DNA of 64,000 bases, taken from NCBI RefSeq assembly GCF_013868135.1, contig NZ_JACEMU010000016.1:1-64000 (forward strand). Direction: 5' to 3'. The position numbers and the translations under genes are program-made. The notes beneath the pieces are model-generated. The model saw nothing but the letters and a program-made list of their open reading frames with translations, was not told the DNA's origin and searched no databases. Each line of letters begins with the position of its first letter. The stretch's first letter is position 1. This DNA is from Paracoccus sp. S1E-3. Lineage in GTDB: Bacteria; Pseudomonadota; Alphaproteobacteria; Rhodobacterales; Rhodobacteraceae. Shown here one piece after another: positions 1 to 64,000 of this stretch.

Positions 1-4
1 CAAC

Positions 5-36
5 GCAAAAAGGCCGCCCTGTCGGGCGGCCTTTCC
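5..36 (-). terminator. Rho-independent terminator of tuf
   Basis: A perfect 11-bp stem (9-19 pairing with 24-34) closes a TGTC/GACA tetraloop. Read on the minus strand it is followed by a run of five T. It lies about 35 bp past the tuf stop codon, so the tuf transcript should end here and not read into whatever lies left of the window. Confidence 0.9.
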
Positions 37-68
37 ATCCTGATCTCCGCGGGCCCGAGGGCCGGGGA

Positions 69-1244
<1,176 letters not shown>

Positions 1245-1304
1245 AAAGGCCTCCATGATCGGGGCAGATGGCGGTCCCGTCCCCGGTTTTCGTATCGGGG
1301 GCGG

Positions 1305-1332
1305 AGATAAATTCAGATTCGGGAAAAATCAA
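1305..1332 (-). promoter_or_regulatory. Candidate sigma-70 promoter of tuf
   Basis: On the minus strand TTGATT (1327-1332) and TTATCT (1305-1310) are separated by 16 bp, about 60 bp upstream of the tuf start. The -35 is good and the -10 is poor, so this is only a candidate. The GC-rich stretch after the -10 would suit a growth-rate-controlled translation gene. Confidence 0.35.
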
Positions 1333-1461
1333 GGGGCGCAGCGGGGGCTGCATTTTATTGGCCGCCCGGAACCGTGTGGGAACCGCGCGCGGCAAAACGC
1401 GTTCGCTTTCGGAAGCATGCTGCGCTTTCAGCAAGGCAGATCGCTGGAGGAAGTTGATACC

Positions 1462-2355
1462 ATGAGCTTGATGAAATCCCTCGCCCGTGTCGCGGCTGGC
1501 GTCCTGGTCGCCAAAGGCATGAGCACGATGATGAAGAATGCGCGGTCGCCCCAGACCTCAACGGGCGGCACGCCGTCCTCGCGCCGCACCGGCGGCGGCC
1601 TTCTGGATCAGATCCTGCAGGGCACCCAGTCGCGCGGCCAATCGGGCACCTCCGGTGGCGGCCTCGGCGACATTCTCGGACAGGTGCTGGGCGGGGGCAC
1701 CTCTGGCGGCGGCGCGGGCACCGGCCGGCGCTATGGCAGACCCAACTCGACCGGCGCCTCGGGCGGCCTGGGCGGCATATTGGACCAGCTGGGCGGTGCC
1801 ACGCGCAGCAAGTCGGCAAGCTCCTCAGGCGGGGGCCTCGGCGACCTGTTGGGCGGTCTGCTGGGTGGTGCCGCCGGTGGCGCGGCGGGCGGCGCGCTTG
1901 CCCGGCGCGGGTCGCAGGAAAGCAATGACGCCTCGTTCGGCGAGCTGCTGAACGACTCGCTCGTCAGCAAGGGCGAACCCGAGGTCGCGCCGACGCCCGA
2001 GCAGAATGCGGTGGCCGGCCTGATGCTGCGCGCGATGATCCAGGCCGCCAAGGCCGACGGAAAGATCGACGAGGCCGAAAAAGAGCGCCTGATGGGCGAG
2101 CTGGGCGACCTGGACGACGAGGAACGCCAGTTCATCCGCGAACAGATGGCTGCCCCGGTCGACGCCGCCGCGCTGGCGCGTGACGTGCCCAAAGGGCTGG
2201 AACCGCAGGTCTATCTGATGTCGGTCATGGCCATCGATTTCGACAGCCAGGAAGAGGCGCAATATCTGCACAAGCTGGCGCAGGCGCTGGGTCTGCAGCC
2301 GCAGGCGATCAACCAGATTCACCAGGAGGTCGGTGTGCAGAACCTGTACAGCTGA
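1462..2355 (+). CDS. DUF533 / TerB-like protein with Gly-rich repeats
   Basis: A 297-residue protein of unknown function. The N-terminal 20 residues look like a short amphipathic or weakly hydrophobic segment (MSLMKSLARVAAGVLVAKG). Residues about 45-150 are Gly/Ser-rich and contain four degenerate copies of a GGGLGDxLGxxLGG pattern. The C-terminal 110 residues form a helical TerB/DUF533 domain (AKADGKIDEAEKERLMGEL, then EEAQYLHKLAQALGL), the fold shared with YebE and tellurite-resistance TerB. The start is chosen because GGAGG precedes the ATG by 11 nt; the frame is open further upstream but without family resemblance. Divergent from tuf and followed by its own terminator. Confidence 0.85.
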   Translation: MSLMKSLARVAAGVLVAKGMSTMMKNARSPQTSTGGTPSSRRTGGGLLDQILQGTQSRGQSGTSGGGLGDILGQVLGGGTSGGGAGTGRRYGRPNSTGASGGLGGILDQLGGATRSKSASSSGGGLGDLLGGLLGGAAGGAAGGALARRGSQESNDASFGELLNDSLVSKGEPEVAPTPEQNAVAGLMLRAMIQAAKADGKIDEAEKERLMGELGDLDDEERQFIREQMAAPVDAAALARDVPKGLEPQVYLMSVMAIDFDSQEEAQYLHKLAQALGLQPQAINQIHQEVGVQNLYS

Positions 2356-2362
2356 CTAAAAA

Positions 2363-2397
2363 TTCACCGCCGCCCGGCACTTGGGCGGCGGTGAAAT
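2363..2397 (+). terminator. Terminator hairpin after the DUF533 gene
   Basis: A 13-bp perfect stem (2363-2375 with 2383-2395) with a 7-nt loop starts 7 bp after the stop codon. The plus-strand tail is ATATT and the minus-strand tail is T-rich, so it could work in either direction. Confidence 0.75.
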
Positions 2398-2408
2398 ATT
2401 GTGCGCGG

Positions 2409-2438
2409 TTGAATTTTCAGTAATCTTTCGGGTGTAAT
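2409..2438 (+). promoter_or_regulatory. Candidate promoter of the cytochrome c'/b561 pair
   Basis: TTGAAT (2409-2414) and TGTAAT (2433-2438, five of six matches to the -10 consensus) are separated by 18 bp, about 90 bp upstream of the cytochrome start and just after the preceding terminator. I see no FNR-type TTGAT-N4-ATCAA site. Confidence 0.45.
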
Positions 2439-2526
2439 CCGTTTTGCTGAAAGACCTGCCCTTCCAGAAGACCGTCCATCGTATCAACAACATGCCCTGC
2501 CGGGTAAGGAACCTATGGAGCCTATA

Positions 2527-2979
2527 ATGCGCCAGCTTTTCATCGCCAGCCTTCTCGCCGCCGTTCCCCTGCTTGCCCATGCCGATGCCGCCGACGACGC
2601 CATCGAGGCGCGCGAGGGCTATATGAAGATGCTGTCGATCAACATGGCCACTCTGGCCGGCACCGCGAAGGGCGAAATTCCCTTTGATCAGGCTGCCGTG
2701 ACCGCCGCCGCCAGCAATATCGAGGCGCTCAGCAAGTACAACACCGTGCCGGCGCTGTTCATCCCCGGTTCGGGGCCGGCCGACGGCAAGGAGACCGAGG
2801 CGCTGCCCGCCGTCTGGGAAAAGCCCGAGGAGTTTGCCGCCAAATACACCGCGTTCCAGACCGCGGCGGCCGGGGCCGGTGAGGCCGTCGCCGGCGGTCA
2901 GGATGCGCTTGGGCCGGTGCTGCAAAAGCTGGGCGGCGCCTGCAAGGCCTGTCATGACGACTTCCGCAAGGCAGACTGA
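2527..2979 (+). CDS. Cytochrome c' / c-556 family monohaem protein
   Basis: A periplasmic monohaem c-type cytochrome of 150 residues: signal peptide MRQLFIASLLAAVPLLAHADA, a four-helix-bundle body, and a single CxxCH haem-binding motif near the C-terminus (C139, C142, H143), the arrangement of the cytochrome c'/c-556 family. Met residues at 34, 36 and 40 in helix A could supply a sixth ligand as in c-556, but this cannot be decided by eye. The start at 2527 has GGAG six bases upstream; an in-frame ATG at 2515 would add four residues. It overlaps the region just before the b561 gene, so the two are probably one transcript and may act as an electron-transfer pair. Confidence 0.88.
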   Translation: MRQLFIASLLAAVPLLAHADAADDAIEAREGYMKMLSINMATLAGTAKGEIPFDQAAVTAAASNIEALSKYNTVPALFIPGSGPADGKETEALPAVWEKPEEFAAKYTAFQTAAAGAGEAVAGGQDALGPVLQKLGGACKACHDDFRKAD

Positions 2980-2982
2980 TTG

Positions 2983-3570
2983 ATGCCTGACCGCCCGCCC
3001 GTCCGGGAAATGAAACTGTGGGACCCGCTTCTGCGCGGGTTCCACTGGCTGCTGGCCTTCTTTGTCACCGCAGCATGGCTTTTGGGCAATTACGGCCCGA
3101 CCAGCATGACCCTGCATTTCTGGTGCGGTTATGCAGTTACCTTCCTGCTGGTCTTCCGGCTGATCTGGGGCTTCGTCGGACCGGAACCGGCGCGCTTTTC
3201 CAGCTTCCTGCGCGGTCCAAAGGCGATTTCCGATTATTCCCGCCATTTTTTCCTGCGCGAGCCCAGTTACTGGCCCGGCCACAACCCCTTGGGCGCCTTG
3301 TCGGTGATCGCCATGCTCGCGGCGCTGGCAGCGCAGGTGCTGACCGGGATGATGTCGGAATCCGAGAATTTCATCGACGCCGGCCCGCTGGCGAGCTCGG
3401 TCAGTGCGGCGACGCGGAAGACGGCGAAAAGTTATCACGATTTCGGCGCCGACCTGATTCTGGTGCTGGTGCTGCTTCATGTGAGCGTTCTGCTGTTCTA
3501 CCGCTTCTGGAAGCGCGAAGACCTGATCAAATCGATGATTAACGGTCGCAAACAGGTGCGGCGCGACTGA
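2983..3570 (+). CDS. Cytochrome b561 family di-haem membrane protein
   Basis: A 195-residue integral membrane protein with about four transmembrane helices and the conserved His pattern of bacterial cytochrome b561: FHW near residue 20, LHFW near 45, GHNPLG in a loop, then SYHDFG and LLHV in the last helices. Members transfer electrons from quinol to soluble acceptors, often a cytochrome c made from the same operon; here the c'/c-556 gene ends only 3 bp upstream, suggesting translational coupling. The ATG at 2983 is preferred to a TTG one codon earlier. Its specific electron partner is inferred from adjacency only. Confidence 0.9.
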   Translation: MPDRPPVREMKLWDPLLRGFHWLLAFFVTAAWLLGNYGPTSMTLHFWCGYAVTFLLVFRLIWGFVGPEPARFSSFLRGPKAISDYSRHFFLREPSYWPGHNPLGALSVIAMLAALAAQVLTGMMSESENFIDAGPLASSVSAATRKTAKSYHDFGADLILVLVLLHVSVLLFYRFWKREDLIKSMINGRKQVRRD

Positions 3571-3723
3571 TTTGCCTGACGTTTAGGCAGAATCGGGCAA
3601 GAGACCGCCGCCGATGCAGCATGGATTTGATCGAATCGGCTAGCCATGACAGTCTGATGACAGGGTGATCGATATTGCGCCCTTTGACGACCTGACGTGC
3701 AACAACCACGAAAGGACGACCAC

Positions 3724-3876
3724 ATGACGAAAATCTGCGCGGCGCTTGCCGCAGCGGTGCTTACGCTGGCTGTGCTTCCGGCCTCGGCTGAATGCACAGG
3801 CAAACCGCATGACCAGACTGCCACGACGGCCCCGCCGACGGAGCCGGTGGTCGTCCCGCCGAAGACCAGCGTCTAG
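3724..3876 (+). CDS. 50-residue secreted Pro/Thr-rich peptide
   Basis: A short gene preceded by AAAGGA eight bases before the ATG. The product has a Sec signal peptide (MTKICAALAAAVLTLAVLPASA) and a mature part of about 28 residues with one Cys right after the predicted cleavage site (AECTGKPHD), followed by a Pro/Thr/Val-rich tail ending in PPKTSV. I do not recognise a family. The hydrophobic core, RBS and coding-like composition support a real gene; function is unknown. Confidence 0.6.
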   Translation: MTKICAALAAAVLTLAVLPASAECTGKPHDQTATTAPPTEPVVVPPKTSV

Positions 3877-3954
3877 GCAAGCGACCCGCCAAATCGACAC
3901 GATCTCGGCGGGCATTGCACGGGTATTCGGTCTCTCGGAAGCCCGGAACATGTC

Positions 3955-3978
3955 AGGGGCGGGTTGAAGCCCGCCCCT
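3955..3978. terminator. Hairpin between convergent genes
   Basis: A perfect 9-bp stem AGGGGCGGG/CCCGCCCCT with a 6-nt loop lies between the end of the small secreted gene (plus) and the parC stop codon (minus). No strong T run follows on either strand, so it is only a possible bidirectional terminator. Confidence 0.4.
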
Positions 3979-3984
3979 TCCGCA

Positions 3985-6222
3985 TCAGTTGAATTTGTTG
4001 TCGCGCGGGAAGCCGCGTGGGGCCATGCGGCCCGCCGTCGCCCGCTTGGCGACCCATTCGCTCAAGTCCGGCTCGGTCCGGGTACGGCCGCCGCTTTCCT
4101 GCCAGCGCAGCCCTTCGGCCAGGGTGATGCAGGTTGCATCGGCAAGGCCGCCATCCTTGAACTTCTGCAGCCGCACCCCCTTCCCGCGCGCCATTTCCGG
4201 CAGCTCGGTCAGCGGGAAGATCAGCATCTTGCGGTTTTCGCCGACGGTCACGACATGGTCACCGGCCACCGGTCGGCACAACAGCGCGTCGCCGTTCAGC
4301 ACCTGCTTGCCCGACTTGGTCTGCGCCAGGATATCACCGGCGTTCACCACGAACCCGTCCCCTGCCTTCGACGCCAGCAGGTATTTCCCCCCCTCGCGCC
4401 AGGGGAACAGGTCGATGATCGCGGCGTCATTGGGCAGGTCGACCATCAGACGCACCGGCTCGCCCAGACCACGCCCGCCGGGCAGTTCATTGGTCGCCAG
4501 CGTATAGAAGCGCCCGTTCGAGCCATAGACCATCAGCTTGTCGGTGGTTTCAGCATGGAGCGCCATGAAGGGGCCGTCGCCGTCGCGGAACTTGACCTCG
4601 GCATCCAGCGGCTGATGCCCCTTCATCGCCCGGATCCAGCCCATCTTGGACAGGATCACCGTCACCGGCTCACGCTCGATCATGCTGTCCATGTCCAGCG
4701 GCTGAACATGGACCGAGGCGGTGATCTCGGTCCGGCGCTGCCCGCCGGGGGCGGATTTGCCGAACTGGCCCCGAACCTCGCGCAACTCGTCGGCGATGCG
4801 GGCCCATTGGCGGGTCGGATCGGCCACCAGCGCGGTCAGGCCCTGCTGTTCCTCCAGCAGGTTGTCGCGTTCGGCGCGCAACTCCATCTCCTCCAGCCGG
4901 CGCAGGGCGCGCAGGCGCATGTTCAGGATCGCCTCGGCCTGAATCTCGGTCAGACGGACACCGCCGCCCCAATCCTCGGCCATCAGCCCGGCCTTCGGGT
5001 CGTCGTCATTGCGGATAATCTCGATCACCCGGTCGAGATTCAGGAACGCAATGATATAGCCTTCCAGCACCTCCAGCCGGGCGGCGATCTTGCCCAGCCG
5101 GAAGGTCGAGCGGCGCAGCAGCACATCTCGGCGGTGGTCGAGGAAAGCCTGCAAGACCTTCTTCAGCGAACACACCTCGGGCACGCGCCCGTCGATCAGC
5201 ACGTTCATGTTCACGCCGAACCGAATTTCCAGATCCGAGACCCGGAACAGCGCCGCCATAAGCTGCGCCGGATCGACGCTGCGGGTCTTGGGCTCCAGCA
5301 CGATGCGGATATCCTCGGCGGATTCGTCGCGGACATCGGCGAGGATCGGGATCTTCCTGGTCTGGATCAGTTCCGCCAGACGCTCGATCAGCTTGGATTT
5401 CTGGACCTGATAGGGAATTTCCGTGACCACGATCTGCCACAACCCGCGGCCGAGATCCTCCTGCACCCAACGGGCGCGCAGCCGGACGCTGCCGCGCCCG
5501 GTGCGGTAGACCTCGCGCAGGGTCTCGGCATCCTCGACCAGCACGCCGCCGGTGGGGAAATCGGGCCCCTGGACGAAGTTCAGCAGCGTATCGTCACGCG
5601 CGTCGGGCGTCTTGATCAGATGCAGGCAGGCATCGACGACCTCGTGCAGGTTATGGGGCGGCACGTTGGTGGCCATCCCCACCGCGATCCCCGAGGCGCC
5701 GTTGCACAGCAGGTTCGGGAAGGCCGCCGGCAGCACCACCGGTTCGGTCAGCGTGCCGTCATAGTTCGGGCGGAACTCGACCGCGTCTTCCGCCAGCCCT
5801 TCCATCAGCGCATCACCCGGCTGGCCCAGACGGGCTTCCGTGTAACGCGAGGCGGCGGGGCTGTCGCCGTCGATATTGCCGAAATTCCCCTGCCCGCTGA
5901 CCAGCGGATAGCGCATGGCGAAATCCTGGGCCAGACGCGCCATTGCGTCATAGATCGCGCTGTCACCATGGGGATGATAATTGCCCATCACGTCGCCGGT
6001 GATCTTGGCCGATTTGCGGAAGGGACCGTTCGGCGCCAGTCGCAATTCGCGCATGGCATAAAGGATGCGCCGATGCACCGGCTTCAACCCGTCACGCGCA
6101 TCGGGCAGCGCCCGGTTCATGATGGTCGACAGCGCATAGGTCAGATAGCGTTCGCCAATGGCGCGCGAAAGCGGCTCGGAGACGAGATTCTCGGGGTCTT
6201 CGGGGATCAGATCATCGGACAT
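3985..6222 (-). CDS. parC: DNA topoisomerase IV subunit A
   Basis: Breakage-reunion subunit of topoisomerase IV, which decatenates sister chromosomes with ParE. 745 residues, normal for alphaproteobacterial ParC. The active-site Tyr is Y127 in [10 protein letters not shown]; the quinolone-resistance region [12 protein letters not shown] is at residues 83-94, with Ser88 and an acidic residue (Asp92) at the usual resistance positions, so it looks drug-sensitive type. The C-terminal part is a degenerate beta-pinwheel. It is called ParC and not GyrA because it is short and lacks a clear GyrA box (QRRGGKG) in the C-terminal domain. It stands alone; parE is not in the window. Confidence 0.95.
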
Positions 6223-6366
6223 GCACTGGATTTAGGCCGCGCCCGGGCGCCGGTCCAGTCGGAAATGCGTCGGCGCTGCGAAAGCTGCGGAACGCCGCGC
6301 TTGCCGGCTGCGTTACGCTTGCCAATCCCCGCGCAAGGTCGTGTGGGGATGCAGGGGTCGGGTTGG

Positions 6367-6858
6367 ATGTTGAGATTGATCTTGGTGACGGTGCTGGCCA
6401 TCGGGGCCGTGCTGATGTTCCTGGGCGGCAACGACGGGCGGAAGGCATCAGCCCCCGCAGCGGCAACGCCGCAGCCAGCAGCGGAGCCCGCGCCCGCGGT
6501 CGTCCAGCCCACGCCCGACCCGACCGCTGCCGGCGCGCCGGTCATCACCGAAGTCGCCCAGACCCCGGAACGCCGCCGCGATTTTCCGGGGCCGGCGCTG
6601 CGCCCCTCGCCGGAATATGCCGGCCAGCAGCCTGCCGAGGATCTGGCCGAGGCGCCGACCAACACCCTGTTCGTCATCGGCAACAGGGTGAATTTCCGCG
6701 CCGGACCGACCACCGCAGACGAGGTGGTGGGATCGCTGTCGCGCGGCGATCTTGTGACCGCCATCGGTCCGCGCAGCGGTGACTGGATCGAGATTCGCGA
6801 CGAACGCGGCCGAACCGGCTTCATGTCGGCGGATTTCCTGTCGGCCGAGCGCCCCTGA
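6367..6858 (+). CDS. Membrane-anchored SH3-domain protein
   Basis: 163 residues: an N-terminal transmembrane or uncleaved signal segment (MLRLILVTVLAIGAVLMFLGG), an Ala/Pro-rich low-complexity linker (about residues 30-95), and a C-terminal bacterial SH3 (SH3_3) domain at about 98-160 (NRVNFRAGPTTADEVVGSL, then GDWIEIRDERGRTGFMSADFL). Such domains usually bind cell-wall peptides or serve as localisation modules in the periplasm. An alternative ATG at 6349 would add MQGSGW. Divergent from parC, and ends 6 bp before the end of the convergent LysR gene. Confidence 0.8.
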   Translation: MLRLILVTVLAIGAVLMFLGGNDGRKASAPAAATPQPAAEPAPAVVQPTPDPTAAGAPVITEVAQTPERRRDFPGPALRPSPEYAGQQPAEDLAEAPTNTLFVIGNRVNFRAGPTTADEVVGSLSRGDLVTAIGPRSGDWIEIRDERGRTGFMSADFLSAERP

Positions 6859-6864
6859 CCGCCG

Positions 6865-7752
6865 CTATTTGATCCGCCCGGACTTGACCTCCTGCTGGAT
6901 GAAGCGGGTCAGGCTCTGCACCTTCGGGCTGCGATGCAGATCGACATGGGTGACCATCCAGATCTGCACTTTCCATTCCGGCGGCGTCAGATCGGGCAGC
7001 ACCGGCACCATCCCGGGCGGCGCCACGCGGGTCGACAGAAAACCGATGCCGACCCCGCTCTGAATCGCGGCATATTGGGCCGACATCTGCGAGGTGCGCA
7101 GGACAAGCGCCGACTGGGGCAGGCGCGCGTGCAGCCATTTCGTGAACGGAGCCAGCGGCGCCGGTTCATTGCCCACGATGAAACGGTGATGAACCAGCTC
7201 GTTGACATTGCGCGGCAGGCCGAAGCGTTCGGCATAAGCGGGCGAGGCATAAAGGCCGGGGAAGAAATCCCAGGCCGGTGTCACGATATCGTCGGGCGTG
7301 GTCGAACGCGGCCCGGCACGCAAGGCGACATGGGCCTCTCCCAAGCTGAGTTCAAAGTTGCGTGGATCGGCGACATAGACGACCTCGACCTGTGGATATT
7401 GCCGCTGGTAGCGCGCGATCATCGGCATGATCGTGAAATCGAGGCTCGGCACGGAGGTCAGGACCAGCCTTCCCGAAATCTGCACCTGGCTATGTTCGAT
7501 CCGCGCCCTCAGATTCAGCAGCTGCTCGTCGACGGAGCTTGCCGTCCGAAGCAGTTCCTCGCCCGCCTCGGTCGGCGTATAGCCGCGCGAATGCCGTTGG
7601 AACAACTTGACCCCCAACTCGGTTTCAAGCGCGTCGATATGGCGGATCACCGAAGAGTGATGCATCCCGAGCTGCTTGGCCGCGCGCGTGATATTGCGCA
7701 ATTCGGCCACACACCACGCAGTCCGTATCTCAGTCCAGAAATTCAAGCGCAT
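6865..7752 (-). CDS. LysR-family transcriptional regulator
   Basis: 295 residues from the chosen start MRLNFWTEI. The N-terminal winged helix-turn-helix (ITRAAKQLGMHHSSVIRHIDALETELGVKLF) is typical LysR, followed by the linker helix and a substrate-binding domain from about residue 90. I chose the ATG at 7752 because LysR proteins begin a few residues before this helix; an in-frame ATG at 7794 would add 14 residues, and neither has a strong RBS. It is divergent from the small secreted gene at 7882, the usual arrangement for a LysR target, but the ligand is unknown. Confidence 0.88.
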   Translation of the reverse strand: MRLNFWTEIRTAWCVAELRNITRAAKQLGMHHSSVIRHIDALETELGVKLFQRHSRGYTPTEAGEELLRTASSVDEQLLNLRARIEHSQVQISGRLVLTSVPSLDFTIMPMIARYQRQYPQVEVVYVADPRNFELSLGEAHVALRAGPRSTTPDDIVTPAWDFFPGLYASPAYAERFGLPRNVNELVHHRFIVGNEPAPLAPFTKWLHARLPQSALVLRTSQMSAQYAAIQSGVGIGFLSTRVAPPGMVPVLPDLTPPEWKVQIWMVTHVDLHRSPKVQSLTRFIQQEVKSGRIK

Positions 7753-7818
7753 GAGCAACTCAGTTTCGCACAAACCCTGTTCTTTCGCGACCATTCCACA
7801 ACTCGGGAGTGAACGCTA

Positions 7819-7853
7819 GTTGCCCTAATGCCCGGCGCAATTGTCGGGGCAAC
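7819..7853. promoter_or_regulatory. Inverted repeat in the LysR/secreted-protein divergent region
   Basis: GTTGCCC (7819-7825) and its exact complement GGGCAAC (7847-7853) are 21 bp apart in the 129-bp region between the divergent LysR gene and the small secreted gene. It could be a LysR operator or a leader hairpin; the sequence alone does not tell. Confidence 0.35.
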
Positions 7854-7881
7854 AACGCACCACACAATGGAGACATGCGAA

Positions 7882-8130
7882 ATGACCAACAAATTCGCCA
7901 TCGCCGCCCTTCTGTCCGTTTTTGCCGTTCCGGCCCTCGCGGAAGGAATGAACTTCGCCAGCAACATCAATCGCGGACGCCAGATGCAGGCCGACCTGCT
8001 GGGTCTTGATGCGGCGCGCTTCACGACCAATGAACTGGCCCAGATCGCCGCAGAAGACCCCGGTGACGCCCGCAATGAGCGCATCCGCGTCATCGAGGCC
8101 GAAAAAGGCCAAATCACCGTCGCGTTCTGA
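7882..8130 (+). CDS. Small secreted protein of unknown function
   Basis: 82 residues with a clear signal peptide (MTNKFAIAALLSVFAVPALA) and a mature part of about 62 residues containing FASNINRGRQMQADLLGLD and a short acidic helix (NELAQIAAEDPGDARNERI). GGAGA lies eight bases upstream of the ATG. No Cys and no motif I recognise. It is divergent from a LysR regulator and followed by a strong terminator, so it is probably an independently regulated single gene. Confidence 0.75.
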   Translation: MTNKFAIAALLSVFAVPALAEGMNFASNINRGRQMQADLLGLDAARFTTNELAQIAAEDPGDARNERIRVIEAEKGQITVAF

Positions 8131-8173
8131 GCCAGCATGGTTCAGGGCGCGCCCCGGCATGATCACACGCTCC

Positions 8174-8214
8174 AACCCGGCTATCCCATCCGTGGATAGC
8201 CGGGTTTTCCTTTT
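8174..8214 (+). terminator. Rho-independent terminator
   Basis: A perfect 13-bp stem (8174-8186 with 8194-8206) with a 7-nt loop followed by TTCCTTTT. It ends the transcript of the small secreted gene just before the convergent murD stop codon. Confidence 0.9.
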
Positions 8215-8217
8215 CGG

Positions 8218-9612
8218 TCAAAGCGCGTTGACCAGCAGGGTGAAATGCTCGCCCCGCTTTTCGAAATTCGGGTATTGGTCGAAGCTGGCGGCCGCAGGGG
8301 CCAGCAACACGGTCTCGCCCGGCTGGGCTTCGGCGCTGGCGCGGGCGACGGCGGCCTCCATGGTGTCGACGACCTCATGCGGGGTTTCGCCCAGCTGCAG
8401 CGCGAAATCACGCGCCGAATGGCCGATCAGATAGGCTTTCACCACCTCGCCCAGATGCGGTTGCAGCGCCGCGATGCCACCATCCTTGCCAAGCCCGCCC
8501 GCGATCCAGCGGATGCGCGCGAAGGCGTGCAGCGCCTGCTGGGCGGCGTCAACATTGGTGGCTTTGGAGTCGTTGACATAGCGGACGCCGTTCACCTCGC
8601 GCACGGTCTGGCTACGGTGGGGCAGCCCCGCGAAGCTGTGGAAAGCAGCCTCGATTTCACGCGGGGCGACGCCCACCGCCCGGCAGGCGGCATAGGCGGC
8701 ACAGGCATTCTGGTGGTTATGCGCGCCGGGCAGCCCCTGGACCTCGCGCAGGTCGATGGAGGCGACCTGCCGCCCCTTGCGATATTCGTTCAGAAAACCC
8801 TTGCGGGCAAAGACCGACCAGCCGAAGCGGTCCAGCTTCTGCCCCGAAGACACACGGATCACCCGGTCATCCTGCGGCCCCTGCCCCATCTGGTTGGCGA
8901 GATACTGGCCCTCGACCTCGTCGATGCCGATGACGCAGCGGTCGGGGCCGCCTTCGGCGAACAGCCGGCGCTTGGCGGCGAAATAGCCCCCCGGTCCCCC
9001 GTGACGGTCCAGATGGTCGGGCGAGAGGTTGGTGAACACCGCCACATCGGGCGTCAGCGCACGGGCGAGGTCGGTCTGATAGCTGGACAGCTCGATCACC
9101 ACCACCTCGCCGTCGATGGCCGGGTCGAGCGAGAGAACGCCGGTGCCGATATTGCCGCCCAGTTGGGTCGGACGCCCGACGGATTGCAGGATGTGATGGA
9201 TCAGCGCCGTGGTGGTCGATTTGCCGTTCGATCCGGTGACGGTAATGACGCGCGGCGTGGTGTCGAATTCCGCCCATTCGGTGGTGGCGAAGCTGCGGAA
9301 GAACAGACCGATATCGTTATCGACGGGCACGCCCAGTTCCAGCGCCCTGGCGATCACCGGGTTGGGCTTTGGATAAAGATGCGGAATGCCGGGCGAGGTA
9401 ATCAGCGCGGACACCCCCTCCCATGCCGTGTCGCGGGTCAGGTCGCGGACCTCCAGCCCGTCGGTCTCGGCCTGTGCACGGGCTTCCTGGCCGTCGTCCC
9501 AGACGACGACCTTCGCGCCGCCCTCCAGCAGCGCGGCCGCGGTGGCCTTGCCGGAACGGCCGAGGCCCAGAACGGCGATGGTCTGGCCGGTAACGCCTTG
9601 GACGGGGATCAT
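8218..9612 (-). CDS. murD: UDP-N-acetylmuramoylalanine--D-glutamate ligase
   Basis: Cytoplasmic ATP-dependent Mur ligase that adds D-Glu to UDP-MurNAc-L-Ala. 464 residues with the N-terminal nucleotide-sugar domain ([12 protein letters not shown]), the ATP loop VTGSNGKST at about 125-133 and the C-terminal ligase domain (LGGLGKDGG-like segment [11 protein letters not shown]). The RBS GGAAAGAG precedes the ATG. It is the last gene of the minus-strand division and cell-wall cluster here, 77 bp after mraY. The usual following genes (ftsW, murG, murC) are absent; instead a convergent gene and its terminator abut. Confidence 0.97.
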
Positions 9613-9664
9613 GTCGCTTCTCTTTCCGGGGTCGCCACGGGGGCTGTCCGCCCCCGCACCCCAA

Positions 9665-9688
9665 GGATATTTGAACCAGAGCGAAAGG
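9665..9688 (+). repeat. Copy 1 of a dispersed GGATATTT...CCAGA..GAAAGG element
   Basis: This 24-bp stretch between mraY and murD matches the copy at 41626-41649 at 21 of 24 positions and is related to an inverted copy at 41765-41786. Here it is oriented against the operon. The preceding bases form a short GC-rich inverted repeat. Confidence 0.6.
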
Positions 9689-9689
9689 T

Positions 9690-10772
9690 TTAGCGCAATT
9701 TCAGCGTCGCGAGGCCAATCAGCGCCAGCACCAGCGCGATGATCCAGAAGCGGATCACGATCTGGCTTTCCTTCCAGCCCTTCTTTTCGAAATGATGGTG
9801 GATCGGCGCCATCAGGAAGACACGCTTGCCGGTGCGCTTGAAATAGAGGACCTGGATGATGACGCTCAGCGCCTCGACCACGAACAGGCCGCCGACCACG
9901 GCCAGCACGATTTCATGCTTGGTGACCACGGCAATGGCGCCAAGCGCGCCGCCGAGGGCGAGGCTGCCGGTATCGCCCATGAACACCGCCGCCGGGGGGG
10001 CGTTATACCACAGAAAGCCCAGGCCCCCGCCGATCAGCGCGGCGACGAAGATCACCAGCTCGTCGGTGCCGGAGACGCGGTGGACGCCAAGGTAATCGGC
10101 GAAGGTGGCGTTGCCGACCGCATAGGCGATGATTCCGAAGGTGGCGGCTGCGATCATCACCGGCATGATCGCCAGCCCGTCCAGCCCGTCGGTCAGGTTC
10201 ACCGCATTGGCGGCGCCGACGATGACGACCATGGCAAAGGGAACGAACAGGATCGAAAGGTTCAGCAGCGCGTCCTTGAAGAACGGAAAGGCCAGCTGGC
10301 CGCGCAGGCCCTCGGGGTGCAGATACATCGTCCAGGCGGCGGCGACGAAGGCCAGACCGAAGCCGAGCGCCATGCGAACCCGGCCCGAGACGCCCCTGGT
10401 GTTGTGCTTCGAGACCTTGGCATAATCATCCGCGAAGCCGATGGCGGCATAGCCGTAGGTGACCATCAGCACGATCCAGACATAGCCGTTGGACAGCCTC
10501 GCCCACAGCAATGTGCCGACCAGCAGCGCCGACAGGATCAGGATGCCGCCCATTGTCGGCGTGCCGGCCTTGACGAAATGGCTTTCGGGGCCGTCATCGC
10601 GGATCGGCTGACCGCGCTTCTGCACCCGGCGCAGATATTCGATCAGCGGACGGCCGAAAAAAAAGGCGAAGATCAGCGCCGTGAAGAACGCACCACCAGC
10701 GCGGAAGGTGATGTATTTGAACAGGTTGAAGGCACCTTGCCCGCCGGTCAGATCGTAAAGCCAATACAGCAT
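9690..10772 (-). CDS. mraY: Phospho-N-acetylmuramoyl-pentapeptide transferase
   Basis: Integral membrane enzyme that transfers phospho-MurNAc-pentapeptide from UDP to undecaprenyl phosphate, forming lipid I. 360 residues with about ten transmembrane helices and the family's cytoplasmic motifs: [24 protein letters not shown], the catalytic-site MGDTGS, and APIHHHFE. The gene starts 3 bp after the murF stop, so it is co-translated in the cluster. Confidence 0.98.
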
Positions 10773-10775
10773 TCG

Positions 10776-12155
10776 TCACGCCCCCGTTGCGTTGGCCGCG
10801 TTCCCGGCCTTGCGCATCGCCTCGACGACGCGGCTGATATACGAGCCCTTGGAGCCCTTGATCAGCACCGTATCGCCGGGCTGGATCATTTCGTCCAGCC
10901 GCAGCGCCAGCGCATCGGCGGATTCCGCCCACAGGCCCCGCTTCTCGGGCGGGAGTGCCTGCATCAGGTGCTGCATGCGGGGTCCGGCAGCATGGACGAG
11001 ATCGATCTTCTCCATCGCCGGATCATCTGCCAGCGCGGCATGAAGCGCGTCTTCCTCGACGCCCAGTTCCAGCATGTCGCCGAGAATCGCCACCCGCCGC
11101 TGCCCCTGCAGGCGCGCCAGCGTCCCCAGCCCCGCCCGCATCGAGGAGGGGTTGGCGTTGAAGGCGTCGTCGATCAGCCGGACACTGCCCAGATCCTCGA
11201 CCGCGCCGCGCCCCTGCGGCGGCAGCCAGTCGGCAAGGTGCTTTGCAGCCTCGATCACGTCGGCCCCAATGGCGCTGACGGTGGCCAGCACGCCCATGGC
11301 GTTATTGGCGAAATGCGGCCCGACCGAGCGCAGGGTGAAGTTGATCGGCTTGCCCGACAGCGCGCCGCGCACCCGCAGCAGGTCGCCTTCGGGGGTCGAG
11401 GAAATCAGCCGCGCCTCGCCGGCGTCGCCGAAGCTGAGGATCGGGGCGCCGGCATCGTCGGCGGCCTCGCGCAGGATCGGCGTGCTGGGCAGGCTGGTCG
11501 GGATGATCGCCGCACCGGCAGGGGTCAGGCCCGTGAAGATCGCCGCCTTCTCGCGCGCGATGCCGTCCAGATCGCCGAACGCCGCCATATGGGCGGGCGC
11601 GATGGTGGTAATGAGCGCCGCGTGGGGGCGGGCCATCTTTGCGAGGGGGGCGATCTCACCGGGGTTGCTCATGCCGATTTCGATGATGGCGAAATCGGTG
11701 TCGGCGGGCATCCGCGCCAGCGTCAGCGGCACCCCCCAGTGATTGTTGTAGGACGCTTCAGCGGCGTGGATTTTCCCCTGCCCCGCCAGTGCCGAGCGCA
11801 GCATTTCCTTGGTCGAGGTCTTGCCGACGGACCCGGTGACACCGACAACCTTCCCCGACATCCGGGCGCGGCCGGCGCGGCCGAGCGCCTCCAGCCCGGT
11901 CAGCACATCGTCCACGATCAGCAGCGGGGCGTCGGGGGCGACGCCTTCGGGGACATGACTGACCAAAGCGGCCGCCGCACCTTTTTCCAGCGCCTGGGCG
12001 ACGAAATCATGGCCGTCACGCGCAGCCTGCAGCGCCACGAACAGATCGCCCGGCTGAAGGCTGCGGGTGTCGATGCTGACCCCGTTCGCCTGCCAGTCGC
12101 GCGTCACCCGGCCGCCGGTGGCGGCGGCGGCATCTTCCGAAGTCCAGAGCGCCAT
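10776..12155 (-). CDS. murF: UDP-MurNAc-tripeptide--D-alanyl-D-alanine ligase
   Basis: Last cytoplasmic Mur ligase, adding D-Ala-D-Ala to make the UDP-MurNAc-pentapeptide used by MraY. 459 residues; ATP loop VTGSVGKTS at about 106-114; downstream NNHWGVPLTLA and the C-terminal domain motif DAFNANPSSM. The ATG overlaps the murE stop by one base (ATGA arrangement on the coding strand), which points to translational coupling. Confidence 0.97.
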   Translation of the reverse strand: MALWTSEDAAAATGGRVTRDWQANGVSIDTRSLQPGDLFVALQAARDGHDFVAQALEKGAAAALVSHVPEGVAPDAPLLIVDDVLTGLEALGRAGRARMSGKVVGVTGSVGKTSTKEMLRSALAGQGKIHAAEASYNNHWGVPLTLARMPADTDFAIIEIGMSNPGEIAPLAKMARPHAALITTIAPAHMAAFGDLDGIAREKAAIFTGLTPAGAAIIPTSLPSTPILREAADDAGAPILSFGDAGEARLISSTPEGDLLRVRGALSGKPINFTLRSVGPHFANNAMGVLATVSAIGADVIEAAKHLADWLPPQGRGAVEDLGSVRLIDDAFNANPSSMRAGLGTLARLQGQRRVAILGDMLELGVEEDALHAALADDPAMEKIDLVHAAGPRMQHLMQALPPEKRGLWAESADALALRLDEMIQPGDTVLIKGSKGSYISRVVEAMRKAGNAANATGA

Positions 12156-13639
12156 CAGATTTTCCCGTCCAGAGCAGCCACCGCGACCGAGGCCTGCTCG
12201 GCATCGTCAAACGGGAACACATCGGCACCGATGATCTGCCCGGTTTCGTGACCTTTCCCCGCGATCAGCAGCGCATCGCCCGGCTGCAGGGCGTCGACGC
12301 CGCGCAGAATCGCCTCGGCCCGGTCGCCCACTTCGATGGCGTCGGGACCGGCGCCGGCCATGACCTCGGCACGAATGGCGGCCGGGTTCTCGGTCCGGGG
12401 GTTGTCGTCGGTGATGAAGACCACATCGGCGAAGTCGCGCGCCGCCTGCCCCATCAGCGGGCGCTTGCCGCGGTCACGGTCGCCGCCCGCGCCCAGCACG
12501 ACGATGATGCGGCCCATGACATGCGGACGCAAGCTTTGCAGCGCCGCGATCACCGCGCCGGGCTTGTGGGCATAGTCGACGAAGACCGCCGCCCCATTGT
12601 CGCGCTGCGCGACCAGCTGCATCCGGCCGCGCACCGTTTCAAGGCTGCGCAGACTGGCAAGAACCGCCGCCGCGTCGTCGCCCGAGGCGATGGCTAGACC
12701 CGCCGCCGCCAGCACGTTTTCGGCCTGAAAACCGCCGATCAGGTTCAGCCGCACCAGATGGGTCTGACCCTTGTAACTGAAGCGCAGTTCTTGCCCGGTG
12801 GCGTCATAACGCTGGCCGAGGATGCGAAAATCATTGTCCTCAGCCCGTCCGATGGTGGTCAGGACCAATTCGCGCTCGCGGGCGATGTCGGCCATCTGAC
12901 GGCCGCGTTCGCTGTCGACATTGATGACCGCCCCGTCGCCCGGATCGAGGATATGGTTGAACAGCAGCGCCTTGGCGGCAAAATATTCGTCAAAGCCCGC
13001 GTGGTAATCCAGATGGTCCTGGCTGAAATTCGTGAAGGCCCCGGCCATCACCCGCACCCCGTCCAGACGCCGCTGGTCGAGCCCGTGACTGGAGGCCTCC
13101 ATCGCCACATTGGTGACACCGGCCTCGGCGGCGGCGGCGAGAATGCGGTGCAGCGTCACCGGCTCGGGGGTGGTATGGGCCAGCTTCGCCTCGTAATCGC
13201 CCTGCACGCCCATGGTGCCGAGGCTGATCGCCTTCAGCCCCAGCGACTGCCAGATCTGCCGGGTGAAATTCGCCACCGAGGTCTTGCCCGAGGTGCCAGT
13301 CACCGCCACGACCTTTTCAGGCTGACGCCCGAACCACAGCGCGGCCGCCCCCGCCAGCACCTGCCTTGGGTCCTCGGCCACCACCAGCGCGCCATCCCAG
13401 CCGCGCAGGTCATCCGCGGCGACCGCGGCGCCTGCGGCATCGGTCAGCACCGCCGCCGCACCCTGGCGCAGCGCATAGGGGATGAACTCGCCGCCATGAA
13501 TCGCGGAACCCGGCAGAGCCGCGAACAGATGGCCCGGACGGACCGTCCGGCTGTCGACCGACAGGCCGGTAATCTCCGGGTCGCGCCCGCCAAATGCGTT
13601 CAACCCCAGTTGGGACAGCCGCTTTACGCCCTCGGTCAT
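12155..13639 (-). CDS. murE: UDP-MurNAc-L-Ala-D-Glu--meso-diaminopimelate ligase
   Basis: Adds the third stem-peptide residue. 494 residues; ATP loop VTGTSGKTS at 113-121; the DNPR motif (DDNPRTENP, about residue 411) that recognises meso-diaminopimelate and not lysine, as expected for a Gram-negative. It begins 10 bp after ftsI and overlaps murF by one base. Confidence 0.97.
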   Translation of the reverse strand: MTEGVKRLSQLGLNAFGGRDPEITGLSVDSRTVRPGHLFAALPGSAIHGGEFIPYALRQGAAAVLTDAAGAAVAADDLRGWDGALVVAEDPRQVLAGAAALWFGRQPEKVVAVTGTSGKTSVANFTRQIWQSLGLKAISLGTMGVQGDYEAKLAHTTPEPVTLHRILAAAAEAGVTNVAMEASSHGLDQRRLDGVRVMAGAFTNFSQDHLDYHAGFDEYFAAKALLFNHILDPGDGAVINVDSERGRQMADIARERELVLTTIGRAEDNDFRILGQRYDATGQELRFSYKGQTHLVRLNLIGGFQAENVLAAAGLAIASGDDAAAVLASLRSLETVRGRMQLVAQRDNGAAVFVDYAHKPGAVIAALQSLRPHVMGRIIVVLGAGGDRDRGKRPLMGQAARDFADVVFITDDNPRTENPAAIRAEVMAGAGPDAIEVGDRAEAILRGVDALQPGDALLIAGKGHETGQIIGADVFPFDDAEQASVAVAALDGKI

Positions 13640-13649
13640 GCTTACTCCG

Positions 13650-15458
13650 TCAGTCGTTTGCGGCGACCTTTAGCTTGGTTTGTGGGGGCGCTTCAATGTC
13701 GGGCAGCGGTTTCACGCCAACCGGGCGCAGGCCCAGGATCGGCCCCAGCCGGCTGATGACCTCGGCCGCGACCGGCACGGCGGTCAGGCCCGCGACGCGG
13801 CTTTCGCCCCCGCCAAGGCTGGCGGTGGGTTCGTCCAGAGTGACCACCAGCACATATTTCGGATCCTCATAGGGGAAGACCGAGGCGAAGTTGGCCACCA
13901 CCTTGTTCTGGTAATAGCCGCCGCCCGGACGCGGCTTGTCGGCGGTGCCGGTCTTGCCGGCGATTTCATAGCCCTCGACATTGCCCGACCGCGCGGTGCC
14001 GCGCACCACGACCTCGCGCAGCATCGCCAGCGCCAGCTTGGCCGCTTGCTCGGACACGACCCGCTCGCCTTCCGGGCGCTTCTTGTCGTGAACCAGCGTC
14101 GGCGTCACCTTGCGGCCCCCATTGGCGATGGTGGCATAAGCCGCGGCCAGATGCAGCGGACTGGCCGCCAAACCATGACCAAAGCTGACCGTCGCCGCCG
14201 TCACGGCAGGCCAACGCGACGGCACGATGGGCTTGCCGGTCGGGGCCTCGACCATCTCGACGGTCGTCGGCGCGAAGAAGCCGAGCTTTTCCAGAAACGC
14301 CTTCTGACGTTCGACCCCGATCATCTGCGCGATCCGAACCGTGCCTACGTTCGAGGATTTCACGATGATGTCGGCCACCGACAGGCTGGGGCCGTAATTG
14401 TGGTAATCCTTGATGCTGTATTTGCCGATCTTCATCGGGCTGGTCGAGTTGATATGCGTGTTCGGGTTGACCAGCTTCAGGTCCATCGCCTGCGCGACCG
14501 GGAAGATCTTGAAGGTCGAACCCAGTTCATACTGCCCCTGGACCACCCGGTTGAACAGCGGGCTGTCGGACGGATCGCCCTTCAGCGCCGGTTTCGGGCG
14601 GTCATTGGGGTCGAAATCGGGCAGGCTGGCCATGGCCAGGATCTCGCCGGTCTCGATCTCCATCAATACGCCTGCCGCCCCCTTGGCGTTCATGCGGCGC
14701 ATGCCGGCGGACAGCACCTCCTCCATCGCGGATTGGGCAGGCAAATCCAGCGAGAGGGTCAGCGGCGCGCCTTCATTCGCAGGATTGCGCAGCCAGCCGT
14801 CAAAGGCCTTTTCGACGCCCGCGGTGCCGATCACCTCGGCGCTGTTCACGCCCTCGGCACCGAAGGCCGACCCGCCGAGGATGTGGCTGGCGATCCGCCC
14901 ATTGGGATAAAGCCGCATCTCGCGCGGGCCGAACAGCAGGCCGGGTTCGCCGATATCGTGAACCGCCTGCATCTGCTCGGGGCTGATCTTCTTCTTCACC
15001 CACAGGAATTTCCGCTTCGGATCGGTGAAATCCTTGACCAGCCGCTCGCGGTCCAGATCGGGGAAGATGCGCGACAGCGCCTCGGCGGCGCGGCGGCCGT
15101 CGACCATCTGGTTGGGCTGGGCGTAAAGGCTGTGGGTCAGCATGTTGGTGGCCAGCACCCGGCCGTTGCGGTCGGTGATGTCGGCGCGCTGGCTGATGAT
15201 CTGCGTGCCCGTCGCCTGTGCGCGCGGCTCGGCCGGGTCCGAGGCCGCGAGCGCCCCCATGCGGAAGCCCACCAGCGAAAAGGCCGCGAGGAACCCCAGC
15301 GCCATGAAGACCAGTCGGCCCTCCGCGCGTTTGCGGGCACGATCCTGGATCTGGGCGTGTCGTTCGGCGCGGTTCTCGGCCTCGATCGCGTCGGGGTCCT
15401 GCCCGGTTTCACGGGCACGAAGGATGCGGGCCAACGGGCGCAGCGGCTTGCGGATCAT
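13650..15458 (-). CDS. ftsI: Septal peptidoglycan transpeptidase (PBP3)
   Basis: Class B penicillin-binding protein that cross-links septal peptidoglycan as part of the divisome with FtsW. 602 residues: a cytoplasmic basic tail, one transmembrane helix at about 49-71, a pedestal domain from about 80, and a transpeptidase domain with the SxxK nucleophile motif STFK (Ser314), the SSN triad in KSSNVGT and KTG in AGKTGTADKP. Its start overlaps ftsL by 4 bp. The long N-terminal cytoplasmic segment is common in alphaproteobacteria. Confidence 0.97.
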   Translation of the reverse strand: MIRKPLRPLARILRARETGQDPDAIEAENRAERHAQIQDRARKRAEGRLVFMALGFLAAFSLVGFRMGALAASDPAEPRAQATGTQIISQRADITDRNGRVLATNMLTHSLYAQPNQMVDGRRAAEALSRIFPDLDRERLVKDFTDPKRKFLWVKKKISPEQMQAVHDIGEPGLLFGPREMRLYPNGRIASHILGGSAFGAEGVNSAEVIGTAGVEKAFDGWLRNPANEGAPLTLSLDLPAQSAMEEVLSAGMRRMNAKGAAGVLMEIETGEILAMASLPDFDPNDRPKPALKGDPSDSPLFNRVVQGQYELGSTFKIFPVAQAMDLKLVNPNTHINSTSPMKIGKYSIKDYHNYGPSLSVADIIVKSSNVGTVRIAQMIGVERQKAFLEKLGFFAPTTVEMVEAPTGKPIVPSRWPAVTAATVSFGHGLAASPLHLAAAYATIANGGRKVTPTLVHDKKRPEGERVVSEQAAKLALAMLREVVVRGTARSGNVEGYEIAGKTGTADKPRPGGGYYQNKVVANFASVFPYEDPKYVLVVTLDEPTASLGGGESRVAGLTAVPVAAEVISRLGPILGLRPVGVKPLPDIEAPPQTKLKVAAND

Positions 15459-15847
15459 TGCGAGGACTCCTGTTCGGAAGGCGTCGGGTCGTCATCGGTG
15501 ATCGCGCCCTCGGTCGGGGGCACGAAATCGTCGGGGCGGCGCGGCGGATATTTCACCGGCGGCGGCGGATAGTCGATCTTCGAGGTATCGACGAACTGGC
15601 TGGAGGTGATCGGCTGCAGATTCAGCTTGTCGGCATTCAGCTGCACCAGTTCGCGCAACCGTTCCGGTCGGTTCAGATAGGCCCATTCGGCGCGCAGTAC
15701 GACCAATTGCTCGCGCAGGTTGGCGATGTCGTTCTGGACCCGCTCCATCTCGTTCAGGGCGTCCTGCGTGCGGTAATTCTCGCGGTAGGCCCAGAAGGCC
15801 AGCCCCATCACCACCATAGCGATCCCAAGGAAAAAGAGCGACCTCAT
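15455..15847 (-). CDS. ftsL: Cell division protein FtsL
   Basis: 130-residue bitopic protein: transmembrane helix at about residues 3-21, a coiled-coil segment at about 30-60 ([23 protein letters not shown]), then a conserved [11 protein letters not shown] stretch and a Pro/acidic tail. This matches FtsL, which binds FtsB and FtsQ and signals FtsWI activation. It is identified by topology and by its position between rsmH and ftsI, with 4-bp overlaps on both sides. The Pro-rich C-terminal tail of about 50 residues ([15 protein letters not shown]) is longer than in E. coli. Confidence 0.9.
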
Positions 15848-16833
15848 CGCCGACCGCCTTTCACCGGCAGGCGCGGCAGGGCCAGAACGCCTTCGTCCAG
15901 GTCGCGCGCGGGCGCCTCGGTGCGGATGCCCACGCGCAGGAAGGCGCTGCGCGACCGCGGGTTCGCCGCCAGTTCGGCATCGTCGGCCCCGATGGCGCGG
16001 CGGTGCGGCATGGTGAAGGTGGGCGCATCGACATGACCCGCCGGCGCATGGCGCGACCCCCCGCCCGCCGTGGCCGAGCGGCTTTGCAGGAAGCGCTTGA
16101 CCACCCGGTCCTCCAGCGAATGAAAGCTGACCACCGCCAGCTTGCCGCCCGGCTTCAATGCCCGCTCGGCGGCCGCCAGCCCCTCGGCCAACTGGCCGAA
16201 TTCATCGTTCACCCAGATGCGGATGGCTTGAAAGCTGCGCGTCGCGGGATGGCTCTGGCCCGGCTTCGGACGCGGCAACTGGCTGGAAATCACCTCGGCC
16301 AGCTGGGCCGTGGTCTGCAGCGGACGCGCGGCGACAATCGCTTTGGCGATCCGGCGCGAGGCGCGCTCCTCACCGTAATGATACAGAACATCGGCGATCT
16401 GCGATTCCTCGGCGGTGTTCAGCAGATCGGCGGCACTGGGGCCATCCGCGCCCATACGCATGTCCAGCGGTCCATCCCGCAGAAAGGAAAACCCGCGCTC
16501 GGCCTGATCGAGCTGCATGGAGCTGACGCCGAGGTCCAGCACCACCCCGTCAACGGGACCGCCCGCCAGCCGTTCCAGATCAGAAAACGTGCCGGGCGCA
16601 AGCACCAGGCGGTCACCGTAATCGCCGGCCCAGCTTGCGGCCATGTCGAAAACGCTGGGATCGCGGTCGATGCCGATCACCTTCTCCGCACCCGCGTCCA
16701 GCAGCCGACGCGTATAGCCGCCCGCACCGAAGGTGCCGTCAACCCAGATGCCCCCGATGGGCGCCACCGCCCGGATCAGCGGGTCGATCAGGACGGGAAC
16801 ATGGGGATCCTTGACAGTGTCAGCGGGGGCCAT
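15844..16833 (-). CDS. rsmH: 16S rRNA (cytosine(1402)-N4)-methyltransferase
   Basis: S-adenosylmethionine-dependent enzyme (formerly MraW) that N4-methylates C1402 in the decoding centre of 16S rRNA. 329 residues. Motifs: [10 protein letters not shown] near the N-terminus, the SAM-binding [23 protein letters not shown], a methyltransferase insert, and the C-terminal [12 protein letters not shown] signature. It follows mraZ by 3 bp and overlaps ftsL by 4 bp, the classic cluster order. Confidence 0.97.
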
Positions 16834-16836
16834 GGC

Positions 16837-17352
16837 CTAACCCTCGCGCGGTTCTTGGTCGGCGGCGGCGTTCAGGAAGCTGCGCGGATCGAAATCATCC
16901 GGGAACTGCGCCATGAAATTCTGCAGCGACCCGCTGGATTCGGAATAATTCGCCGGGCTCCAGACTTCGATGAAATCGCCCTTCGAGGTGAAGAAGGCGC
17001 CGTCATCCAGCCCGATCTTGTCACGCAGCTTCTGCGGCAGGACCAGACGGCCATCGGTGTCGATCTCGGCCTCGGTGGCCATTCCGTTCATCAGCGTTTC
17101 CAGCCAGATCCGCTCCTGCGAGCCGCGCGGCAGCTGGTCGATTTCATCGTCGATGCGTTCGGCGGCCTCGACGGTATAGAATTCAAGCTTTTTCCAGTGT
17201 TCGGGGCCGTAGACGACGATCATGCGCGTCCGGTCCGAGGGCTTCCAGTCAGGATCGCCGGCTTCGAAGATACGGCGAAACCGGGCCGGGATCGACATGC
17301 GACCCTTGCCGTCCACCTTGACCTCTTCCGAGCCTCTGAACTTGCGCGCCAC
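16837..17352 (-). CDS. mraZ: Transcriptional regulator MraZ
   Basis: DNA-binding repressor of its own operon in the species studied. 171 residues from a GTG start encoding MARKFRGSEEVKVDGKGR. It has two SpoVT-AbrB-type halves: VDGKGRMSIPARFRRIF and TDGRLVLPQKLRDKIGL. The frame stays open 91 codons further upstream, but that part is low-complexity; the GTG has AAGGAGAGG seven bases upstream and gives the family's N-terminus, so I chose it. It heads the cell-wall and division operon. MraZ-type TGGGA repeats lie about 270 bp upstream (17625-17649). Confidence 0.94.
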   Translation of the reverse strand: MARKFRGSEEVKVDGKGRMSIPARFRRIFEAGDPDWKPSDRTRMIVVYGPEHWKKLEFYTVEAAERIDDEIDQLPRGSQERIWLETLMNGMATEAEIDTDGRLVLPQKLRDKIGLDDGAFFTSKGDFIEVWSPANYSESSGSLQNFMAQFPDDFDPRSFLNAAADQEPREG

Positions 17353-17379
17353 CGGCCCGCCTCTCCTTCGATCCTGTCC

Positions 17380-17405
17380 TTCTTTTCCGGGGACCCGGAA
17401 AAGAA
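17380..17405 (-). other. Leader hairpin just upstream of the mraZ RBS
   Basis: TTCTTTTCCGG (17380-17390) pairs perfectly with CCGGAAAAGAA (17395-17405) around a GGAC/GTCC tetraloop, 11 bp in all. In the transcript it sits about 13 nt before the AAGGAG of mraZ. Further GC-rich inverted repeats (about 17463-17481) make the 270-nt leader structured. No T run follows, so it is more likely a translational or stability element than a terminator. Confidence 0.5.
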
Positions 17406-17624
17406 AGGCGGACCGGGCCGCTGCCACCGCCCGATCCGCCGCCCTCGTTCCCATTGCTGGGGCCCGCATCGTTGGCGGGCTGGTCCCTGGTGCCACCTTG
17501 GGGGAGGTGCTGCTCGCACGTTCGGGACCGTCTTGTTCGGAAGCGGGTGCCTGTATGAAGTCTGCTATCGCCTTCGGGGTCTTATGCGCCCCTTGTAGCC
17601 CGTCTCCGTGAGCTTTTGATGGCA

Positions 17625-17649
17625 TGGGATTTTATGGGACGCAATGGAA
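17625..17649. promoter_or_regulatory. MraZ operator: three 10-bp-spaced TGGGA boxes
   Basis: TGGGA at 17625 and 17635 and TGGAA at 17645 stand exactly 10 bp apart with 5-bp spacers, read on the plus strand. E. coli MraZ is known to bind TGGGN repeats separated by 5-nt spacers in its own promoter, so this is a strong match for the autoregulatory site. The mraZ promoter should be close by; I cannot fix its -35 and -10 with confidence. Confidence 0.7.
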
Positions 17650-18029
17650 AATCTTGGAAGTCCCGGCCGTGAGTACTTGTGATCACACGTGAACAAGCGC
17701 AGAACAGATCGATAGCTTCGGGCAGCGTTGCGCAAGTGTTGAAGAAGTTTCCAACGATCATACCAAATGTAGTATGCGATGCAGGATCGCCACGATCTCC
17801 CAGAAAATCCCGTGGCATGGCGGAGACTCGCCGAAATCTCCCTGCTGCGCCGCCGGAAGTCCCGCCGATCCGCGTCGAATCACGGGCGTTCACGCGGCAG
17901 TGATTCGGATTTCGGAAGGTTTTCCCATGCGTTCCCAGCCCCTGTTACAGCACCCCCAGCGGTCGGTTCCACGGATTCCCGCGCCGCCCCGGCATCGCCT
18001 CGGCCATGCCGTTCCCATGAATTCCCGAC
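17650..18029. other. 380-bp region without a supported gene
   Basis: This lies between the MraZ boxes and the end of the YcxB-like gene. Short open frames exist on both strands (for example about 17679-17903 plus), but none has an RBS, conserved motif or coding-like composition. An imperfect palindrome with CTTGT/ACAAG arms lies at about 17676-17697, upstream of the MraZ boxes relative to mraZ, and may be regulatory. Confidence 0.4.
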
Positions 18030-18524
18030 TCAGCCGTGGTCGAGATAGCGGCGCAGATAGCGCAGGGCTTCCTCGGGCACATCGCGTGTCGGCAGGAGGA
18101 TGAACCGGCTCGAGCCGGTAAAGATCATCCGGCTTTCCGGGCGCTGCCAGACTTCGGTGACGCGGTCCCAGGGGATAAGCGCCTCACCCTGATCCGAGGC
18201 CGCGAAGATCCCCCGCTCATCCAGCACGAAACCCACTTCGGGCGCCCCGATTCGGTACAGCTTGCGCAGCGAGTTGCGGGCATGGACCGACCAGATCACC
18301 AGCACCAGCACCGGCAGCAACAGCAGCACGGTGCCGATCAGCACCTCGGTCCAGCCGCGATGGCCGTTCTGCAGCCGCCACCACAGAAAGATCAGCACCA
18401 CCAGAACACCCATCCAAAGCGCCCTATGCTCGTGAAAACTGCGGCGCAGGATAAAGGTGCGCACCGCATCGCGAACGACCCTGCCGTCATAAGTCACGCT
18501 GAAACTGTACGGCGCCGCCATCAT
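18030..18524 (-). CDS. YcxB-like membrane protein
   Basis: 164 residues: an N-terminal segment (YSFSVTYDGRVVRDAV), two transmembrane helices at about 40-60 and 65-85 (MGVLVVLIFLWWRL; VLIGTVLLLLPVLVLVIW), then a cytoplasmic C-terminal domain (GFVLDERGIFAASDQGEALIPWDRVTEVWQ ... ILLPTRDVPEEALRYL) typical of the YcxB/PH-like family. Function is not established. AGAGGAG immediately precedes two consecutive ATG codons; the second (18521) has better spacing and may be the real start. It is monocistronic by appearance. Confidence 0.8.
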   Translation of the reverse strand: MMAAPYSFSVTYDGRVVRDAVRTFILRRSFHEHRALWMGVLVVLIFLWWRLQNGHRGWTEVLIGTVLLLLPVLVLVIWSVHARNSLRKLYRIGAPEVGFVLDERGIFAASDQGEALIPWDRVTEVWQRPESRMIFTGSSRFILLPTRDVPEEALRYLRRYLDHG

Positions 18525-18969
18525 GCTCCTCTTGCTGCCACCTTTTTCACGAGTGAGTTCGGAAATGTCCATCGATCCGGCCGCAGGAGGCGCCGGTGAG
18601 CCGTCAGTTTTTCAAGCCTGCGGCGGAAGATGGGAGGAATCGCGACTCGTGACTGGCGACGCGCACATCCCGGTCATCCATGCGCGCCGGGCCGGCCAAT
18701 CCTGCGGCGCAACGGCGGCAGACTGCCACAGCAAAGCAACTTCAAGAGGGAAAGGCTCGTGACGCCACGTTACAACGCGCCTGCAGCAATCAATCTGCTA
18801 AAAGCGTGGCACCATAGCACAGACTTATTGCAAAACCTGACCGAAACGTCAGATTTTGACATGCGCTAACATTGAAACCGATCTATTTTTCATAACAAAA
18901 CCGTCATGTTGGACGTGCTTTTTTCCAGGGTCTTGCATTTGCTGCATAGCAGCATTGAGCGATTGGCCG
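18525..18969. other. AT-richer regulatory region, no supported gene
   Basis: 445 bp between the divergent YcxB-like gene and the DUF1127/sRNA locus. From about 18770 the composition is clearly less GC-rich than the surroundings. It holds an inverted repeat CTGAC-N6-GTCAG (18837-18852) followed by ATTTTG, a T run at 18919-18924, and the TGCTGC-ATA-GCAGCA palindrome listed separately. Short open frames on the plus strand have no RBS or motif. Confidence 0.5.
18940..18954. promoter_or_regulatory. Perfect palindrome TGCTGC-ATA-GCAGCA
   Basis: A perfect 6+3+6 inverted repeat lies 15 bp upstream of the candidate -35 of the DUF1127/sRNA transcript. It contains CTGC-N3-GCAG, which I recall as the reported binding sequence of PhaR, the polyhydroxyalkanoate regulator of Paracoccus denitrificans. 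Assignment to PhaR is inference; it is at least a good operator candidate. Confidence 0.45.
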
Positions 18970-18997
18970 TTGTGCAACCGCAGCATTACGTCCATCT
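18970..18997 (+). promoter_or_regulatory. Candidate RpoH-type promoter of the DUF1127/sRNA locus
   Basis: TTGTGC (18970-18975) and CCATCT (18992-18997) are separated by 16 bp. The -10 fits the CCATnT core of heat-shock sigma factors. Transcription would start near 19004, giving a 5' leader of about 55 nt before the DUF1127 ATG. The corresponding Rhodobacter sphaeroides locus is driven by RpoHI/RpoHII, which supports this reading. Confidence 0.5.
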
Positions 18998-19059
18998 TCA
19001 ACCCAACGGCGCAGATGGCTGCACCGTCCGAAACGAACCGTAGATGAAGCGATAGAACA

Positions 19060-19284
19060 ATGGCCGCAACGAACACTCTGAACCACATCGCCCGCACCGA
19101 ACGCGCTGCCGGCACCGGCTTCATGGGCATGATCGTGCGCTTGCAGGAAGCCCGCGCCCGCCGTGCCGTGTATCGCCAGACCGTCTCGGAACTGTCCAAT
19201 CTGTCGAACCGCGAACTGGCCGACCTGGGCATTCACCGCAGCATGATCACCCGGATCGCCACCGAGGCCGCCTGGGGCAAGTAA
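19060..19284 (+). CDS. ccaF1: DUF1127 small protein, CcaF1-like
   Basis: A 74-residue Arg-rich protein. The N-terminal half has helix GFMGMIVRLQEARARRAVYR; the C-terminal half is the DUF1127 (YjiS-like) motif VSELSNLSNRELADLGIHRS, followed by MITRIATEAAWGK. In Rhodobacter sphaeroides the DUF1127 protein RSP_6037 (CcaF1) is an RNA-binding protein co-transcribed with the CcsR1-4 sRNAs and involved in their maturation. The same order is seen here: the stop codon is 10 bp before the first CCUCCUCCC-loop hairpin. The RBS is weak. Orthology is inferred from family plus synteny. Confidence 0.85.
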   Translation: MAATNTLNHIARTERAAGTGFMGMIVRLQEARARRAVYRQTVSELSNLSNRELADLGIHRSMITRIATEAAWGK

Positions 19285-19290
19285 TTCACC

Positions 19291-19366
19291 GATACCCGAC
19301 CCTCCCTCCTCCCTGGGTCCGGGTTCAGGTGGCGCCTCCCTCCTCCTCCCTGGAGGCGCCACCGCC
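19291..19366 (+). ncRNA. CcsR-type sRNA unit 1
   Basis: Two hairpins. The first (19294-19324) has a 9-bp bulged stem with CCTCCTCCC at 19305-19313; the second (19328-19363) has a perfect 12-bp stem and the loop CTCCTCCTCCCT. The unit begins at an ATAC (19292-19295) that recurs at the start of every unit. It begins directly after the DUF1127 stop codon, so it is the 3' UTR of that mRNA and must be released by processing, as RNase E does for CcsR RNAs in Rhodobacter. Confidence 0.8.
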
Positions 19367-19368
19367 AA

Positions 19369-19452
19369 GATACGACGGGACCCTCTCCTCCTCCCTGGGT
19401 TCTGTTGGTGCAGCGGCGCCCCCGTCTCCTCCTCCCTCGGGGACGCCGCTTG
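19369..19452 (+). ncRNA. CcsR-type sRNA unit 2
   Basis: Two hairpins. The first (19375-19405) is a 9-bp stem with two G-U pairs and CCTCCTCCC at 19387-19395. The second (19412-19450) is a 13-bp stem with one mismatch and CCTCCTCCC at 19428-19436. Unit boundary ATAC is at 19370-19373. The stems differ in sequence from unit 1 while the loop is kept, as expected if the loop is the functional part. Confidence 0.78.
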
Positions 19453-19458
19453 ACACCG

Positions 19459-19531
19459 GATACGTCCGCCCCTCCTCCTCCCTGGGCGCGACGTCAGCGA
19501 TGCGGGCTTCTCCTCCCTGCCTGCGTCGCAC
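19459..19531 (+). ncRNA. CcsR-type sRNA unit 3
   Basis: Two hairpins. The first (19462-19494) pairs ACGTC/GACGT and CGCCC/GGGCG with CCTCCTCCC at 19474-19482. The second (19497-19529) is an 11-bp stem with two G-U pairs and the slightly shorter loop motif TCTCCTCCC (19509-19517). Unit boundary ATAC is at 19460-19463. Its second stem is closely related to that of unit 4. Confidence 0.78.
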
Positions 19532-19533
19532 CC

Positions 19534-19606
19534 CATACGCGGCCCCCTCCTCCTCCCTGGGGCTGCGATAGCGATGCAGGCTCCTCCTCCCTGCCTGTAT
19601 CGCACC
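19534..19606 (+). ncRNA. CcsR-type sRNA unit 4
   Basis: Two hairpins. The first (19538-19567) has a 9-bp stem with CCTCCTCCC at 19549-19557. The second (19571-19603) has an 11-bp stem with CCTCCTCCC at 19583-19591. Compared with the second stem of unit 3, a T-G pair has become T-A and a G-T pair has become A-T, so pairing is maintained despite base changes. Unit boundary ATAC is at 19535-19538. Confidence 0.78.
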
Positions 19607-19690
19607 TATACGCGGCCCCTCCTCCTCCCTGGGCCAGCGTTGTCGCGGCGGCGCCCCTCCTCCTCCCTGGGCGCCGCCGCTTTTCTTTTG
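19607..19690 (+). ncRNA. CcsR-type sRNA unit 5 with terminator hairpin
   Basis: Two hairpins. The first (19610-19640) has CCTCCTCCC at 19621-19629. The second (19645-19680) is a perfect 12-bp GC stem with the loop CTCCTCCTCCCT and is followed by TTTTCTTTT, so it doubles as the terminator. Unit boundary ATAC is at 19608-19611. Rhodobacter sphaeroides is described with four CcsR RNAs; this would be a fifth. Confidence 0.8.
19645..19689 (+). terminator. Terminator of the DUF1127/sRNA transcript
   Basis: A perfect 12-bp GC-rich stem (19645-19656 with 19669-19680) is followed by TTTTCTTTT. It is the tenth hairpin of the array and separates it from rlmJ, which starts 25 bp later. Confidence 0.92.
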
Positions 19691-19714
19691 CCTGAAGCCG
19701 CGCGATAAAACCGC

Positions 19715-20488
19715 ATGTTGTCCTATCAGCACATCTATCACGCCGGGAACGCGGCCGATCTGCACAAGCACGCCCTGCTGGCCTGGGTGCTGGATTACCT
19801 GACCGCCAAGGACAAGCCGCTCAGCTATGTGGAAACCCATGCCGGGCGCGGGCTTTACGATCTGTCCTCGGCCGAGGCCCGCAAGACCGCCGAGGCCGAG
19901 GCCGGCATCCTGCGCGCCGAGCGCGCCGATTGGCTTCCCGAGGATCACCCGCTCATGCGGGCGCTGGCATCGGTGCGGCGGCAATATGGCGTCAACGCCT
20001 ATCCCGGATCGCCGCTGATCGCGCAGCACTTCCTGCGCCGGGGCGACAGCACCCACCTGGCCGAGATGCATCCCGCCGAGCATGACGCCCTGGCAGAGGT
20101 TGCGCGTGGCGCCACGCTGTATCGGCAGGACGGGTTCCAGATGGCCCGCGCCGTGGCCCCACCGACCCCGCGCCGGGGGCTGATGCTGGTCGATCCCAGC
20201 TACGAGGTGAAGACCGATTACGCCGACATTCCGCCGTTCTTTCAGGATATTGCCCGCAAGTGGAATGTCGGCACGCTGGCGCTATGGTATCCGATCCTGA
20301 CCGATGACCGCCAGCGCGGCATGATCGCGCGGCTGTCGCAGGCATTCCCCGACGCGCTGAAGTCCGAAGTCCACTTCCCGCCCGCCAAGCCCGGCCACGG
20401 CATGGTCGGATCGGGGATGTTCGTGGTCAATCCGCCCTGGGGACTGGGCGAGGAAGCGGCCCGGATCGAGGCGCTTTTCCGGGGCTGA
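19715..20488 (+). CDS. rlmJ: 23S rRNA (adenine(2030)-N6)-methyltransferase
   Basis: SAM-dependent enzyme that N6-methylates A2030 of 23S rRNA. 257 residues, close to the family length. The N-terminal signature MLSYQHIYHAGNAADLHKH is diagnostic, YVETHAGRGLYDL is the SAM-binding motif I, and DPSYE is the catalytic motif IV (DPPY in the E. coli enzyme). The last part (GSGMFVVNPPWGL) is also typical. It lies directly after the sRNA terminator with no obvious Shine-Dalgarno, so it probably has its own promoter within or overlapping the terminator. Confidence 0.96.
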   Translation: MLSYQHIYHAGNAADLHKHALLAWVLDYLTAKDKPLSYVETHAGRGLYDLSSAEARKTAEAEAGILRAERADWLPEDHPLMRALASVRRQYGVNAYPGSPLIAQHFLRRGDSTHLAEMHPAEHDALAEVARGATLYRQDGFQMARAVAPPTPRRGLMLVDPSYEVKTDYADIPPFFQDIARKWNVGTLALWYPILTDDRQRGMIARLSQAFPDALKSEVHFPPAKPGHGMVGSGMFVVNPPWGLGEEAARIEALFRG

Positions 20489-20521
20489 AAGGGGCGCACG
20501 CAGCGAGTAGACCCCGTGCGC

Positions 20522-20573
20522 AAACCGGCCGTGCCGGCACCAAGGCGCCTGCGCCTCGCGCCAGCCGGTTTTT
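20522..20573 (+). terminator. Probable terminator of rlmJ
   Basis: AAACCGGC (20522-20529) pairs with GCCGGTTT (20564-20571), enclosing smaller GC-rich hairpins, and is followed by TT to give a run of five T. It starts 34 bp after the rlmJ stop. Confidence 0.6.
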
Positions 20574-20595
20574 CGGCTTTACGGGCGACCGCCCG

Positions 20596-20917
20596 TCAGT
20601 CGGCGGAGCGGATGACCTGCTCTTGCCTCGGCTCTCCCCACGCCATGGAAACCCCGTCCGCCAGATAGCCGGCGCAAGGATCGGGCGTTCAAGCAGTGAT
20701 AGCTTTCGAGCGTCGCGGCATCGCCCTCGCGGACCAGCAGATCGAGAGCGAATCGCTGGCCCGGATCGGCGGCGTGGTAATTCTCCCCGACGGTGCGACC
20801 GCCCCAATGGACGAACCATTCGCCCTCGACCGGCAGGTGCAGCTTCGCCCGTGTATCGTAATCCAGATAGGGGCTTGGCGCCGCGACGGCCTGCGGACGG
20901 ATCTGGAAGCCGACCAT
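20596..20917 (-). pseudogene. Remnant of an M23-family metallopeptidase
   Basis: The frame from the ATG at 20917 encodes a stretch typical of the region preceding the LytM domain of M23 peptidases (LPVEGEWFVHWGGRTVGENYHAADPGQRFALDLLV). Similarity then continues in another frame (ERPILAPA, compare the usual GRPILAPADG), and a third frame ends in YLADGVSMAWGEPRQEQVI and a stop at 20596, which resembles the C-terminal tail of such proteins. The catalytic HxxxD and HxH core is missing. I read this as an internal deletion with frameshifts. It sits just beyond the acnA terminator on the same strand. Confidence 0.55.
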
Positions 20918-20943
20918 CAGGGTCTCGCCACATGGCTTCAACG

Positions 20944-20974
20944 AAAAACCCCCGGCGCAGCCAGCGCCGGGGGT
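20944..20974 (-). terminator. Rho-independent terminator of acnA
   Basis: An 11-bp stem ACCCCCGGCGC/GCGCCGGGGGT (20948-20958 with 20964-20974) with a 5-nt loop is followed on the minus strand by TTTTT. It lies 26 bp after the acnA stop codon. Confidence 0.92.
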
Positions 20975-20999
20975 GGTGATGTCATCCGCTAAGCAGTGC

Positions 21000-23768
21000 T
21001 TAAGCGGCGGCGAGGTTGCGCAGCACGTAATGCAGCACGCCGCCATTCTTCAGGTAGTCGATCTCGACTTCGGTATCGATGCGGGCCTTCAGCTTGATCG
21101 TCTTCTCGGTGCCGTCGGCATAGCGGATCTTCGCGTCGACGATCTGCAGCGGCTTCACATCGGCCAGACCCTCGATGGTGATCTGTTCGTCGCCGGTCAG
21201 ACCCAGCGATTTGCGGGTATCGCCGTTCGTGAACTCGAAGGGGATGACGCCCATCCCGACCAGATTCGAGCGGTGGATGCGCTCAAACGACTCGGCGATG
21301 ACCGCCTTGACGCCCAGCAGGTTGGTGCCCTTCGCCGCCCAGTCACGGCTGGAGCCCGCGCCATATTCCTTGCCGCCGATGATGACCAGCGGGGTGCCTT
21401 GGGCTTCGTATTGCATGGCGGCGTCGTAGATCGCCTCCTGCTCGCCCTTCGGACCCTTGGTATAGCCGCCTTCGACGCCGTCCAGCATCTCGTTCTTGAT
21501 GCGGATATTGGCGAAGGTGCCGCGCATCATGACTTCGTGATTGCCCCGGCGCGAACCGTAGCTGTTGAAGTCCTTCGGCGCCACCTGACGCTCGGTCAGA
21601 TACTGACCGGCGGGGGTGGTCGGCTTGAACGAACCGGCGGGCGAGATGTGGTCGGTGGTGATCATGTCACCCAGAACCGCCAACACGCGGGCGCCCTTGA
21701 TGTCGCTGATCGTGCCGGCCTCTTTGGCCATGCCCTGGAAATAGGGCGGGTTCTGGATATAGGTCGAGGATGCGGGCCAGTCGTAAACCTCGCTGTCGGT
21801 GGTCTCGACCTCCTGCCAGCGCTTGTCGCCCTTGAACACGTCGGCGTATTTTTCCTGGAACATCTCGCGCGTCACGACGCTGTCGACCATGTCCGAGACC
21901 TCTTTCGAGGTCGGCCAGATGTCCTTCAGGAAGACCGGCTTGCCGTCGGCGGTATAGGCCAGCGGCTCGCTCGACAGGTCGATATTCATGTCGCCGGCGA
22001 TGGCATAGGCGACGACCAGCGGCGGCGAGGCCAGATAGTTGGCGCGCACGTCGGGCGAGATCCGGCCTTCGAAGTTGCGGTTGCCCGACAGAACGGCGGT
22101 GGCGATCAGGTCATTGTCATTGATCGCCTTCGAGATCGGCGCGTCCAGCGGACCGGAATTGCCGATGCAGGTGGTGCAGCCGAAGCCCACCAGATCGAAG
22201 CCGAGCGCGTCCAGATCCGCCTGCAGGCCCGCGGCCTTCAGATAGGCTTCGACCACTTGCGACCCCGGCGCCAGCGAGGTTTTCACCCAGGGCTTGCGGG
22301 TCAGACCCAGCGCGCGCGCCTTGCGCGCCACCAGACCGGCGGCCATCAGCACATAAGGGTTCGAGGTGTTGGTGCAGCTGGTGATCGCCGCGATCACGAC
22401 CGAACCGTCATGCAGCGTGTAATCGGCGCCTTCGACGACGCCTTCGTGGAAGCCCGGCAGGTGCCCCGGCATATGGGCCGGCGCCGGCGCGCCGCCTTCC
22501 TCATTCCAGGTCTTTGCCTCTTTCCGCGTCGGTTCTTCCAGCTTGCGGTTGCCGCTGACATATTTGCTGAACTCGTAAGCGGCGTCGGTCAGGGCCACGT
22601 GATCCTGCGGACGCGAGGGGCCCGAGATCGCCGGGACGACCGTGCTCTGATCCAATTCCAGCGTCGAGGTATAGATCGGGGCGTAATCCTTGTCGCGCCA
22701 CATGCCGTTGGCCTTGGCATAGGCTTCGACGAGGGCGATGCGGTCCTCCTCCCGGCCGGTCTGGCGCAGGTAACGCAGGGTTTCGCCATCCACCGGGAAG
22801 AAACCGCAGGTGGCGCCATATTCGGGGGCCATGTTGGCGATGGTGGCACGGTCGGCCAGCGGCATGTGGTCCAGCCCGTCGCCGTAGAATTCGACGAATT
22901 TGCCGACCACGCCATGCTTGCGCAGCATCTGGACGACCTTCAGCACCAGGTCGGTCGCGGTCACGCCTTCCTGCAACGCGCCGGTGATCTTGAAGCCCAC
23001 GACCTCCGGGATCAGCATCGAGATTGGCTGACCCAGCATCGCGGCCTCGGCCTCGATCCCGCCGACGCCCCAGCCCAGAACGGCCAGGCCGTTGACCATG
23101 GTGGTGTGGCTGTCGGTGCCGACCAGTGTATCGGGGTAAGCGACTTCCTTGCCGGCCTGATCGGTGTCGGTCCAGACGGTCTGGGCCAGATATTCCAGGT
23201 TCACCTGGTGGCAGATGCCGGTGCCGGGGGGCACGACGCGGAAGTTGTTGAAAGCGTTCTGGCCCCATTTCAGGAAGGTGTAACGCTCGATATTGCGTTC
23301 GTATTCGCGTTCGACGTTGAACTGGAAGGCGCGCGGTGTGCCGAATTCATCGACCATGACCGAGTGGTCGATGACCAGATCGACCGGGTTCAGCGGGTTG
23401 ATCTTCTGCGCATCGCCGCCAAGCGCGGTGATGCCATCGCGCATCGCGGCCAGATCGACCACGGCGGGAACGCCAGTGAAGTCCTGCATCAGCACACGGG
23501 CCGGGCGATAGGCGATCTCGCGCGGGTTCTTGCCGGCCTTCTCGGCCCATTCGGCGAAGGCCTTGATGTCGTCGACCGAGACCGTGCGCCCGTTGTCTTC
23601 AAAGCGCAGCATGTTTTCCAGCACCACCTTCAACGAGGCGGGCAGCTTGGAAAAATCACCCAAGCCTGCCTCGGAGGCGGCGGGGATCGAGTAATAATCA
23701 ACGCTTTGACCGCCCACTTCCAGTGTGCGGCGGGTCTTGGCGGTATCGGTTCCGGTAACGATGGGCAT
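21000..23768 (-). CDS. acnA: Aconitate hydratase A
   Basis: TCA-cycle enzyme interconverting citrate and isocitrate through a [4Fe-4S] cluster. 922 residues, as usual for AcnA. Cluster ligands are in TSCTNTSNP and [12 protein letters not shown]; substrate-site residues lie in [21 protein letters not shown] and in the C-terminal swivel domain ([37 protein letters not shown]). The start at 23768 (MPIVTGTD) has GGGAGG nine bases upstream. The frame is open further upstream, but that part lies in the promoter. Flanked by a strong promoter and terminator, so it is a single-gene transcript. Confidence 0.97.
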
Positions 23769-23872
23769 GGTGGCCTCCCTGTCGGTTGGATGGGTTCGGC
23801 GGTCGGTTCGCGCAATCAGATGCCCCATTCGGGGAATCGTTTCAAGGGGCCGACGCGTAGTTTGTATGCGAT

Positions 23873-23901
23873 TGTATACCATTCAACGCCTTGTTGCACA
23901 A
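23873..23901 (-). promoter_or_regulatory. Sigma-70 promoter of acnA
   Basis: On the minus strand TTGTGC (23896-23901) and TATACA (23873-23878) are separated by exactly 17 bp, about 105 bp upstream of the acnA ATG. Transcription should start near 23866, leaving a leader of about 98 nt. Confidence 0.65.
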
Positions 23902-23998
23902 GCGCAACGCTACGCGGCCTGACGGCCACGTCACATAGCGTTGATTTGGGATTTACCGAACGATGTCCTATCCCGGCGCCTGAGCAGGAAAGGCAATC

Positions 23999-25111
23999 AT
24001 GCACCACGTACGGCAGATCCCCTTCGCACTGCTGGCGTTGGCGCTGCTGGCCATGCCGGCCCTGGCCGAGACGGCGCCCGACACCCCGCGCGGGGCCGTG
24101 GCCGGGATGCGTGGCGATGCCCCCGGCGCCAAGCGTGGCGGTGGCCGTGACCCGCGCGGCAGCTTGCACCGGGTGATGAACGGCCTCGACGCTGCCATGG
24201 GCAAAGGGCGCGCACTGGCGCAATCCGCCCCCGACGATCCGGCGCCGGCGGATTACGATGACATGATGGATGATGTGGACGCGGTCATCGATGCCATGAG
24301 CGACGATGAGGCCGCCGCCCCTGCTGCCGGTTTCGTCGGCAAAACATCCCCCGACGCCCCCGACCTCGATCAACTGAACGGCAAGCGCGAGGCGTCCGGC
24401 GCCGCCACCGCCCCGACCGCGCGCAGCCGTCAGGGCCCGCACGCACGCTCGCCCGTGGTGGTGGAGCTGTTCACCGCGCAGGGCTGCGCCGCCTGCCCGA
24501 CTGCCGATGACCTGCTGGCCGATCTCGCTGGCCGCCCCAACGTGCTCGCGCTCAGCTGGCATGTCGATTACTGGGATTACCTCGGCTGGGCCGACGATTT
24601 CGCCCGCCCCGAATTCAGCCTGCGCCAGAAAGGCTATAACCGGAACTGGGGCGCGCGATCGCTGTTCACGCCGCAGATGGTCGTGGGCGGCGAAACCCCG
24701 ATCGACCTGCCGCGGCCGGCCGATGTGGCCGCGGCCATCGATTTCGAACGGGCCGAGGGCGACCACGTCAGCATCCTCCGGCGCGAATCCGGCGCCCGCC
24801 GCGAGATCGAGCTGATTCCGCAGGACCCCCTGCCGCCCTCCATTGCGGTGCAGCTGATCCGCTACCTGCCCGAACGCACCGTCGAGGTACGCGAGGGCGA
24901 GAATCGCGGCCGCAAGCTGACCCTGCGCAATGTCGTCGCGGCCAGCGAGGTGCTGGCGAGATGGGACGGCCGCGCCCCGCTGCGGCTGACCGTCACACTG
25001 GGCGCCGGACGCAGCGCGAACCTGCCCCCAGACACCCGGCACGCGCTGATCGTCCAGCAGATGAAGGGCAACCGGCCGGGCGAGATTTTCGCCGCCATCC
25101 GTCTGGACTGA
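23999..25111 (+). CDS. DUF1223 secreted thioredoxin-fold protein with long linker
   Basis: 370 residues. N-terminal signal peptide (MHHVRQIPFALLALALLAMPALA), then an unusual Ala/Asp/Pro-rich, probably disordered segment (about 24-150), then a DUF1223 domain beginning VVVELFTAQGCAACPTADDLL with a CxxC pair (C163, C166) and containing LSWHVDYWDYLGW and FTPQMVVGG. DUF1223 proteins are thioredoxin-like and of unknown function; most are about 120 residues shorter, so the linker is odd. AGGAAAGG precedes the ATG. It is divergent from acnA. Confidence 0.85.
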   Translation: MHHVRQIPFALLALALLAMPALAETAPDTPRGAVAGMRGDAPGAKRGGGRDPRGSLHRVMNGLDAAMGKGRALAQSAPDDPAPADYDDMMDDVDAVIDAMSDDEAAAPAAGFVGKTSPDAPDLDQLNGKREASGAATAPTARSRQGPHARSPVVVELFTAQGCAACPTADDLLADLAGRPNVLALSWHVDYWDYLGWADDFARPEFSLRQKGYNRNWGARSLFTPQMVVGGETPIDLPRPADVAAAIDFERAEGDHVSILRRESGARREIELIPQDPLPPSIAVQLIRYLPERTVEVREGENRGRKLTLRNVVAASEVLARWDGRAPLRLTVTLGAGRSANLPPDTRHALIVQQMKGNRPGEIFAAIRLD

Positions 25112-25180
25112 TACCCCCTTCTTCCCCGGCGCTACCCCTGGCCTCTGGACCTTGGCTGGCCGCCGGTCCATGACGTCGCC

Positions 25181-26083
25181 ATGACCGAATGGATCAACCA
25201 GATCGCCGGCACACCCGAAGGCGCCCGCATCGCCTCGATGCTAGCGCTGTCGGCGGCGCTGTTGCACGCCATTTTCGGGGCGCTTCAAAAAGGGCGTCAC
25301 GACCCCTGGGTCAGCCGCGCCGCCATCGACATCGCCATCGTCGCCATTGCCCTGCCAGTGGTGCTGTTCATCGCCCCCTGGCCCGAACCGGCGCTGTGGC
25401 CGATCTTCGCTGGCATGGTGGTGATTCATATCGGCTACAAGCTGTCGCAGGCGATGACCTATCAGCGCGGGGCCTATACCGTCGTCTATCCGGTGGTGCG
25501 CGGCACCGGCCCGCTGGTCACCGTCATCATGGCCAGCATCGTCTTCCACGAGCGCTATAATCTCATCCAATGGCTGGGGGTGGCGACGCTGGTGGCGGGG
25601 ATCCTGGGCCTCGCCGCGTATAACTACCGCAAGCTGGATGTCGGGCGCGAGACCTTGATCCCGGCGCTGATCTGGGCCGTGATCACCGGCATTTTCGTTG
25701 CCGCCTATACCACCTACGACGCCTGGGGCATCCGGCAGGCGGCCAGTCCGCTGACCTTTCTGGCATGGTTCTTCCTGCTCGACGGGCTGTTCATGCCGCT
25801 TTTCGCCCGCCGCCGGCTTGTGGCGCTGCCGCGCGCCGAATGGCGCGGGCTGGCGATCCGCGGGGTGATCGGTGCCTTTGTGGCCTTCGCCAGTTTCGGG
25901 TCCATCATGATGGCCACCCGCATCGACGAGGTCGGCCGCGCCGCCGTCCTGCGCGAGACCTCGACCGTCTTCGCGGCTCTTGTCGGCTGGCTCGTCCTGG
26001 GCGAAAAGGTCGGGCCTGCGCGGGCGGCGCTGATGGCGCTGATCGCCGCCGGCGCGGTCATCATGGAATTCGGCGCAGGCTGA
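25181..26083 (+). CDS. EamA-family (DMT) transporter
   Basis: 300-residue integral membrane protein with about ten predicted helices in two EamA repeats, e.g. GAYTVVYPVVRGTGPLVTVIMASIVFHERY in the first and GRAAVLRETSTVFAALVGWLVLGEKVG in the second, the conserved ends of DMT transporters. The substrate is unknown; family members export amino acids, nucleosides or metabolites. The ATG lies 69 bp after DUF1223, and yciB follows 17 bp downstream, so the two membrane genes are probably co-transcribed. Confidence 0.88.
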   Translation: MTEWINQIAGTPEGARIASMLALSAALLHAIFGALQKGRHDPWVSRAAIDIAIVAIALPVVLFIAPWPEPALWPIFAGMVVIHIGYKLSQAMTYQRGAYTVVYPVVRGTGPLVTVIMASIVFHERYNLIQWLGVATLVAGILGLAAYNYRKLDVGRETLIPALIWAVITGIFVAAYTTYDAWGIRQAASPLTFLAWFFLLDGLFMPLFARRRLVALPRAEWRGLAIRGVIGAFVAFASFGSIMMATRIDEVGRAAVLRETSTVFAALVGWLVLGEKVGPARAALMALIAAGAVIMEFGAG

Positions 26084-26100
26084 ACGGAGAGGATGAGGAT

Positions 26101-26727
26101 ATGGAACCCGACAATCGCAAACCCGTCTCGCCCGGCATCAAGGCGATGCTGGAATTCGGCCCCTTGCTCGTCTTCTTTGCGGCCTTCAAGCTGCTGAAGG
26201 ACCGCCCCGTCACGCTGGGGGGGACCGAATACGGGGGCTTCATCGTCGCCACCATGATCTTCGTGCCGGTGCTGGCGCTGTCGACGCTGGTGCTGTGGCG
26301 GCTCAGCGGCAAGCTGTCGGTGATGCAGGTGCTGACGCTGTTTCTGGTGGTGGTCTTCGGCGGCCTGACCGTCTGGATGAATGACGAGCGGTTCTTCAAG
26401 ATCAAGGTCACGCTGATCTACGGGCTCTTTGCCGCGCTGCTGTCCCTCGGCCTGATCCTGAACCGCAACTGGCTGGAACTGGTGATGGGCGAGGCCCTGC
26501 CCATGCGGCACGAGGGCTGGGTCAAGCTGACCCAGCGGATGATCGCCCTGTTCGTCGGCCTCGCCGTCGCCAATGAGGTGATCTGGCGCAACATGTCCGA
26601 CACCGCATGGGTGAACTTCAAGACCTTCGGCCTGCCGGTCATCATGTTCGTCTTCCTGATTGCCAATGCCAGCCTGTTCACACGCTATGGCATCAACAAG
26701 GATGACGACGCCGACCCTCAGCCCTGA
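26101..26727 (+). CDS. yciB: Inner membrane-spanning protein YciB (septation protein A)
   Basis: 208 residues with five or six transmembrane helices. Family signatures: KAMLEFGPLLVFFAAFKL, a periplasmic GGLTVWMNDERFFKIKVTLIYGLFA, and NEVIWRNMSDTAWVNFKTFGLPV. YciB/IspA contributes to envelope integrity and septum formation in enterobacteria. The start is the ATG at 26101 with GGAGAGGATGAGGAT upstream. The last 10 bp overlap the convergent hydrolase gene. Confidence 0.93.
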   Translation: MEPDNRKPVSPGIKAMLEFGPLLVFFAAFKLLKDRPVTLGGTEYGGFIVATMIFVPVLALSTLVLWRLSGKLSVMQVLTLFLVVVFGGLTVWMNDERFFKIKVTLIYGLFAALLSLGLILNRNWLELVMGEALPMRHEGWVKLTQRMIALFVGLAVANEVIWRNMSDTAWVNFKTFGLPVIMFVFLIANASLFTRYGINKDDDADPQP

Positions 26728-27617
26728 GCGCCGTGCGGGGCGGCTGGCCGCCCCGGCAGTTGCAACAGCCGCGACCAGCGGGGCGCCTGGCGCTCCGGCA
26801 GGTGGGCGCGCAGCAGCCGCAACGGCAACGCCCAGGGCTGACCCAGCGCGACACGGTAGAAGTCGAACAGTCCCGCCCGCAGATAGGGCGACCAGTGGCA
26901 GGCGCGGGCGGTCTCCGCGCCGATGTCAAAGCCAAGCCCCGCCAGCGCCGCGCGCGGTTCGGGCGCATCGATCTGAAGGTCCAGCCAGTTCGGGCGCGGC
27001 TGTGACAGGCCGAAGCCCAGTGCCGCGTGGCGACCACGGCTGACGACCAGCTCCATGGCGAAATCGAACAGGTCATTCTCGCGCGAGGTGACGTTGATGA
27101 CCTCGGCCCCTCGCCCGGCGGGGCTGTCCATCGCCGCCTCGGCCGCGGGACGCAATTCGGCGGCGGCCAGCAGGATGATGCGCCCGACGCTGCCCGCGGG
27201 CGCGCCGGCCATCGCCTGCAACGCCACCCGGCCACCGAGCGAATGCCCGATCACCTGCACCGGACGCCCCGCCGCCTCGGCCAGCGCGCCGATCCATTGA
27301 CCGAGATCCCGGCCGATCACCCCGGCCCGGTGATAGACCCGCCCCAGCCCGCCACGTGCGGGCCAACCGAAGGCGATGCCCAGCGCACCATCCTCGCCCC
27401 GCATCCCCAACGCCGCAGGCCATGACCGCAGCCGAGGCCCCGGCAGCGTCGGGTCCAGCGCGAGGATATGGCGATGCGGGTCATGCGTCGGGCTGAAGGG
27501 GCAGAAGCGGTAGCCGTGGATCATCACGATCAGCGGCACGCCCGGCGGCAAGGCGCGGGCGGCGGCGATGATCCCGCTCACGTTCCGCCAGTCGGAATTG
27601 AGATGCAGCACGGCCAT
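26718..27617 (-). CDS. Alpha/beta-hydrolase
   Basis: 299 residues. The nucleophile elbow GHSLGG (Ser126) and the upstream oxyanion segment VMIHGYRFCP mark an alpha/beta-hydrolase fold; an acidic residue and His of the triad are likely in the C-terminal half (SRENDLFDF; RACHWSP). No signal peptide. The substrate is unknown. The start MAVLHLNSDWRN is chosen on length and hydrolase similarity, but it has no clear RBS, and an upstream ATG near 27700 is possible. The gene is convergent with yciB and divergent from metZ. Confidence 0.8.
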   Translation of the reverse strand: MAVLHLNSDWRNVSGIIAAARALPPGVPLIVMIHGYRFCPFSPTHDPHRHILALDPTLPGPRLRSWPAALGMRGEDGALGIAFGWPARGGLGRVYHRAGVIGRDLGQWIGALAEAAGRPVQVIGHSLGGRVALQAMAGAPAGSVGRIILLAAAELRPAAEAAMDSPAGRGAEVINVTSRENDLFDFAMELVVSRGRHAALGFGLSQPRPNWLDLQIDAPEPRAALAGLGFDIGAETARACHWSPYLRAGLFDFYRVALGQPWALPLRLLRAHLPERQAPRWSRLLQLPGRPAAPHGAQG

Positions 27618-27779
27618 GGCCGGCCCCGCGTTGGCTTCGGTCGCGCCCTGATGCCGCAGTTGCGCGACATGGCGATGAAAGCAGCACGACAATGCCATGA
27701 CAGCCGGCGTTTTTCCCCGCAAAGCTTGCCAAGCGCGGGGCGCGCGCGTATCGCGGAGCCGCAACCAACGAGGCAAATC

Positions 27780-28955
27780 ATGAACCAACGCAATCTGCAC
27801 AAACGCAGCCTTGCCGTGCACGCCGGCACCCGTCGCAGCCAATATGGCGAGATGGCCGAGGCGATGTTCATGACCCAGGGCTTCGTCTATGACAGCGCCG
27901 AACAGGCCGAGGCGCGGTTCCAGAAGGTCGGCGACGACGAGTTCATCTATGCCCGTTACGGCAACCCCACCAACCGCATGTTCGAAGACCGGATCGCCGC
28001 GCTGGAGGGGACAGAGGACGCCTTCGCCACCAGTTCCGGCATGGCGGCCGTCAATGGCGCGCTGATGGCGATCTGCCAGTCGGGCAGCCATATCGTCGCC
28101 GCGCGGGCGCTGTTCGGATCGAACCTCTATATCTTCGACGTGCTGAAACGCTTCGGCGTCGAGGTCACGCTGGTCGACGGCACCGATCTGGACCAGTGGC
28201 GCGCCGCCATCCGGCCGGGCACGCGGGCGGTCTTCTTCGAATCGGTCTCGAACCCGACGCTGGAGGTGATCGACATCGCCGCGGTGGCCGAAATCGCCCA
28301 TGCCGCCGGCGCGCTGGTAATCGTCGACAATGTCTTCGCCACGCCGGTCTTCTCTCGCGCGGTGGATCAGGGCGCCGATGTGGTCATCTATTCGACCACC
28401 AAGCATATCGATGGCGCCGGCCGCGGCCTTGGCGGCGTCATCTGCGGCACCCGCCAATTCGTGCGCGAGGTAGCCGAACCCTATCTGAAACATTCCGGCG
28501 GCGCCATCAGCCCGTTCAATTCCTGGCTGATGCTGAACGGGCTGACGACGATGGACCTGCGCGTCCGCGCCATGGCCGACAGCGCCGCAACCATCGCGGA
28601 TGCGCTGAGCGGGCATCCGAAACTGTCGCGGCTGATCTATCCCGGCCTGCCCGACCATCCCCAGCATGACCTGGCGATGGCGCAGATGGGATCGGGGGGA
28701 ACCATGATCGCGCTGGAGATCGCGGGCGGCAGGGACGCGGCCTTCGCGGCGCTGAACCGGCTGGATCTGATCCTGATTTCCAACAACCTTGGCGATGCCA
28801 AGTCGATCGTCACCCACCCGACCACCACCACCCATCAGCGCCTGACCGAGGACGACCGGCTGCGCCTTGGCATCACGCCGGGTCTGGTGCGACTGTCGGT
28901 GGGCCTGGAACATCCCGACGATCTGATCGCGGATCTGCGTCAGGCACTGCAATAA
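27780..28955 (+). CDS. metZ: O-succinylhomoserine sulfhydrylase
   Basis: PLP-dependent Cys/Met-metabolism enzyme making homocysteine directly from O-succinylhomoserine and sulfide. 391 residues. YARYGNPTNRMFE at the N-terminus, SSGMAA around the phosphate-binding site, DNVFATP, and the Schiff-base lysine K208 in YSTTKHIDGAG; the C-terminal SVGLEHPDDLIADL is conserved in the family. The start ATG at 27780 has GAGG nine bases upstream. A GC hairpin at about 27715-27740 precedes it, but no SAM riboswitch consensus is seen. MetZ versus MetY/MetB is judged on overall resemblance. Confidence 0.92.
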   Translation: MNQRNLHKRSLAVHAGTRRSQYGEMAEAMFMTQGFVYDSAEQAEARFQKVGDDEFIYARYGNPTNRMFEDRIAALEGTEDAFATSSGMAAVNGALMAICQSGSHIVAARALFGSNLYIFDVLKRFGVEVTLVDGTDLDQWRAAIRPGTRAVFFESVSNPTLEVIDIAAVAEIAHAAGALVIVDNVFATPVFSRAVDQGADVVIYSTTKHIDGAGRGLGGVICGTRQFVREVAEPYLKHSGGAISPFNSWLMLNGLTTMDLRVRAMADSAATIADALSGHPKLSRLIYPGLPDHPQHDLAMAQMGSGGTMIALEIAGGRDAAFAALNRLDLILISNNLGDAKSIVTHPTTTTHQRLTEDDRLRLGITPGLVRLSVGLEHPDDLIADLRQALQ

Positions 28956-29064
28956 GCATGTCAGGGCGGCAGGGAATCGCATCATCTTCGCGATCCTTGC
29001 CGAAAACACTTTGGATTCCGTTCATCCCGCTTATATCAAAGGCGCGACCAGCCAGGAGCCGCCC

Positions 29065-30030
29065 GTGAACACGCCGCGCCCGCCGACGATCTATCCCGCG
29101 CTCGCCCGCGACTATGACGCGGATTTCCGCGTGGATCCGCAATACAAGGCCAGCCTGCCCGATCTGCAGAACGGTCCCGCCAGCCTGATCGTCGGCGCCA
29201 ATGTGCTGATCCAGCATGTCGGCATCTCGAATTTCCGCCTGCCGATCCGTTATCAGACCAAGGACGGTGGGGAACTGACGCTGGAAACCAGCGTCACCGG
29301 CACCGTCAGTCTAGAGGCGGACCGCAAGGGCATCAACATGTCGCGCATCATGCGCAGCTTCTATGCCCATGCCGACAAGGCCTTCAGCCTCGACGTGCTG
29401 CAGGCGGCGCTCGATGACTACAAGGACGATCTGGGCAGCATGGACGCCCGGATCCAGATGCGGATCTCTTATCCGATGCGGGTCGAATCGCTGCGCTCGG
29501 GCCTGTCCGGCTGGCAATATTACGACATCGCGCTGGAGCTGATCGAGCATCAGGGCACCCGCCGCAGGATCATGCATGTCGATTACGTCTATTCCTCGAC
29601 CTGCCCCTGCTCGCTGGAACTCAGCGAACATGCCCGCGAAAGCCGGGGCCGGCTGGCAACGCCGCATTCGCAGCGATCCGTGGCGCGCATCTCGGTCGAG
29701 ATGAAGGGGCATGACAAACTGTGGTTCGAGGACGTGATCGCGCTGTGCCGCCGCGCCGTCCCCACCGAAACGCAGGTCATGGTCAAGCGCGAGGACGAAC
29801 AGGCCTTCGCCGAGTTGAACGCCGCCAACCCGATCTTTGTCGAGGATGCCGTGCGCAGCTTCGCCGAGCAGTTGATCGCCGACCCACGCATCGGCGATTT
29901 CCGCGTCATCGCCAGCCATCAGGAATCGCTGCACAGCCATGACGCCGTCAGCATGCTGGTCAGCGGGCCCACCTTCGCGCAGGACAGTCTGGATCCCACC
30001 ACCTTCGCCAGCCTTCAGCACCGGGGCTGA
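29065..30030 (+). CDS. folE2: GTP cyclohydrolase FolE2 (type IB)
   Basis: Converts GTP to 7,8-dihydroneopterin triphosphate, the first step of folate biosynthesis, as the metal-promiscuous alternative to FolE. 321 residues. The family core YVYSSTCPCSLELSEHA (C180, C182, His189) and HSHDAVS near the C-terminus are visible. The start is a GTG with AGGAG seven bases upstream. FolE2 is often zinc-starvation induced through Zur, but I see no Zur-type palindrome upstream, so here it may be the housekeeping enzyme. Confidence 0.94.
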   Translation: MNTPRPPTIYPALARDYDADFRVDPQYKASLPDLQNGPASLIVGANVLIQHVGISNFRLPIRYQTKDGGELTLETSVTGTVSLEADRKGINMSRIMRSFYAHADKAFSLDVLQAALDDYKDDLGSMDARIQMRISYPMRVESLRSGLSGWQYYDIALELIEHQGTRRRIMHVDYVYSSTCPCSLELSEHARESRGRLATPHSQRSVARISVEMKGHDKLWFEDVIALCRRAVPTETQVMVKREDEQAFAELNAANPIFVEDAVRSFAEQLIADPRIGDFRVIASHQESLHSHDAVSMLVSGPTFAQDSLDPTTFASLQHRG

Positions 30031-30048
30031 AGGCTGGCCCAAGCCGGG

Positions 30049-30984
30049 TTACTGGCTGTCCTCGACGGCCTCAGCGGCAGACGCGGCGGCTTCGGCAGCG
30101 GCCGCTTCGGCGGCGGCAGCAGCTTCAGCGGCGGTGGCCGCTGGGTCCGCTTCGGCTTCCGCGGCGGAAGCATCCTCTTGCATCGGCGCTGCCCCGTCGT
30201 CTTCCGCCTGCGGCGCGATCGACAGGGCATAGATGCCGCCCTGGTTGTTCAAACCGGTCAAGCGCACGCAATACGTCCGCTCCTCGGCCGCGGCCGTCAC
30301 CTCCAGCAGGCTGTTGGTGTCGCCCCCGCTGTCATCGTCGCTGGCGAGGTCGATGCCGTTTTCATCCTCCAGCGCCAGATAGGTATCGAAGATCGGGCTG
30401 CGCGCCATGATCTTCGCCCCGGTCCCGGCGGGGAGGGTGAAGGCATGGTCGACGCGTCCCGTCAGCGTGCCGGTGGCGATGATTTCCTGACTGCCCTGCC
30501 CGAGGGCGACCGCCGGCCCGGCGTTGCGAATGCAGGCATCGGCCGGCGGCGCGCCCTCGACCGAGATCGGCACCACGGTCGGCGCCGCATCCAGCATCCC
30601 CAGAATATCGACCTGCGCGCAATAGGTCCCCGGCTCCAGCCGGGTGATGATCCGCGCCGCGTTGCTTCCGCGCTGATCGTCATTCGAGGCCACAACCCGG
30701 CCCTGCCGGTCAAACAGGATCAGAGTCGTGTCCACACCCTCGGCGACGGTCGAGATGGTCAGCGCCATCGGCGCGTTCACCGTCAGTTCGACATAGCGCG
30801 GCTCGTTCCGGGTGATCTGGGTGAAGGCGCCGACGATCTCGGCCGGCGGCTGGTCCAGCACCAGCGCACCCCCGTTCAGTGCCGCCGGCTGGCCGCAGGC
30901 ACCGGCCTGTTGCGCCAGGGCCCCCGAGCCCCCCATCGAGACCGCCGAAACAGCGGCCAGTGCCGCAATGTGGAATTGTCGCAT
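30049..30984 (-). CDS. Secreted PPC-domain-like protein with Ala/Glu-rich tail
   Basis: 311 residues: signal peptide MRQFHIAALAAVSAVSMGGSGALA, two repeats resembling bacterial pre-peptidase C-terminal (PPC) beta-sandwich modules (about 45-140: PRYVELTVNAPMALTISTVA ... DTTLILFDRQGRVVASNDDQ; about 155-255: VDHAFTLPAGTGAKIMA ... DTYLALEDENGIDLASDDDSG), and an extreme Ala/Glu-rich C-terminal tail (from about 265). The acidic DDxxG loops suggest calcium binding. No catalytic domain is attached. Function unknown. AGGTAGGG precedes the ATG. Convergent with folE2, divergent from the helicase gene. Confidence 0.78.
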   Translation of the reverse strand: MRQFHIAALAAVSAVSMGGSGALAQQAGACGQPAALNGGALVLDQPPAEIVGAFTQITRNEPRYVELTVNAPMALTISTVAEGVDTTLILFDRQGRVVASNDDQRGSNAARIITRLEPGTYCAQVDILGMLDAAPTVVPISVEGAPPADACIRNAGPAVALGQGSQEIIATGTLTGRVDHAFTLPAGTGAKIMARSPIFDTYLALEDENGIDLASDDDSGGDTNSLLEVTAAAEERTYCVRLTGLNNQGGIYALSIAPQAEDDGAAPMQEDASAAEAEADPAATAAEAAAAAEAAAAEAAASAAEAVEDSQ

Positions 30985-31142
30985 GATGACCCTACCTAAC
31001 CCAATGAATTGACCGGCAAATTTCTGCGCCAAATCGGTTGCATGGTCAAGACTGGTGCTCAGTCGTGGCGTCGCAGGACATATATCAGGTTTCAGAAAGC
31101 AGGCGCGCGAGGAGACGAAACGCCAATGCCATCCGGACGGAG

Positions 31143-31157
31143 GAACGTTACAAGAAC
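31143..31157. promoter_or_regulatory. LexA-type SOS box upstream of uvrD/pcrA
   Basis: GAAC-N7-GAAC (GAACGTTACAAGAAC) matches exactly the direct-repeat LexA operator of alphaproteobacteria. It lies 41 bp before the helicase start codon and just upstream of the candidate -35, so the helicase should be induced by DNA damage. Confidence 0.75.
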
Positions 31158-31162
31158 AACCC

Positions 31163-31191
31163 TTCCCGTTCCGGCTGCCGATCACTATACT
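31163..31191 (+). promoter_or_regulatory. Candidate promoter giving a leaderless helicase mRNA
   Basis: TATACT (31186-31191) is a near-consensus -10; TTCCCG (31163-31168) is a weak -35 at 17-bp spacing. Transcription would start about 7 bp after the -10, at the A of the ATG at 31198, and no Shine-Dalgarno exists before that ATG. Confidence 0.5.
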
Positions 31192-31197
31192 TACGCC

Positions 31198-33594
31198 ATG
31201 ACGACACAGCACGAGCCCGACGATCCCTTCGAAGCCGCCGAACGGCGGCTCAGCCTGTCGCAGCGCGCCATGGGGGTGCCGGCGGGGCCGCCGCCCTATC
31301 TGGAGGGGCTGAACCCTGCGCAACGCCGCGCGGTCGAGGCGCTGGATGGCCCGGTTCTGGTGCTGGCCGGGGCCGGGACCGGAAAGACGCGCGTGCTGAC
31401 CACCCGGATCGCGCATCTCATCGCCACCGGGCGGGCACGGCCGGGTCAGATTCTGGCGGTGACCTTCACCAACAAGGCCGCCCGCGAAATGCGCGACCGG
31501 ATTGGCCGCCTGCTGGGCGATGCGATCGAAGGCATGCCGTGGCTGGGCACCTTTCACAGCGTCTCGGTCAAGATCCTGCGCCGCCATGCCGAACTGATCG
31601 GATCGGGCGACCTGCATCTGAAGACCAATTTCACCATTCTGGACACGGACGACCAGATCCGGCTGCTGAAGCAGCTGATCTCGGCCGCGAATATCGACGA
31701 AAAGCGGTGGCCGGCGCGGCAGCTGGCCGGGCTGATCGACAGCTGGAAGAACCGCGCGCTGACCCCCGACAAGGTCAGCCGGGCCGAAGGGGCTGGTTTT
31801 GACGGCAAGGGCGTGCAGCTTTACCGCGCCTATCAGGAACGCCTGCTGGCACTGAACGCGGTCGACTTCGGCGATCTGCTGCTGCATTGCGTGATGCTGT
31901 TTCAAGCCCACCCGGATCTTCTGCGGCAATGGCAGGACCGCTTCCGCTATATCCTTGTCGACGAATATCAGGACACCAACGTCGCCCAGTATCTGTGGCT
32001 GCGGCTGCTTGCGCAGGGGCATCGCAATATCTGCTGCGTGGGCGATGACGACCAGTCCATCTATGGCTGGCGCGGCGCCGAGGTCGGCAACATCCTGCGA
32101 TTCGAGACCGATTTCCCCGGCGCACAGGTCATCCGGCTGGAGCAGAACTACCGCTCGACCCCGCATATCCTTGCGGCGGCCTCGGGGCTGATCGCGGCCA
32201 ACAAGGGGCGGCTGGGCAAGACGTTGTGGACCGACAGGCCCGAGGGCCTGCAGGTCCGCCTGATCGGCCATTGGGACAGCGAGGCCGAAGCCCGCTGGAT
32301 CGGCGAGGAGATCGAGGATTTCCATTCCGGCACCCGCCGCAGCGTCGGCCAGCACGCACTGAACGATGTGGCGATTCTGGTGCGCGCCAGCCATCAGATG
32401 CGCGCCTTCGAGGACCGCTTCCTGACCATCGGCCTGCCCTACCGCGTCATCGGCGGCCCGCGCTTCTACGAGCGGCAGGAAATCCGCGACGCCATGGCCT
32501 ATTTCCGGCTGGCCGTCAGCCCCGCCGATGATCTGGCTTTTGAGCGTGTCGTGAACACACCCAAGCGCGGCCTTGGCGACAAGGCGATGCAGACCATCCA
32601 GACCGAGGCCCGGCAACTGGCCGAACCGCTGCTGATCGGGGCGCAATCGGCGGTGGCGAACGGGCTGCTTGGCGGCAAGGGCGCGGCGAATCTGCGCGAA
32701 TTCGTCAATGCCATGGGCCGCTTCCATGCCGATGCGCTTGATTCGACGGTGAACCATGTCGAGCTGGCCGAGCGCATCCTTGACGAATCCGGCTATACCG
32801 CGATGTGGCAGAACGACAAGACGCCCGAAGCGCCCGGCCGGCTGGAAAACCTCAAGGAACTGGTCAAGGCGCTGGAGGAGTTCGACAACCTTCAGGGCTT
32901 TCTGGAACATGTGGCGCTGGTGATGGACCGCGATAATGACGAAGCGCAGGACGCCGTCAGCATCATGACGCTGCACGCCGCCAAGGGGCTGGAATATCCG
33001 ATCGTCTTCCTGCCGGGATGGGAGGACGGCCTGTTCCCCAGCCAGCGCAGCATGGACGAAACCGGCATGAAGGGCCTGGAGGAGGAGCGTCGCCTCGCCT
33101 ATGTCGGCATCACCCGCGCCGAAAAGCTGGCGACGATCAGCTTTGCCGGCAACCGGCGCATGTATGGGCAATGGCAAAGCTCTTTGCCCTCGCGCTTCAT
33201 CGATGAACTGCCCGAGGATCATATCGATGTTCTGACCGCGCCCGGACTGTATGGTGCGGGCTATGGCGGCGCGGCGGTGATGGCGGGGACCGATTTCGGG
33301 GCCGGGATGCAGGCCCGCGCGGCCAGTGCCGATGTCTACAACTCGCCCGGATGGAAGCGGATGCAGGCCTATGGCGATCAGCGCCAGAAGCCGCGTGCGC
33401 CGGCCGCGGTGGTGATCGACGCCGAAGCCGTGGGGTTCAGCGTCGGCGACAAGGTCACGCATCCCAAATTCGGCGAGGGCACGGTGATGGGCATGGCCGA
33501 GGATACTCTGACCATCCAGTTCGAGGCCGGGTTCAAGAATGTGAAGGCGGGCTATGTCCAGCCGGTCGGCGCCGGGGATGATGTGCCGTTCTGA
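31198..33594 (+). CDS. uvrD: UvrD/PcrA-family 3'-5' DNA helicase
   Basis: Superfamily 1 ATP-dependent helicase for nucleotide-excision and mismatch repair and removal of replication or recombination blocks. 798 residues. Walker A LAGAGTGKT (about 56-64), FTNKAAREM, Walker B VDEYQDTN, GDDDQSIYGWRGA, QNYRST, and the TLHAAKGLEYPIVFLPGWEDGLFP and YVGITRAEK motifs are all intact. The C-terminus has the PcrA/UvrD tudor-like segment (VGDKVTHPKFGEGTVMG). The start MTTQHEPDDPFEAAERR fits homologues; the frame extends upstream, but that region holds the SOS box and promoter. Confidence 0.95.
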   Translation: MTTQHEPDDPFEAAERRLSLSQRAMGVPAGPPPYLEGLNPAQRRAVEALDGPVLVLAGAGTGKTRVLTTRIAHLIATGRARPGQILAVTFTNKAAREMRDRIGRLLGDAIEGMPWLGTFHSVSVKILRRHAELIGSGDLHLKTNFTILDTDDQIRLLKQLISAANIDEKRWPARQLAGLIDSWKNRALTPDKVSRAEGAGFDGKGVQLYRAYQERLLALNAVDFGDLLLHCVMLFQAHPDLLRQWQDRFRYILVDEYQDTNVAQYLWLRLLAQGHRNICCVGDDDQSIYGWRGAEVGNILRFETDFPGAQVIRLEQNYRSTPHILAAASGLIAANKGRLGKTLWTDRPEGLQVRLIGHWDSEAEARWIGEEIEDFHSGTRRSVGQHALNDVAILVRASHQMRAFEDRFLTIGLPYRVIGGPRFYERQEIRDAMAYFRLAVSPADDLAFERVVNTPKRGLGDKAMQTIQTEARQLAEPLLIGAQSAVANGLLGGKGAANLREFVNAMGRFHADALDSTVNHVELAERILDESGYTAMWQNDKTPEAPGRLENLKELVKALEEFDNLQGFLEHVALVMDRDNDEAQDAVSIMTLHAAKGLEYPIVFLPGWEDGLFPSQRSMDETGMKGLEEERRLAYVGITRAEKLATISFAGNRRMYGQWQSSLPSRFIDELPEDHIDVLTAPGLYGAGYGGAAVMAGTDFGAGMQARAASADVYNSPGWKRMQAYGDQRQKPRAPAAVVIDAEAVGFSVGDKVTHPKFGEGTVMGMAEDTLTIQFEAGFKNVKAGYVQPVGAGDDVPF

Positions 33595-33762
33595 CAGCAA
33601 CGCGCCGCACCCCTCCGCGCAGCGCCCCGCATCGCCGCCGACCGAGGCCATGAACGACACCCGAGGTCGCGCCCCGTTGGCCGGAATTTCGCGCGACGCG
33701 GGCGCCGCCGGCGTCTATAACTCTCTGTGAAGAAAGCGTGTTTCACCTTGGAGAGTGCTGCC

Positions 33763-33867
33763 ATGCATCCCCTGACGATCCTGCTGCTCATCGCCTCTGC
33801 GGTCATGCTCGGCGGGTGCGGCGACATCTGCACCTGTGATAACTGCAAGCTCTGCATCATCCAATAA
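33763..33867 (+). CDS. 34-residue Cys-rich lipoprotein
   Basis: TTGGAGAG lies ten bases before the ATG. The product starts with a lipoprotein signal (MHPLTILLLIASAVMLGGC, lipobox LGGC) and has a mature part of only 16 residues: CGDICTCDNCKLCIIQ. After the lipidated Cys there are four more Cys in the pattern C-x-C-x2-C-x2-C, suggesting metal binding or disulfides. I do not recognise a family. It is isolated between the helicase and the cupin gene. Confidence 0.65.
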   Translation: MHPLTILLLIASAVMLGGCGDICTCDNCKLCIIQ

Positions 33868-33937
33868 CGGTTGCCAGACGGTCCGGGATGCGGAATGGTC
33901 GTGCGGTGCAAGGGGCAGATGCAAGCAAGAGGAACCC

Positions 33938-34288
33938 ATGGTCGAAACCCGCAAGTTCACGCCCGAGGACTGGCAGCGCAACCCCGGTATCTGGCGCGGC
34001 AGTCTGGCGGGCGACCGGATGGGCAGCGATCATTCGCTGGTCTTCTATGAGACCGACGAGATCGGCAAAGGCCCGGTCCTGCACATCCACCCCTATGCCG
34101 AGACCTTCATCGTGGCGGAGGGCCGCGCCCGCTATCAGATCGGCGAGACCGTGATCGAGGCGCAGGCGGGCGACATCCTGACCGCGCCCGCCGAGGTCCC
34201 GCATAAATTCACCAATCTGGGACCCGGACGGCTGCGCACCATTGATATCCATCACAGCCCGGAATGGATCCAGACCAACCTGGAATAG
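33938..34288 (+). CDS. Single-domain cupin protein
   Basis: 116 residues with one cupin_2 barrel: motif 1 is HIHPYAETFIVAEGRARYQIG (metal ligands likely the two His and Glu), motif 2 is AGDILTAPAEVPHKFTNLG (fourth His). Small cupins of this type act as metal-dependent enzymes or sensors; the substrate cannot be told. AGAGGA precedes the ATG by 4 nt. Convergent with ccmG, ending 10 bp before its stop. Confidence 0.85.
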   Translation: MVETRKFTPEDWQRNPGIWRGSLAGDRMGSDHSLVFYETDEIGKGPVLHIHPYAETFIVAEGRARYQIGETVIEAQAGDILTAPAEVPHKFTNLGPGRLRTIDIHHSPEWIQTNLE

Positions 34289-34298
34289 GCCGGCGCCC

Positions 34299-34832
34299 CT
34301 ACTCCGCCAGCGCCTTTTCCAGCTGCGGCAGGAAGCGGTTGGTGTAATCCTCGCGCACCAGCGGTCCGGCATGGCGGTAGAGGATCTTGCCCTCACCGTC
34401 GATGATGAAGGTTTCCGGCGGGGCCGTCACCCCCCAGTCGATCGCCGTGCGTCCGCGCGGGTCGGTCGAGATGGCGGCGAAGGGGTTGCCGTCCTGCGCC
34501 AGAAAGCGCAGCGCGTCAGCCTCGTTATCCTTCAGGTCGATGCCGTAGACCGGCAGCCGTTTGGACAGCTCGGTCAGGGTCGGATGCTCGGCCCGGCAGG
34601 GTGGGCACCAGCTGGCCCAGAAATTCACCAGCTTCACGCCGGGCTGGCGCAGCATCGCATCGGTAAGCTGGGTGTTGCCGGGTAGTGTGCTCTGCGGCAC
34701 GGCCGGCGCGTCGCGCCCGACGAAGGTCGAGGGCAGCCCGCTCGGGTCGTCGCGCCCCATCCCCCACAGGAAGGTCAGCGCCAGCGCCAGAAAAACCAGC
34801 GGCGGGATCAGCATCAGCGGCTTAACGCGCAT
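34299..34832 (-). CDS. ccmG: Cytochrome c biogenesis thiol reductase CcmG/DsbE
   Basis: Membrane-anchored periplasmic thioredoxin that reduces apocytochrome c haem-binding cysteines. 177 residues: N-terminal helix (about 5-24) and a thioredoxin domain with WCPPC (C76, C79) inside NFWASWCPPCRAEHP, plus the family's GVTAPPETFIIDGEG. It is the last gene of the ccm operon seen here, starting inside the end of ccmD. A frame extension upstream of the chosen ATG overlaps ccmD and is not used. Confidence 0.95.
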   Translation of the reverse strand: MRVKPLMLIPPLVFLALALTFLWGMGRDDPSGLPSTFVGRDAPAVPQSTLPGNTQLTDAMLRQPGVKLVNFWASWCPPCRAEHPTLTELSKRLPVYGIDLKDNEADALRFLAQDGNPFAAISTDPRGRTAIDWGVTAPPETFIIDGEGKILYRHAGPLVREDYTNRFLPQLEKALAE

Positions 34833-34974
34833 CGCGTTTTCCTTCCTGTTGTTCCAGCGCGCGGCGCGCGCGGGCATTTCGGGCGACGCTTTGCCAGATC
34901 AGCCCGACCAGCAGGGTCAGGCTGACGCCGTAAGCGATCAGGACGGATTGGGTATATTTGCCGAGTTCGATCAT
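34822..34974 (-). CDS. ccmD: Haem exporter protein CcmD
   Basis: 50-residue single-pass membrane protein: MIELGKYTQSVLIAYGVSLT, a transmembrane helix at about 10-28, then a basic tail (ARNARARRALEQQEGK). Size, topology and position between ccmC and ccmG identify CcmD, which helps release holo-CcmE from the CcmABC complex. It overlaps ccmC by 4 bp and ccmG by 11 bp. Confidence 0.92.
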   Translation of the reverse strand: MIELGKYTQSVLIAYGVSLTLLVGLIWQSVARNARARRALEQQEGKRDAR

Positions 34975-35696
34975 GGGCGGCCCTCGCGGGCTTGCAGGGC
35001 GGCGGTGCGGCGGATGCGGATCTCGGTCCGGGTGCGGATCAGCAGCAGCGACAGGAACAGCAGGAATAACCCAACCATGCACAGGTAAAGCGGATAGCGG
35101 TAGACCGCGCTCATCCGCTCGCCCGAGGCGACGGAGAGCGAGGCCCCCTGATGCAGGCCCTGATTCCAGAAATTGACGGCGTAGCGCGACAGGATCGCGA
35201 AAACCGATCCGACGAGGCACAGCACGCCGGTCAGATCGGCGGCGCTGTCGGGGTTCTCGACCGCCTCCCACAGGGCGATATAACCCAGATAGAACAGGAA
35301 CAGGATCAGGAACGAGGTCAGCCGCGGGTCCCATTCCCACCACGTCCCCCAGGTTGGCTGGCCCCATGCGGCGCCGGTCACCAGCGCGATCAGCGTCATG
35401 GCCGCGCCGATGGGGGCGGCCGCCTTGGCGGCGAGCGCGCTGACATGGTGGCGGCGGATGATCCAGATCAGCGAGGCGACCAGCATCATCAGCCAGCAAT
35501 TGATGGCCATCATGGCGGCGGGCACGTGCAGGAACATGATCTTGACCGAGGCGCCCTGCTTGTAATCCGGCGGCGTCAGAAAGCCCCAGATCAGCCCCGC
35601 GAGGGTGCAGATGGCCGCCCCCGCCACCACCCATGGCAGGGCCGCGCCCGATATGCGCATGAATTTGACGGGATTCGCGTATTCCCAGATCGACAT
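34971..35696 (-). CDS. ccmC: Haem exporter permease CcmC
   Basis: 241-residue membrane protein with six transmembrane helices and the tryptophan-rich haem-handling motif WGTWWEWDPRLTS, plus conserved external His residues (FLHVPAA; NQGLHQGASLS). CcmC loads haem onto the chaperone CcmE in system I cytochrome c maturation. It overlaps ccmD by 4 bp. Confidence 0.96.
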   Translation of the reverse strand: MSIWEYANPVKFMRISGAALPWVVAGAAICTLAGLIWGFLTPPDYKQGASVKIMFLHVPAAMMAINCWLMMLVASLIWIIRRHHVSALAAKAAAPIGAAMTLIALVTGAAWGQPTWGTWWEWDPRLTSFLILFLFYLGYIALWEAVENPDSAADLTGVLCLVGSVFAILSRYAVNFWNQGLHQGASLSVASGERMSAVYRYPLYLCMVGLFLLFLSLLLIRTRTEIRIRRTAALQAREGRP

Positions 35697-35735
35697 GGGG
35701 GGTTCCTAGCGGTTGGCGGGGGCTGGGTGAAGTCC

Positions 35736-36392
35736 CTAGCGCAGGTTGATACGTATTGCCGCAGCCGCCGCGAAGGGGATCAGCGCGCAGGTCAGCAGCG
35801 TGATGGCGGCCTGAAAGACCAAAGGCGTAGTTGCGTCCATGCCTGCTGCGCCGCGTCTCACCGCCTCGGCCCCGAACAGCAGGGTGGGGACGTAAAGCGG
35901 CAGCACCAGCAGGGACAGCAGCAGGCCACCCCGGCGCAGACCGACGGTAATGGCCGCGCCGAATGCGCCCAGCATCGACAGCGCCGGCGTCCCGATCAGC
36001 AGCGAAATCAGCAGATAGGGCACCGCGCGCGCCGGCAGATGCAGCAGCATCCCGAACAAAGGCGCGGCGAGGACCAATGGCAGCCCCGTGGTGATCCAAT
36101 GGGCGGCGGCCTTGACGGCAACGGCACCCTCCAGCGGCATGGGCGCGGTCGCCAGCAGATCCAGCGAGCCGTCCTCGAAATCCAGCGCGAATATCCGGTC
36201 CAGCGACAGCAGGCAGGCCAGCAACGCCCCGACCCAGAGAATGCCGGGGGCGATGCGCGACAGCATCTCGGCCTGGGGACCGACGCCGAAGGGAACCAGC
36301 GTGCAGACGATCAGGAAGAAAGCGAGGCCGAGGCCAAAGCCGCCGCCGGCACGGGTCGCCAGCTTCAGGTCGCGCAGCAGAAGGGCGATCAT
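35736..36392 (-). CDS. ccmB: Haem exporter permease CcmB
   Basis: 218-residue membrane subunit of the CcmAB ABC complex, with six transmembrane helices; the start MIALLLRDLKLATRAGGG fits the family. Conserved segments include LDRIFALDFEDGSLDLLATAP and VLPLYVPTLLFGAEAV. The frame is open 74 codons further upstream, but that stretch lacks membrane or family character and covers the odd 214-bp gap to ccmA. The RBS is weak. Confidence 0.94.
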   Translation of the reverse strand: MIALLLRDLKLATRAGGGFGLGLAFFLIVCTLVPFGVGPQAEMLSRIAPGILWVGALLACLLSLDRIFALDFEDGSLDLLATAPMPLEGAVAVKAAAHWITTGLPLVLAAPLFGMLLHLPARAVPYLLISLLIGTPALSMLGAFGAAITVGLRRGGLLLSLLVLPLYVPTLLFGAEAVRRGAAGMDATTPLVFQAAITLLTCALIPFAAAAAIRINLR

Positions 36393-36606
36393 TGCGGGAT
36401 GCCCCGGCATAGACCGGACATCCGGCCGCGTGCGGCAAAGGCCGTCCCCCAGCGGCAGCGTTGGGCAATCGTGGGCCGCGCTCGGGACGCAGGCAGCGCG
36501 CATATCTGTGACGGGGGCGGCCCGCTGGCTGTCCCGGCAGGCTCGGCGCCAACCCCCTCCCACCCGGCGAAGAAGACGTGATGAGGTGCAGGGCGGCAGG
36601 TGGCGA
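36393..36606 (-). other. 214-bp gap inside the ccm operon
   Basis: ccmA and ccmB are normally adjacent or overlapping, and all other junctions in this operon overlap or are within 40 bp. Here 214 bp separate them. The gap is GC-rich, open in the ccmB frame, and holds no RBS-preceded gene or motif that I can support. Confidence 0.5.
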
Positions 36607-37239
36607 TCATGCAAAGGCCTCGTTAAACCCGGCGGGCTTTACCACCCTGCCGGTGGACGACGCGCGATGGGCCATCAGGTCGAGCACCTCGGCCTCGGGC
36701 AGGCCCAGGTCGATATGCGTCGCCATCAGCGCCGCACCGCCCTGCCCCAGATGCGCGCGCACGGCACCGGCAAACAGCGCCACCGAATCCGCGTCCAGCG
36801 AGACGGTGGGTTCGTCCAGCACCCAGACCGGACGGCCGGAGACCAGCAGCCGCGCCAGCCCGAGGCGGCGCTTCTGCCCGGCGGACAGGGTGCCTGCGGG
36901 ACGCCCGGTCAGATCGCGCAGGTTCATCGCCTCGACCGCCGCAGCAATCTCGGCCCGACCGAAGACCTGCGCCCAGAAGCGCAGGTTTTCGGTCACCGTC
37001 AGGGCGGTTTTCAGTCCATCGGCATGGGCGGCATAGGCGATAGCGTCGGGCGCGGCCTCGATCCGGCCGGCGACGGCGGGTTGCAACCCCGCCACGGTGC
37101 GCAGAAGCGTGGTCTTGCCGATGCCGTTCGGGCCGCGCAGGATCAGCGCCTGCCCGGCCCCCAAGGTGAAGGTGACGCCTTCGACCGCCCGCATCCCGCC
37201 GCGCGCCACGGCAAGATCGTGGACGGACAGCAGGCTCAT
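36607..37239 (-). CDS. ccmA: Haem exporter ATP-binding protein CcmA
   Basis: ATPase of the CcmABCD complex; hydrolysis releases haem-loaded CcmE from CcmC. 210 residues, short as usual. Walker [10 protein letters not shown] (36-44), signature LSAGQKRRL, Walker [12 protein letters not shown] and the switch His in ATHIDLG. It overlaps the upstream Mth938-like gene by 4 bp. Confidence 0.95.
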
Positions 37240-37592
37240 ACCGGGATCAGCGCGCAGGCGACGCGCCGCCCCTCGGCCAGCAGGACATTGTAACTGCGCG
37301 CCGCGGAAGGCGAGGACATCGGCTCGGTCATAACCCCCAAGCCGTCCAGTTCGGCGATCAGATCGGCGGGGGGCACGGCAATGTCCGCGCCCATGCCCAG
37401 AAACAGCAGATCGACCTGCCCCGCCAGCGCCAGCAGGCCCGCACGATCGGCAATGCCGCCCCAGCCGGACACACCGACCGGGGACACGATCACCGCGCCT
37501 TCATGCACATTGCCACCGACGCGGAAGAAACCGGGGCCATAGCCATCCACCGGGACAGCACCGATCGGATATTCGGCCTCGGTCAGTTTCAT
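37236..37592 (-). CDS. Mth938-like domain protein (NDUFAF3-like)
   Basis: 118 residues beginning [19 protein letters not shown], a Mth938/DUF498 fold: [34 protein letters not shown], and [20 protein letters not shown]. The human relative NDUFAF3 is a complex I assembly factor, and its alphaproteobacterial homologues are known to sit beside yajC-secD-secF, as here. Its start overlaps the secF stop by one base and its end overlaps ccmA by four. The bacterial role is unproven. Confidence 0.88.
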
Positions 37593-38566
37593 CAGGGTGC
37601 TTCCGTGAACTTTTCCGGCAGCTTTTCGGGGTCGGGTTTCGACCAGTCCCGCTTCACCCCCAGCCACAGCACGATGTTCTTGGCGACATAGATCGTCGAG
37701 TAGCAACCGACGAAGACCCCCATCAGCATCGCGAAGACAAAGCCCCGGATGACGTCGCCGCCGAATATCAGCAGCGCCGTCAGCGCAATGGCCGTGGTCA
37801 CGGCGGTCATGATGGTGCGCGACAGCGTCTCGTTCACCGTCAGGTTCATCACGTCGATCAGGGGCATCGACTTGAACTTGATCAGATTTTCCCGAAGCCG
37901 GTCAAAAACGACCACCGTATCGTTGATCGAATAGCCGAGGATCGTCAGCAGCGCCGCGATGGTCGACAGGTCGAACTTCAGCTGGAACAGCGAGAAGATG
38001 CCCATCGTCAGCAACACGTCATGGACGATCGCCACCACGCCGCCCACGGCGAACTGCCATTCGAAGCGCAGCCAGATATACAGCAGGATCCCCGCCGAGG
38101 CGGCGACGACCGCATAGACGGCGGTCTTGATCAGCTCGGACGAGACCTTCGGCCCTACCGATTCAACCGCCGCGAAGGTGACATTCGGGTCCACCTCCTT
38201 CAGCGCCGCCTCGACCGTGGCGATCTGTTCGGGGCTCATCGCCGCGGTGCTGTCGCCGGCGCCGATGCGGACCTGCGCCACGTGCTTGCTTTCGCCGAAG
38301 CTCGGGTCGAACACCTCGGTGATGGAAACATCTTCCAGCCCCAGCGCCTGCAATGCGTTGCGATATTCGCCCACCTCGAAGGCGGTGGTGCTTTCGGTGC
38401 GGATGGTGGTGCCGCCCTTGAAGTCGATGCCGTAATTCAGCCCCATGGTCAGCAGCAGCACGACCGAGGCGACCATGGCGACGGCCGAGATGCCGAAGGT
38501 CAGGAACTGCCAGCGGAAGAAATTGATCTTGGTGTCGTCGGGGACGAGTTTCAGACGGAATGCCAT
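37592..38566 (-). CDS. secF: Protein translocase subunit SecF
   Basis: 324-residue RND-type membrane subunit that, with SecD, uses proton-motive force to complete preprotein export. Six transmembrane helices, GLNYGIDFKGGTTI in the first periplasmic region, and the family signature SINDTVVVFDRLREN. The start is MAFRLKLVPDD at 38566 with AGGGGG upstream; an ATG 15 codons earlier overlaps the intergenic RBS and is rejected. It lies 10 bp after secD. Confidence 0.96.
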   Translation of the reverse strand: MAFRLKLVPDDTKINFFRWQFLTFGISAVAMVASVVLLLTMGLNYGIDFKGGTTIRTESTTAFEVGEYRNALQALGLEDVSITEVFDPSFGESKHVAQVRIGAGDSTAAMSPEQIATVEAALKEVDPNVTFAAVESVGPKVSSELIKTAVYAVVAASAGILLYIWLRFEWQFAVGGVVAIVHDVLLTMGIFSLFQLKFDLSTIAALLTILGYSINDTVVVFDRLRENLIKFKSMPLIDVMNLTVNETLSRTIMTAVTTAIALTALLIFGGDVIRGFVFAMLMGVFVGCYSTIYVAKNIVLWLGVKRDWSKPDPEKLPEKFTEAP

Positions 38567-38576
38567 GATAGCCCCC

Positions 38577-40241
38577 TTACAGAACCAGCTGCTTCGGCTT
38601 GCGCCATTCATACCACATCACGATGATCAGGCGCGTCAGATAGATCGCGGTGAACACCGATGTGACCAGACCGATGGTCAGCGTCACCGCAAACCCTTTC
38701 ACCGGGCCAGACCCGATGAAGAACATCACCAGACCCGCAATGAAGGTGGTGACGTTGGCATCGATGATCGCCGACATCGCCTCCTGGAAGCCGGTGTCGA
38801 TGGATGCGGCGACGCGCTTGCCTTTGCGCAATTCTTCGCGGATGCGCTCGTAGATGATGACGTTGGCATCGACCGCAGTGCCGACCGTCAGCACGATCCC
38901 GGCAATCCCCGGCAGCGTCAGCGTGGCCCCGATGGCCGACATGACAGCCAGCAGCATAATCACGTTCACAATCACCGCGACCGAGGCAAAGACCCCGAAC
39001 AGCCCATAACTGGCGACGATATAGGCGACCACGCCAATAATGGCGATGATCGACCCCAGCTTGCCCGCATCGATGCTGTCCTGCCCCAGTTCCGGCCCGA
39101 TGGTACGTTCTTCGAGGAAGGTCAGCTTCGCCGGCAACGCGCCCGCGCGCAGCAGCACCGCCAGCTGGGTGGAACCGGCGACATCCATCGATCCCGAAAT
39201 CTGGCCCGAGCCGGTGGTGATCGCATCGCGGATGACCGGGGCGGAGATCACCTCGTTATCCAGGATGATGGCAAAAGGCTGGCCGATATTGGCAGCCGTA
39301 TAGGCCCCGAACTTGCGTGCCCCCGAGGGGTTGAAGGTGAAATTCACCGCCGGTTGGCTGTTCTGGTCAAAGGCCGGCTGCGCGTTGGTCAGCTCCTCGC
39401 CGGTCACCACGGGGGTGTTTTCGATCATATAGTAAACGCCCGGCTCGTCCTGCGAGGGCAGCAGCACATTGCCGACGCCCGGACGGGCATTGGCATCGGT
39501 GGTGCGCCCGACGACCGGATTGAAGGTCAGCTTGGCGGTCGTGCCGATCAGTTCCTTCAGCTCGGCCGCGGAACCGATGCCCGGCACCTGGATCAGGATG
39601 CGGTCCGCACCCTGACGCTGGATGGTCGGCTCGCGGGTGCCCACTTCGTCCACGCGGCGGCGCACGATTTCCAGCGATTGCTGGATGGTGCGGTCATTGG
39701 CGGCCGCCTTTTCGGCATCCGACAGCTTCACCCGCAGAATATTCCCCGAAGCAGTGATATCCAGATCCATCTGGCCCGCCCCGGTCAGCGTCACCACCGG
39801 TGTCGCGAGGCCGCGCGCGATTTCCACCGCCTTGGCCATCTGGTCGGCATTCTCGATTTCGATATGCAGTTCACCCTCGGGGCCCGGAACGCGGCGGACC
39901 GCCCCCACCAGATCGCGCTGATCGGCAAGCGCCCGGCGCAGTTCCGGCCACAGAGAATCCATCCGTGCCTTGTAGACGTCTCCGGTATGGACCTCGGCCA
40001 GCAGATGCGCCCCGCCCCGCAGGTCGAGCCCCAGATTGACCAGCCCGCTCGGCATCCAATTCGGCCAGCCGTCGATCGCGGCCTGCTGTTCGGGGGTGAC
40101 AAACCCGGCCTTTTCGGATGCGGCCAGGGCGTCGTTATGCGCCTCGACACGCGAATAGAACAGGTTCGGCGCGGCCCAAAGCAGACCGATTGCCACCACG
40201 CCCAGAATCAGGACGCGCTTCCAGAGCGGGATATGCATCAT
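38577..40241 (-). CDS. secD: Protein translocase subunit SecD
   Basis: 554-residue partner of SecF. N-terminal helix (VLILGVVAIGLLWAAPNLF), GLDLRGGAHLLAEV, a large periplasmic P1 domain, and five C-terminal helices with TVGTAVDANVIIYERIREELRKGK, the SecD signature. Two consecutive ATG codons make the exact start uncertain by one residue. It starts 12 bp after yajC. Confidence 0.97.
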   Translation of the reverse strand: MMHIPLWKRVLILGVVAIGLLWAAPNLFYSRVEAHNDALAASEKAGFVTPEQQAAIDGWPNWMPSGLVNLGLDLRGGAHLLAEVHTGDVYKARMDSLWPELRRALADQRDLVGAVRRVPGPEGELHIEIENADQMAKAVEIARGLATPVVTLTGAGQMDLDITASGNILRVKLSDAEKAAANDRTIQQSLEIVRRRVDEVGTREPTIQRQGADRILIQVPGIGSAAELKELIGTTAKLTFNPVVGRTTDANARPGVGNVLLPSQDEPGVYYMIENTPVVTGEELTNAQPAFDQNSQPAVNFTFNPSGARKFGAYTAANIGQPFAIILDNEVISAPVIRDAITTGSGQISGSMDVAGSTQLAVLLRAGALPAKLTFLEERTIGPELGQDSIDAGKLGSIIAIIGVVAYIVASYGLFGVFASVAVIVNVIMLLAVMSAIGATLTLPGIAGIVLTVGTAVDANVIIYERIREELRKGKRVAASIDTGFQEAMSAIIDANVTTFIAGLVMFFIGSGPVKGFAVTLTIGLVTSVFTAIYLTRLIIVMWYEWRKPKQLVL

Positions 40242-40253
40242 GGCGGGAGGGCC

Positions 40254-40586
40254 TTAGCTGTTGGCGGCGGCGGGGGTGGTCTGGGTCACAACCTGCGCGA
40301 TGGTCGCGCGAACGACGCGGACCTTCACGCCCTGCGCGATCTCGACGGTCAGTTCGTCATCCTTGACATCGGTGACCTTGCCGATCAGCCCGCCCTGGGT
40401 AACCACGTGATCGCCACGCTTCAGTTCGGCCACCATGTTGCGGTGATCCTTCATGCGCTTCTGCTGCGGGCGCAGGATCAGGAAATACATGATCACGAAG
40501 ATCAGGATCAGCGGAATGAACTGGGCGATGGCGCCAGCGCCACCGGCGCCTCCGGCGGTTTGGGCATAGGCGGGGGTGACAAACAT
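40254..40586 (-). CDS. yajC: Preprotein translocase subunit YajC
   Basis: 110-residue single-pass membrane protein: FIPLILIFVIMYFLILRPQQKRMK gives the transmembrane helix (about 22-40) and the conserved RPQQKR; the cytoplasmic part has LKRGDHVVTQGGLIGKV. It binds SecDF in the holotranslocon. First gene of the yajC-secDF-Mth938-ccm run, divergent from mazG. Confidence 0.95.
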   Translation of the reverse strand: MFVTPAYAQTAGGAGGAGAIAQFIPLILIFVIMYFLILRPQQKRMKDHRNMVAELKRGDHVVTQGGLIGKVTDVKDDELTVEIAQGVKVRVVRATIAQVVTQTTPAAANS

Positions 40587-40634
40587 CGGCGGTCCTTTCG
40601 CGAAACGGGGCGTCCCACCCCGGAGTTGCGGCGC

Positions 40635-40663
40635 AACCTAATCTTGAGGCGCGCAGATAGCAA
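40635..40663 (-). promoter_or_regulatory. Candidate promoter of the yajC-sec-ccm run
   Basis: On the minus strand TTGCTA (40658-40663) and TAGGTT (40635-40640) are separated by 17 bp, about 50 bp before the yajC start. The -10 is poor (three of six). Confidence 0.35.
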
Positions 40664-40766
40664 GGAAGCCGCGCAAAGACAGGACTGAACTCTGCGTGGG
40701 GTGGGGGCGAAACATGGACTCCGGGGGCCGTTTATGGCACCCCTGCCTCACGCGAAGGAGCAAAAC

Positions 40767-41603
40767 ATGACCGCCACGCCCGCCGCCCTGCCCCATTCCG
40801 AAGCGACCCACCGCGCCCAGGCCGAGATCGCCCGGCTGATCGACATCATGGCCGCTCTGCGCGACCCGCAGACGGGCTGCCCCTGGGATATCGAGCAGGA
40901 TTTCGCCTCGATCTCGCCCTACACGATCGAAGAAGCGCATGAGGTCGCTGACGCCATCGCCCGCGAGGCCTGGGACGAATTTCCGGGCGAATTGGGCGAT
41001 CTGCTGCTGCAGGTGGTCTTTCACGCCCAGATGGCGACGGAAAAGGGCATGTTCGATTTCGCCGATGTCGCGGCGAAGATCTCGGACAAGCTGATCGCGC
41101 GGCATCCGCATGTTTTCGGCGACGAATCGCGGGACAAATCCGCCGCCCAGCAGATCAAGGACTGGGAGGCGATCAAGGCGGTGGAACGCGCCGCCAAAGC
41201 CGAAAAGGGCGTGCTGGACGGCGTGGCCCTCGGGCTGCCCGCACTAACGCGCGCGCTGAAACTGCAGAACCGCGCCGCCCGCGTGGGCTTCGACTGGCCC
41301 GGTCCCGAGCAGGTGCTCGACAAGATCCGCGAGGAATCCGCCGAACTGGTCGAAGCCCGCGACAGCGCCGACCGCGCCCATCTGACGGAAGAATTCGGCG
41401 ATCTGCTGTTCGTGATGGCCAATCTCGCCCGCCATCTGGACATCGACCCCGAGGAAGCCCTGCGCGGCGCCAACGCCAAATTCACCCGGCGTTTCCAGTC
41501 GATCGAGGCTGCCCTGCACGCTCAGGGGCGCCGCCCCGAGGAGTCGTCGCTGGCGGAAATGGATGCGCTCTGGGACGCGGCCAAGGCTGAGGAACGGAAA
41601 TAA
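40767..41603 (+). CDS. mazG: Nucleoside triphosphate pyrophosphohydrolase MazG
   Basis: Cytoplasmic house-cleaning enzyme hydrolysing (d)NTPs to monophosphate and pyrophosphate. 278 residues with two MazG repeats: EEAHEVADAI (55-64) with ELGDLLLQVVFHAQ in the first, and EESAELVEARDS with EEFGDLLFVMANLARHL in the second; the N-terminal CPWDIEQDFASI is diagnostic. GAAGGAG lies six bases before the ATG. Confidence 0.96.
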   Translation: MTATPAALPHSEATHRAQAEIARLIDIMAALRDPQTGCPWDIEQDFASISPYTIEEAHEVADAIAREAWDEFPGELGDLLLQVVFHAQMATEKGMFDFADVAAKISDKLIARHPHVFGDESRDKSAAQQIKDWEAIKAVERAAKAEKGVLDGVALGLPALTRALKLQNRAARVGFDWPGPEQVLDKIREESAELVEARDSADRAHLTEEFGDLLFVMANLARHLDIDPEEALRGANAKFTRRFQSIEAALHAQGRRPEESSLAEMDALWDAAKAEERK

Positions 41604-41625
41604 TGCCTCCGGCGGGGATATTTTA

Positions 41626-41649
41626 ACCAGAATGAAAGGTTAAAGCGTT
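41626..41649 (+). repeat. Copy 2 of the GGATATTT...CCAGA..GAAAGG element
   Basis: Starts 22 bp after the mazG stop codon; 21 of 24 bases match the copy at 9665-9688. A GC-rich CCTCCGGCGGGG precedes it. Confidence 0.6.
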
Positions 41650-41700
41650 ACGCAGACCGGGCGGTACAGGCGGGGACGCCGATGACCGCCCAGAGTGAAA

Positions 41701-41754
41701 GCGCCCTGCCGGACCGCCCGCATGGGGCCGCCCGGCAGGGCGCGGCCGTTTTCA
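41701..41754 (+). terminator. Possible terminator downstream of mazG
   Basis: A 12-bp perfect stem (41701-41712 with 41732-41743) is followed by GGCCGTTTTC. The 19-nt loop and the 97-bp distance from the mazG stop make it less certain. Confidence 0.45.
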
Positions 41755-41786
41755 TTCTGGCAGATTTCATTCTGGCAGAAATATCC
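41750..41786 (-). repeat. Inverted copy 3 of the element with a 15-bp tandem duplication
   Basis: Bases 41765-41786 on the minus strand read GGATATTT-CTG-CCAGAATGAAA, matching copy 2 except for the three central bases. The outer 15 bp (TTTCATTCTGGCAGA on the plus strand) are duplicated in tandem at 41750-41764. It lies downstream of trmB in the trmB direction. Confidence 0.6.
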
Positions 41787-41829
41787 CGGGGTCCGGGGCA
41801 GCGCCCCGGTCTGCCTTCTCTGGTCGGCC

Positions 41830-42534
41830 TCAGACCCGGCGAAAGGAGATATAGGTGGGCGTGCGCCCTTCGCGCAGGGCCTTTTGTTCGTATCGGGTCG
41901 AGGGCCAGTCCGGCCAGGCCCCTGCCCGCAGGCTGACCAGCTCGAAACCCGCCTTCGGCACCTCGGACAGGGTCTGGCGCACATAGGACGGGATGTCGGT
42001 CGCCACCCGGAATTCGGCGCCGGGCGCCATCACGCGGTGCAGCGGGATCAGGTGCTCCGGGGTCACGAAGCGGCGACGGTGATGGCGCGTCTTCGGCCAG
42101 GGATCGGGGTAGTTCAGGAAGGCTTTCGCGATGGAGCCTTCGGGCAGCACATCCATCAGATCGCGCGCATCGCCGGGATGGACGCTGACATTGCTGACCC
42201 CGGCCGCCTTGATCTTGCCGACCAGCATGGCCACGCCGTTGATGAAAGGTTCGCAGCCGACGATGCCAATTCCGGGATAGGTGGCGGCCATATGGACCAT
42301 ATGCTCGCCCCCGCCAAAGCCGATTTCCAGCCAGACCGGTGGCTGACCGTCGAAAAAGGCGGCTGGATCGACGGGATTGCGATCGGGGTTGTCGGACAGC
42401 GTGATGCCCTGCGGGCGCAGGGCGCCGAGATCATCCGCCAGATAGCCCTTCTGGCTGCGCCGCAGGGTTTTGCCGTGCCGCCGGCCATAGAAGTTGCGAT
42501 GCGTCGGGTTCGGGTCGAATGGCTTGTCTGACAT
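41830..42534 (-). CDS. trmB: tRNA (guanine-N7-)-methyltransferase
   Basis: SAM-dependent enzyme making m7G46 in tRNA variable loops. 234 residues. NFYGRRHGKTLR at the N-terminus, SAM motif LEIGFGGGEHM, and the hallmark NYPDPWPKTRHHRRRF are present, with the C-terminal TRYEQKALREGR. It is convergent with mazG and divergent from the SLC13 permease. Confidence 0.97.
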   Translation of the reverse strand: MSDKPFDPNPTHRNFYGRRHGKTLRRSQKGYLADDLGALRPQGITLSDNPDRNPVDPAAFFDGQPPVWLEIGFGGGEHMVHMAATYPGIGIVGCEPFINGVAMLVGKIKAAGVSNVSVHPGDARDLMDVLPEGSIAKAFLNYPDPWPKTRHHRRRFVTPEHLIPLHRVMAPGAEFRVATDIPSYVRQTLSEVPKAGFELVSLRAGAWPDWPSTRYEQKALREGRTPTYISFRRV

Positions 42535-42618
42535 GGCGGCTCCTCTGCCCCGGAGAGGGGGCTCTGGTCAAGCCCGCGCGGACATGACAGGATCGCCTTC
42601 ACTTTGGGCAGAGCGCGC

Positions 42619-44409
42619 ATGACCTCCGATCAGATCACGCTTTTCATCCTTTTCGCGGTCGTGATGGTCCTGATGATCTGGGGGAAATGGCGCTATGACA
42701 TCGTGGCCTTTGCCGGCCTGATTGCGGGCGTGCTGACCGGGATTGTCCCGGCGGGGCAGGCGTTTTCCGGCTTTGCGAACCCCGCCACCATGACCGTGGC
42801 GCTGATTCTGGTCGTCACGGCCGGGTTGCAACGTGCCGGGGTGGTTGCCATGCTGACCAGGCTTCTGTCGGGGGCCAAGCGCTCGGTCGCCGCCCATGTG
42901 GCCATCATCGGCGGCGTCGGGGCGTTCATTTCCGGTTTCATGAATAATGTGGCCGCATTGGCGATCCTGATGCCCATCGATATCCAGACCGCCCGCAAGG
43001 CCGGGCGCAGCCCGGCGCTGACGCTGATGCCGCTGGCCTTCGCGACGATTCTGGGCGGCATGACCACGCTGATCGGCACGCCACCGAACCTGCTGGTGTC
43101 GCAGTTCCGTGAAAGCGAGACCGGCGAAGGCTTCAGGATGTTCGACTTCCTGCCGGTCGGCGGCGCCGTGGCCGTCGCCGGCGTGGTCTTCATCGCGCTG
43201 ATCGGCTGGCGTCTGATTCCGCGGCGCGAAGGCGCCAGACTCGACGACAGCCGCGAGGCATTGCGCGACTATGTCGCCCAGCTCGTCCTGCCCGAAACCA
43301 GCGGCGTCGTCGGCAAACCGCTGGGGGAGATCATCGATGCGGCCGGCGATGTGGCCATTCTCGCCGTCGAGCGGGGGGGCACGCGCTATTACCGCACCTC
43401 GCGGATGATCGTGCTGCATGCGGGCGACCGGTTGATCATCGAGGCCAGCCCCGAGGCGATGGAGGAGTTCCGCACCGACCTGGGCCTCGCCTATCCCGAA
43501 ACCCGCGAAGGCGAGGCCGAGGGCGATTCGCGCCGGGCGCGCCTCGATGCCGGCGGCCGCGTGCTGGTCGAGGCGGTGGTGCCGCTACGTTCGCGTCTGA
43601 TCGGACGGCGCGGCGATCGGCTGTTTCGGGGCAATGACGTCGATGGCATGTTGCTGGGCATCCTGCGCGAGGGGCTGACGCTGCGCGAAAAGTTGAACAC
43701 CAAGCGCATCCGGCATGGCGACGTGCTGCTGTTGCTGCTGCCCGAGGACGGGGTGGCGGCAGCGCTGAACCCGCGCGATCTGATGGCGCTGGAGGGCAGC
43801 GCCACACAGGTGACCAAGGAACATCGCCTGTGGGGAGCGCTGTTGATTTTCGCGGGTGCGATTGCGCTGACCAGCATGGGCGTGCTGACCATGCCCATCG
43901 CGCTTGCACTGGTGCTGCTGCTGTTCGTGCTGGGCAAGGTGCTGTCGCCCGAGGAGCTTTACGACCATATCGACTGGCCGATCATCGTATTGCTGGGCGC
44001 GATGATCCCGCTGGGGATGGCGCTGGAAACGACCGGAGGATCGGCGCTGATCGCCAGCGGACTGGAGCGGTTGACAGCTGGCTATCCGCCATGGGTGGCG
44101 CTGTCGCTGCTGATGGTCGCAACCATGTTCATGTCCGATGTGCTGAACAACAACGCCACGACCATTCTGGCCGCGCCGGTCTCGATCGACCTCGCCAACC
44201 AGATCGGCGTGAACCCGGATGCATTTCTGATGGGGGTGGCGGTCGCGGCGTCCTGCGCATTCCTGACGCCGATCGGGCATCAGAACAACACGCTCATTCT
44301 CGGGCCGGGGGGATACCATTTCGGCGATTACTGGCGGCTCGGGTTGCCGCTGGAGATCATCGTGATGCTGGTCTCGGTGCCGCTTCTGCTGGTTTTCTTT
44401 CCGCTGTGA
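42619..44409 (+). CDS. SLC13-family permease with central RCK_C domains
   Basis: 596 residues: two membrane halves (about 1-200 and 400-596) flanking a soluble middle with two TrkA-C (RCK_C) domains (LPETSGVVGKPLGEII ... LHAGDRLIIEAS; PLRSRLIGRRGDRLFRGNDVDGMLLGILREG ... RHGDVLLLLLPED). Conserved permease segments are NNVAALAILMPI, TTLIGTPPNLLVS, and NNNATTILAAPVSIDLA ... TPIGHQNNTLILGPGGYHFGDYWRLG. Relatives move sulfate, dicarboxylates or other anions with Na+ or H+; the substrate is not predictable here. The ATG at 42619 is chosen over a TTG five codons upstream. Confidence 0.88.
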   Translation: MTSDQITLFILFAVVMVLMIWGKWRYDIVAFAGLIAGVLTGIVPAGQAFSGFANPATMTVALILVVTAGLQRAGVVAMLTRLLSGAKRSVAAHVAIIGGVGAFISGFMNNVAALAILMPIDIQTARKAGRSPALTLMPLAFATILGGMTTLIGTPPNLLVSQFRESETGEGFRMFDFLPVGGAVAVAGVVFIALIGWRLIPRREGARLDDSREALRDYVAQLVLPETSGVVGKPLGEIIDAAGDVAILAVERGGTRYYRTSRMIVLHAGDRLIIEASPEAMEEFRTDLGLAYPETREGEAEGDSRRARLDAGGRVLVEAVVPLRSRLIGRRGDRLFRGNDVDGMLLGILREGLTLREKLNTKRIRHGDVLLLLLPEDGVAAALNPRDLMALEGSATQVTKEHRLWGALLIFAGAIALTSMGVLTMPIALALVLLLFVLGKVLSPEELYDHIDWPIIVLLGAMIPLGMALETTGGSALIASGLERLTAGYPPWVALSLLMVATMFMSDVLNNNATTILAAPVSIDLANQIGVNPDAFLMGVAVAASCAFLTPIGHQNNTLILGPGGYHFGDYWRLGLPLEIIVMLVSVPLLLVFFPL

Positions 44410-44753
44410 GGGCCGGCGTCGGGTCCGCCACAAACCGCAAGGGCGGCGTGAGACATCGCGCGGCCCTATGGCGCGATTGCGGGGCCCAGATCCGTAATTC
44501 CCGCTGCGGCATGCGATGGTGCCGGATCATCGGCGCGCGGGCTGCAGATCGACCAAACAGGTGACATCCCCAGGACGGATCGCAGGTGGTCGCGAAAATC
44601 ACCGCTATCGCGCTGCGCCGTCGCCTGCAAAGTCGCCGCCTGCCCGTTGGCATTGACCACCGCGACAATCATAGCTGGCGCAGCGGCGCCGCTTCGTCAA
44701 CCGACCCGTTGGGCGGGTCGGACGCTTGACCGGCCACGCGCATGGTGCGAATG
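44410..44753. other. 344-bp region without a supported gene
   Basis: GC-rich region between the permease and rnj. A 7-bp inverted repeat CCGACCC/GGGTCGG (44701-44721) could be a terminator for the permease, but no T run follows. A 68-codon minus-strand frame (about 44466-44672) lacks an RBS and any recognisable motif. Confidence 0.4.
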
Positions 44754-44790
44754 AAAACGCGCGCGGCCCCGGCTGCGGGTTCGCGCGCGT
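44754..44790 (-). terminator. Terminator of the nuo-birA-coaX-rnj run
   Basis: A 9-bp outer stem ACGCGCGCG/CGCGCGCGT (44757-44765 with 44782-44790) with a GC-rich interior is followed on the minus strand by TTTTC. It lies 18 bp after the rnj stop. Confidence 0.75.
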
Positions 44791-44807
44791 CCGCGATGTG
44801 CTGGCGA

Positions 44808-46481
44808 TCAGGGCGCGAGGCGGCTGATGATCGCGGTGACCTCGGGCTTCTTGCCGACCTCCTCCATGGCCACCTGCCGGGTGATCTTCTTCACCGCTTC
44901 CTCAAGCTTCTGGTCATCGGCGACGGTCTTGGCATCCGCGCGTTCCAGGAACTCGGCCAGTTCGGCCTCGATCTGCTGGGCGACGGGGGTGTTGGAGCGG
45001 CCCTTCTCGGGCAGGCCCATCAACTCGACCCAGGCGTCGGGGAAGGGGTTGTCGCTTTCGTCGACGATCACGCTGACCATGGCGGTGCCGTTCAGCGCCA
45101 TGCGGATGCGGTCGCGCACCACCCCGTCCATGGCCCCGATCAGGACCGAGCCATCCAGATAGATCCGGCCGTGCTCGATCTCCTCGGCATGACGCGGCTG
45201 GTCGCCGGTGATATCCACCATCTGCCCGTTGGTCGCAATGATCGAGGCGATCCCCTTGGCCGCGCCCAGCTTCGCATGTTCGCGCAGATGCATGTGCTCA
45301 CCATGCATCGGGATCAGGATCTTCGGCTTCAGCAGGTCGTGGACCGCCTCCAGATCGGGCCGGTTGGCATGGCCCGAGACGTGATACATCCCGTCATCGG
45401 GGTCAAAAACATTGACGCCCAGATAGGAGAACTGGTTCTGGATGCGGATCACGCTGCGCTCGTTCCCCGGAATGGTGCGCGAGCTGAACAGGAAGCTGTC
45501 CCCGTCCTTCAGACGCAGGCCCAGATAGGTGCCACGCGCCAGTTGCGCGGTGGCCGCGCGGCGTTCGCCCTGGCTGCCGGTGGCGATCAGCATCACCTTG
45601 TTGCGGGGCAGATCGGCAGCTTCTTCGGGGCTGATGGTCTTGGGAAAGCGCGTCAGAATGCCGGTTTCCTGCGCGGTGGTAACCATCTTGCGCATGGCGC
45701 GGCCCAGCAGGCAGACCTTGCGGTCGGCGGCGATCGCCGCCTCGGCCAGGGTTTTCAGGCGCGCGACGTTGGAGGCGAAGGTCGTGGCCACCACCATGTT
45801 CGGCTGTGCCATGACGAAATCCAGGATCGGATTGGCCAGCACGGCCTCGGACCGGCCGGGATGCAGGCTGAAGACGTTGGTGGAATCGCAGGTCAGCACC
45901 TTCACGCCCGCGCCTTCATTGGCGATCTCGTGCCAGAGGATCGGGTCGAAGGGCTCGCCCACCACCGGGGTGCCGTCCAGCTTGAAATCGCCCGTATGCA
46001 CGATCCGCCCGGCAGGCGTATCGATAATCAGCGCCGAGCTTTCCGGGATCGAGTGGCTGATCGGCACGAACTGGACCTTGAAGGGGCCCGCTTCGATGCT
46101 GTCGGGGCGCGGTTCGTGGATATGGATCGCGTCGGTGGGCTGGCCGCGCTCTTCCATCTTCATCCGCGCAAGCGCGCCGGTGAATTTGCGGCAATGAATC
46201 GGCGCCCCGACCCGGTCCCAAAGCAGGCCGAGCGCACCCACATGGTCCTCATGCGCATGGGTGATGAAAATGGCGTCGATACGATCCTTGTTGGCGGTGA
46301 GCCAGGCGGTATCGGCCATGATCAGGTCAATGCCGGGCGTGGTGTCCATGTCGCCGAAAGTGACGCCCAGATCGACGACGATCAGGCGCTCCCGGCCGGG
46401 TTCGCCATAGCCGTAGACATAGGCGTTCATGCCAATTTCGCCCGCGCCGCCGAGCGGCAGATAGATCAGACGGTCAGACAT
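44808..46481 (-). CDS. rnj: Ribonuclease J
   Basis: Metallo-beta-lactamase/beta-CASP nuclease with endo- and 5'-exoribonuclease activity, active in mRNA decay and rRNA maturation. 557 residues. Zn-binding HAHEDH at 75-80, further ligands in HTGDFKLDG, the beta-CASP motifs (CDSTNV; GSQGE), and a C-terminal domain. The start MSDRLIYLPLGG has AAGGAGG six bases upstream; an earlier ATG lies inside coaX. It overlaps coaX by 8 bp. RNase J and RNase E coexist in many alphaproteobacteria, relevant to processing of the sRNA array at 19.3 kb. Confidence 0.96.
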   Translation of the reverse strand: MSDRLIYLPLGGAGEIGMNAYVYGYGEPGRERLIVVDLGVTFGDMDTTPGIDLIMADTAWLTANKDRIDAIFITHAHEDHVGALGLLWDRVGAPIHCRKFTGALARMKMEERGQPTDAIHIHEPRPDSIEAGPFKVQFVPISHSIPESSALIIDTPAGRIVHTGDFKLDGTPVVGEPFDPILWHEIANEGAGVKVLTCDSTNVFSLHPGRSEAVLANPILDFVMAQPNMVVATTFASNVARLKTLAEAAIAADRKVCLLGRAMRKMVTTAQETGILTRFPKTISPEEAADLPRNKVMLIATGSQGERRAATAQLARGTYLGLRLKDGDSFLFSSRTIPGNERSVIRIQNQFSYLGVNVFDPDDGMYHVSGHANRPDLEAVHDLLKPKILIPMHGEHMHLREHAKLGAAKGIASIIATNGQMVDITGDQPRHAEEIEHGRIYLDGSVLIGAMDGVVRDRIRMALNGTAMVSVIVDESDNPFPDAWVELMGLPEKGRSNTPVAQQIEAELAEFLERADAKTVADDQKLEEAVKKITRQVAMEEVGKKPEVTAIISRLAP

Positions 46482-47253
46482 TGTCCGCCTCCTTGTTGAA
46501 ATCATAGATAAGCCGCAGTCCGTGCACGGTCAGGTCGTCTTCGATGCTGTCGAAAACATCCGTCCCCTGTTCGAACAGCGGCGCCAAGCCGCCGGTTGCA
46601 ATCACTTTCATCGGGCGGTCACGCTCATCACGGATCTTGGCGATGATGCCCTCGACCAGGCCGATATAGCCCCAGAAGATGCCTGACTGAATACAGGCCA
46701 CGGTATTGGTGCCGATGACCCGCTCGGGCCGGGTCACGTCGACATGCGGAAGCGAGGCCGCCCCCATATGCAGCGCCTCGAGGCTGAGATTGACGCCGGG
46801 CGCGATCACCCCGCCGATATAGGCGCCATCCGTATCGGCCACATCGAAAGTGGTGGCGGTGCCGAAATCGACCACGATCAGATCGCCGCCGTGGCGCGCA
46901 TGGGCGCCCCAGGTATTCACGATGCGGTCGGGGCCGACGGTCGCGCCGGCATCGACGCGCGGATAGGCGGGCAGCAGGCAGTCGGGCTTGCCGACCACCA
47001 GCGGCCGTGTGTTGAAGTAGCGGCTGCACAGCACCCGCAGGTTGAAGACCACACGCGGCACCGTGGACGAGATGATGCAGCTGTCAATGTCCAGTTCGAA
47101 ATGCGTCAGCGAAATCAGCGTCTGCAGCCAGACGTAATATTCATCCGCCGTGCGCTTGTGATCGGTGGCGATGCGCCAGTGGGACAGGAATTTCTCGCCA
47201 TTCCAGATGGAAAAGACGGTGTTGGTGTTACCCGTATCAATACAAAGCAGCAT
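46474..47253 (-). CDS. coaX: Type III pantothenate kinase
   Basis: First enzyme of coenzyme A synthesis, the CoaX type. 259 residues. [17 protein letters not shown] holds the catalytic Asp6 and phosphate-binding loop; VGPDRIVNTWGAHA and VVDFGTATTFDV are the other family motifs. It overlaps birA by one base and rnj by eight, the usual nuoN-birA-coaX-rnj order of this group. Confidence 0.96.
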   Translation of the reverse strand: MLLCIDTGNTNTVFSIWNGEKFLSHWRIATDHKRTADEYYVWLQTLISLTHFELDIDSCIISSTVPRVVFNLRVLCSRYFNTRPLVVGKPDCLLPAYPRVDAGATVGPDRIVNTWGAHARHGGDLIVVDFGTATTFDVADTDGAYIGGVIAPGVNLSLEALHMGAASLPHVDVTRPERVIGTNTVACIQSGIFWGYIGLVEGIIAKIRDERDRPMKVIATGGLAPLFEQGTDVFDSIEDDLTVHGLRLIYDFNKEADNV

Positions 47254-48005
47254 CAGAAATACACATCTGCGGCGGGGACCGCCTGGCGGCCTGCGGCGGT
47301 GGTCAGAATCAGTGCGCCGCTGGCGTCGATGCCGTCAAAGCGGCCGGTCAGTTCGGTCGTGCCGGTGCGCGCGGTGATGGTCTCGCCCAGCCTGGCGGCG
47401 CGGGCCAGAAAGGCGTCGCGGATGGGGGCGAAACCCTCGGTCAGCAGGCGCGCTTCCCATGCGGCGAAGGCGGGGGCGAGCAGGTCGAGGAAGTCCTCGG
47501 GCGAGATGGTGATGCCGGTTTCCCCGGCCACGCTGACGGGCGCGAAGGCCGCGCCGGGATCGGGGGGCGGGGCGGCGGCAAGGTTCACACCGATCCCCAC
47601 CGCCAGCGCAGAGACCCGCGGGCCCTGCCCCGCGCTTTCCAGCAGGATGCCCGCGACCTTGCCGCCATTCAGCAGCACATCATTGGGCCATTTCAGCGCC
47701 AGCCGTGCCGAAGGCCCGCAGGTCGCGCCCAATGCGTCAGACAGCGCCAGCGCCGCGACAAAGGAATAAAGCGCCGCCTGACTGGCATCCCCTTCCGGGC
47801 GCAGGGCCAGCGATCCCGCGAAATTGCCGGGCGGCATCGCCCAGCTTCGGCCACGCCGCCCGCGGCCCTGATACTGGTCATGAGTGATGACCCAGGCCCT
47901 GCCACCCATCCGGGCGGCAAGGCGCAGCGCCTCGGCATTGGTGGACGGACTGCGTGGCAGGACATGCCGCGCCACGCCCTCGGGCCAGGGGGGCAGCTCC
48001 GTCAA
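47253..48005 (-). CDS. birA: Biotin--[acetyl-CoA-carboxylase] ligase
   Basis: Attaches biotin to carboxyl carrier proteins. 250 residues, the short form without an N-terminal DNA-binding domain, so it is not a repressor of the E. coli type. [10 protein letters not shown], the biotinyl-AMP loop [33 protein letters not shown] and the C-terminal SH3-like domain ([14 protein letters not shown]) are visible. It overlaps nuoN by 4 bp, as in the Paracoccus denitrificans complex I operon. Confidence 0.95.
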
Positions 48006-49492
48006 TGGGCTGTGGTCGCAGCGGCGGCGGTTTCCCCCGCCGGTTGCGCATCCACGATCATCAGCGATTCCGCCGCACGGGCGGCCGCACGGTCAACACC
48101 CAGCATCGAGATCGACCCCAGCAGCACGGCCGCCGCCGCACCGACCAGCATCACATAGGATACCGGCCCCATGCGGCTGTTGACCGGATCGGTCTCGGCC
48201 CCGAAATACATGTAGTAGACGATGCGCAGGTAATAGAACGCCCCGATCACCGAGGCGATCACCCCGGCCACCGCCAGCCAGCCCATCCCGGCATCGACAG
48301 CCGCGTTCAGCACGCTCAGCTTGGCGAAGAAGCCCAGCATCGGCGGCACCCCGGCGAGGCTGAAGAACAGGATCAGCACCGCGATGGCCTTGACGGGTTC
48401 GGCCCGCGCGAACTGGTTCAGCCCGGCCAGATCGGAAACCGGCTGGCCATCGCGCTCCAGCGACAGGATCCAGGCGAAGACGCCCACATTCATCAGCGCA
48501 TAGATCGCCATATACATCAGCATTGCCTGCACGCCGGTGGCGGTGCCCGCCGCCAGACCCATCAGCGCAAAGCCCATATGCGCGATCGAGGAGTAGGCCA
48601 TCAGGCGCTTGATATTGGTCTGCCCGATCCCCGCGATGGAGCCGAGGAACATCGACAGCAGCGCCAGCACGGCGATGATCTGGCCCCAATCCCCCGGCAC
48701 GCGGCCAAAGGCATCGGTCAGCAGCCGGGCCAGCAGCGCCATGGCGGCGACCTTGGGCGCGGTGGCGAAGAAGGCGGTGACCGGCGTGGGCGAGCCTTCG
48801 TAAACGTCGGGCGTCCACATGTGGAACGGCACCGCGCTGACCTTGAAGGCCAGACCGACGATCACGAACACCATGCCGAACAGCAGGCCGACCGGCAGCG
48901 CGCCGCCCTGCACCACATTGATGATCCCAGCGAAATTCGTCGTCCCGGCGAAGCCATAGATTAGCGAAGCCCCATAGAGCAGCAAGCCCGAGCTGAGCGA
49001 GCCGAGCACGAAATATTTCAGACCCGCTTCCGAGGATTTCGCCGAATCGCGGCGCATGGCGGCGACGACGTAAAGGGCCAGCGATTGCAGCTCCAGCCCC
49101 ATATAAAGGGTCAGCAGGTCGGCGGCCGAGACCATCACCATCATGCCGACGACCGACAGCGCGATCAGGATCGGATATTCGAAGCGCAGCGCGTTGCGAT
49201 GCTGCAGATAGTCCACGCTCATCGCCAGCACGGCGGCGGCCGAGGTGAGAATCAGGATCTTGCAGAAGCGCGCGAAGCCATCGGCCACATACATGTCGAA
49301 GAAGGCCGCGCCCTCGCTGCCCCGGCCGATGCCGATATAGAAGGCCAGCAGCAGGAAGACGGCCACCGTCGTCCACATCAGCAGGCCGCCGATGCGGTCC
49401 TTGCCGAAATAGGCCCCCGCCAGCAGCGCCAGCAGGGCATAACCCGCCAGCAGGGCTTCCGGCATGATGATCGTAAAATCGAGCGAAGTCAT
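48002..49492 (-). CDS. nuoN: NADH-quinone oxidoreductase subunit N
   Basis: Antiporter-like proton-pumping membrane subunit (Nqo14). 496 residues with about 14 helices. [26 protein letters not shown] and [15 protein letters not shown] are the conserved pump motifs; the Lys in FKVSAVPFH and the buried Lys near IKRLMAYSS are present. The start [13 protein letters not shown] at 49492 fits; upstream frame is nuoM overlap. 10 bp after nuoM. Confidence 0.96.
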
Positions 49493-49502
49493 GACGGTCC
49501 TC

Positions 49503-51086
49503 TCAGTGCGCAGCGGCGGCCGTGTCGGCGCCGGTCGTTGCCTCGACCACGCGATAGGCGGCCGGGTCTTCAGGCATGCCTTCGGTGGCGGCACGAACAT
49601 GGGTCACCAGCGCTTCGACACTGGGTCCGGTGATGTCGGTGACGGCGCGCGGATAGATCCCCAGCCACAGCGTCATCACGATCAGCGGCACGAAGATCCA
49701 GCGCTCGCGCGCGTCCATGTCGGTGATCGACTTCAGGCTTTCCTTCACCAGCGCGCCCAGCGTCACCCGACGGTAAAGCCACAGCGCATAAGCCGCCGAC
49801 AGGATCACGCCGGTGGTGGCGATCGTCGCAACCCAGGTATTTTCGCGGAAGGTGCCAAGCAGCGTCAGGAACTCGCCCACGAAGCCCGAGGTGCCGGGCA
49901 GCCCGACATTGGCCATGGTGAAGAACATGAACACCAGCGCATATTTCGGCATCCGGTTCACCAGCCCGCCATAGGCGTCGATCTCGCGCGTGTGCATGCG
50001 GTCATAGATGACGCCGACCAGCAGGAACAGCGCACCCGAGACGAAGCCATGCGACAGCATCTGGAAGATCGCGCCATCGACGCCGACCTGGTTGGCGGCG
50101 AAGATGCCCATGGTGACATAGCCCATATGCGCGACCGAGGAATAGGCGATCAGCTTCTTCATATCGCTCTGCACCAGCGCCACGAGCGAGGTGTAGACGA
50201 TGGCGATCGCCGACAGCCAGAACACCACCGGCTGGAAGATATCGGAGGCCACCGGGAACATCGGCAGCGAGAAGCGCAGGAAGCCGTAGCCCCCCATCTT
50301 CAGCAGCACCGCCGCCAGCACGACCGAGCCGGCCGTCGGGGCCTGAACGTGCGCATCCGGCAACCAGGTATGGACCGGCCACATCGGCATCTTCACCGCG
50401 AAGCTGGCGAAGAAGGCCAGGAACAGCAGCGTCTGCAGGCCGCCGAAAATGGTCCAACCAAGGAAATGCAGCGGCTCGGACGAGAAGTCGAAGGCCAGCA
50501 GCTGTTCGATATCGGTGGTCCCGGCGGCGCGATACATCACCACCATGGCGACCAGCATCAGCACCGAGCCGAGGAAGGTATAGAGGAAGAACTTGAATGC
50601 CGCATAGATGCGGTTCTGGCCGCCCCAGATGCCGATGATCAGGAACATCGGGATCAGGCCGGCTTCGAAGAACAGGTAGAACAGGATCAGATCCAGCGCC
50701 GTGAAGACGCCGATCATCAGCCCCTCCAGCACCAGGAAGGCGATCATGTATTCCTTGACGCGCTTGTCCACATCCCAGGTCGACAGGATGGTGATCGGCA
50801 TCAGGAAGGTGGTCAGCAGAACGAACAGGACCGAAATCCCATCGACGCCCATCTTGTAGCGCAGGCCCATGATCCAGCTGCGGTCTTCCACGAACTGGAA
50901 GCCGGTATTGGCCGGATCGAAGCCGAACAGCACTGTCAGCGAGATCAGGAAGGTCGCGGTGGTCGCAATCAGCGCCAGCCATTTGGCGTTGCGGTTGGCC
51001 GCCGCATCACTGCCGCGCAGGAACACGGCCAGGATCAGCGCCGAAACCAGCGGCAGGAAGGTGATGATCGAGAGGATATTGGTCAT
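49503..51086 (-). CDS. nuoM: NADH-quinone oxidoreductase subunit M
   Basis: Antiporter-like pump subunit (Nqo13). 527 residues, 14 helices. Signatures: [18 protein letters not shown] with the conserved membrane Glu, [27 protein letters not shown], and [18 protein letters not shown]. The C-terminal 35 residues form an Ala-rich tail ([14 protein letters not shown]) beyond the last helix. It starts one base from the nuoL stop. Confidence 0.97.
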
Positions 51087-51087
51087 C

Positions 51088-53235
51088 TTACATGCTCCCC
51101 CGCGCCATCACCCAGATCAGCAGCGCCACGATCCCCAACACCATCGCGAAGGCATAGTGGAACAGATAGCCCGACTGCATCCGGCCAGCGAAGCGGGTCA
51201 GCCGCGGGATCAGCCCCATGGCCACGCCATTGATCGCGCCGTCGATGACACGCCCATCCCCCCCGGTCCAGAGCGCGCGGCCCAGCCACAGGGTCGGCCG
51301 CACGAAGACGCGGTCGTAGATCTCGTCGAAATACCATTTGTTCAGCAGGAAGTTATAGAGCGGGCGCTGCGTCGCGGCCAGCTTCGCGGGCGCCTCGGGA
51401 TAGCGGATATACATCATCCAGGCGGTGAATAGCCCGATCAGCATGGCGATGAAGGGCGAAACCTTCACCCATTTCGGCGCCTCATGGGCTTCGGTCATGA
51501 CGTGGTTGTTGGGCGACATGTAGATCGCGCCACCCATGGCCTCGGGCGTCTGGTCGGGTGCGACGGCGACGACGGCGTGATCGCCCTCGGTTTCGGCGGC
51601 GGTTTCGGCGGCGGCCGGTTCGGCAGCGGTTTCCGCGACAGGCGCTTCTGCGGTCGCCGTTTCGCTCGCCGGGGTTGCTTCGGCCCCGGCGGTGGCGGCA
51701 TGTTCGCCGGCAGCCTTGATGCCGAAGAATTCGTTCACCCGGTCATGGTCGCCGAAGAAGGGCTGATACCAGACCATGCCGGCGAAGATTGCCCCAATGG
51801 CCAGAACGCCCAGCGGCACGGTCATCACCGGCGGCGATTCATGGGCATGGTCATGGGCGTGATGATCGCCGCGCGGCGTGCCCCAGAAGGTCATGAACAT
51901 CAGCCGCCAGCTGTAGAAGCTGGTGAAGCCGGCCGCGATCACCAGCGCCCAGAAGGCGAACTGATTGCTGACCCAGGCGCTTTCGATGATGGCGTCCTTG
52001 GACAGGAAGCCGGCAAAGCCGATGGTGGTCAGCGGAATGCCGACGCCGGTGATGGCGAGCGTGCCGATCAGCATCGCCCAGAAGGTCAGCGGGATCTTTT
52101 TCCTCAGCCCACCATAGTTCCGCAGGTCCTGCTCGTGATGCATCGCATGGATCACGGAACCGGCGCCGAGGAACAGCATCGCCTTGAAGAAGGCATGCGT
52201 CAGCAGGTGGAACATCGCCGCCGAATAGACCCCGGAGCCCGCCGCCACGAACATATAGCCAAGCTGCGAACAGGTCGAATAGGCGATGACGCGCTTGATG
52301 TCGTTCTGCACCAGACCCACGGTCGCGGCGAAGAAGGCGGTGCAGGCCCCGATCACGGTGATGAACAGCCGCGCATCGGTCGCGAATTCATAAAGCGGCG
52401 ACATCCGGCAGACCAGGAACACCCCCGCCGTCACCATGGTCGCGGCGTGGATCAGCGCCGAAACCGGGGTCGGACCCTCCATCGCGTCGGGAAGCCAGGT
52501 GTGCAGGAAAAGCTGCGCCGATTTCCCCATCGCGCCGATGAACAGCAGCACTCCCAGCAGGTTCGCCGCGTTCCAGTCGCGCCACAGGAAATGCACCGAG
52601 GTCTCGGCGATGGCGGGCACCTGCGCGAAGATCTCGTCAAAGACCACGGTGCCGGTCAGCCACCACATCCCGAAGATCCCCAGCAGGAAGCCGAAATCGC
52701 CTACGCGGTTGACGATGAACGCCTTCATCGCCGCCGCATTGGCCGAGGGCTTCTTGTAGTAAAAGCCGATCAGCAAATAGGAGGCGACGCCGACGCCCTC
52801 CCAGCCGAAGAACATCTGCAGCAGGTTGTCGGCCGTCACCAGCGCCAGCATGGCGAAGGTGAAGAAGGACAGATAGGCGAAGAAGCGCGCCTTGTAATGC
52901 TCGGAATGGTCCCAGCTTTCATCATGGGCCATGTAGCCGATCGAATACAGGTGAACCAGCGCCGAGACCGTGGTGACCACGATCAGCATGATCGCGGTCA
53001 GCCGGTCCAGCCGGATCGCCCATTGCGACACGAAATCGCCCGCGACAATCCAGTCCAGCAGCGGAATATGCTGGGTGACGCCGTCAAAGCCCAGAAATAC
53101 GATCCAGCTGAGCGCGCAGCACAGGAACAGGATGCCGGTGGTCAGATATTGGGCGGCTTGCTCGCCAATGACGCGCCAGCCGAAACCGGCGATCAGCGCG
53201 CCGATCAAGGGCGCAAACAGGATGAACTGGACCAT
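51088..53235 (-). CDS. nuoL: NADH-quinone oxidoreductase subunit L
   Basis: Distal pump subunit (Nqo12) with the long lateral helix. 715 residues, longer than the roughly 610 of E. coli. Motifs: [70 protein letters not shown]. Between about residues 507 and 585 it has an Ala/Glu/Thr/Pro-rich low-complexity insertion before the lateral helix, which accounts for the extra length. It lies 6 bp after nuoK. Confidence 0.97.
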
Positions 53236-53241
53236 GTCTGT

Positions 53242-53607
<366 letters not shown>

Positions 53608-53611
53608 TTAG

Positions 53612-54073
53612 TCAGTTGCCGCCCATCTGAGGCAGATCGCAGCCGCAGGCAAGGTTGAAACGCTTGCCGTCGACCGTGATGGCCGAACTGTTGACCGTTC
53701 CGCTCTGCGGCATCCAGCCAAGGCCTTGCAGGCGTCCCGAAATCGCGGTGACCGAGTGGTCGGGCGAAAAAAACCCCATCACACTGTACTCGCCGCCCAT
53801 CCAGACCGCCTGTTCACGCGCGCAGTCGTAATAGACGACGATCTGTTCGCCTTCGCACCTGCCGCTGGTGATCTTCTGGCGTACGGTCGTCGCGCTGATG
53901 CGCTCGGCGGGGCCCGAAAATACAGTCCTCTCAGGGCTGAAGTAGCTGTCGGCACATTGCCTCCCCCGCTCCACGCCGGAACGGGTAGGAGCGACAGGCC
54001 TGCAGGCATCGGCGGCGGTGCCAACCATGGCCAGCCCCGTCCCCGCCGTCGGATATGCCCAGACCTTCCGCAT
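53612..54073 (-). CDS. Hypothetical protein inside the nuo operon
   Basis: 153 residues from MRKVWAYPTAGTGLAMVG, perhaps exported although the N-terminus is a poor signal peptide. The body has six Cys, including CADSYFSPERTVF, SGRCEGEQIVVYYDC and a C-terminal FNLACGCDLPQMGG. I do not recognise a family. Its place between nuoJ and nuoK corresponds to one of the unidentified reading frames of the Paracoccus complex I cluster. A start 27 codons upstream is possible but overlaps nuoJ. Confidence 0.6.
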   Translation of the reverse strand: MRKVWAYPTAGTGLAMVGTAADACRPVAPTRSGVERGRQCADSYFSPERTVFSGPAERISATTVRQKITSGRCEGEQIVVYYDCAREQAVWMGGEYSVMGFFSPDHSVTAISGRLQGLGWMPQSGTVNSSAITVDGKRFNLACGCDLPQMGGN

Positions 54074-54093
54074 CGGTTCTTTGGTCCCTCTTC

Positions 54094-54696
54094 CTACAGC
54101 CCTTGACCCGGCTTCACGTCGCGCAGTTCCAGCTGCTTTTTGGGGTCTGTCCACATCTGCTTCAGCACGTTCTGCCGCTTGATGTCACGACGGTGGCGCA
54201 TGGTCAGCACGATGGCCCCGATCATCGCCACCAGCAGGATCAGACCTGCCAACTGGAAGGCTAGGAAATAGCGGTCATACAGCACCGCGCCGAGGGCATT
54301 GGTGTTCCAGGTATTTTCCACCATCGGGGCGGCACGCAGATCGGCCGCGCCGTCAGCCGTGATCCAGCCCGCGAAGCTCATCCCCAGCACGGTCAGCAAA
54401 ACCGCCGCGACCACCAGGCCCAGCGGCAGGAAGCGCGCCAGTTCGCCCTTCAGTTCGGCGAAATCGATGTCGAGCATCATCACCACGAACAGGAACAGCA
54501 CCGCCACCGCGCCGACATAGACGATGATCAGCAGCATGGCGACGAATTCGGCGCCCTGCAGCACGAACAGGCCGGCCGCGCACAGGAAGGTCAGGATCAG
54601 CCACAGGACCGAATGGACCGGGTTTTTCGACAGCACGACCATGAAGCCCGCAAGACAGGCCACGACCGCGAACAGATAGAATGCAAAGACGGTCAC
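54094..54696 (-). CDS. nuoJ: NADH-quinone oxidoreductase subunit J
   Basis: Membrane subunit (Nqo10), 200 residues with five transmembrane helices. [28 protein letters not shown] is the conserved helix that carries the pi-bulge region central to the E-channel; [14 protein letters not shown] is also typical. It overlaps the upstream CMD-like gene by 4 bp. Confidence 0.96.
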
Positions 54697-55097
54697 GCCT
54701 CGTTCTCCTCGTCATAGACGCTGGCCGCGATGCCAAGCGCCTTCTGCATGGCGGGCAGGCCCGCGAACATGCTCATCTGATAGATGGTTTCCGCGATCTC
54801 GCGCTTGGTCGCCCCGGCTTCCAGCGCGTGGCGGATGGTCAGGCGCAGCTGCGGTTCCGCCAGCGCGCCCTGCACGGTGATCGCGCCGATGGTCAGCAGA
54901 AGCCGGGTCTTGGCGTCCAGCCCCTCGCGGTTGAAGGTGCGGCCGAACCACATCTCCAGCACATCGGCGGGCATGGTGGGCACCAGCTTTTCAAAGGCCT
55001 TGGTGTCGACCTTTTCCAGCGCCGGGTTGAACGCGCGCGCCATGTCCTGCCCCTGCTGGAGCATCTGCTGGAACAGAAGGGCGAATGCGTCGGTCAT
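54693..55097 (-). CDS. Carboxymuconolactone decarboxylase-like protein
   Basis: 134 residues, all-helical. [64 protein letters not shown] is the CMD/AhpD-like core. The CxxC pair of AhpD peroxidase is absent, so it is closer to the gamma-carboxymuconolactone decarboxylase or YurZ type. It overlaps nuoI and nuoJ by 4 bp each, so it is translated with complex I; whether it helps assembly or is a passenger is unknown. Confidence 0.85.
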
Positions 55098-55585
55098 CGG
55101 TAAGGCGCATCCAGCGCGAGGTTGCGGGCGATTTCGGGTTCCCAGCGATCACCGTTCTGCAGCAGGCGTTCCTTGTCGAAGAACAGTTCCTCGCGGGTTT
55201 CGGTGGCGAATTCGAAATTCGGACCCTCGACGATGGCATCGACCGGGCAGGCCTCTTGGCAGAAGCCGCAATAGATGCACTTGGTCATGTCGATGTCGTA
55301 GCGCGTCGTCCGGCGCGAGCCGTCGTCGCGGGGTTCGGCATCAATGGTGATCGCCTGCGCGGGGCAGATCGCCTCGCACAGCTTGCAGGCGATGCAGCGC
55401 TCCTCGCCCGAGGGATAGCGGCGCAGCGCGTGCTCGCCCCGGAATCGCGGCGAGAGCGGGCCTTTCTCATGCGGGTAGTTGATGGTTTCCTTCGGGCCGA
55501 AGAAATACTTCACCCCCAGCCCGAACCCCTTGATGAAGTCCCAGAGGAAGAAATACTTCGTCGCCCGGGCCAGATCGAATGCCAT
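55094..55585 (-). CDS. nuoI: NADH-quinone oxidoreductase subunit I
   Basis: Peripheral-arm subunit (Nqo9) carrying iron-sulfur clusters N6a and N6b. 163 residues with two [4Fe-4S] motifs, [12 protein letters not shown] and [12 protein letters not shown], each followed by Pro, and the N-terminal amphipathic helix that contacts the membrane ([20 protein letters not shown]). Confidence 0.98.
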
Positions 55586-55587
55586 GT

Positions 55588-55758
55588 TCAGCGCTCCTTC
55601 AGGCGTTCCGCGACGAAACGGTCGAATGCGGCGACAAGGGCGCGCACATGCGCCGAGTCGCGGTCAAGCCCGGCATGATCGGCCAGGAAATGCGCGAATT
55701 CGGCCTTGTCGGTTTCGCTGGCGTTCGCAAGGGCGAGGGCGATGGTTTGCTCCGACAT
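55588..55758 (-). CDS. 56-residue hypothetical protein between nuoH and nuoI
   Basis: Starts [21 protein letters not shown] and continues with two predicted helices ([35 protein letters not shown]). No Cys or membrane segment. It is 4 bp after nuoH and 2 bp before nuoI, so probably co-translated. I do not recognise a family; in size and position it resembles one of the small unidentified frames of Paracoccus nqo clusters. Confidence 0.55.
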
Positions 55759-55762
55759 GGTA

Positions 55763-56824
55763 TCAGCCTCCGGTAACGGCGGCGCCGATGGGCGCCAGGT
55801 GGTCCCAGCGGGCCCAGAAGCCGCCGAGGATTTCATAACGGGCGAGGATCGCGACGATGACGACCCAGGCCAGCGACAGCGGCAGGAAGACCTTCCACCC
55901 GATCCGCATCAGCTGGTCATAGCGATAGCGCGGCACGATCGCCTTCACCATCGAGAACATCCAGAACCAGAACCACATCTTCAGCACCATCCACAGCGCG
56001 CCGTCCGGCAGGCCGGGGATCGGCGACAGCCAGCCGCCGAAGAACAGCAGCGAAATCAGCGCGCACATCAGATACATGGCGATGTATTCGCCGGCCATGA
56101 ACAGCAGATACGGGGTCGATCCGTATTCGACCATGTGGCCAGCGACCAGTTCCGATTCCGCTTCCGCCAAATCGAAGGGCGGCCGGTTGGTTTCGGCAAG
56201 CGCCGAGATGAAGAACAGCGCCAGCATCGGCAGGTGCGGCAGCCAGTACCAGCTGAGCAGCCCATAGCCGCTTTGGGCATTGACGATGGCCGTCAGGTTC
56301 ATCGACCCCGAGGAGATGATGATCCCGATGATGATCAGCCCCATCGAGACCTCATACGAGATCATCTGCGAGGCGGACCGCAGCGAGGCGAGGAACGGAT
56401 ATTTGGAGTTCGAGGCCCAGCCGCCCATGATGGTGCCGTAAACCTCGAGGCTGGACATCGCAAAAATGAACAGGATGCCCACGTTGATATTGGCCATCAC
56501 CCAGCCTTCGGCAAAGGGCACGGCGACAAAGCCGATCAGCGCCAGCGCCATGGCAAGGAACGGGGCCAGGAAGAAGACGAACTTGTCCGACCCGGCAGGC
56601 ACGACGATTTCCTTGAACACGTATTTGATCGCGTCCGCGAAGGTCTGCAGCAAGCCCCAGGGCCCCACCACGTTCGGGCCGCGCCGCATCTGCACGGCGG
56701 CCCAGATCTTGCGGTCGCCGTAGACCATGAAGATCAACGAGATCATCACGAAGGCGATCACCGCCAGCCCCTGCGCCAGCAGGATGATGGCGCTGCCCAA
56801 GGTGGATGCCCAGAAGTCAGCCAT
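55763..56824 (-). CDS. nuoH: NADH-quinone oxidoreductase subunit H
   Basis: Membrane subunit (Nqo8) forming the quinone chamber at the junction of the two arms. 353 residues, eight helices. [35 protein letters not shown] and [24 protein letters not shown], the acidic quinone-site loop, are intact. Its start overlaps the preceding lipoprotein gene by 8 bp. Confidence 0.98.
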
Positions 56825-57614
56825 TCTTTTTCGTCCCTTCCACAGGCCCGGCCGTCATGCGGGCGGGAATTCCGTGCGCCCTGCAATCGCGCAGGGTCTG
56901 TTCTCGTTCCATGACAGCGAGGCCAAGCGGCATGGTCTTCGACATGGTAAAGACCGATTCCACCACCTGCACGCTCTTGTCCTCGCTTTTCACCGTGCGG
57001 ACATGGCGTGCAAACGGCGTTTTCGTGGTCGTCGACCAGGCGGCCAATGTGCATGTGGCATAGGCAAAGGCGGCGCTGTCGTCCACCCCCTGCTGCAAGC
57101 GCACCTGCACCATCACCAGATCGGCCGGGCCCGTCTTGCCGCCGCCGACGGCCATGACCTTGCCGCCCAGAAAGGCCTCGGGCGCGGTCGGCGTGATCCG
57201 CGCCGGCAGCAGGCCGCCGCGCTTGGCGGCGAATTTTTCCAGCGCGATGTCCTGCGCGGTGGGGGGCTTGGGCAGCGCCTCCACCGGCATCGAATCGTCT
57301 GCGACCAGCACGCTTGCCAGACTGTAGACCTCGTCCCCGGTCTGGCCCAGCGTCTGGCGCCCGCGTGGCGAATCCAGCTTGGTCGTGGTGACCGAGCCGT
57401 CATTTTCCAGAATCATCAACTCGCCGCGTTTGGTCGACAGGCCGGCCAGAATCGAGGTGTCTTCGGTCGGACCTTCCAGCTGCACCGGCAGGGTTGCGGG
57501 CTTGGCGCGCGGCGGCTGCGACAGCCCCCCGTCAGACGAGGTAGACGCACAGCCGGACAGGACGGCAAAAGCCGCCCCCGCCACCATGCCGATATGCCCC
57601 GCCTGTTGCCGCAT
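56817..57614 (-). CDS. Hypothetical lipoprotein in the nuo operon
   Basis: 265 residues with a lipoprotein signal [22 protein letters not shown] (lipobox LSGC, lipidated C22). The mature part is soluble; conserved-looking features are [25 protein letters not shown] and a C-terminal [17 protein letters not shown]. No recognised domain. It lies 9 bp after nuoG and overlaps nuoH by 8 bp, so it is an operon member whose product would be periplasmic, on the opposite side from the NADH arm. Confidence 0.7.
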
Positions 57615-57623
57615 CGCGTCCTC

Positions 57624-59654
57624 TTATTCCGCCGCCAGCACGCCGCCGAGTTGCGCACGCGCCGCGGCCATCGCCGACAGCTCGCCCATCAGGCTGGAGG
57701 CGCGGGCAATTGCGTTGGTAAGGTAGAAGTCCCTGATCGCATACTGGAAATCCGCCTTGCCCATCTCGCGAACCGGCAGCGGCTGCCATTCATTGACCGG
57801 CACCTGATCGATCATGGCCAGCACGGGGACGGCCTTGACCATCTCGCGGCGCAGGCCCGCAAGGCTGTCCCAGCCTTGGGTCTTGCCCAGTTCCGCCGAC
57901 AGCGCGCGCAGAATGGCCCAGTTTTCCTTGGCCACGCCCGGCGCGAAATTGGCGCGCATCGCCAGCTGCGGGCGCCCTTCGGTATTCACGAACAGGCCGT
58001 TTTCCTCGGTATAGCAGGCCGCGGGCAGGATGATGTCGGCACGGTGCGCGCCGCGATCCCCATGGCTGCCCTGATAGATCACGAAGGCGCCCGGTGCGAT
58101 ATCGACCTCGTCCGCACCGAGGTTGAAGACCACATCGGCCCCCTCGGTCGCCGCCGCCAGGCCGCCTTCGGTCACCGCGCCCACATCCATCGCGCCCACG
58201 CGGGACGCGGCGGTCTGCAGCACCAGCAGCTTCGAATTCGAATTCTCGGCCAGCTTCATCGCATGGGCCAGAACCGCCTCGCCGTCGGCCTCGCGGATGG
58301 CGCCCTGCCCGACGATCACGATGCTCGGCGCATCCCTGGTTTCCTGCGAAATCTCGCGCGAGGACAGGCTTTCCAGCGCCGCCCGGTCATCGCCCACATG
58401 CGCATAATCATAGGTCAGATCGACCGGCGCGCCGACCAGCCCGATCCTGGCGCCCTTGGTCCATGCGGCGCGGATCCGCGCGTTCAGCACCGGCGCTTCG
58501 CTGCGCGGGTCGGTGCCGATCAGCTGGATCATCTTCGCGCCGTCGATATCGGCGATGCTGGCCGTGCCCACATAGCCCGAGCGGTTGCCGATAGGCAGTT
58601 TCGCCCCATCGGTGCGGCATTCCACCGAACCGCCCAAGCCTTCGATCAGCTGCTTCAGGCTGAAGGCAGCTTCGGTCGGGGCCAGATCGCCAACCAGACC
58701 GGCGACCTTCTGCGCGCCCTTCATGGCAGCGGCGGCGGCATTCAGCGCCTCGCCCCAGGCGGCGGGGCGCAGACGCCCGTTTTCACGGATATAGGGCTTG
58801 TCCAGACGCTGATGGCGCAGCCCGTCCCAGACGAAACGGGTCTTGTCGTTGATCCATTCCTCGTTCACGCCGTCATTGTTGCGCGGCAGGATACGCATGA
58901 CTTCGCGGCCCTTGGTATCGACGCGGATATTGCTGCCAAGCGCGTCCATCACATCGATGGTTTCGGTCTTGGTCAGCTCCCACGGGCGGGCCGTGAAGGC
59001 ATAGGGCTTCGACACCAGCGCGCCGACCGGGCACAGGTCGATGATATTGCCCTGCAGGTTCGAGTTGAGCGTCTCGTTGAGATAGCTGGTGATCTCGCTG
59101 TCTTCACCGCGCCCGGTCTGGCCCATCTGGGTGATGCCGGCGATTTCGGTGGTGAAGCGCACACAGCGGGTGCAGCTGATGCAGCGCGTCATATGGGTTT
59201 CGATCAGCGGCCCGAGGTTCAGTTCCTCGGAGGCGCGCTTCGGCTCGCGATAGCGGCTGAAGTCGATGCCATAGGCCATCGCCTGATCCTGCAGGTCGCA
59301 TTCGCCGCCCTGATCGCAGATCGGGCAGTCGAGCGGGTGGTTGATCAGCAGGAATTCCATCACCCCCTCGCGCGCCTTGCGCACCATGGGCGAGTTGGTG
59401 AGGATTTCCGCCGGCGCCCCTTCCGGCCCCGGCCGCAGGTCCTTGACCTGCATCGCGCAGGAGGCGGCGGGCTTGGGCGGGCCGCCCACGATCTCGACCA
59501 GACACATGCGGCAGTTGCCAGCGATCGACAGACGCTCGTGATAGCAGAAGCGCGGAATCTCGATCCCCGCCTGTTCGCAGGCCTGAATCAGGGTCAGGTT
59601 GGGGTCGACGTCGATTGCCTTGCCGTCGATCTTGATTGTGCGCAGATCTGCCAT
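57624..59654 (-). CDS. nuoG: NADH-quinone oxidoreductase subunit G
   Basis: Large peripheral iron-sulfur subunit (Nqo3). 676 residues. N-terminal [2Fe-2S] domain with C37, C48, C51 and C66 ([16 protein letters not shown] ... SC), the HxxxC cluster region [20 protein letters not shown], a [4Fe-4S] motif [10 protein letters not shown] ... DLCPVGAL, then a molybdopterin-oxidoreductase-like domain that binds no cofactor here. AAGGA lies ten bases before the ATG. Confidence 0.97.
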
Positions 59655-59665
59655 GTCGTCAGTCC

Positions 59666-60067
59666 TTACTTGGCCACCAGAAGCGATCCGGCAACCGACT
59701 TGCTTGCGATTTCATTCCGCCCGATGCGGCAGAAGGATTCAGCATCCCCCTTACGCGCGCCGTTGCGGGTCAGATAGTCTTCGGCCGCGGCATAGATCCG
59801 CGCCTTGTCCTGCTTGCTGTCGAGGAAGGCGTCGATTTCCGACGAGGAATAGCCCTTGCTCTCGGCATAACGTTTCAACGCCCGCGCCTGACTCCACGCA
59901 TAAACGATGCGGGCATCGATCGAGGGGCATTCGCGCCGCACCCGGTCCGCGACCCGCGCGGCGATCAGCCGGTCGTTGATGTAACGCTCCTGCGCCAGCG
60001 GCGCCTGCGCCAATGCGGGCGCGGCCAGCGTGGCGGCCGTCAGGGCGATTGCGATCAGTTTCTTCAT
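59666..60067 (-). CDS. Secreted small protein (DUF5333-like) in the nuo operon
   Basis: 133 residues with a signal peptide ([20 protein letters not shown]) and a helical mature domain ([58 protein letters not shown]) with two Cys (in RREC and [10 protein letters not shown]) likely to form a disulfide. It resembles the DUF5333 family found in Rhodobacteraceae nuo clusters, a family name I give from memory. Between nuoF and nuoG, like a known unidentified frame of the Paracoccus operon. Confidence 0.72.
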
Positions 60068-60219
60068 GGCATCTGCCTCCATTCCAACATGGATGCAGCC
60101 ATAACATGGCGGGGCGCAAGCTGCCCGACACGGAGGGGTGAGCAGCGCGTGAAGGCCATGCCCCCGCACCGCTGCCTGCGCCCTCTCACATCCGCCGCCT
60201 GTCGCATCATTCGCGCGCC

Positions 60220-61752
<1,533 letters not shown>

Positions 61753-61753
<1 letters not shown>

Positions 61754-62667
61754 CAATACACCTCGCCCTTGTCGACGCGGCGCGAAAATTCCGTGTCCTG
61801 ACCCGCCGCCAGGATCTTCGCCTGCCCGACCCAATCGTCCGAGCGGATGCGCCCGCCCATGCGTCCGATCAGTTCGGCGAAATGGTCGATATCGCCGTCG
61901 CTCCACGCGGCGATTTCCGCGAAGCTGATGACCCCATTGTCATGCAGAAGCTTTTCCAGTTGCGGGCCGACACCCTTGATTTCCTTCAGGTTGTCCACCG
62001 CCTTCGCAGGCTTCGCTGCGGTGGTCTTCGCAACCTTCGCTTTCGCTTTCGCCTTCACCTTCGCCGGCGTGACCGTCTCGCTCGCCGGCAGGGGCGTCAC
62101 CTCGGGCGTCGAGGAGGCCTGCGCGATCCCTGCCGCCGGTGCGGGCGCACCCTCGCCTGCCGGCGAATCCTGCGCCGTCCTGCCGCGCGCCGCCAGCGCG
62201 CCCATCGCGTCGCTCGCCGTCGCACCGGCTTTTTCCGAAGGCTCCGCACTGCGCTCACCGGCATCATCGCCGTCCCGGCCGTCGTCGTTCCCAGATTCGC
62301 GCCGCGTCTTCTCGCGGTCTTCGCGCATGTCGTGCAACGCCTCGCGGCCCTTTTCCACGGCCGAGACGGTGCCGGAGGCCAAGGCGGTTCCAGCATGGAC
62401 GATCGCATCCTCGGCCCGGTCCAGCATGCCGCCATCGCCGATGTCATGGGCGGTGGCGCGCGGACCCAGCACTTCGGCGCTTTCGACCACGCCGCCACGA
62501 CCATCACACAGCAGCCAGACCAGAAGCTGGCCCATCAGGAAGAAGGACATCAGGCCAAGCAATAGCCCCGCCATGAAGCCGCCGCCAAAGAGATTGAACA
62601 GGAACACCAGCAAGCCGGCCAGAGCAGCAGCCAGCCAGCAATTCCGCGTGCATTCAGTCTTCAGCAT
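61753..62667 (-). CDS. Membrane protein with C-terminal helix-hairpin-helix domain
   Basis: 304 residues: one or two N-terminal transmembrane helices (about 11-52), a charged low-complexity middle (about 80-225, with a VKAKAKAKVAKTTAAKPAK stretch), and a C-terminal helix-hairpin-helix module from residue 227 (LKEIKGVGPQLEKLLHDNGV). Such modules bind DNA in other proteins, but this type is common beside complex I genes. The same domain occurs at the end of NuoE next door (27 of 60 positions identical by eye), so the two genes share a duplicated part. Function unknown. Confidence 0.78.
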
Positions 62668-62695
62668 CTGTCACCCCCGTGGCGTGCGGTTGATC

Positions 62696-63745
62696 CTAGT
62701 TGGCCGTCCCCTTGCGTTCCCTGACAAATTGCTGGGCCTGCCTGACCCATTCGTCGCGCGTCACCCGGCCATGGAAGCCTTCCAGATTGGCATCGACCCA
62801 GGCGATCTCGTCCGAGGCCCAGCCTGCGATCTGGTCGAAATGATAGACCCCCAGCTGGTGCAGCAGCTGTTCAAGCTTCGGGCCGACGCCATTGATTTCC
62901 TTCAGGTCGTCGGGCCGACCGTCGCGCGGCGCGGCCAGACCTTCGGGCTTGCGCCCCTCGGCCAGGGCCTCGGCCGCGGCGGCGGCGGTATCGGCGACGA
63001 TGATCTTTTCTTCCCGCGCGACTTCGGCCCGCTCGGTCTTGCCCAGCCAGGGCGTCAGGATCGGCACCTCGGTGCCGTCGATGCGCTTCAGCGTATCGCC
63101 GATCTCGAGCGCCAGCGTGACCGAGGCATTCGCGGCCTCGACCGGGGGCAGCAGGTTGGTCAGCGCATTCTGGCCGGTCTTCGCCTCGGAGGAGAAGCGG
63201 CCATCCTGCGGGCCGGGACGCGGCACCTGACCGGCGACCATGGCGTCGATCAGTTCGGCCAGCTTTTCGGCGGTCAGGTCTTCATAGAAATCCTTGCCGA
63301 TCTGGGCCATCGGCGCATTGGCGCAGGCGCCCAGGCACTCGACCTCCTCCCAGGAAAAGCGGCCATCGTCCGACAGCGTATGCGGTGCCGGGGAAATCTT
63401 CTCGCGGCAGACGCGGATCAGGTCCTCGGCCCCGCAGATCATGCAGGTGGTGGTGCCGCAGATCTGGATATTGGCGACCGAACCGACCGGATAGAGCTGG
63501 AACATGAAATAGAAGGTCGCGACCTCCAGCACCCGCATATAGGCCATGCCCAGCAGGTCGGCGACATATTCCATCGCCGGACGGGTCAGCCAGCCTTCCT
63601 GTTCCTGCGCGCGCCACAGGATCGGGATCACCGCCGACTGCTGGCGACCTTCGGGGTATTTGGTCATCTGCGCCCGCGCCCAGTCAAGGTTCGCTGGCGT
63701 GAACTCGAACGAGTCCGGCTGGATGGGGGATAGGCGGCGCAGCAT
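62696..63745 (-). CDS. nuoE: NADH-quinone oxidoreductase subunit E with HhH extension
   Basis: Thioredoxin-like subunit (Nqo2) carrying the off-path [2Fe-2S] cluster N1a. 349 residues from [15 protein letters not shown], against roughly 240 in Paracoccus denitrificans. Cluster ligands C96, C101 (CGTTTC) and C137, C141 (CLGAC) are present. After the conserved core (ends near 175) comes a linker and a helix-hairpin-helix domain at 281-345 ([20 protein letters not shown]). An ATG 13 codons upstream would add [13 protein letters not shown]. The extension is the odd feature. Confidence 0.95.
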
Positions 63746-63890
63746 CAGCGGCAGGTCTCCGTCTTGAGGACCGGCGGCACGCATTCCCGCGCGCCTCGCC
63801 CCTCGTTAATCCGTGTGCGGGCGGCGCCACCGGCGCCCCCCGTGATCAAGTCTTGCCCAGCCGGCGCACAGGCCGGCAGGCGGCGGGCCA

Positions 63891-64000
63891 TCACCGGTCA
63901 ACCTCGCCGAACACGATGTCGAGCGTGGCGATGAAGGCCGGGATGTCGGACAACATGTGGCCCTTGGCCATCCAGTCCATCGACTGCAGATGCGCGAAAC
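63891..64000 (-). CDS. nuoD: NADH-quinone oxidoreductase subunit D (C-terminal end)
   Basis: Only the last 36 codons are in the window: the protein ends [35 protein letters not shown], with the C-terminal IVFGEVDR characteristic of NuoD/Nqo4, the 49-kDa quinone-site subunit. The gene continues off the right edge. About 145 bp separate its stop from the nuoE start; no gene is evident there. Confidence 0.92.

Follow-up and report, generated by a model that had tools for sequence, protein, structure and literature searches.

The window analysed here, a stretch of 64,000 nt from the 3.73-Mb genome of Paracoccus sp. S1E-3, holds ten hairpins at 19294-19680, in the gap between a DUF1127 gene and an rlmJ-like gene, which raises the question of what this array is and whether its stems are maintained as paired RNA. 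These hairpins form a CcsR / alpha-r14 ('cuckoo') sRNA cluster of an already described kind, in a compact five-unit Paracoccus form. Taken as a whole, it is very probable that the array is co-transcribed with the DUF1127 gene, processed to two-hairpin sRNAs and acts by blocking ribosome-binding sites. The features of the locus are as follows:

18942-18952, no strand assigned: candidate PhaR-type box CTGCATAGCAG, matching CTGCNNNGCAG and kept upstream of the DUF1127 gene
18970-18998, plus strand: promoter-like pair TTGTGC / CCATCTT with a spacer of 16; TTGTGCA and CCAT are unchanged in ten species
19060-19284, plus strand: ccaF1-like gene of a DUF1127 protein, 74 aa (PF06568, E 3.8e-13)
19294-19324, plus strand: hairpin H1 of unit 1, 9 bp with one bulge; 0 pairs vary in ten species
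19328-19363, plus strand: hairpin H2 of unit 1, 12 bp; 2 pairs with two-sided changes between species
19373-19407, plus strand: hairpin H3 of unit 2, 11 bp; 7 pairs with two-sided changes
19413-19449, plus strand: hairpin H4 of unit 2, 11 bp and one mismatch; 2 pairs with two-sided changes
19462-19494, plus strand: hairpin H5 of unit 3, 10 bp; 4 pairs with two-sided changes
19497-19529, plus strand: hairpin H6 of unit 3, the first hairpin of the original prediction, 11 bp; 1 pair with two-sided changes
19538-19567, plus strand: hairpin H7 of unit 4, 9 bp in the window; the least conserved, with 73.3% of alignment cells paired
19571-19603, plus strand: hairpin H8 of unit 4, the second hairpin of the original prediction, 11 bp; 2 pairs with two-sided changes
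19610-19640, plus strand: hairpin H9 of unit 5, with a stem almost unchanging across species
19645-19689, plus strand: hairpin H10 of unit 5 with TTTTCTTTT, 12 bp followed by a T-run, terminator-like by eye
19715-20488, plus strand: rlmJ-like gene (PF04378, E 1.6e-48), the downstream neighbour, outside the array

The motif CTCCTCCC is present in the loop of all ten hairpins, and CTCCTCCCTG occurs nine times in the whole genome, with 9/9 occurrences lying inside the array on one strand. The predicted folding energy of the array is -210.7 kcal/mol, whereas shuffled sequences give -146.2 ± 5.0 kcal/mol (z -12.8). In the minimum free energy fold the arms of H7 pair with the arms of H9 (19538-19640), so these two hairpins do not form there, and this predicted long-range pairing can compete with the separate hairpins. 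A terminator scan, limited to loops of 3-8, returned one match (0.8 expected) with a stem smaller than that of H10, and a scan for sigma-70 promoters returned none. The sense and antisense ORFs across the array were rejected as coding sequences, being judged mechanical reads through the repeats.

The original prediction concerned H6 and H8, whose nearly identical stems were said to differ by compensatory changes that keep the pairing. Both hairpins proved real, each with an uninterrupted 11-bp stem and an 11-nt loop (shuffle z of -4.8 and -5.9, respectively), and their stems differ at exactly three pairs, from U-G to U-A, from G-C to G-U and from G-U to A-U. The label of compensation has to be withdrawn, as all three changes are one-sided via G-U and none is two-sided; such changes agree with pairing yet do not amount to compensation. 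The loops, which had been described as constant, share an identical CTCCTCCC, though a single base separates the complete loops (TTCTCCTCCCT vs TCCTCCTCCCT). When three random substitutions were simulated in the stem, all pairs were kept with a probability of 0.05-0.07 at a transition share of 0.62, which is the value of the clade, and of 0.21-0.28 with transitions only. Since random substitutions keep the pairing with a probability of 0.05-0.28, the H6/H8 pair alone is weak, suggestive evidence.

A wider comparison was made with orthologous arrays. Ten Paracoccus species (the window, G119, G004, G016, G105, G037, G008, G099, G096 and G066) have all ten hairpins, in an unchanged order and aligning one to one, and the hairpins of P. 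xiamenensis (L039), P. aurantiacus (L040) and P. isoporae (L041) are those of G119, G016 and G037, respectively; G038 and G089 hold eight exact loop motifs each. The structure behind the whole-array counts and the ten-species tree-null and single-pair tests was taken from the window, a choice that biases the counts towards pairing. In the whole-array alignment 1000 of the 1038 cells were paired, and in that of H6 and H8 (20 rows from ten species, 18 distinct) 198/198 cells. Two-sided changes were found at 23 of the 105 pairs, in 41 cells, compared with 11.5 pairs and 15.3 cells in shuffles, and 0/500 shuffles reached either value; a weaker measure, the number of further pair types, was reached by 22/500 shuffles. 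When the partner was slid by 1-3 columns, at most 8 pairs and at most 15 cells showed two-sided change. Under a tree null, in which one column per pair was re-evolved on a tree built from the flanking DNA, the 41 two-sided cells of the whole array stood against 8.7 ± 3.0 (p=0.001). By single hairpin, the two-sided cells of H2, H3 and H5 were significant and those of H4, H6, H7, H8, H9 and H10 were not, with H1, invariant in the ten species, left out of this test.

For H6 and H8, the three variable sites show UA/UG/CG, GC/GU/AU and AU/GU/GC across species, and thus both ends of a full pair exchange exist at each of them. G-U states fill 31/54 cells at these three pairs, and their frequency would favour RNA over a DNA cruciform. 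The shuffle control for the two hairpins was only marginal (36/500 shuffles). Under the tree null, H6 and H8 jointly had 4 two-sided cells vs 0.8 ± 0.9 (p=0.008; paired p=0.0005), with p=0.062 for H6 alone and p=0.059 for H8 alone. Within a genome H6 and H8 differ at a mean of 2.4 positions, compared with 1.9 between orthologues, and so the H6/H8 duplication appears to predate the clade, without homogenisation.

In an R-scape-like single-pair test with a tree-based null, 0/105 pairs reached E<0.05 in the ten species, which is probably owed to too few sequences. The genus-wide set started from 119 loci (some genomes twice), of which 17 without three spaced motifs and a T-run were dropped, leaving 102 loci and 95 distinct sequences; the anchor patterns removed a further 21, leaving 74 sequences, 62 of them distinct. 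Among these 62 terminal-hairpin sequences, 1/32 pairs was significant; it belongs to H10, and no significant pair lay outside the structure. The inner pairs of H8, paired in as few as 35/62 rows, are out of register genus-wide because stem length varies. For the ten hairpins and their orthologues, two-sided change exceeds the tree null at the level of the array (p=0.001), and strong covariation at the level of the pair is not demonstrated, since the single-pair tests gave 0/105 and 1/32. Exchange of 3′ arms between hairpins of the same array weakened the mean dG to -10.7 kcal/mol, compared with -19.5 kcal/mol for the real hairpins (1132 hairpins, 110 loci), and seven or more pairs were formed by 981/1132 arm-swapped hairpins vs 1127/1132 real ones. 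Overall, the sequence comparisons support the view that the stems are maintained by pairing: selection on RNA structure, which had been claimed from two sister hairpins, is borne out through the orthologues (0/500 shuffles; tree null, p=0.001), though the two hairpins alone were not strong evidence for it.

The original prediction had also set RNA structure against a DNA repeat, which is a false choice, as the array is a tandem repeat as well, with a 74-nt period (Tandem Repeats Finder on the window; 2.4 copies, 84%). Its proposal that the array grew by unit duplication is supported by the motif counts and by a repeat in G064, another species. Across 110 loci, one per genome, the exact loop motif was counted 3 to 17 times per locus, with 8, 10, 12 or 14 copies in 83/110 loci; contig ends truncate some of the loci, and loops of variant sequence are not included. 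In G064 (L168, 660-1523), part of the array recurs at a spacing of 188 nt; three of the copies share 98-100% identity over 300 nt and a fourth has 63%, a recent expansion. At least one spaced motif pair is carried by 123/125 genomes of the genus. No match to the array was found in G020, a Paracoccus genome 99% complete, nor in G103, which is only 71% complete. As a separate observation, some Paracoccus genomes have CTCCTCCC hairpin pairs on other contigs as well (L009 and L011; G001 and G003), and these are possibly duplicated or mobile arrays.

The assignment to the family was examined with Rfam and gene order. At the gathering threshold, nothing was found in the window. A relaxed search of the locus returned CcsR1 (RF02791) four times, with E from 1.2e-8 to 2.5e-4 and 26.9-41.5 bits, and ar14 (RF02344) twice, with E of 3.9e-9 and 1.7e-7; the best scores in the window, 41.5 and 54.9 bits, do not reach the gathering scores of 65.3 for CcsR1 and 58.8 for ar14, respectively. 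Of four Paracoccus relatives tested for ar14, two pass the cut-off of 58.8, namely G004 (61.6 and 60.7 bits) and P. aurantiacus (66.7 bits), and two narrowly miss it, namely P. xiamenensis (57.7 bits) and P. isoporae (56.9 bits). Sub-threshold scores are also seen in the control loci of Cereibacter johrii (L059) and Luteovulum azotoformans (L055), where CcsR1 matches the first unit with 106.2 bits and the three sister units with 39.4-54.1 bits (only 39.4-46.6 in Cereibacter johrii), with 3/4 tandem CcsR1 matches below the gathering score in each locus. Matches to Rfam 6C, Scr3202, ar7 and HOTTIP_1 were rejected (E 0.04 or worse).

The array has a DUF1127 gene directly upstream on the same strand, loops that carry CCUCCUCCC, or the CUCCUCCC core within it, in every hairpin, and stems that are free in sequence yet paired; CTCCTCCC lies on the gene's strand in 64/71 named DUF1127 loci. 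These features recall published ones: CcsR1-4 derive from the ccaF1 3′ UTR via RNase E and CcaF1 (PMC10253847, PMC8625941, PMC8307010), CCUCCUCCC loops are called an anti-Shine-Dalgarno motif (PMC3927594, PMC10746234), and the cuckoo family is described with 2-4 hairpins, free helices and a fixed loop (PMC4504443). A term search of the main text of PMC5107571, which deals with sRNAs of P. denitrificans, gave no mention of CcsR or Rfam.

The loops complement GGGAGGAG, of which 52 sites were found in the genome outside the array. With the array excluded, 14/52 sites lie 4-10 nt before an ATG vs 4/102 for the reversed-octamer control, a count that is not specific because any Shine-Dalgarno-like octamer is expected before ATG. 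Eight of the 14 sites open frames of >200 aa, and a ninth precedes a 94-aa PaaB-family protein. Seven of the eight long frames match families, namely Peripla_BP_6, an ABC ATPase, two DctP solute-binding proteins, an enoyl-CoA hydratase, a carbohydrate kinase and a nucleotidyl transferase, the last of which we take to be GlgC-like; the eighth (L205) had no family match. In the comparison with G119 and G016, where 29 of 31 sites were readable, 4/14 candidate sites keep the octamer before a protein ≥92% identical (4 in G119 and 2 in G016).

The make-up of the array, the conservation of its structure, its gene order, its family matches and its changes in copy number are observed here. To these a way of working may be added in which transcription, processing, target repression and dose are modelled mainly on the R. 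sphaeroides and S. meliloti literature. A stress-type promoter would give one transcript with the DUF1127 protein, five two-hairpin units in the 3′ UTR and a terminator. RNase E, aided by the DUF1127 protein, probably cuts this transcript at single-stranded AUAC junctions before the odd hairpins. ATAC precedes 40/50 odd hairpins and 0/50 even hairpins in the ten species, so odd-even pairs are taken as the units; it is missing at 10/50 odd hairpins, and the use of AUAC as a putative cut site is our own suggestion from the sequence. In each unit two rigid stems would each display an anti-Shine-Dalgarno loop (CUCCUCCC), and base pairing of these loops with the GGGAGGAG/GGAGG of ribosome-binding sites would lower translation. 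With stem sequence free as long as it is paired, the stems would drift and the loops remain fixed, and gain and loss of units may tune the dose.

The hairpins could instead serve mainly as a decoy for proteins or ribosomes, for instance to titrate Hfq or the DUF1127 protein or as a mimic of the 16S tail, and not pair with chosen mRNAs. Many identical loops per transcript and free stems suit a dose-dependent decoy, as does the number of exact motifs, which runs from 3 to 17 in a locus, with some loci truncated at the end of a contig. According to PMC8307010, raised CcaF1 disturbs the maturation of CcsR, which also interacts with Hfq. The same paper reports FlhR mRNA (flhR) as a target of CcsR1-4, and predicted multi-mRNA targets are given for the alpha-r14 RNA NfeR1 (PMC10746234); with these against it, a decoy as the main role seems unlikely. 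It is very improbable that the conserved feature is a DNA inverted-repeat array, either a repeat element or a set of palindromes to which a protein binds, and that RNA folding is a by-product: a tandem repeat is present and like hairpin pairs lie on further contigs, for example in G001 and G003, but the motif keeps to the strand of the DUF1127 gene in 64/71 named loci, 9/9 genomic CTCCTCCCTG sites share one strand, and DNA palindromes are not expected to keep G-U, found in 31/54 cells at the variable H6/H8 pairs. Hardly any weight falls on the array as only a strong Rho-independent terminator or 3′-end stabiliser of the DUF1127 mRNA, since H10 with its T-run looks terminator-like but termination would seem to need neither ten hairpins in which an unpaired 8-mer stays fixed nor duplications of the unit, and the known homologues are separate sRNAs (PMC10253847, PMC8625941).

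The region upstream of the CcsR / alpha-r14 locus bears on its possible control. The box CTGCATAGCAG lies ~110 nt before the DUF1127 start, and TTGCTGCATNGCAGCA has a single exact occurrence in the genome, upstream of the DUF1127 gene, and 26 occurrences with ≤2 mismatches vs 2 for the control. The form CTGCNNNGCAG was found upstream in 63/74 Paracoccus genomes (one locus each; 36 of 110 Paracoccus loci were too short and were left out) vs 2/117 control windows, and in 27/66 other named loci vs 3/522 control windows; these other loci have the box in 27/60 cases with loop motifs and 0/6 without. It is absent from 11/74 Paracoccus genomes and from more than half of the other loci, Cereibacter included. 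In 44/46 loci holding both, the box stands 17-18 nt before a TTGTGCA-N13-18-CCAT block, which is found in 50/74 genus loci vs 0/73 control stretches, and also in Cereibacter johrii L059, its exact form being absent from L055. In the window this promoter-like block (18970-18998) is sigma-32-like, resembling promoters of heat-shock sigma factors, and may be of the RpoHI/RpoHII type. One RpoHI/HII promoter has a -35 TTG and a -12 TAT (PMC10673084).

The genome encodes PhaR (PF05233). Two PhaR-type boxes were also located in the DNA between neighbouring genes which, from a reading of the sequence, we take to be a phasin gene and a PHA synthase gene; a family search of a 60-residue piece from this neighbourhood gave no match. 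The box form CTGCNNNGCAG is an R. sphaeroides PhaR site according to PMC12542648, the main text of which does not contain 'DUF1127', and a limited search of open-licence PMC papers found no PhaR-CcsR or PhaR-DUF1127 link. We tentatively propose, as one joint reading, that the DUF1127-cuckoo RNA operon could be a direct PhaR target in most Paracoccus and many other Rhodobacteraceae, in which PHB buildup would make PhaR, the PHB-granule-sensing repressor, leave the box, followed by a burst of anti-Shine-Dalgarno RNA and lower translation of uptake and carbon-entry genes. In that reading the affected genes might be those of the solute-binding proteins, the enoyl-CoA hydratase and the GlgC-like enzyme, a proposal that is possible rather than probable.

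The analysis places a described sRNA family in Paracoccus as a compact ten-hairpin form, provides ten-species evidence for stems kept by pairing, and shows that one-sided G-U changes should not be taken for strong covariation. Should the PhaR-type box be functional, it would link this sRNA family to carbon-storage sensing, and carbon storage would be coupled to translation control if the PhaR reading is true.

Among known systems, the array resembles CcsR1-4 of Rhodobacter/Cereibacter sphaeroides in having, behind a DUF1127 gene, two-hairpin units in tandem whose loops carry CCUCCUCCC, and a similar TTGTGCA-CCAT block stands upstream of the CcsR locus in Cereibacter johrii; it differs from CcsR1-4 in having five units instead of four, short linkers from unit to unit, diverged stems and sub-gathering Rfam matches. 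With alpha-r14 (RF02344; NfeR1, SmelA075) it shares the anti-Shine-Dalgarno loops, and some of its relatives pass the Rfam cut-off, whereas alpha-r14 RNAs are described as three-hairpin sRNAs (PMC10746234) and the array has ten hairpins. The fixed loop motif and the free stems are those of the 'cuckoo' family (Reinkensmeier and Giegerich 2015, as given in citing papers), whose members have 2-4 hairpins, whereas the Paracoccus array runs ten hairpins together.
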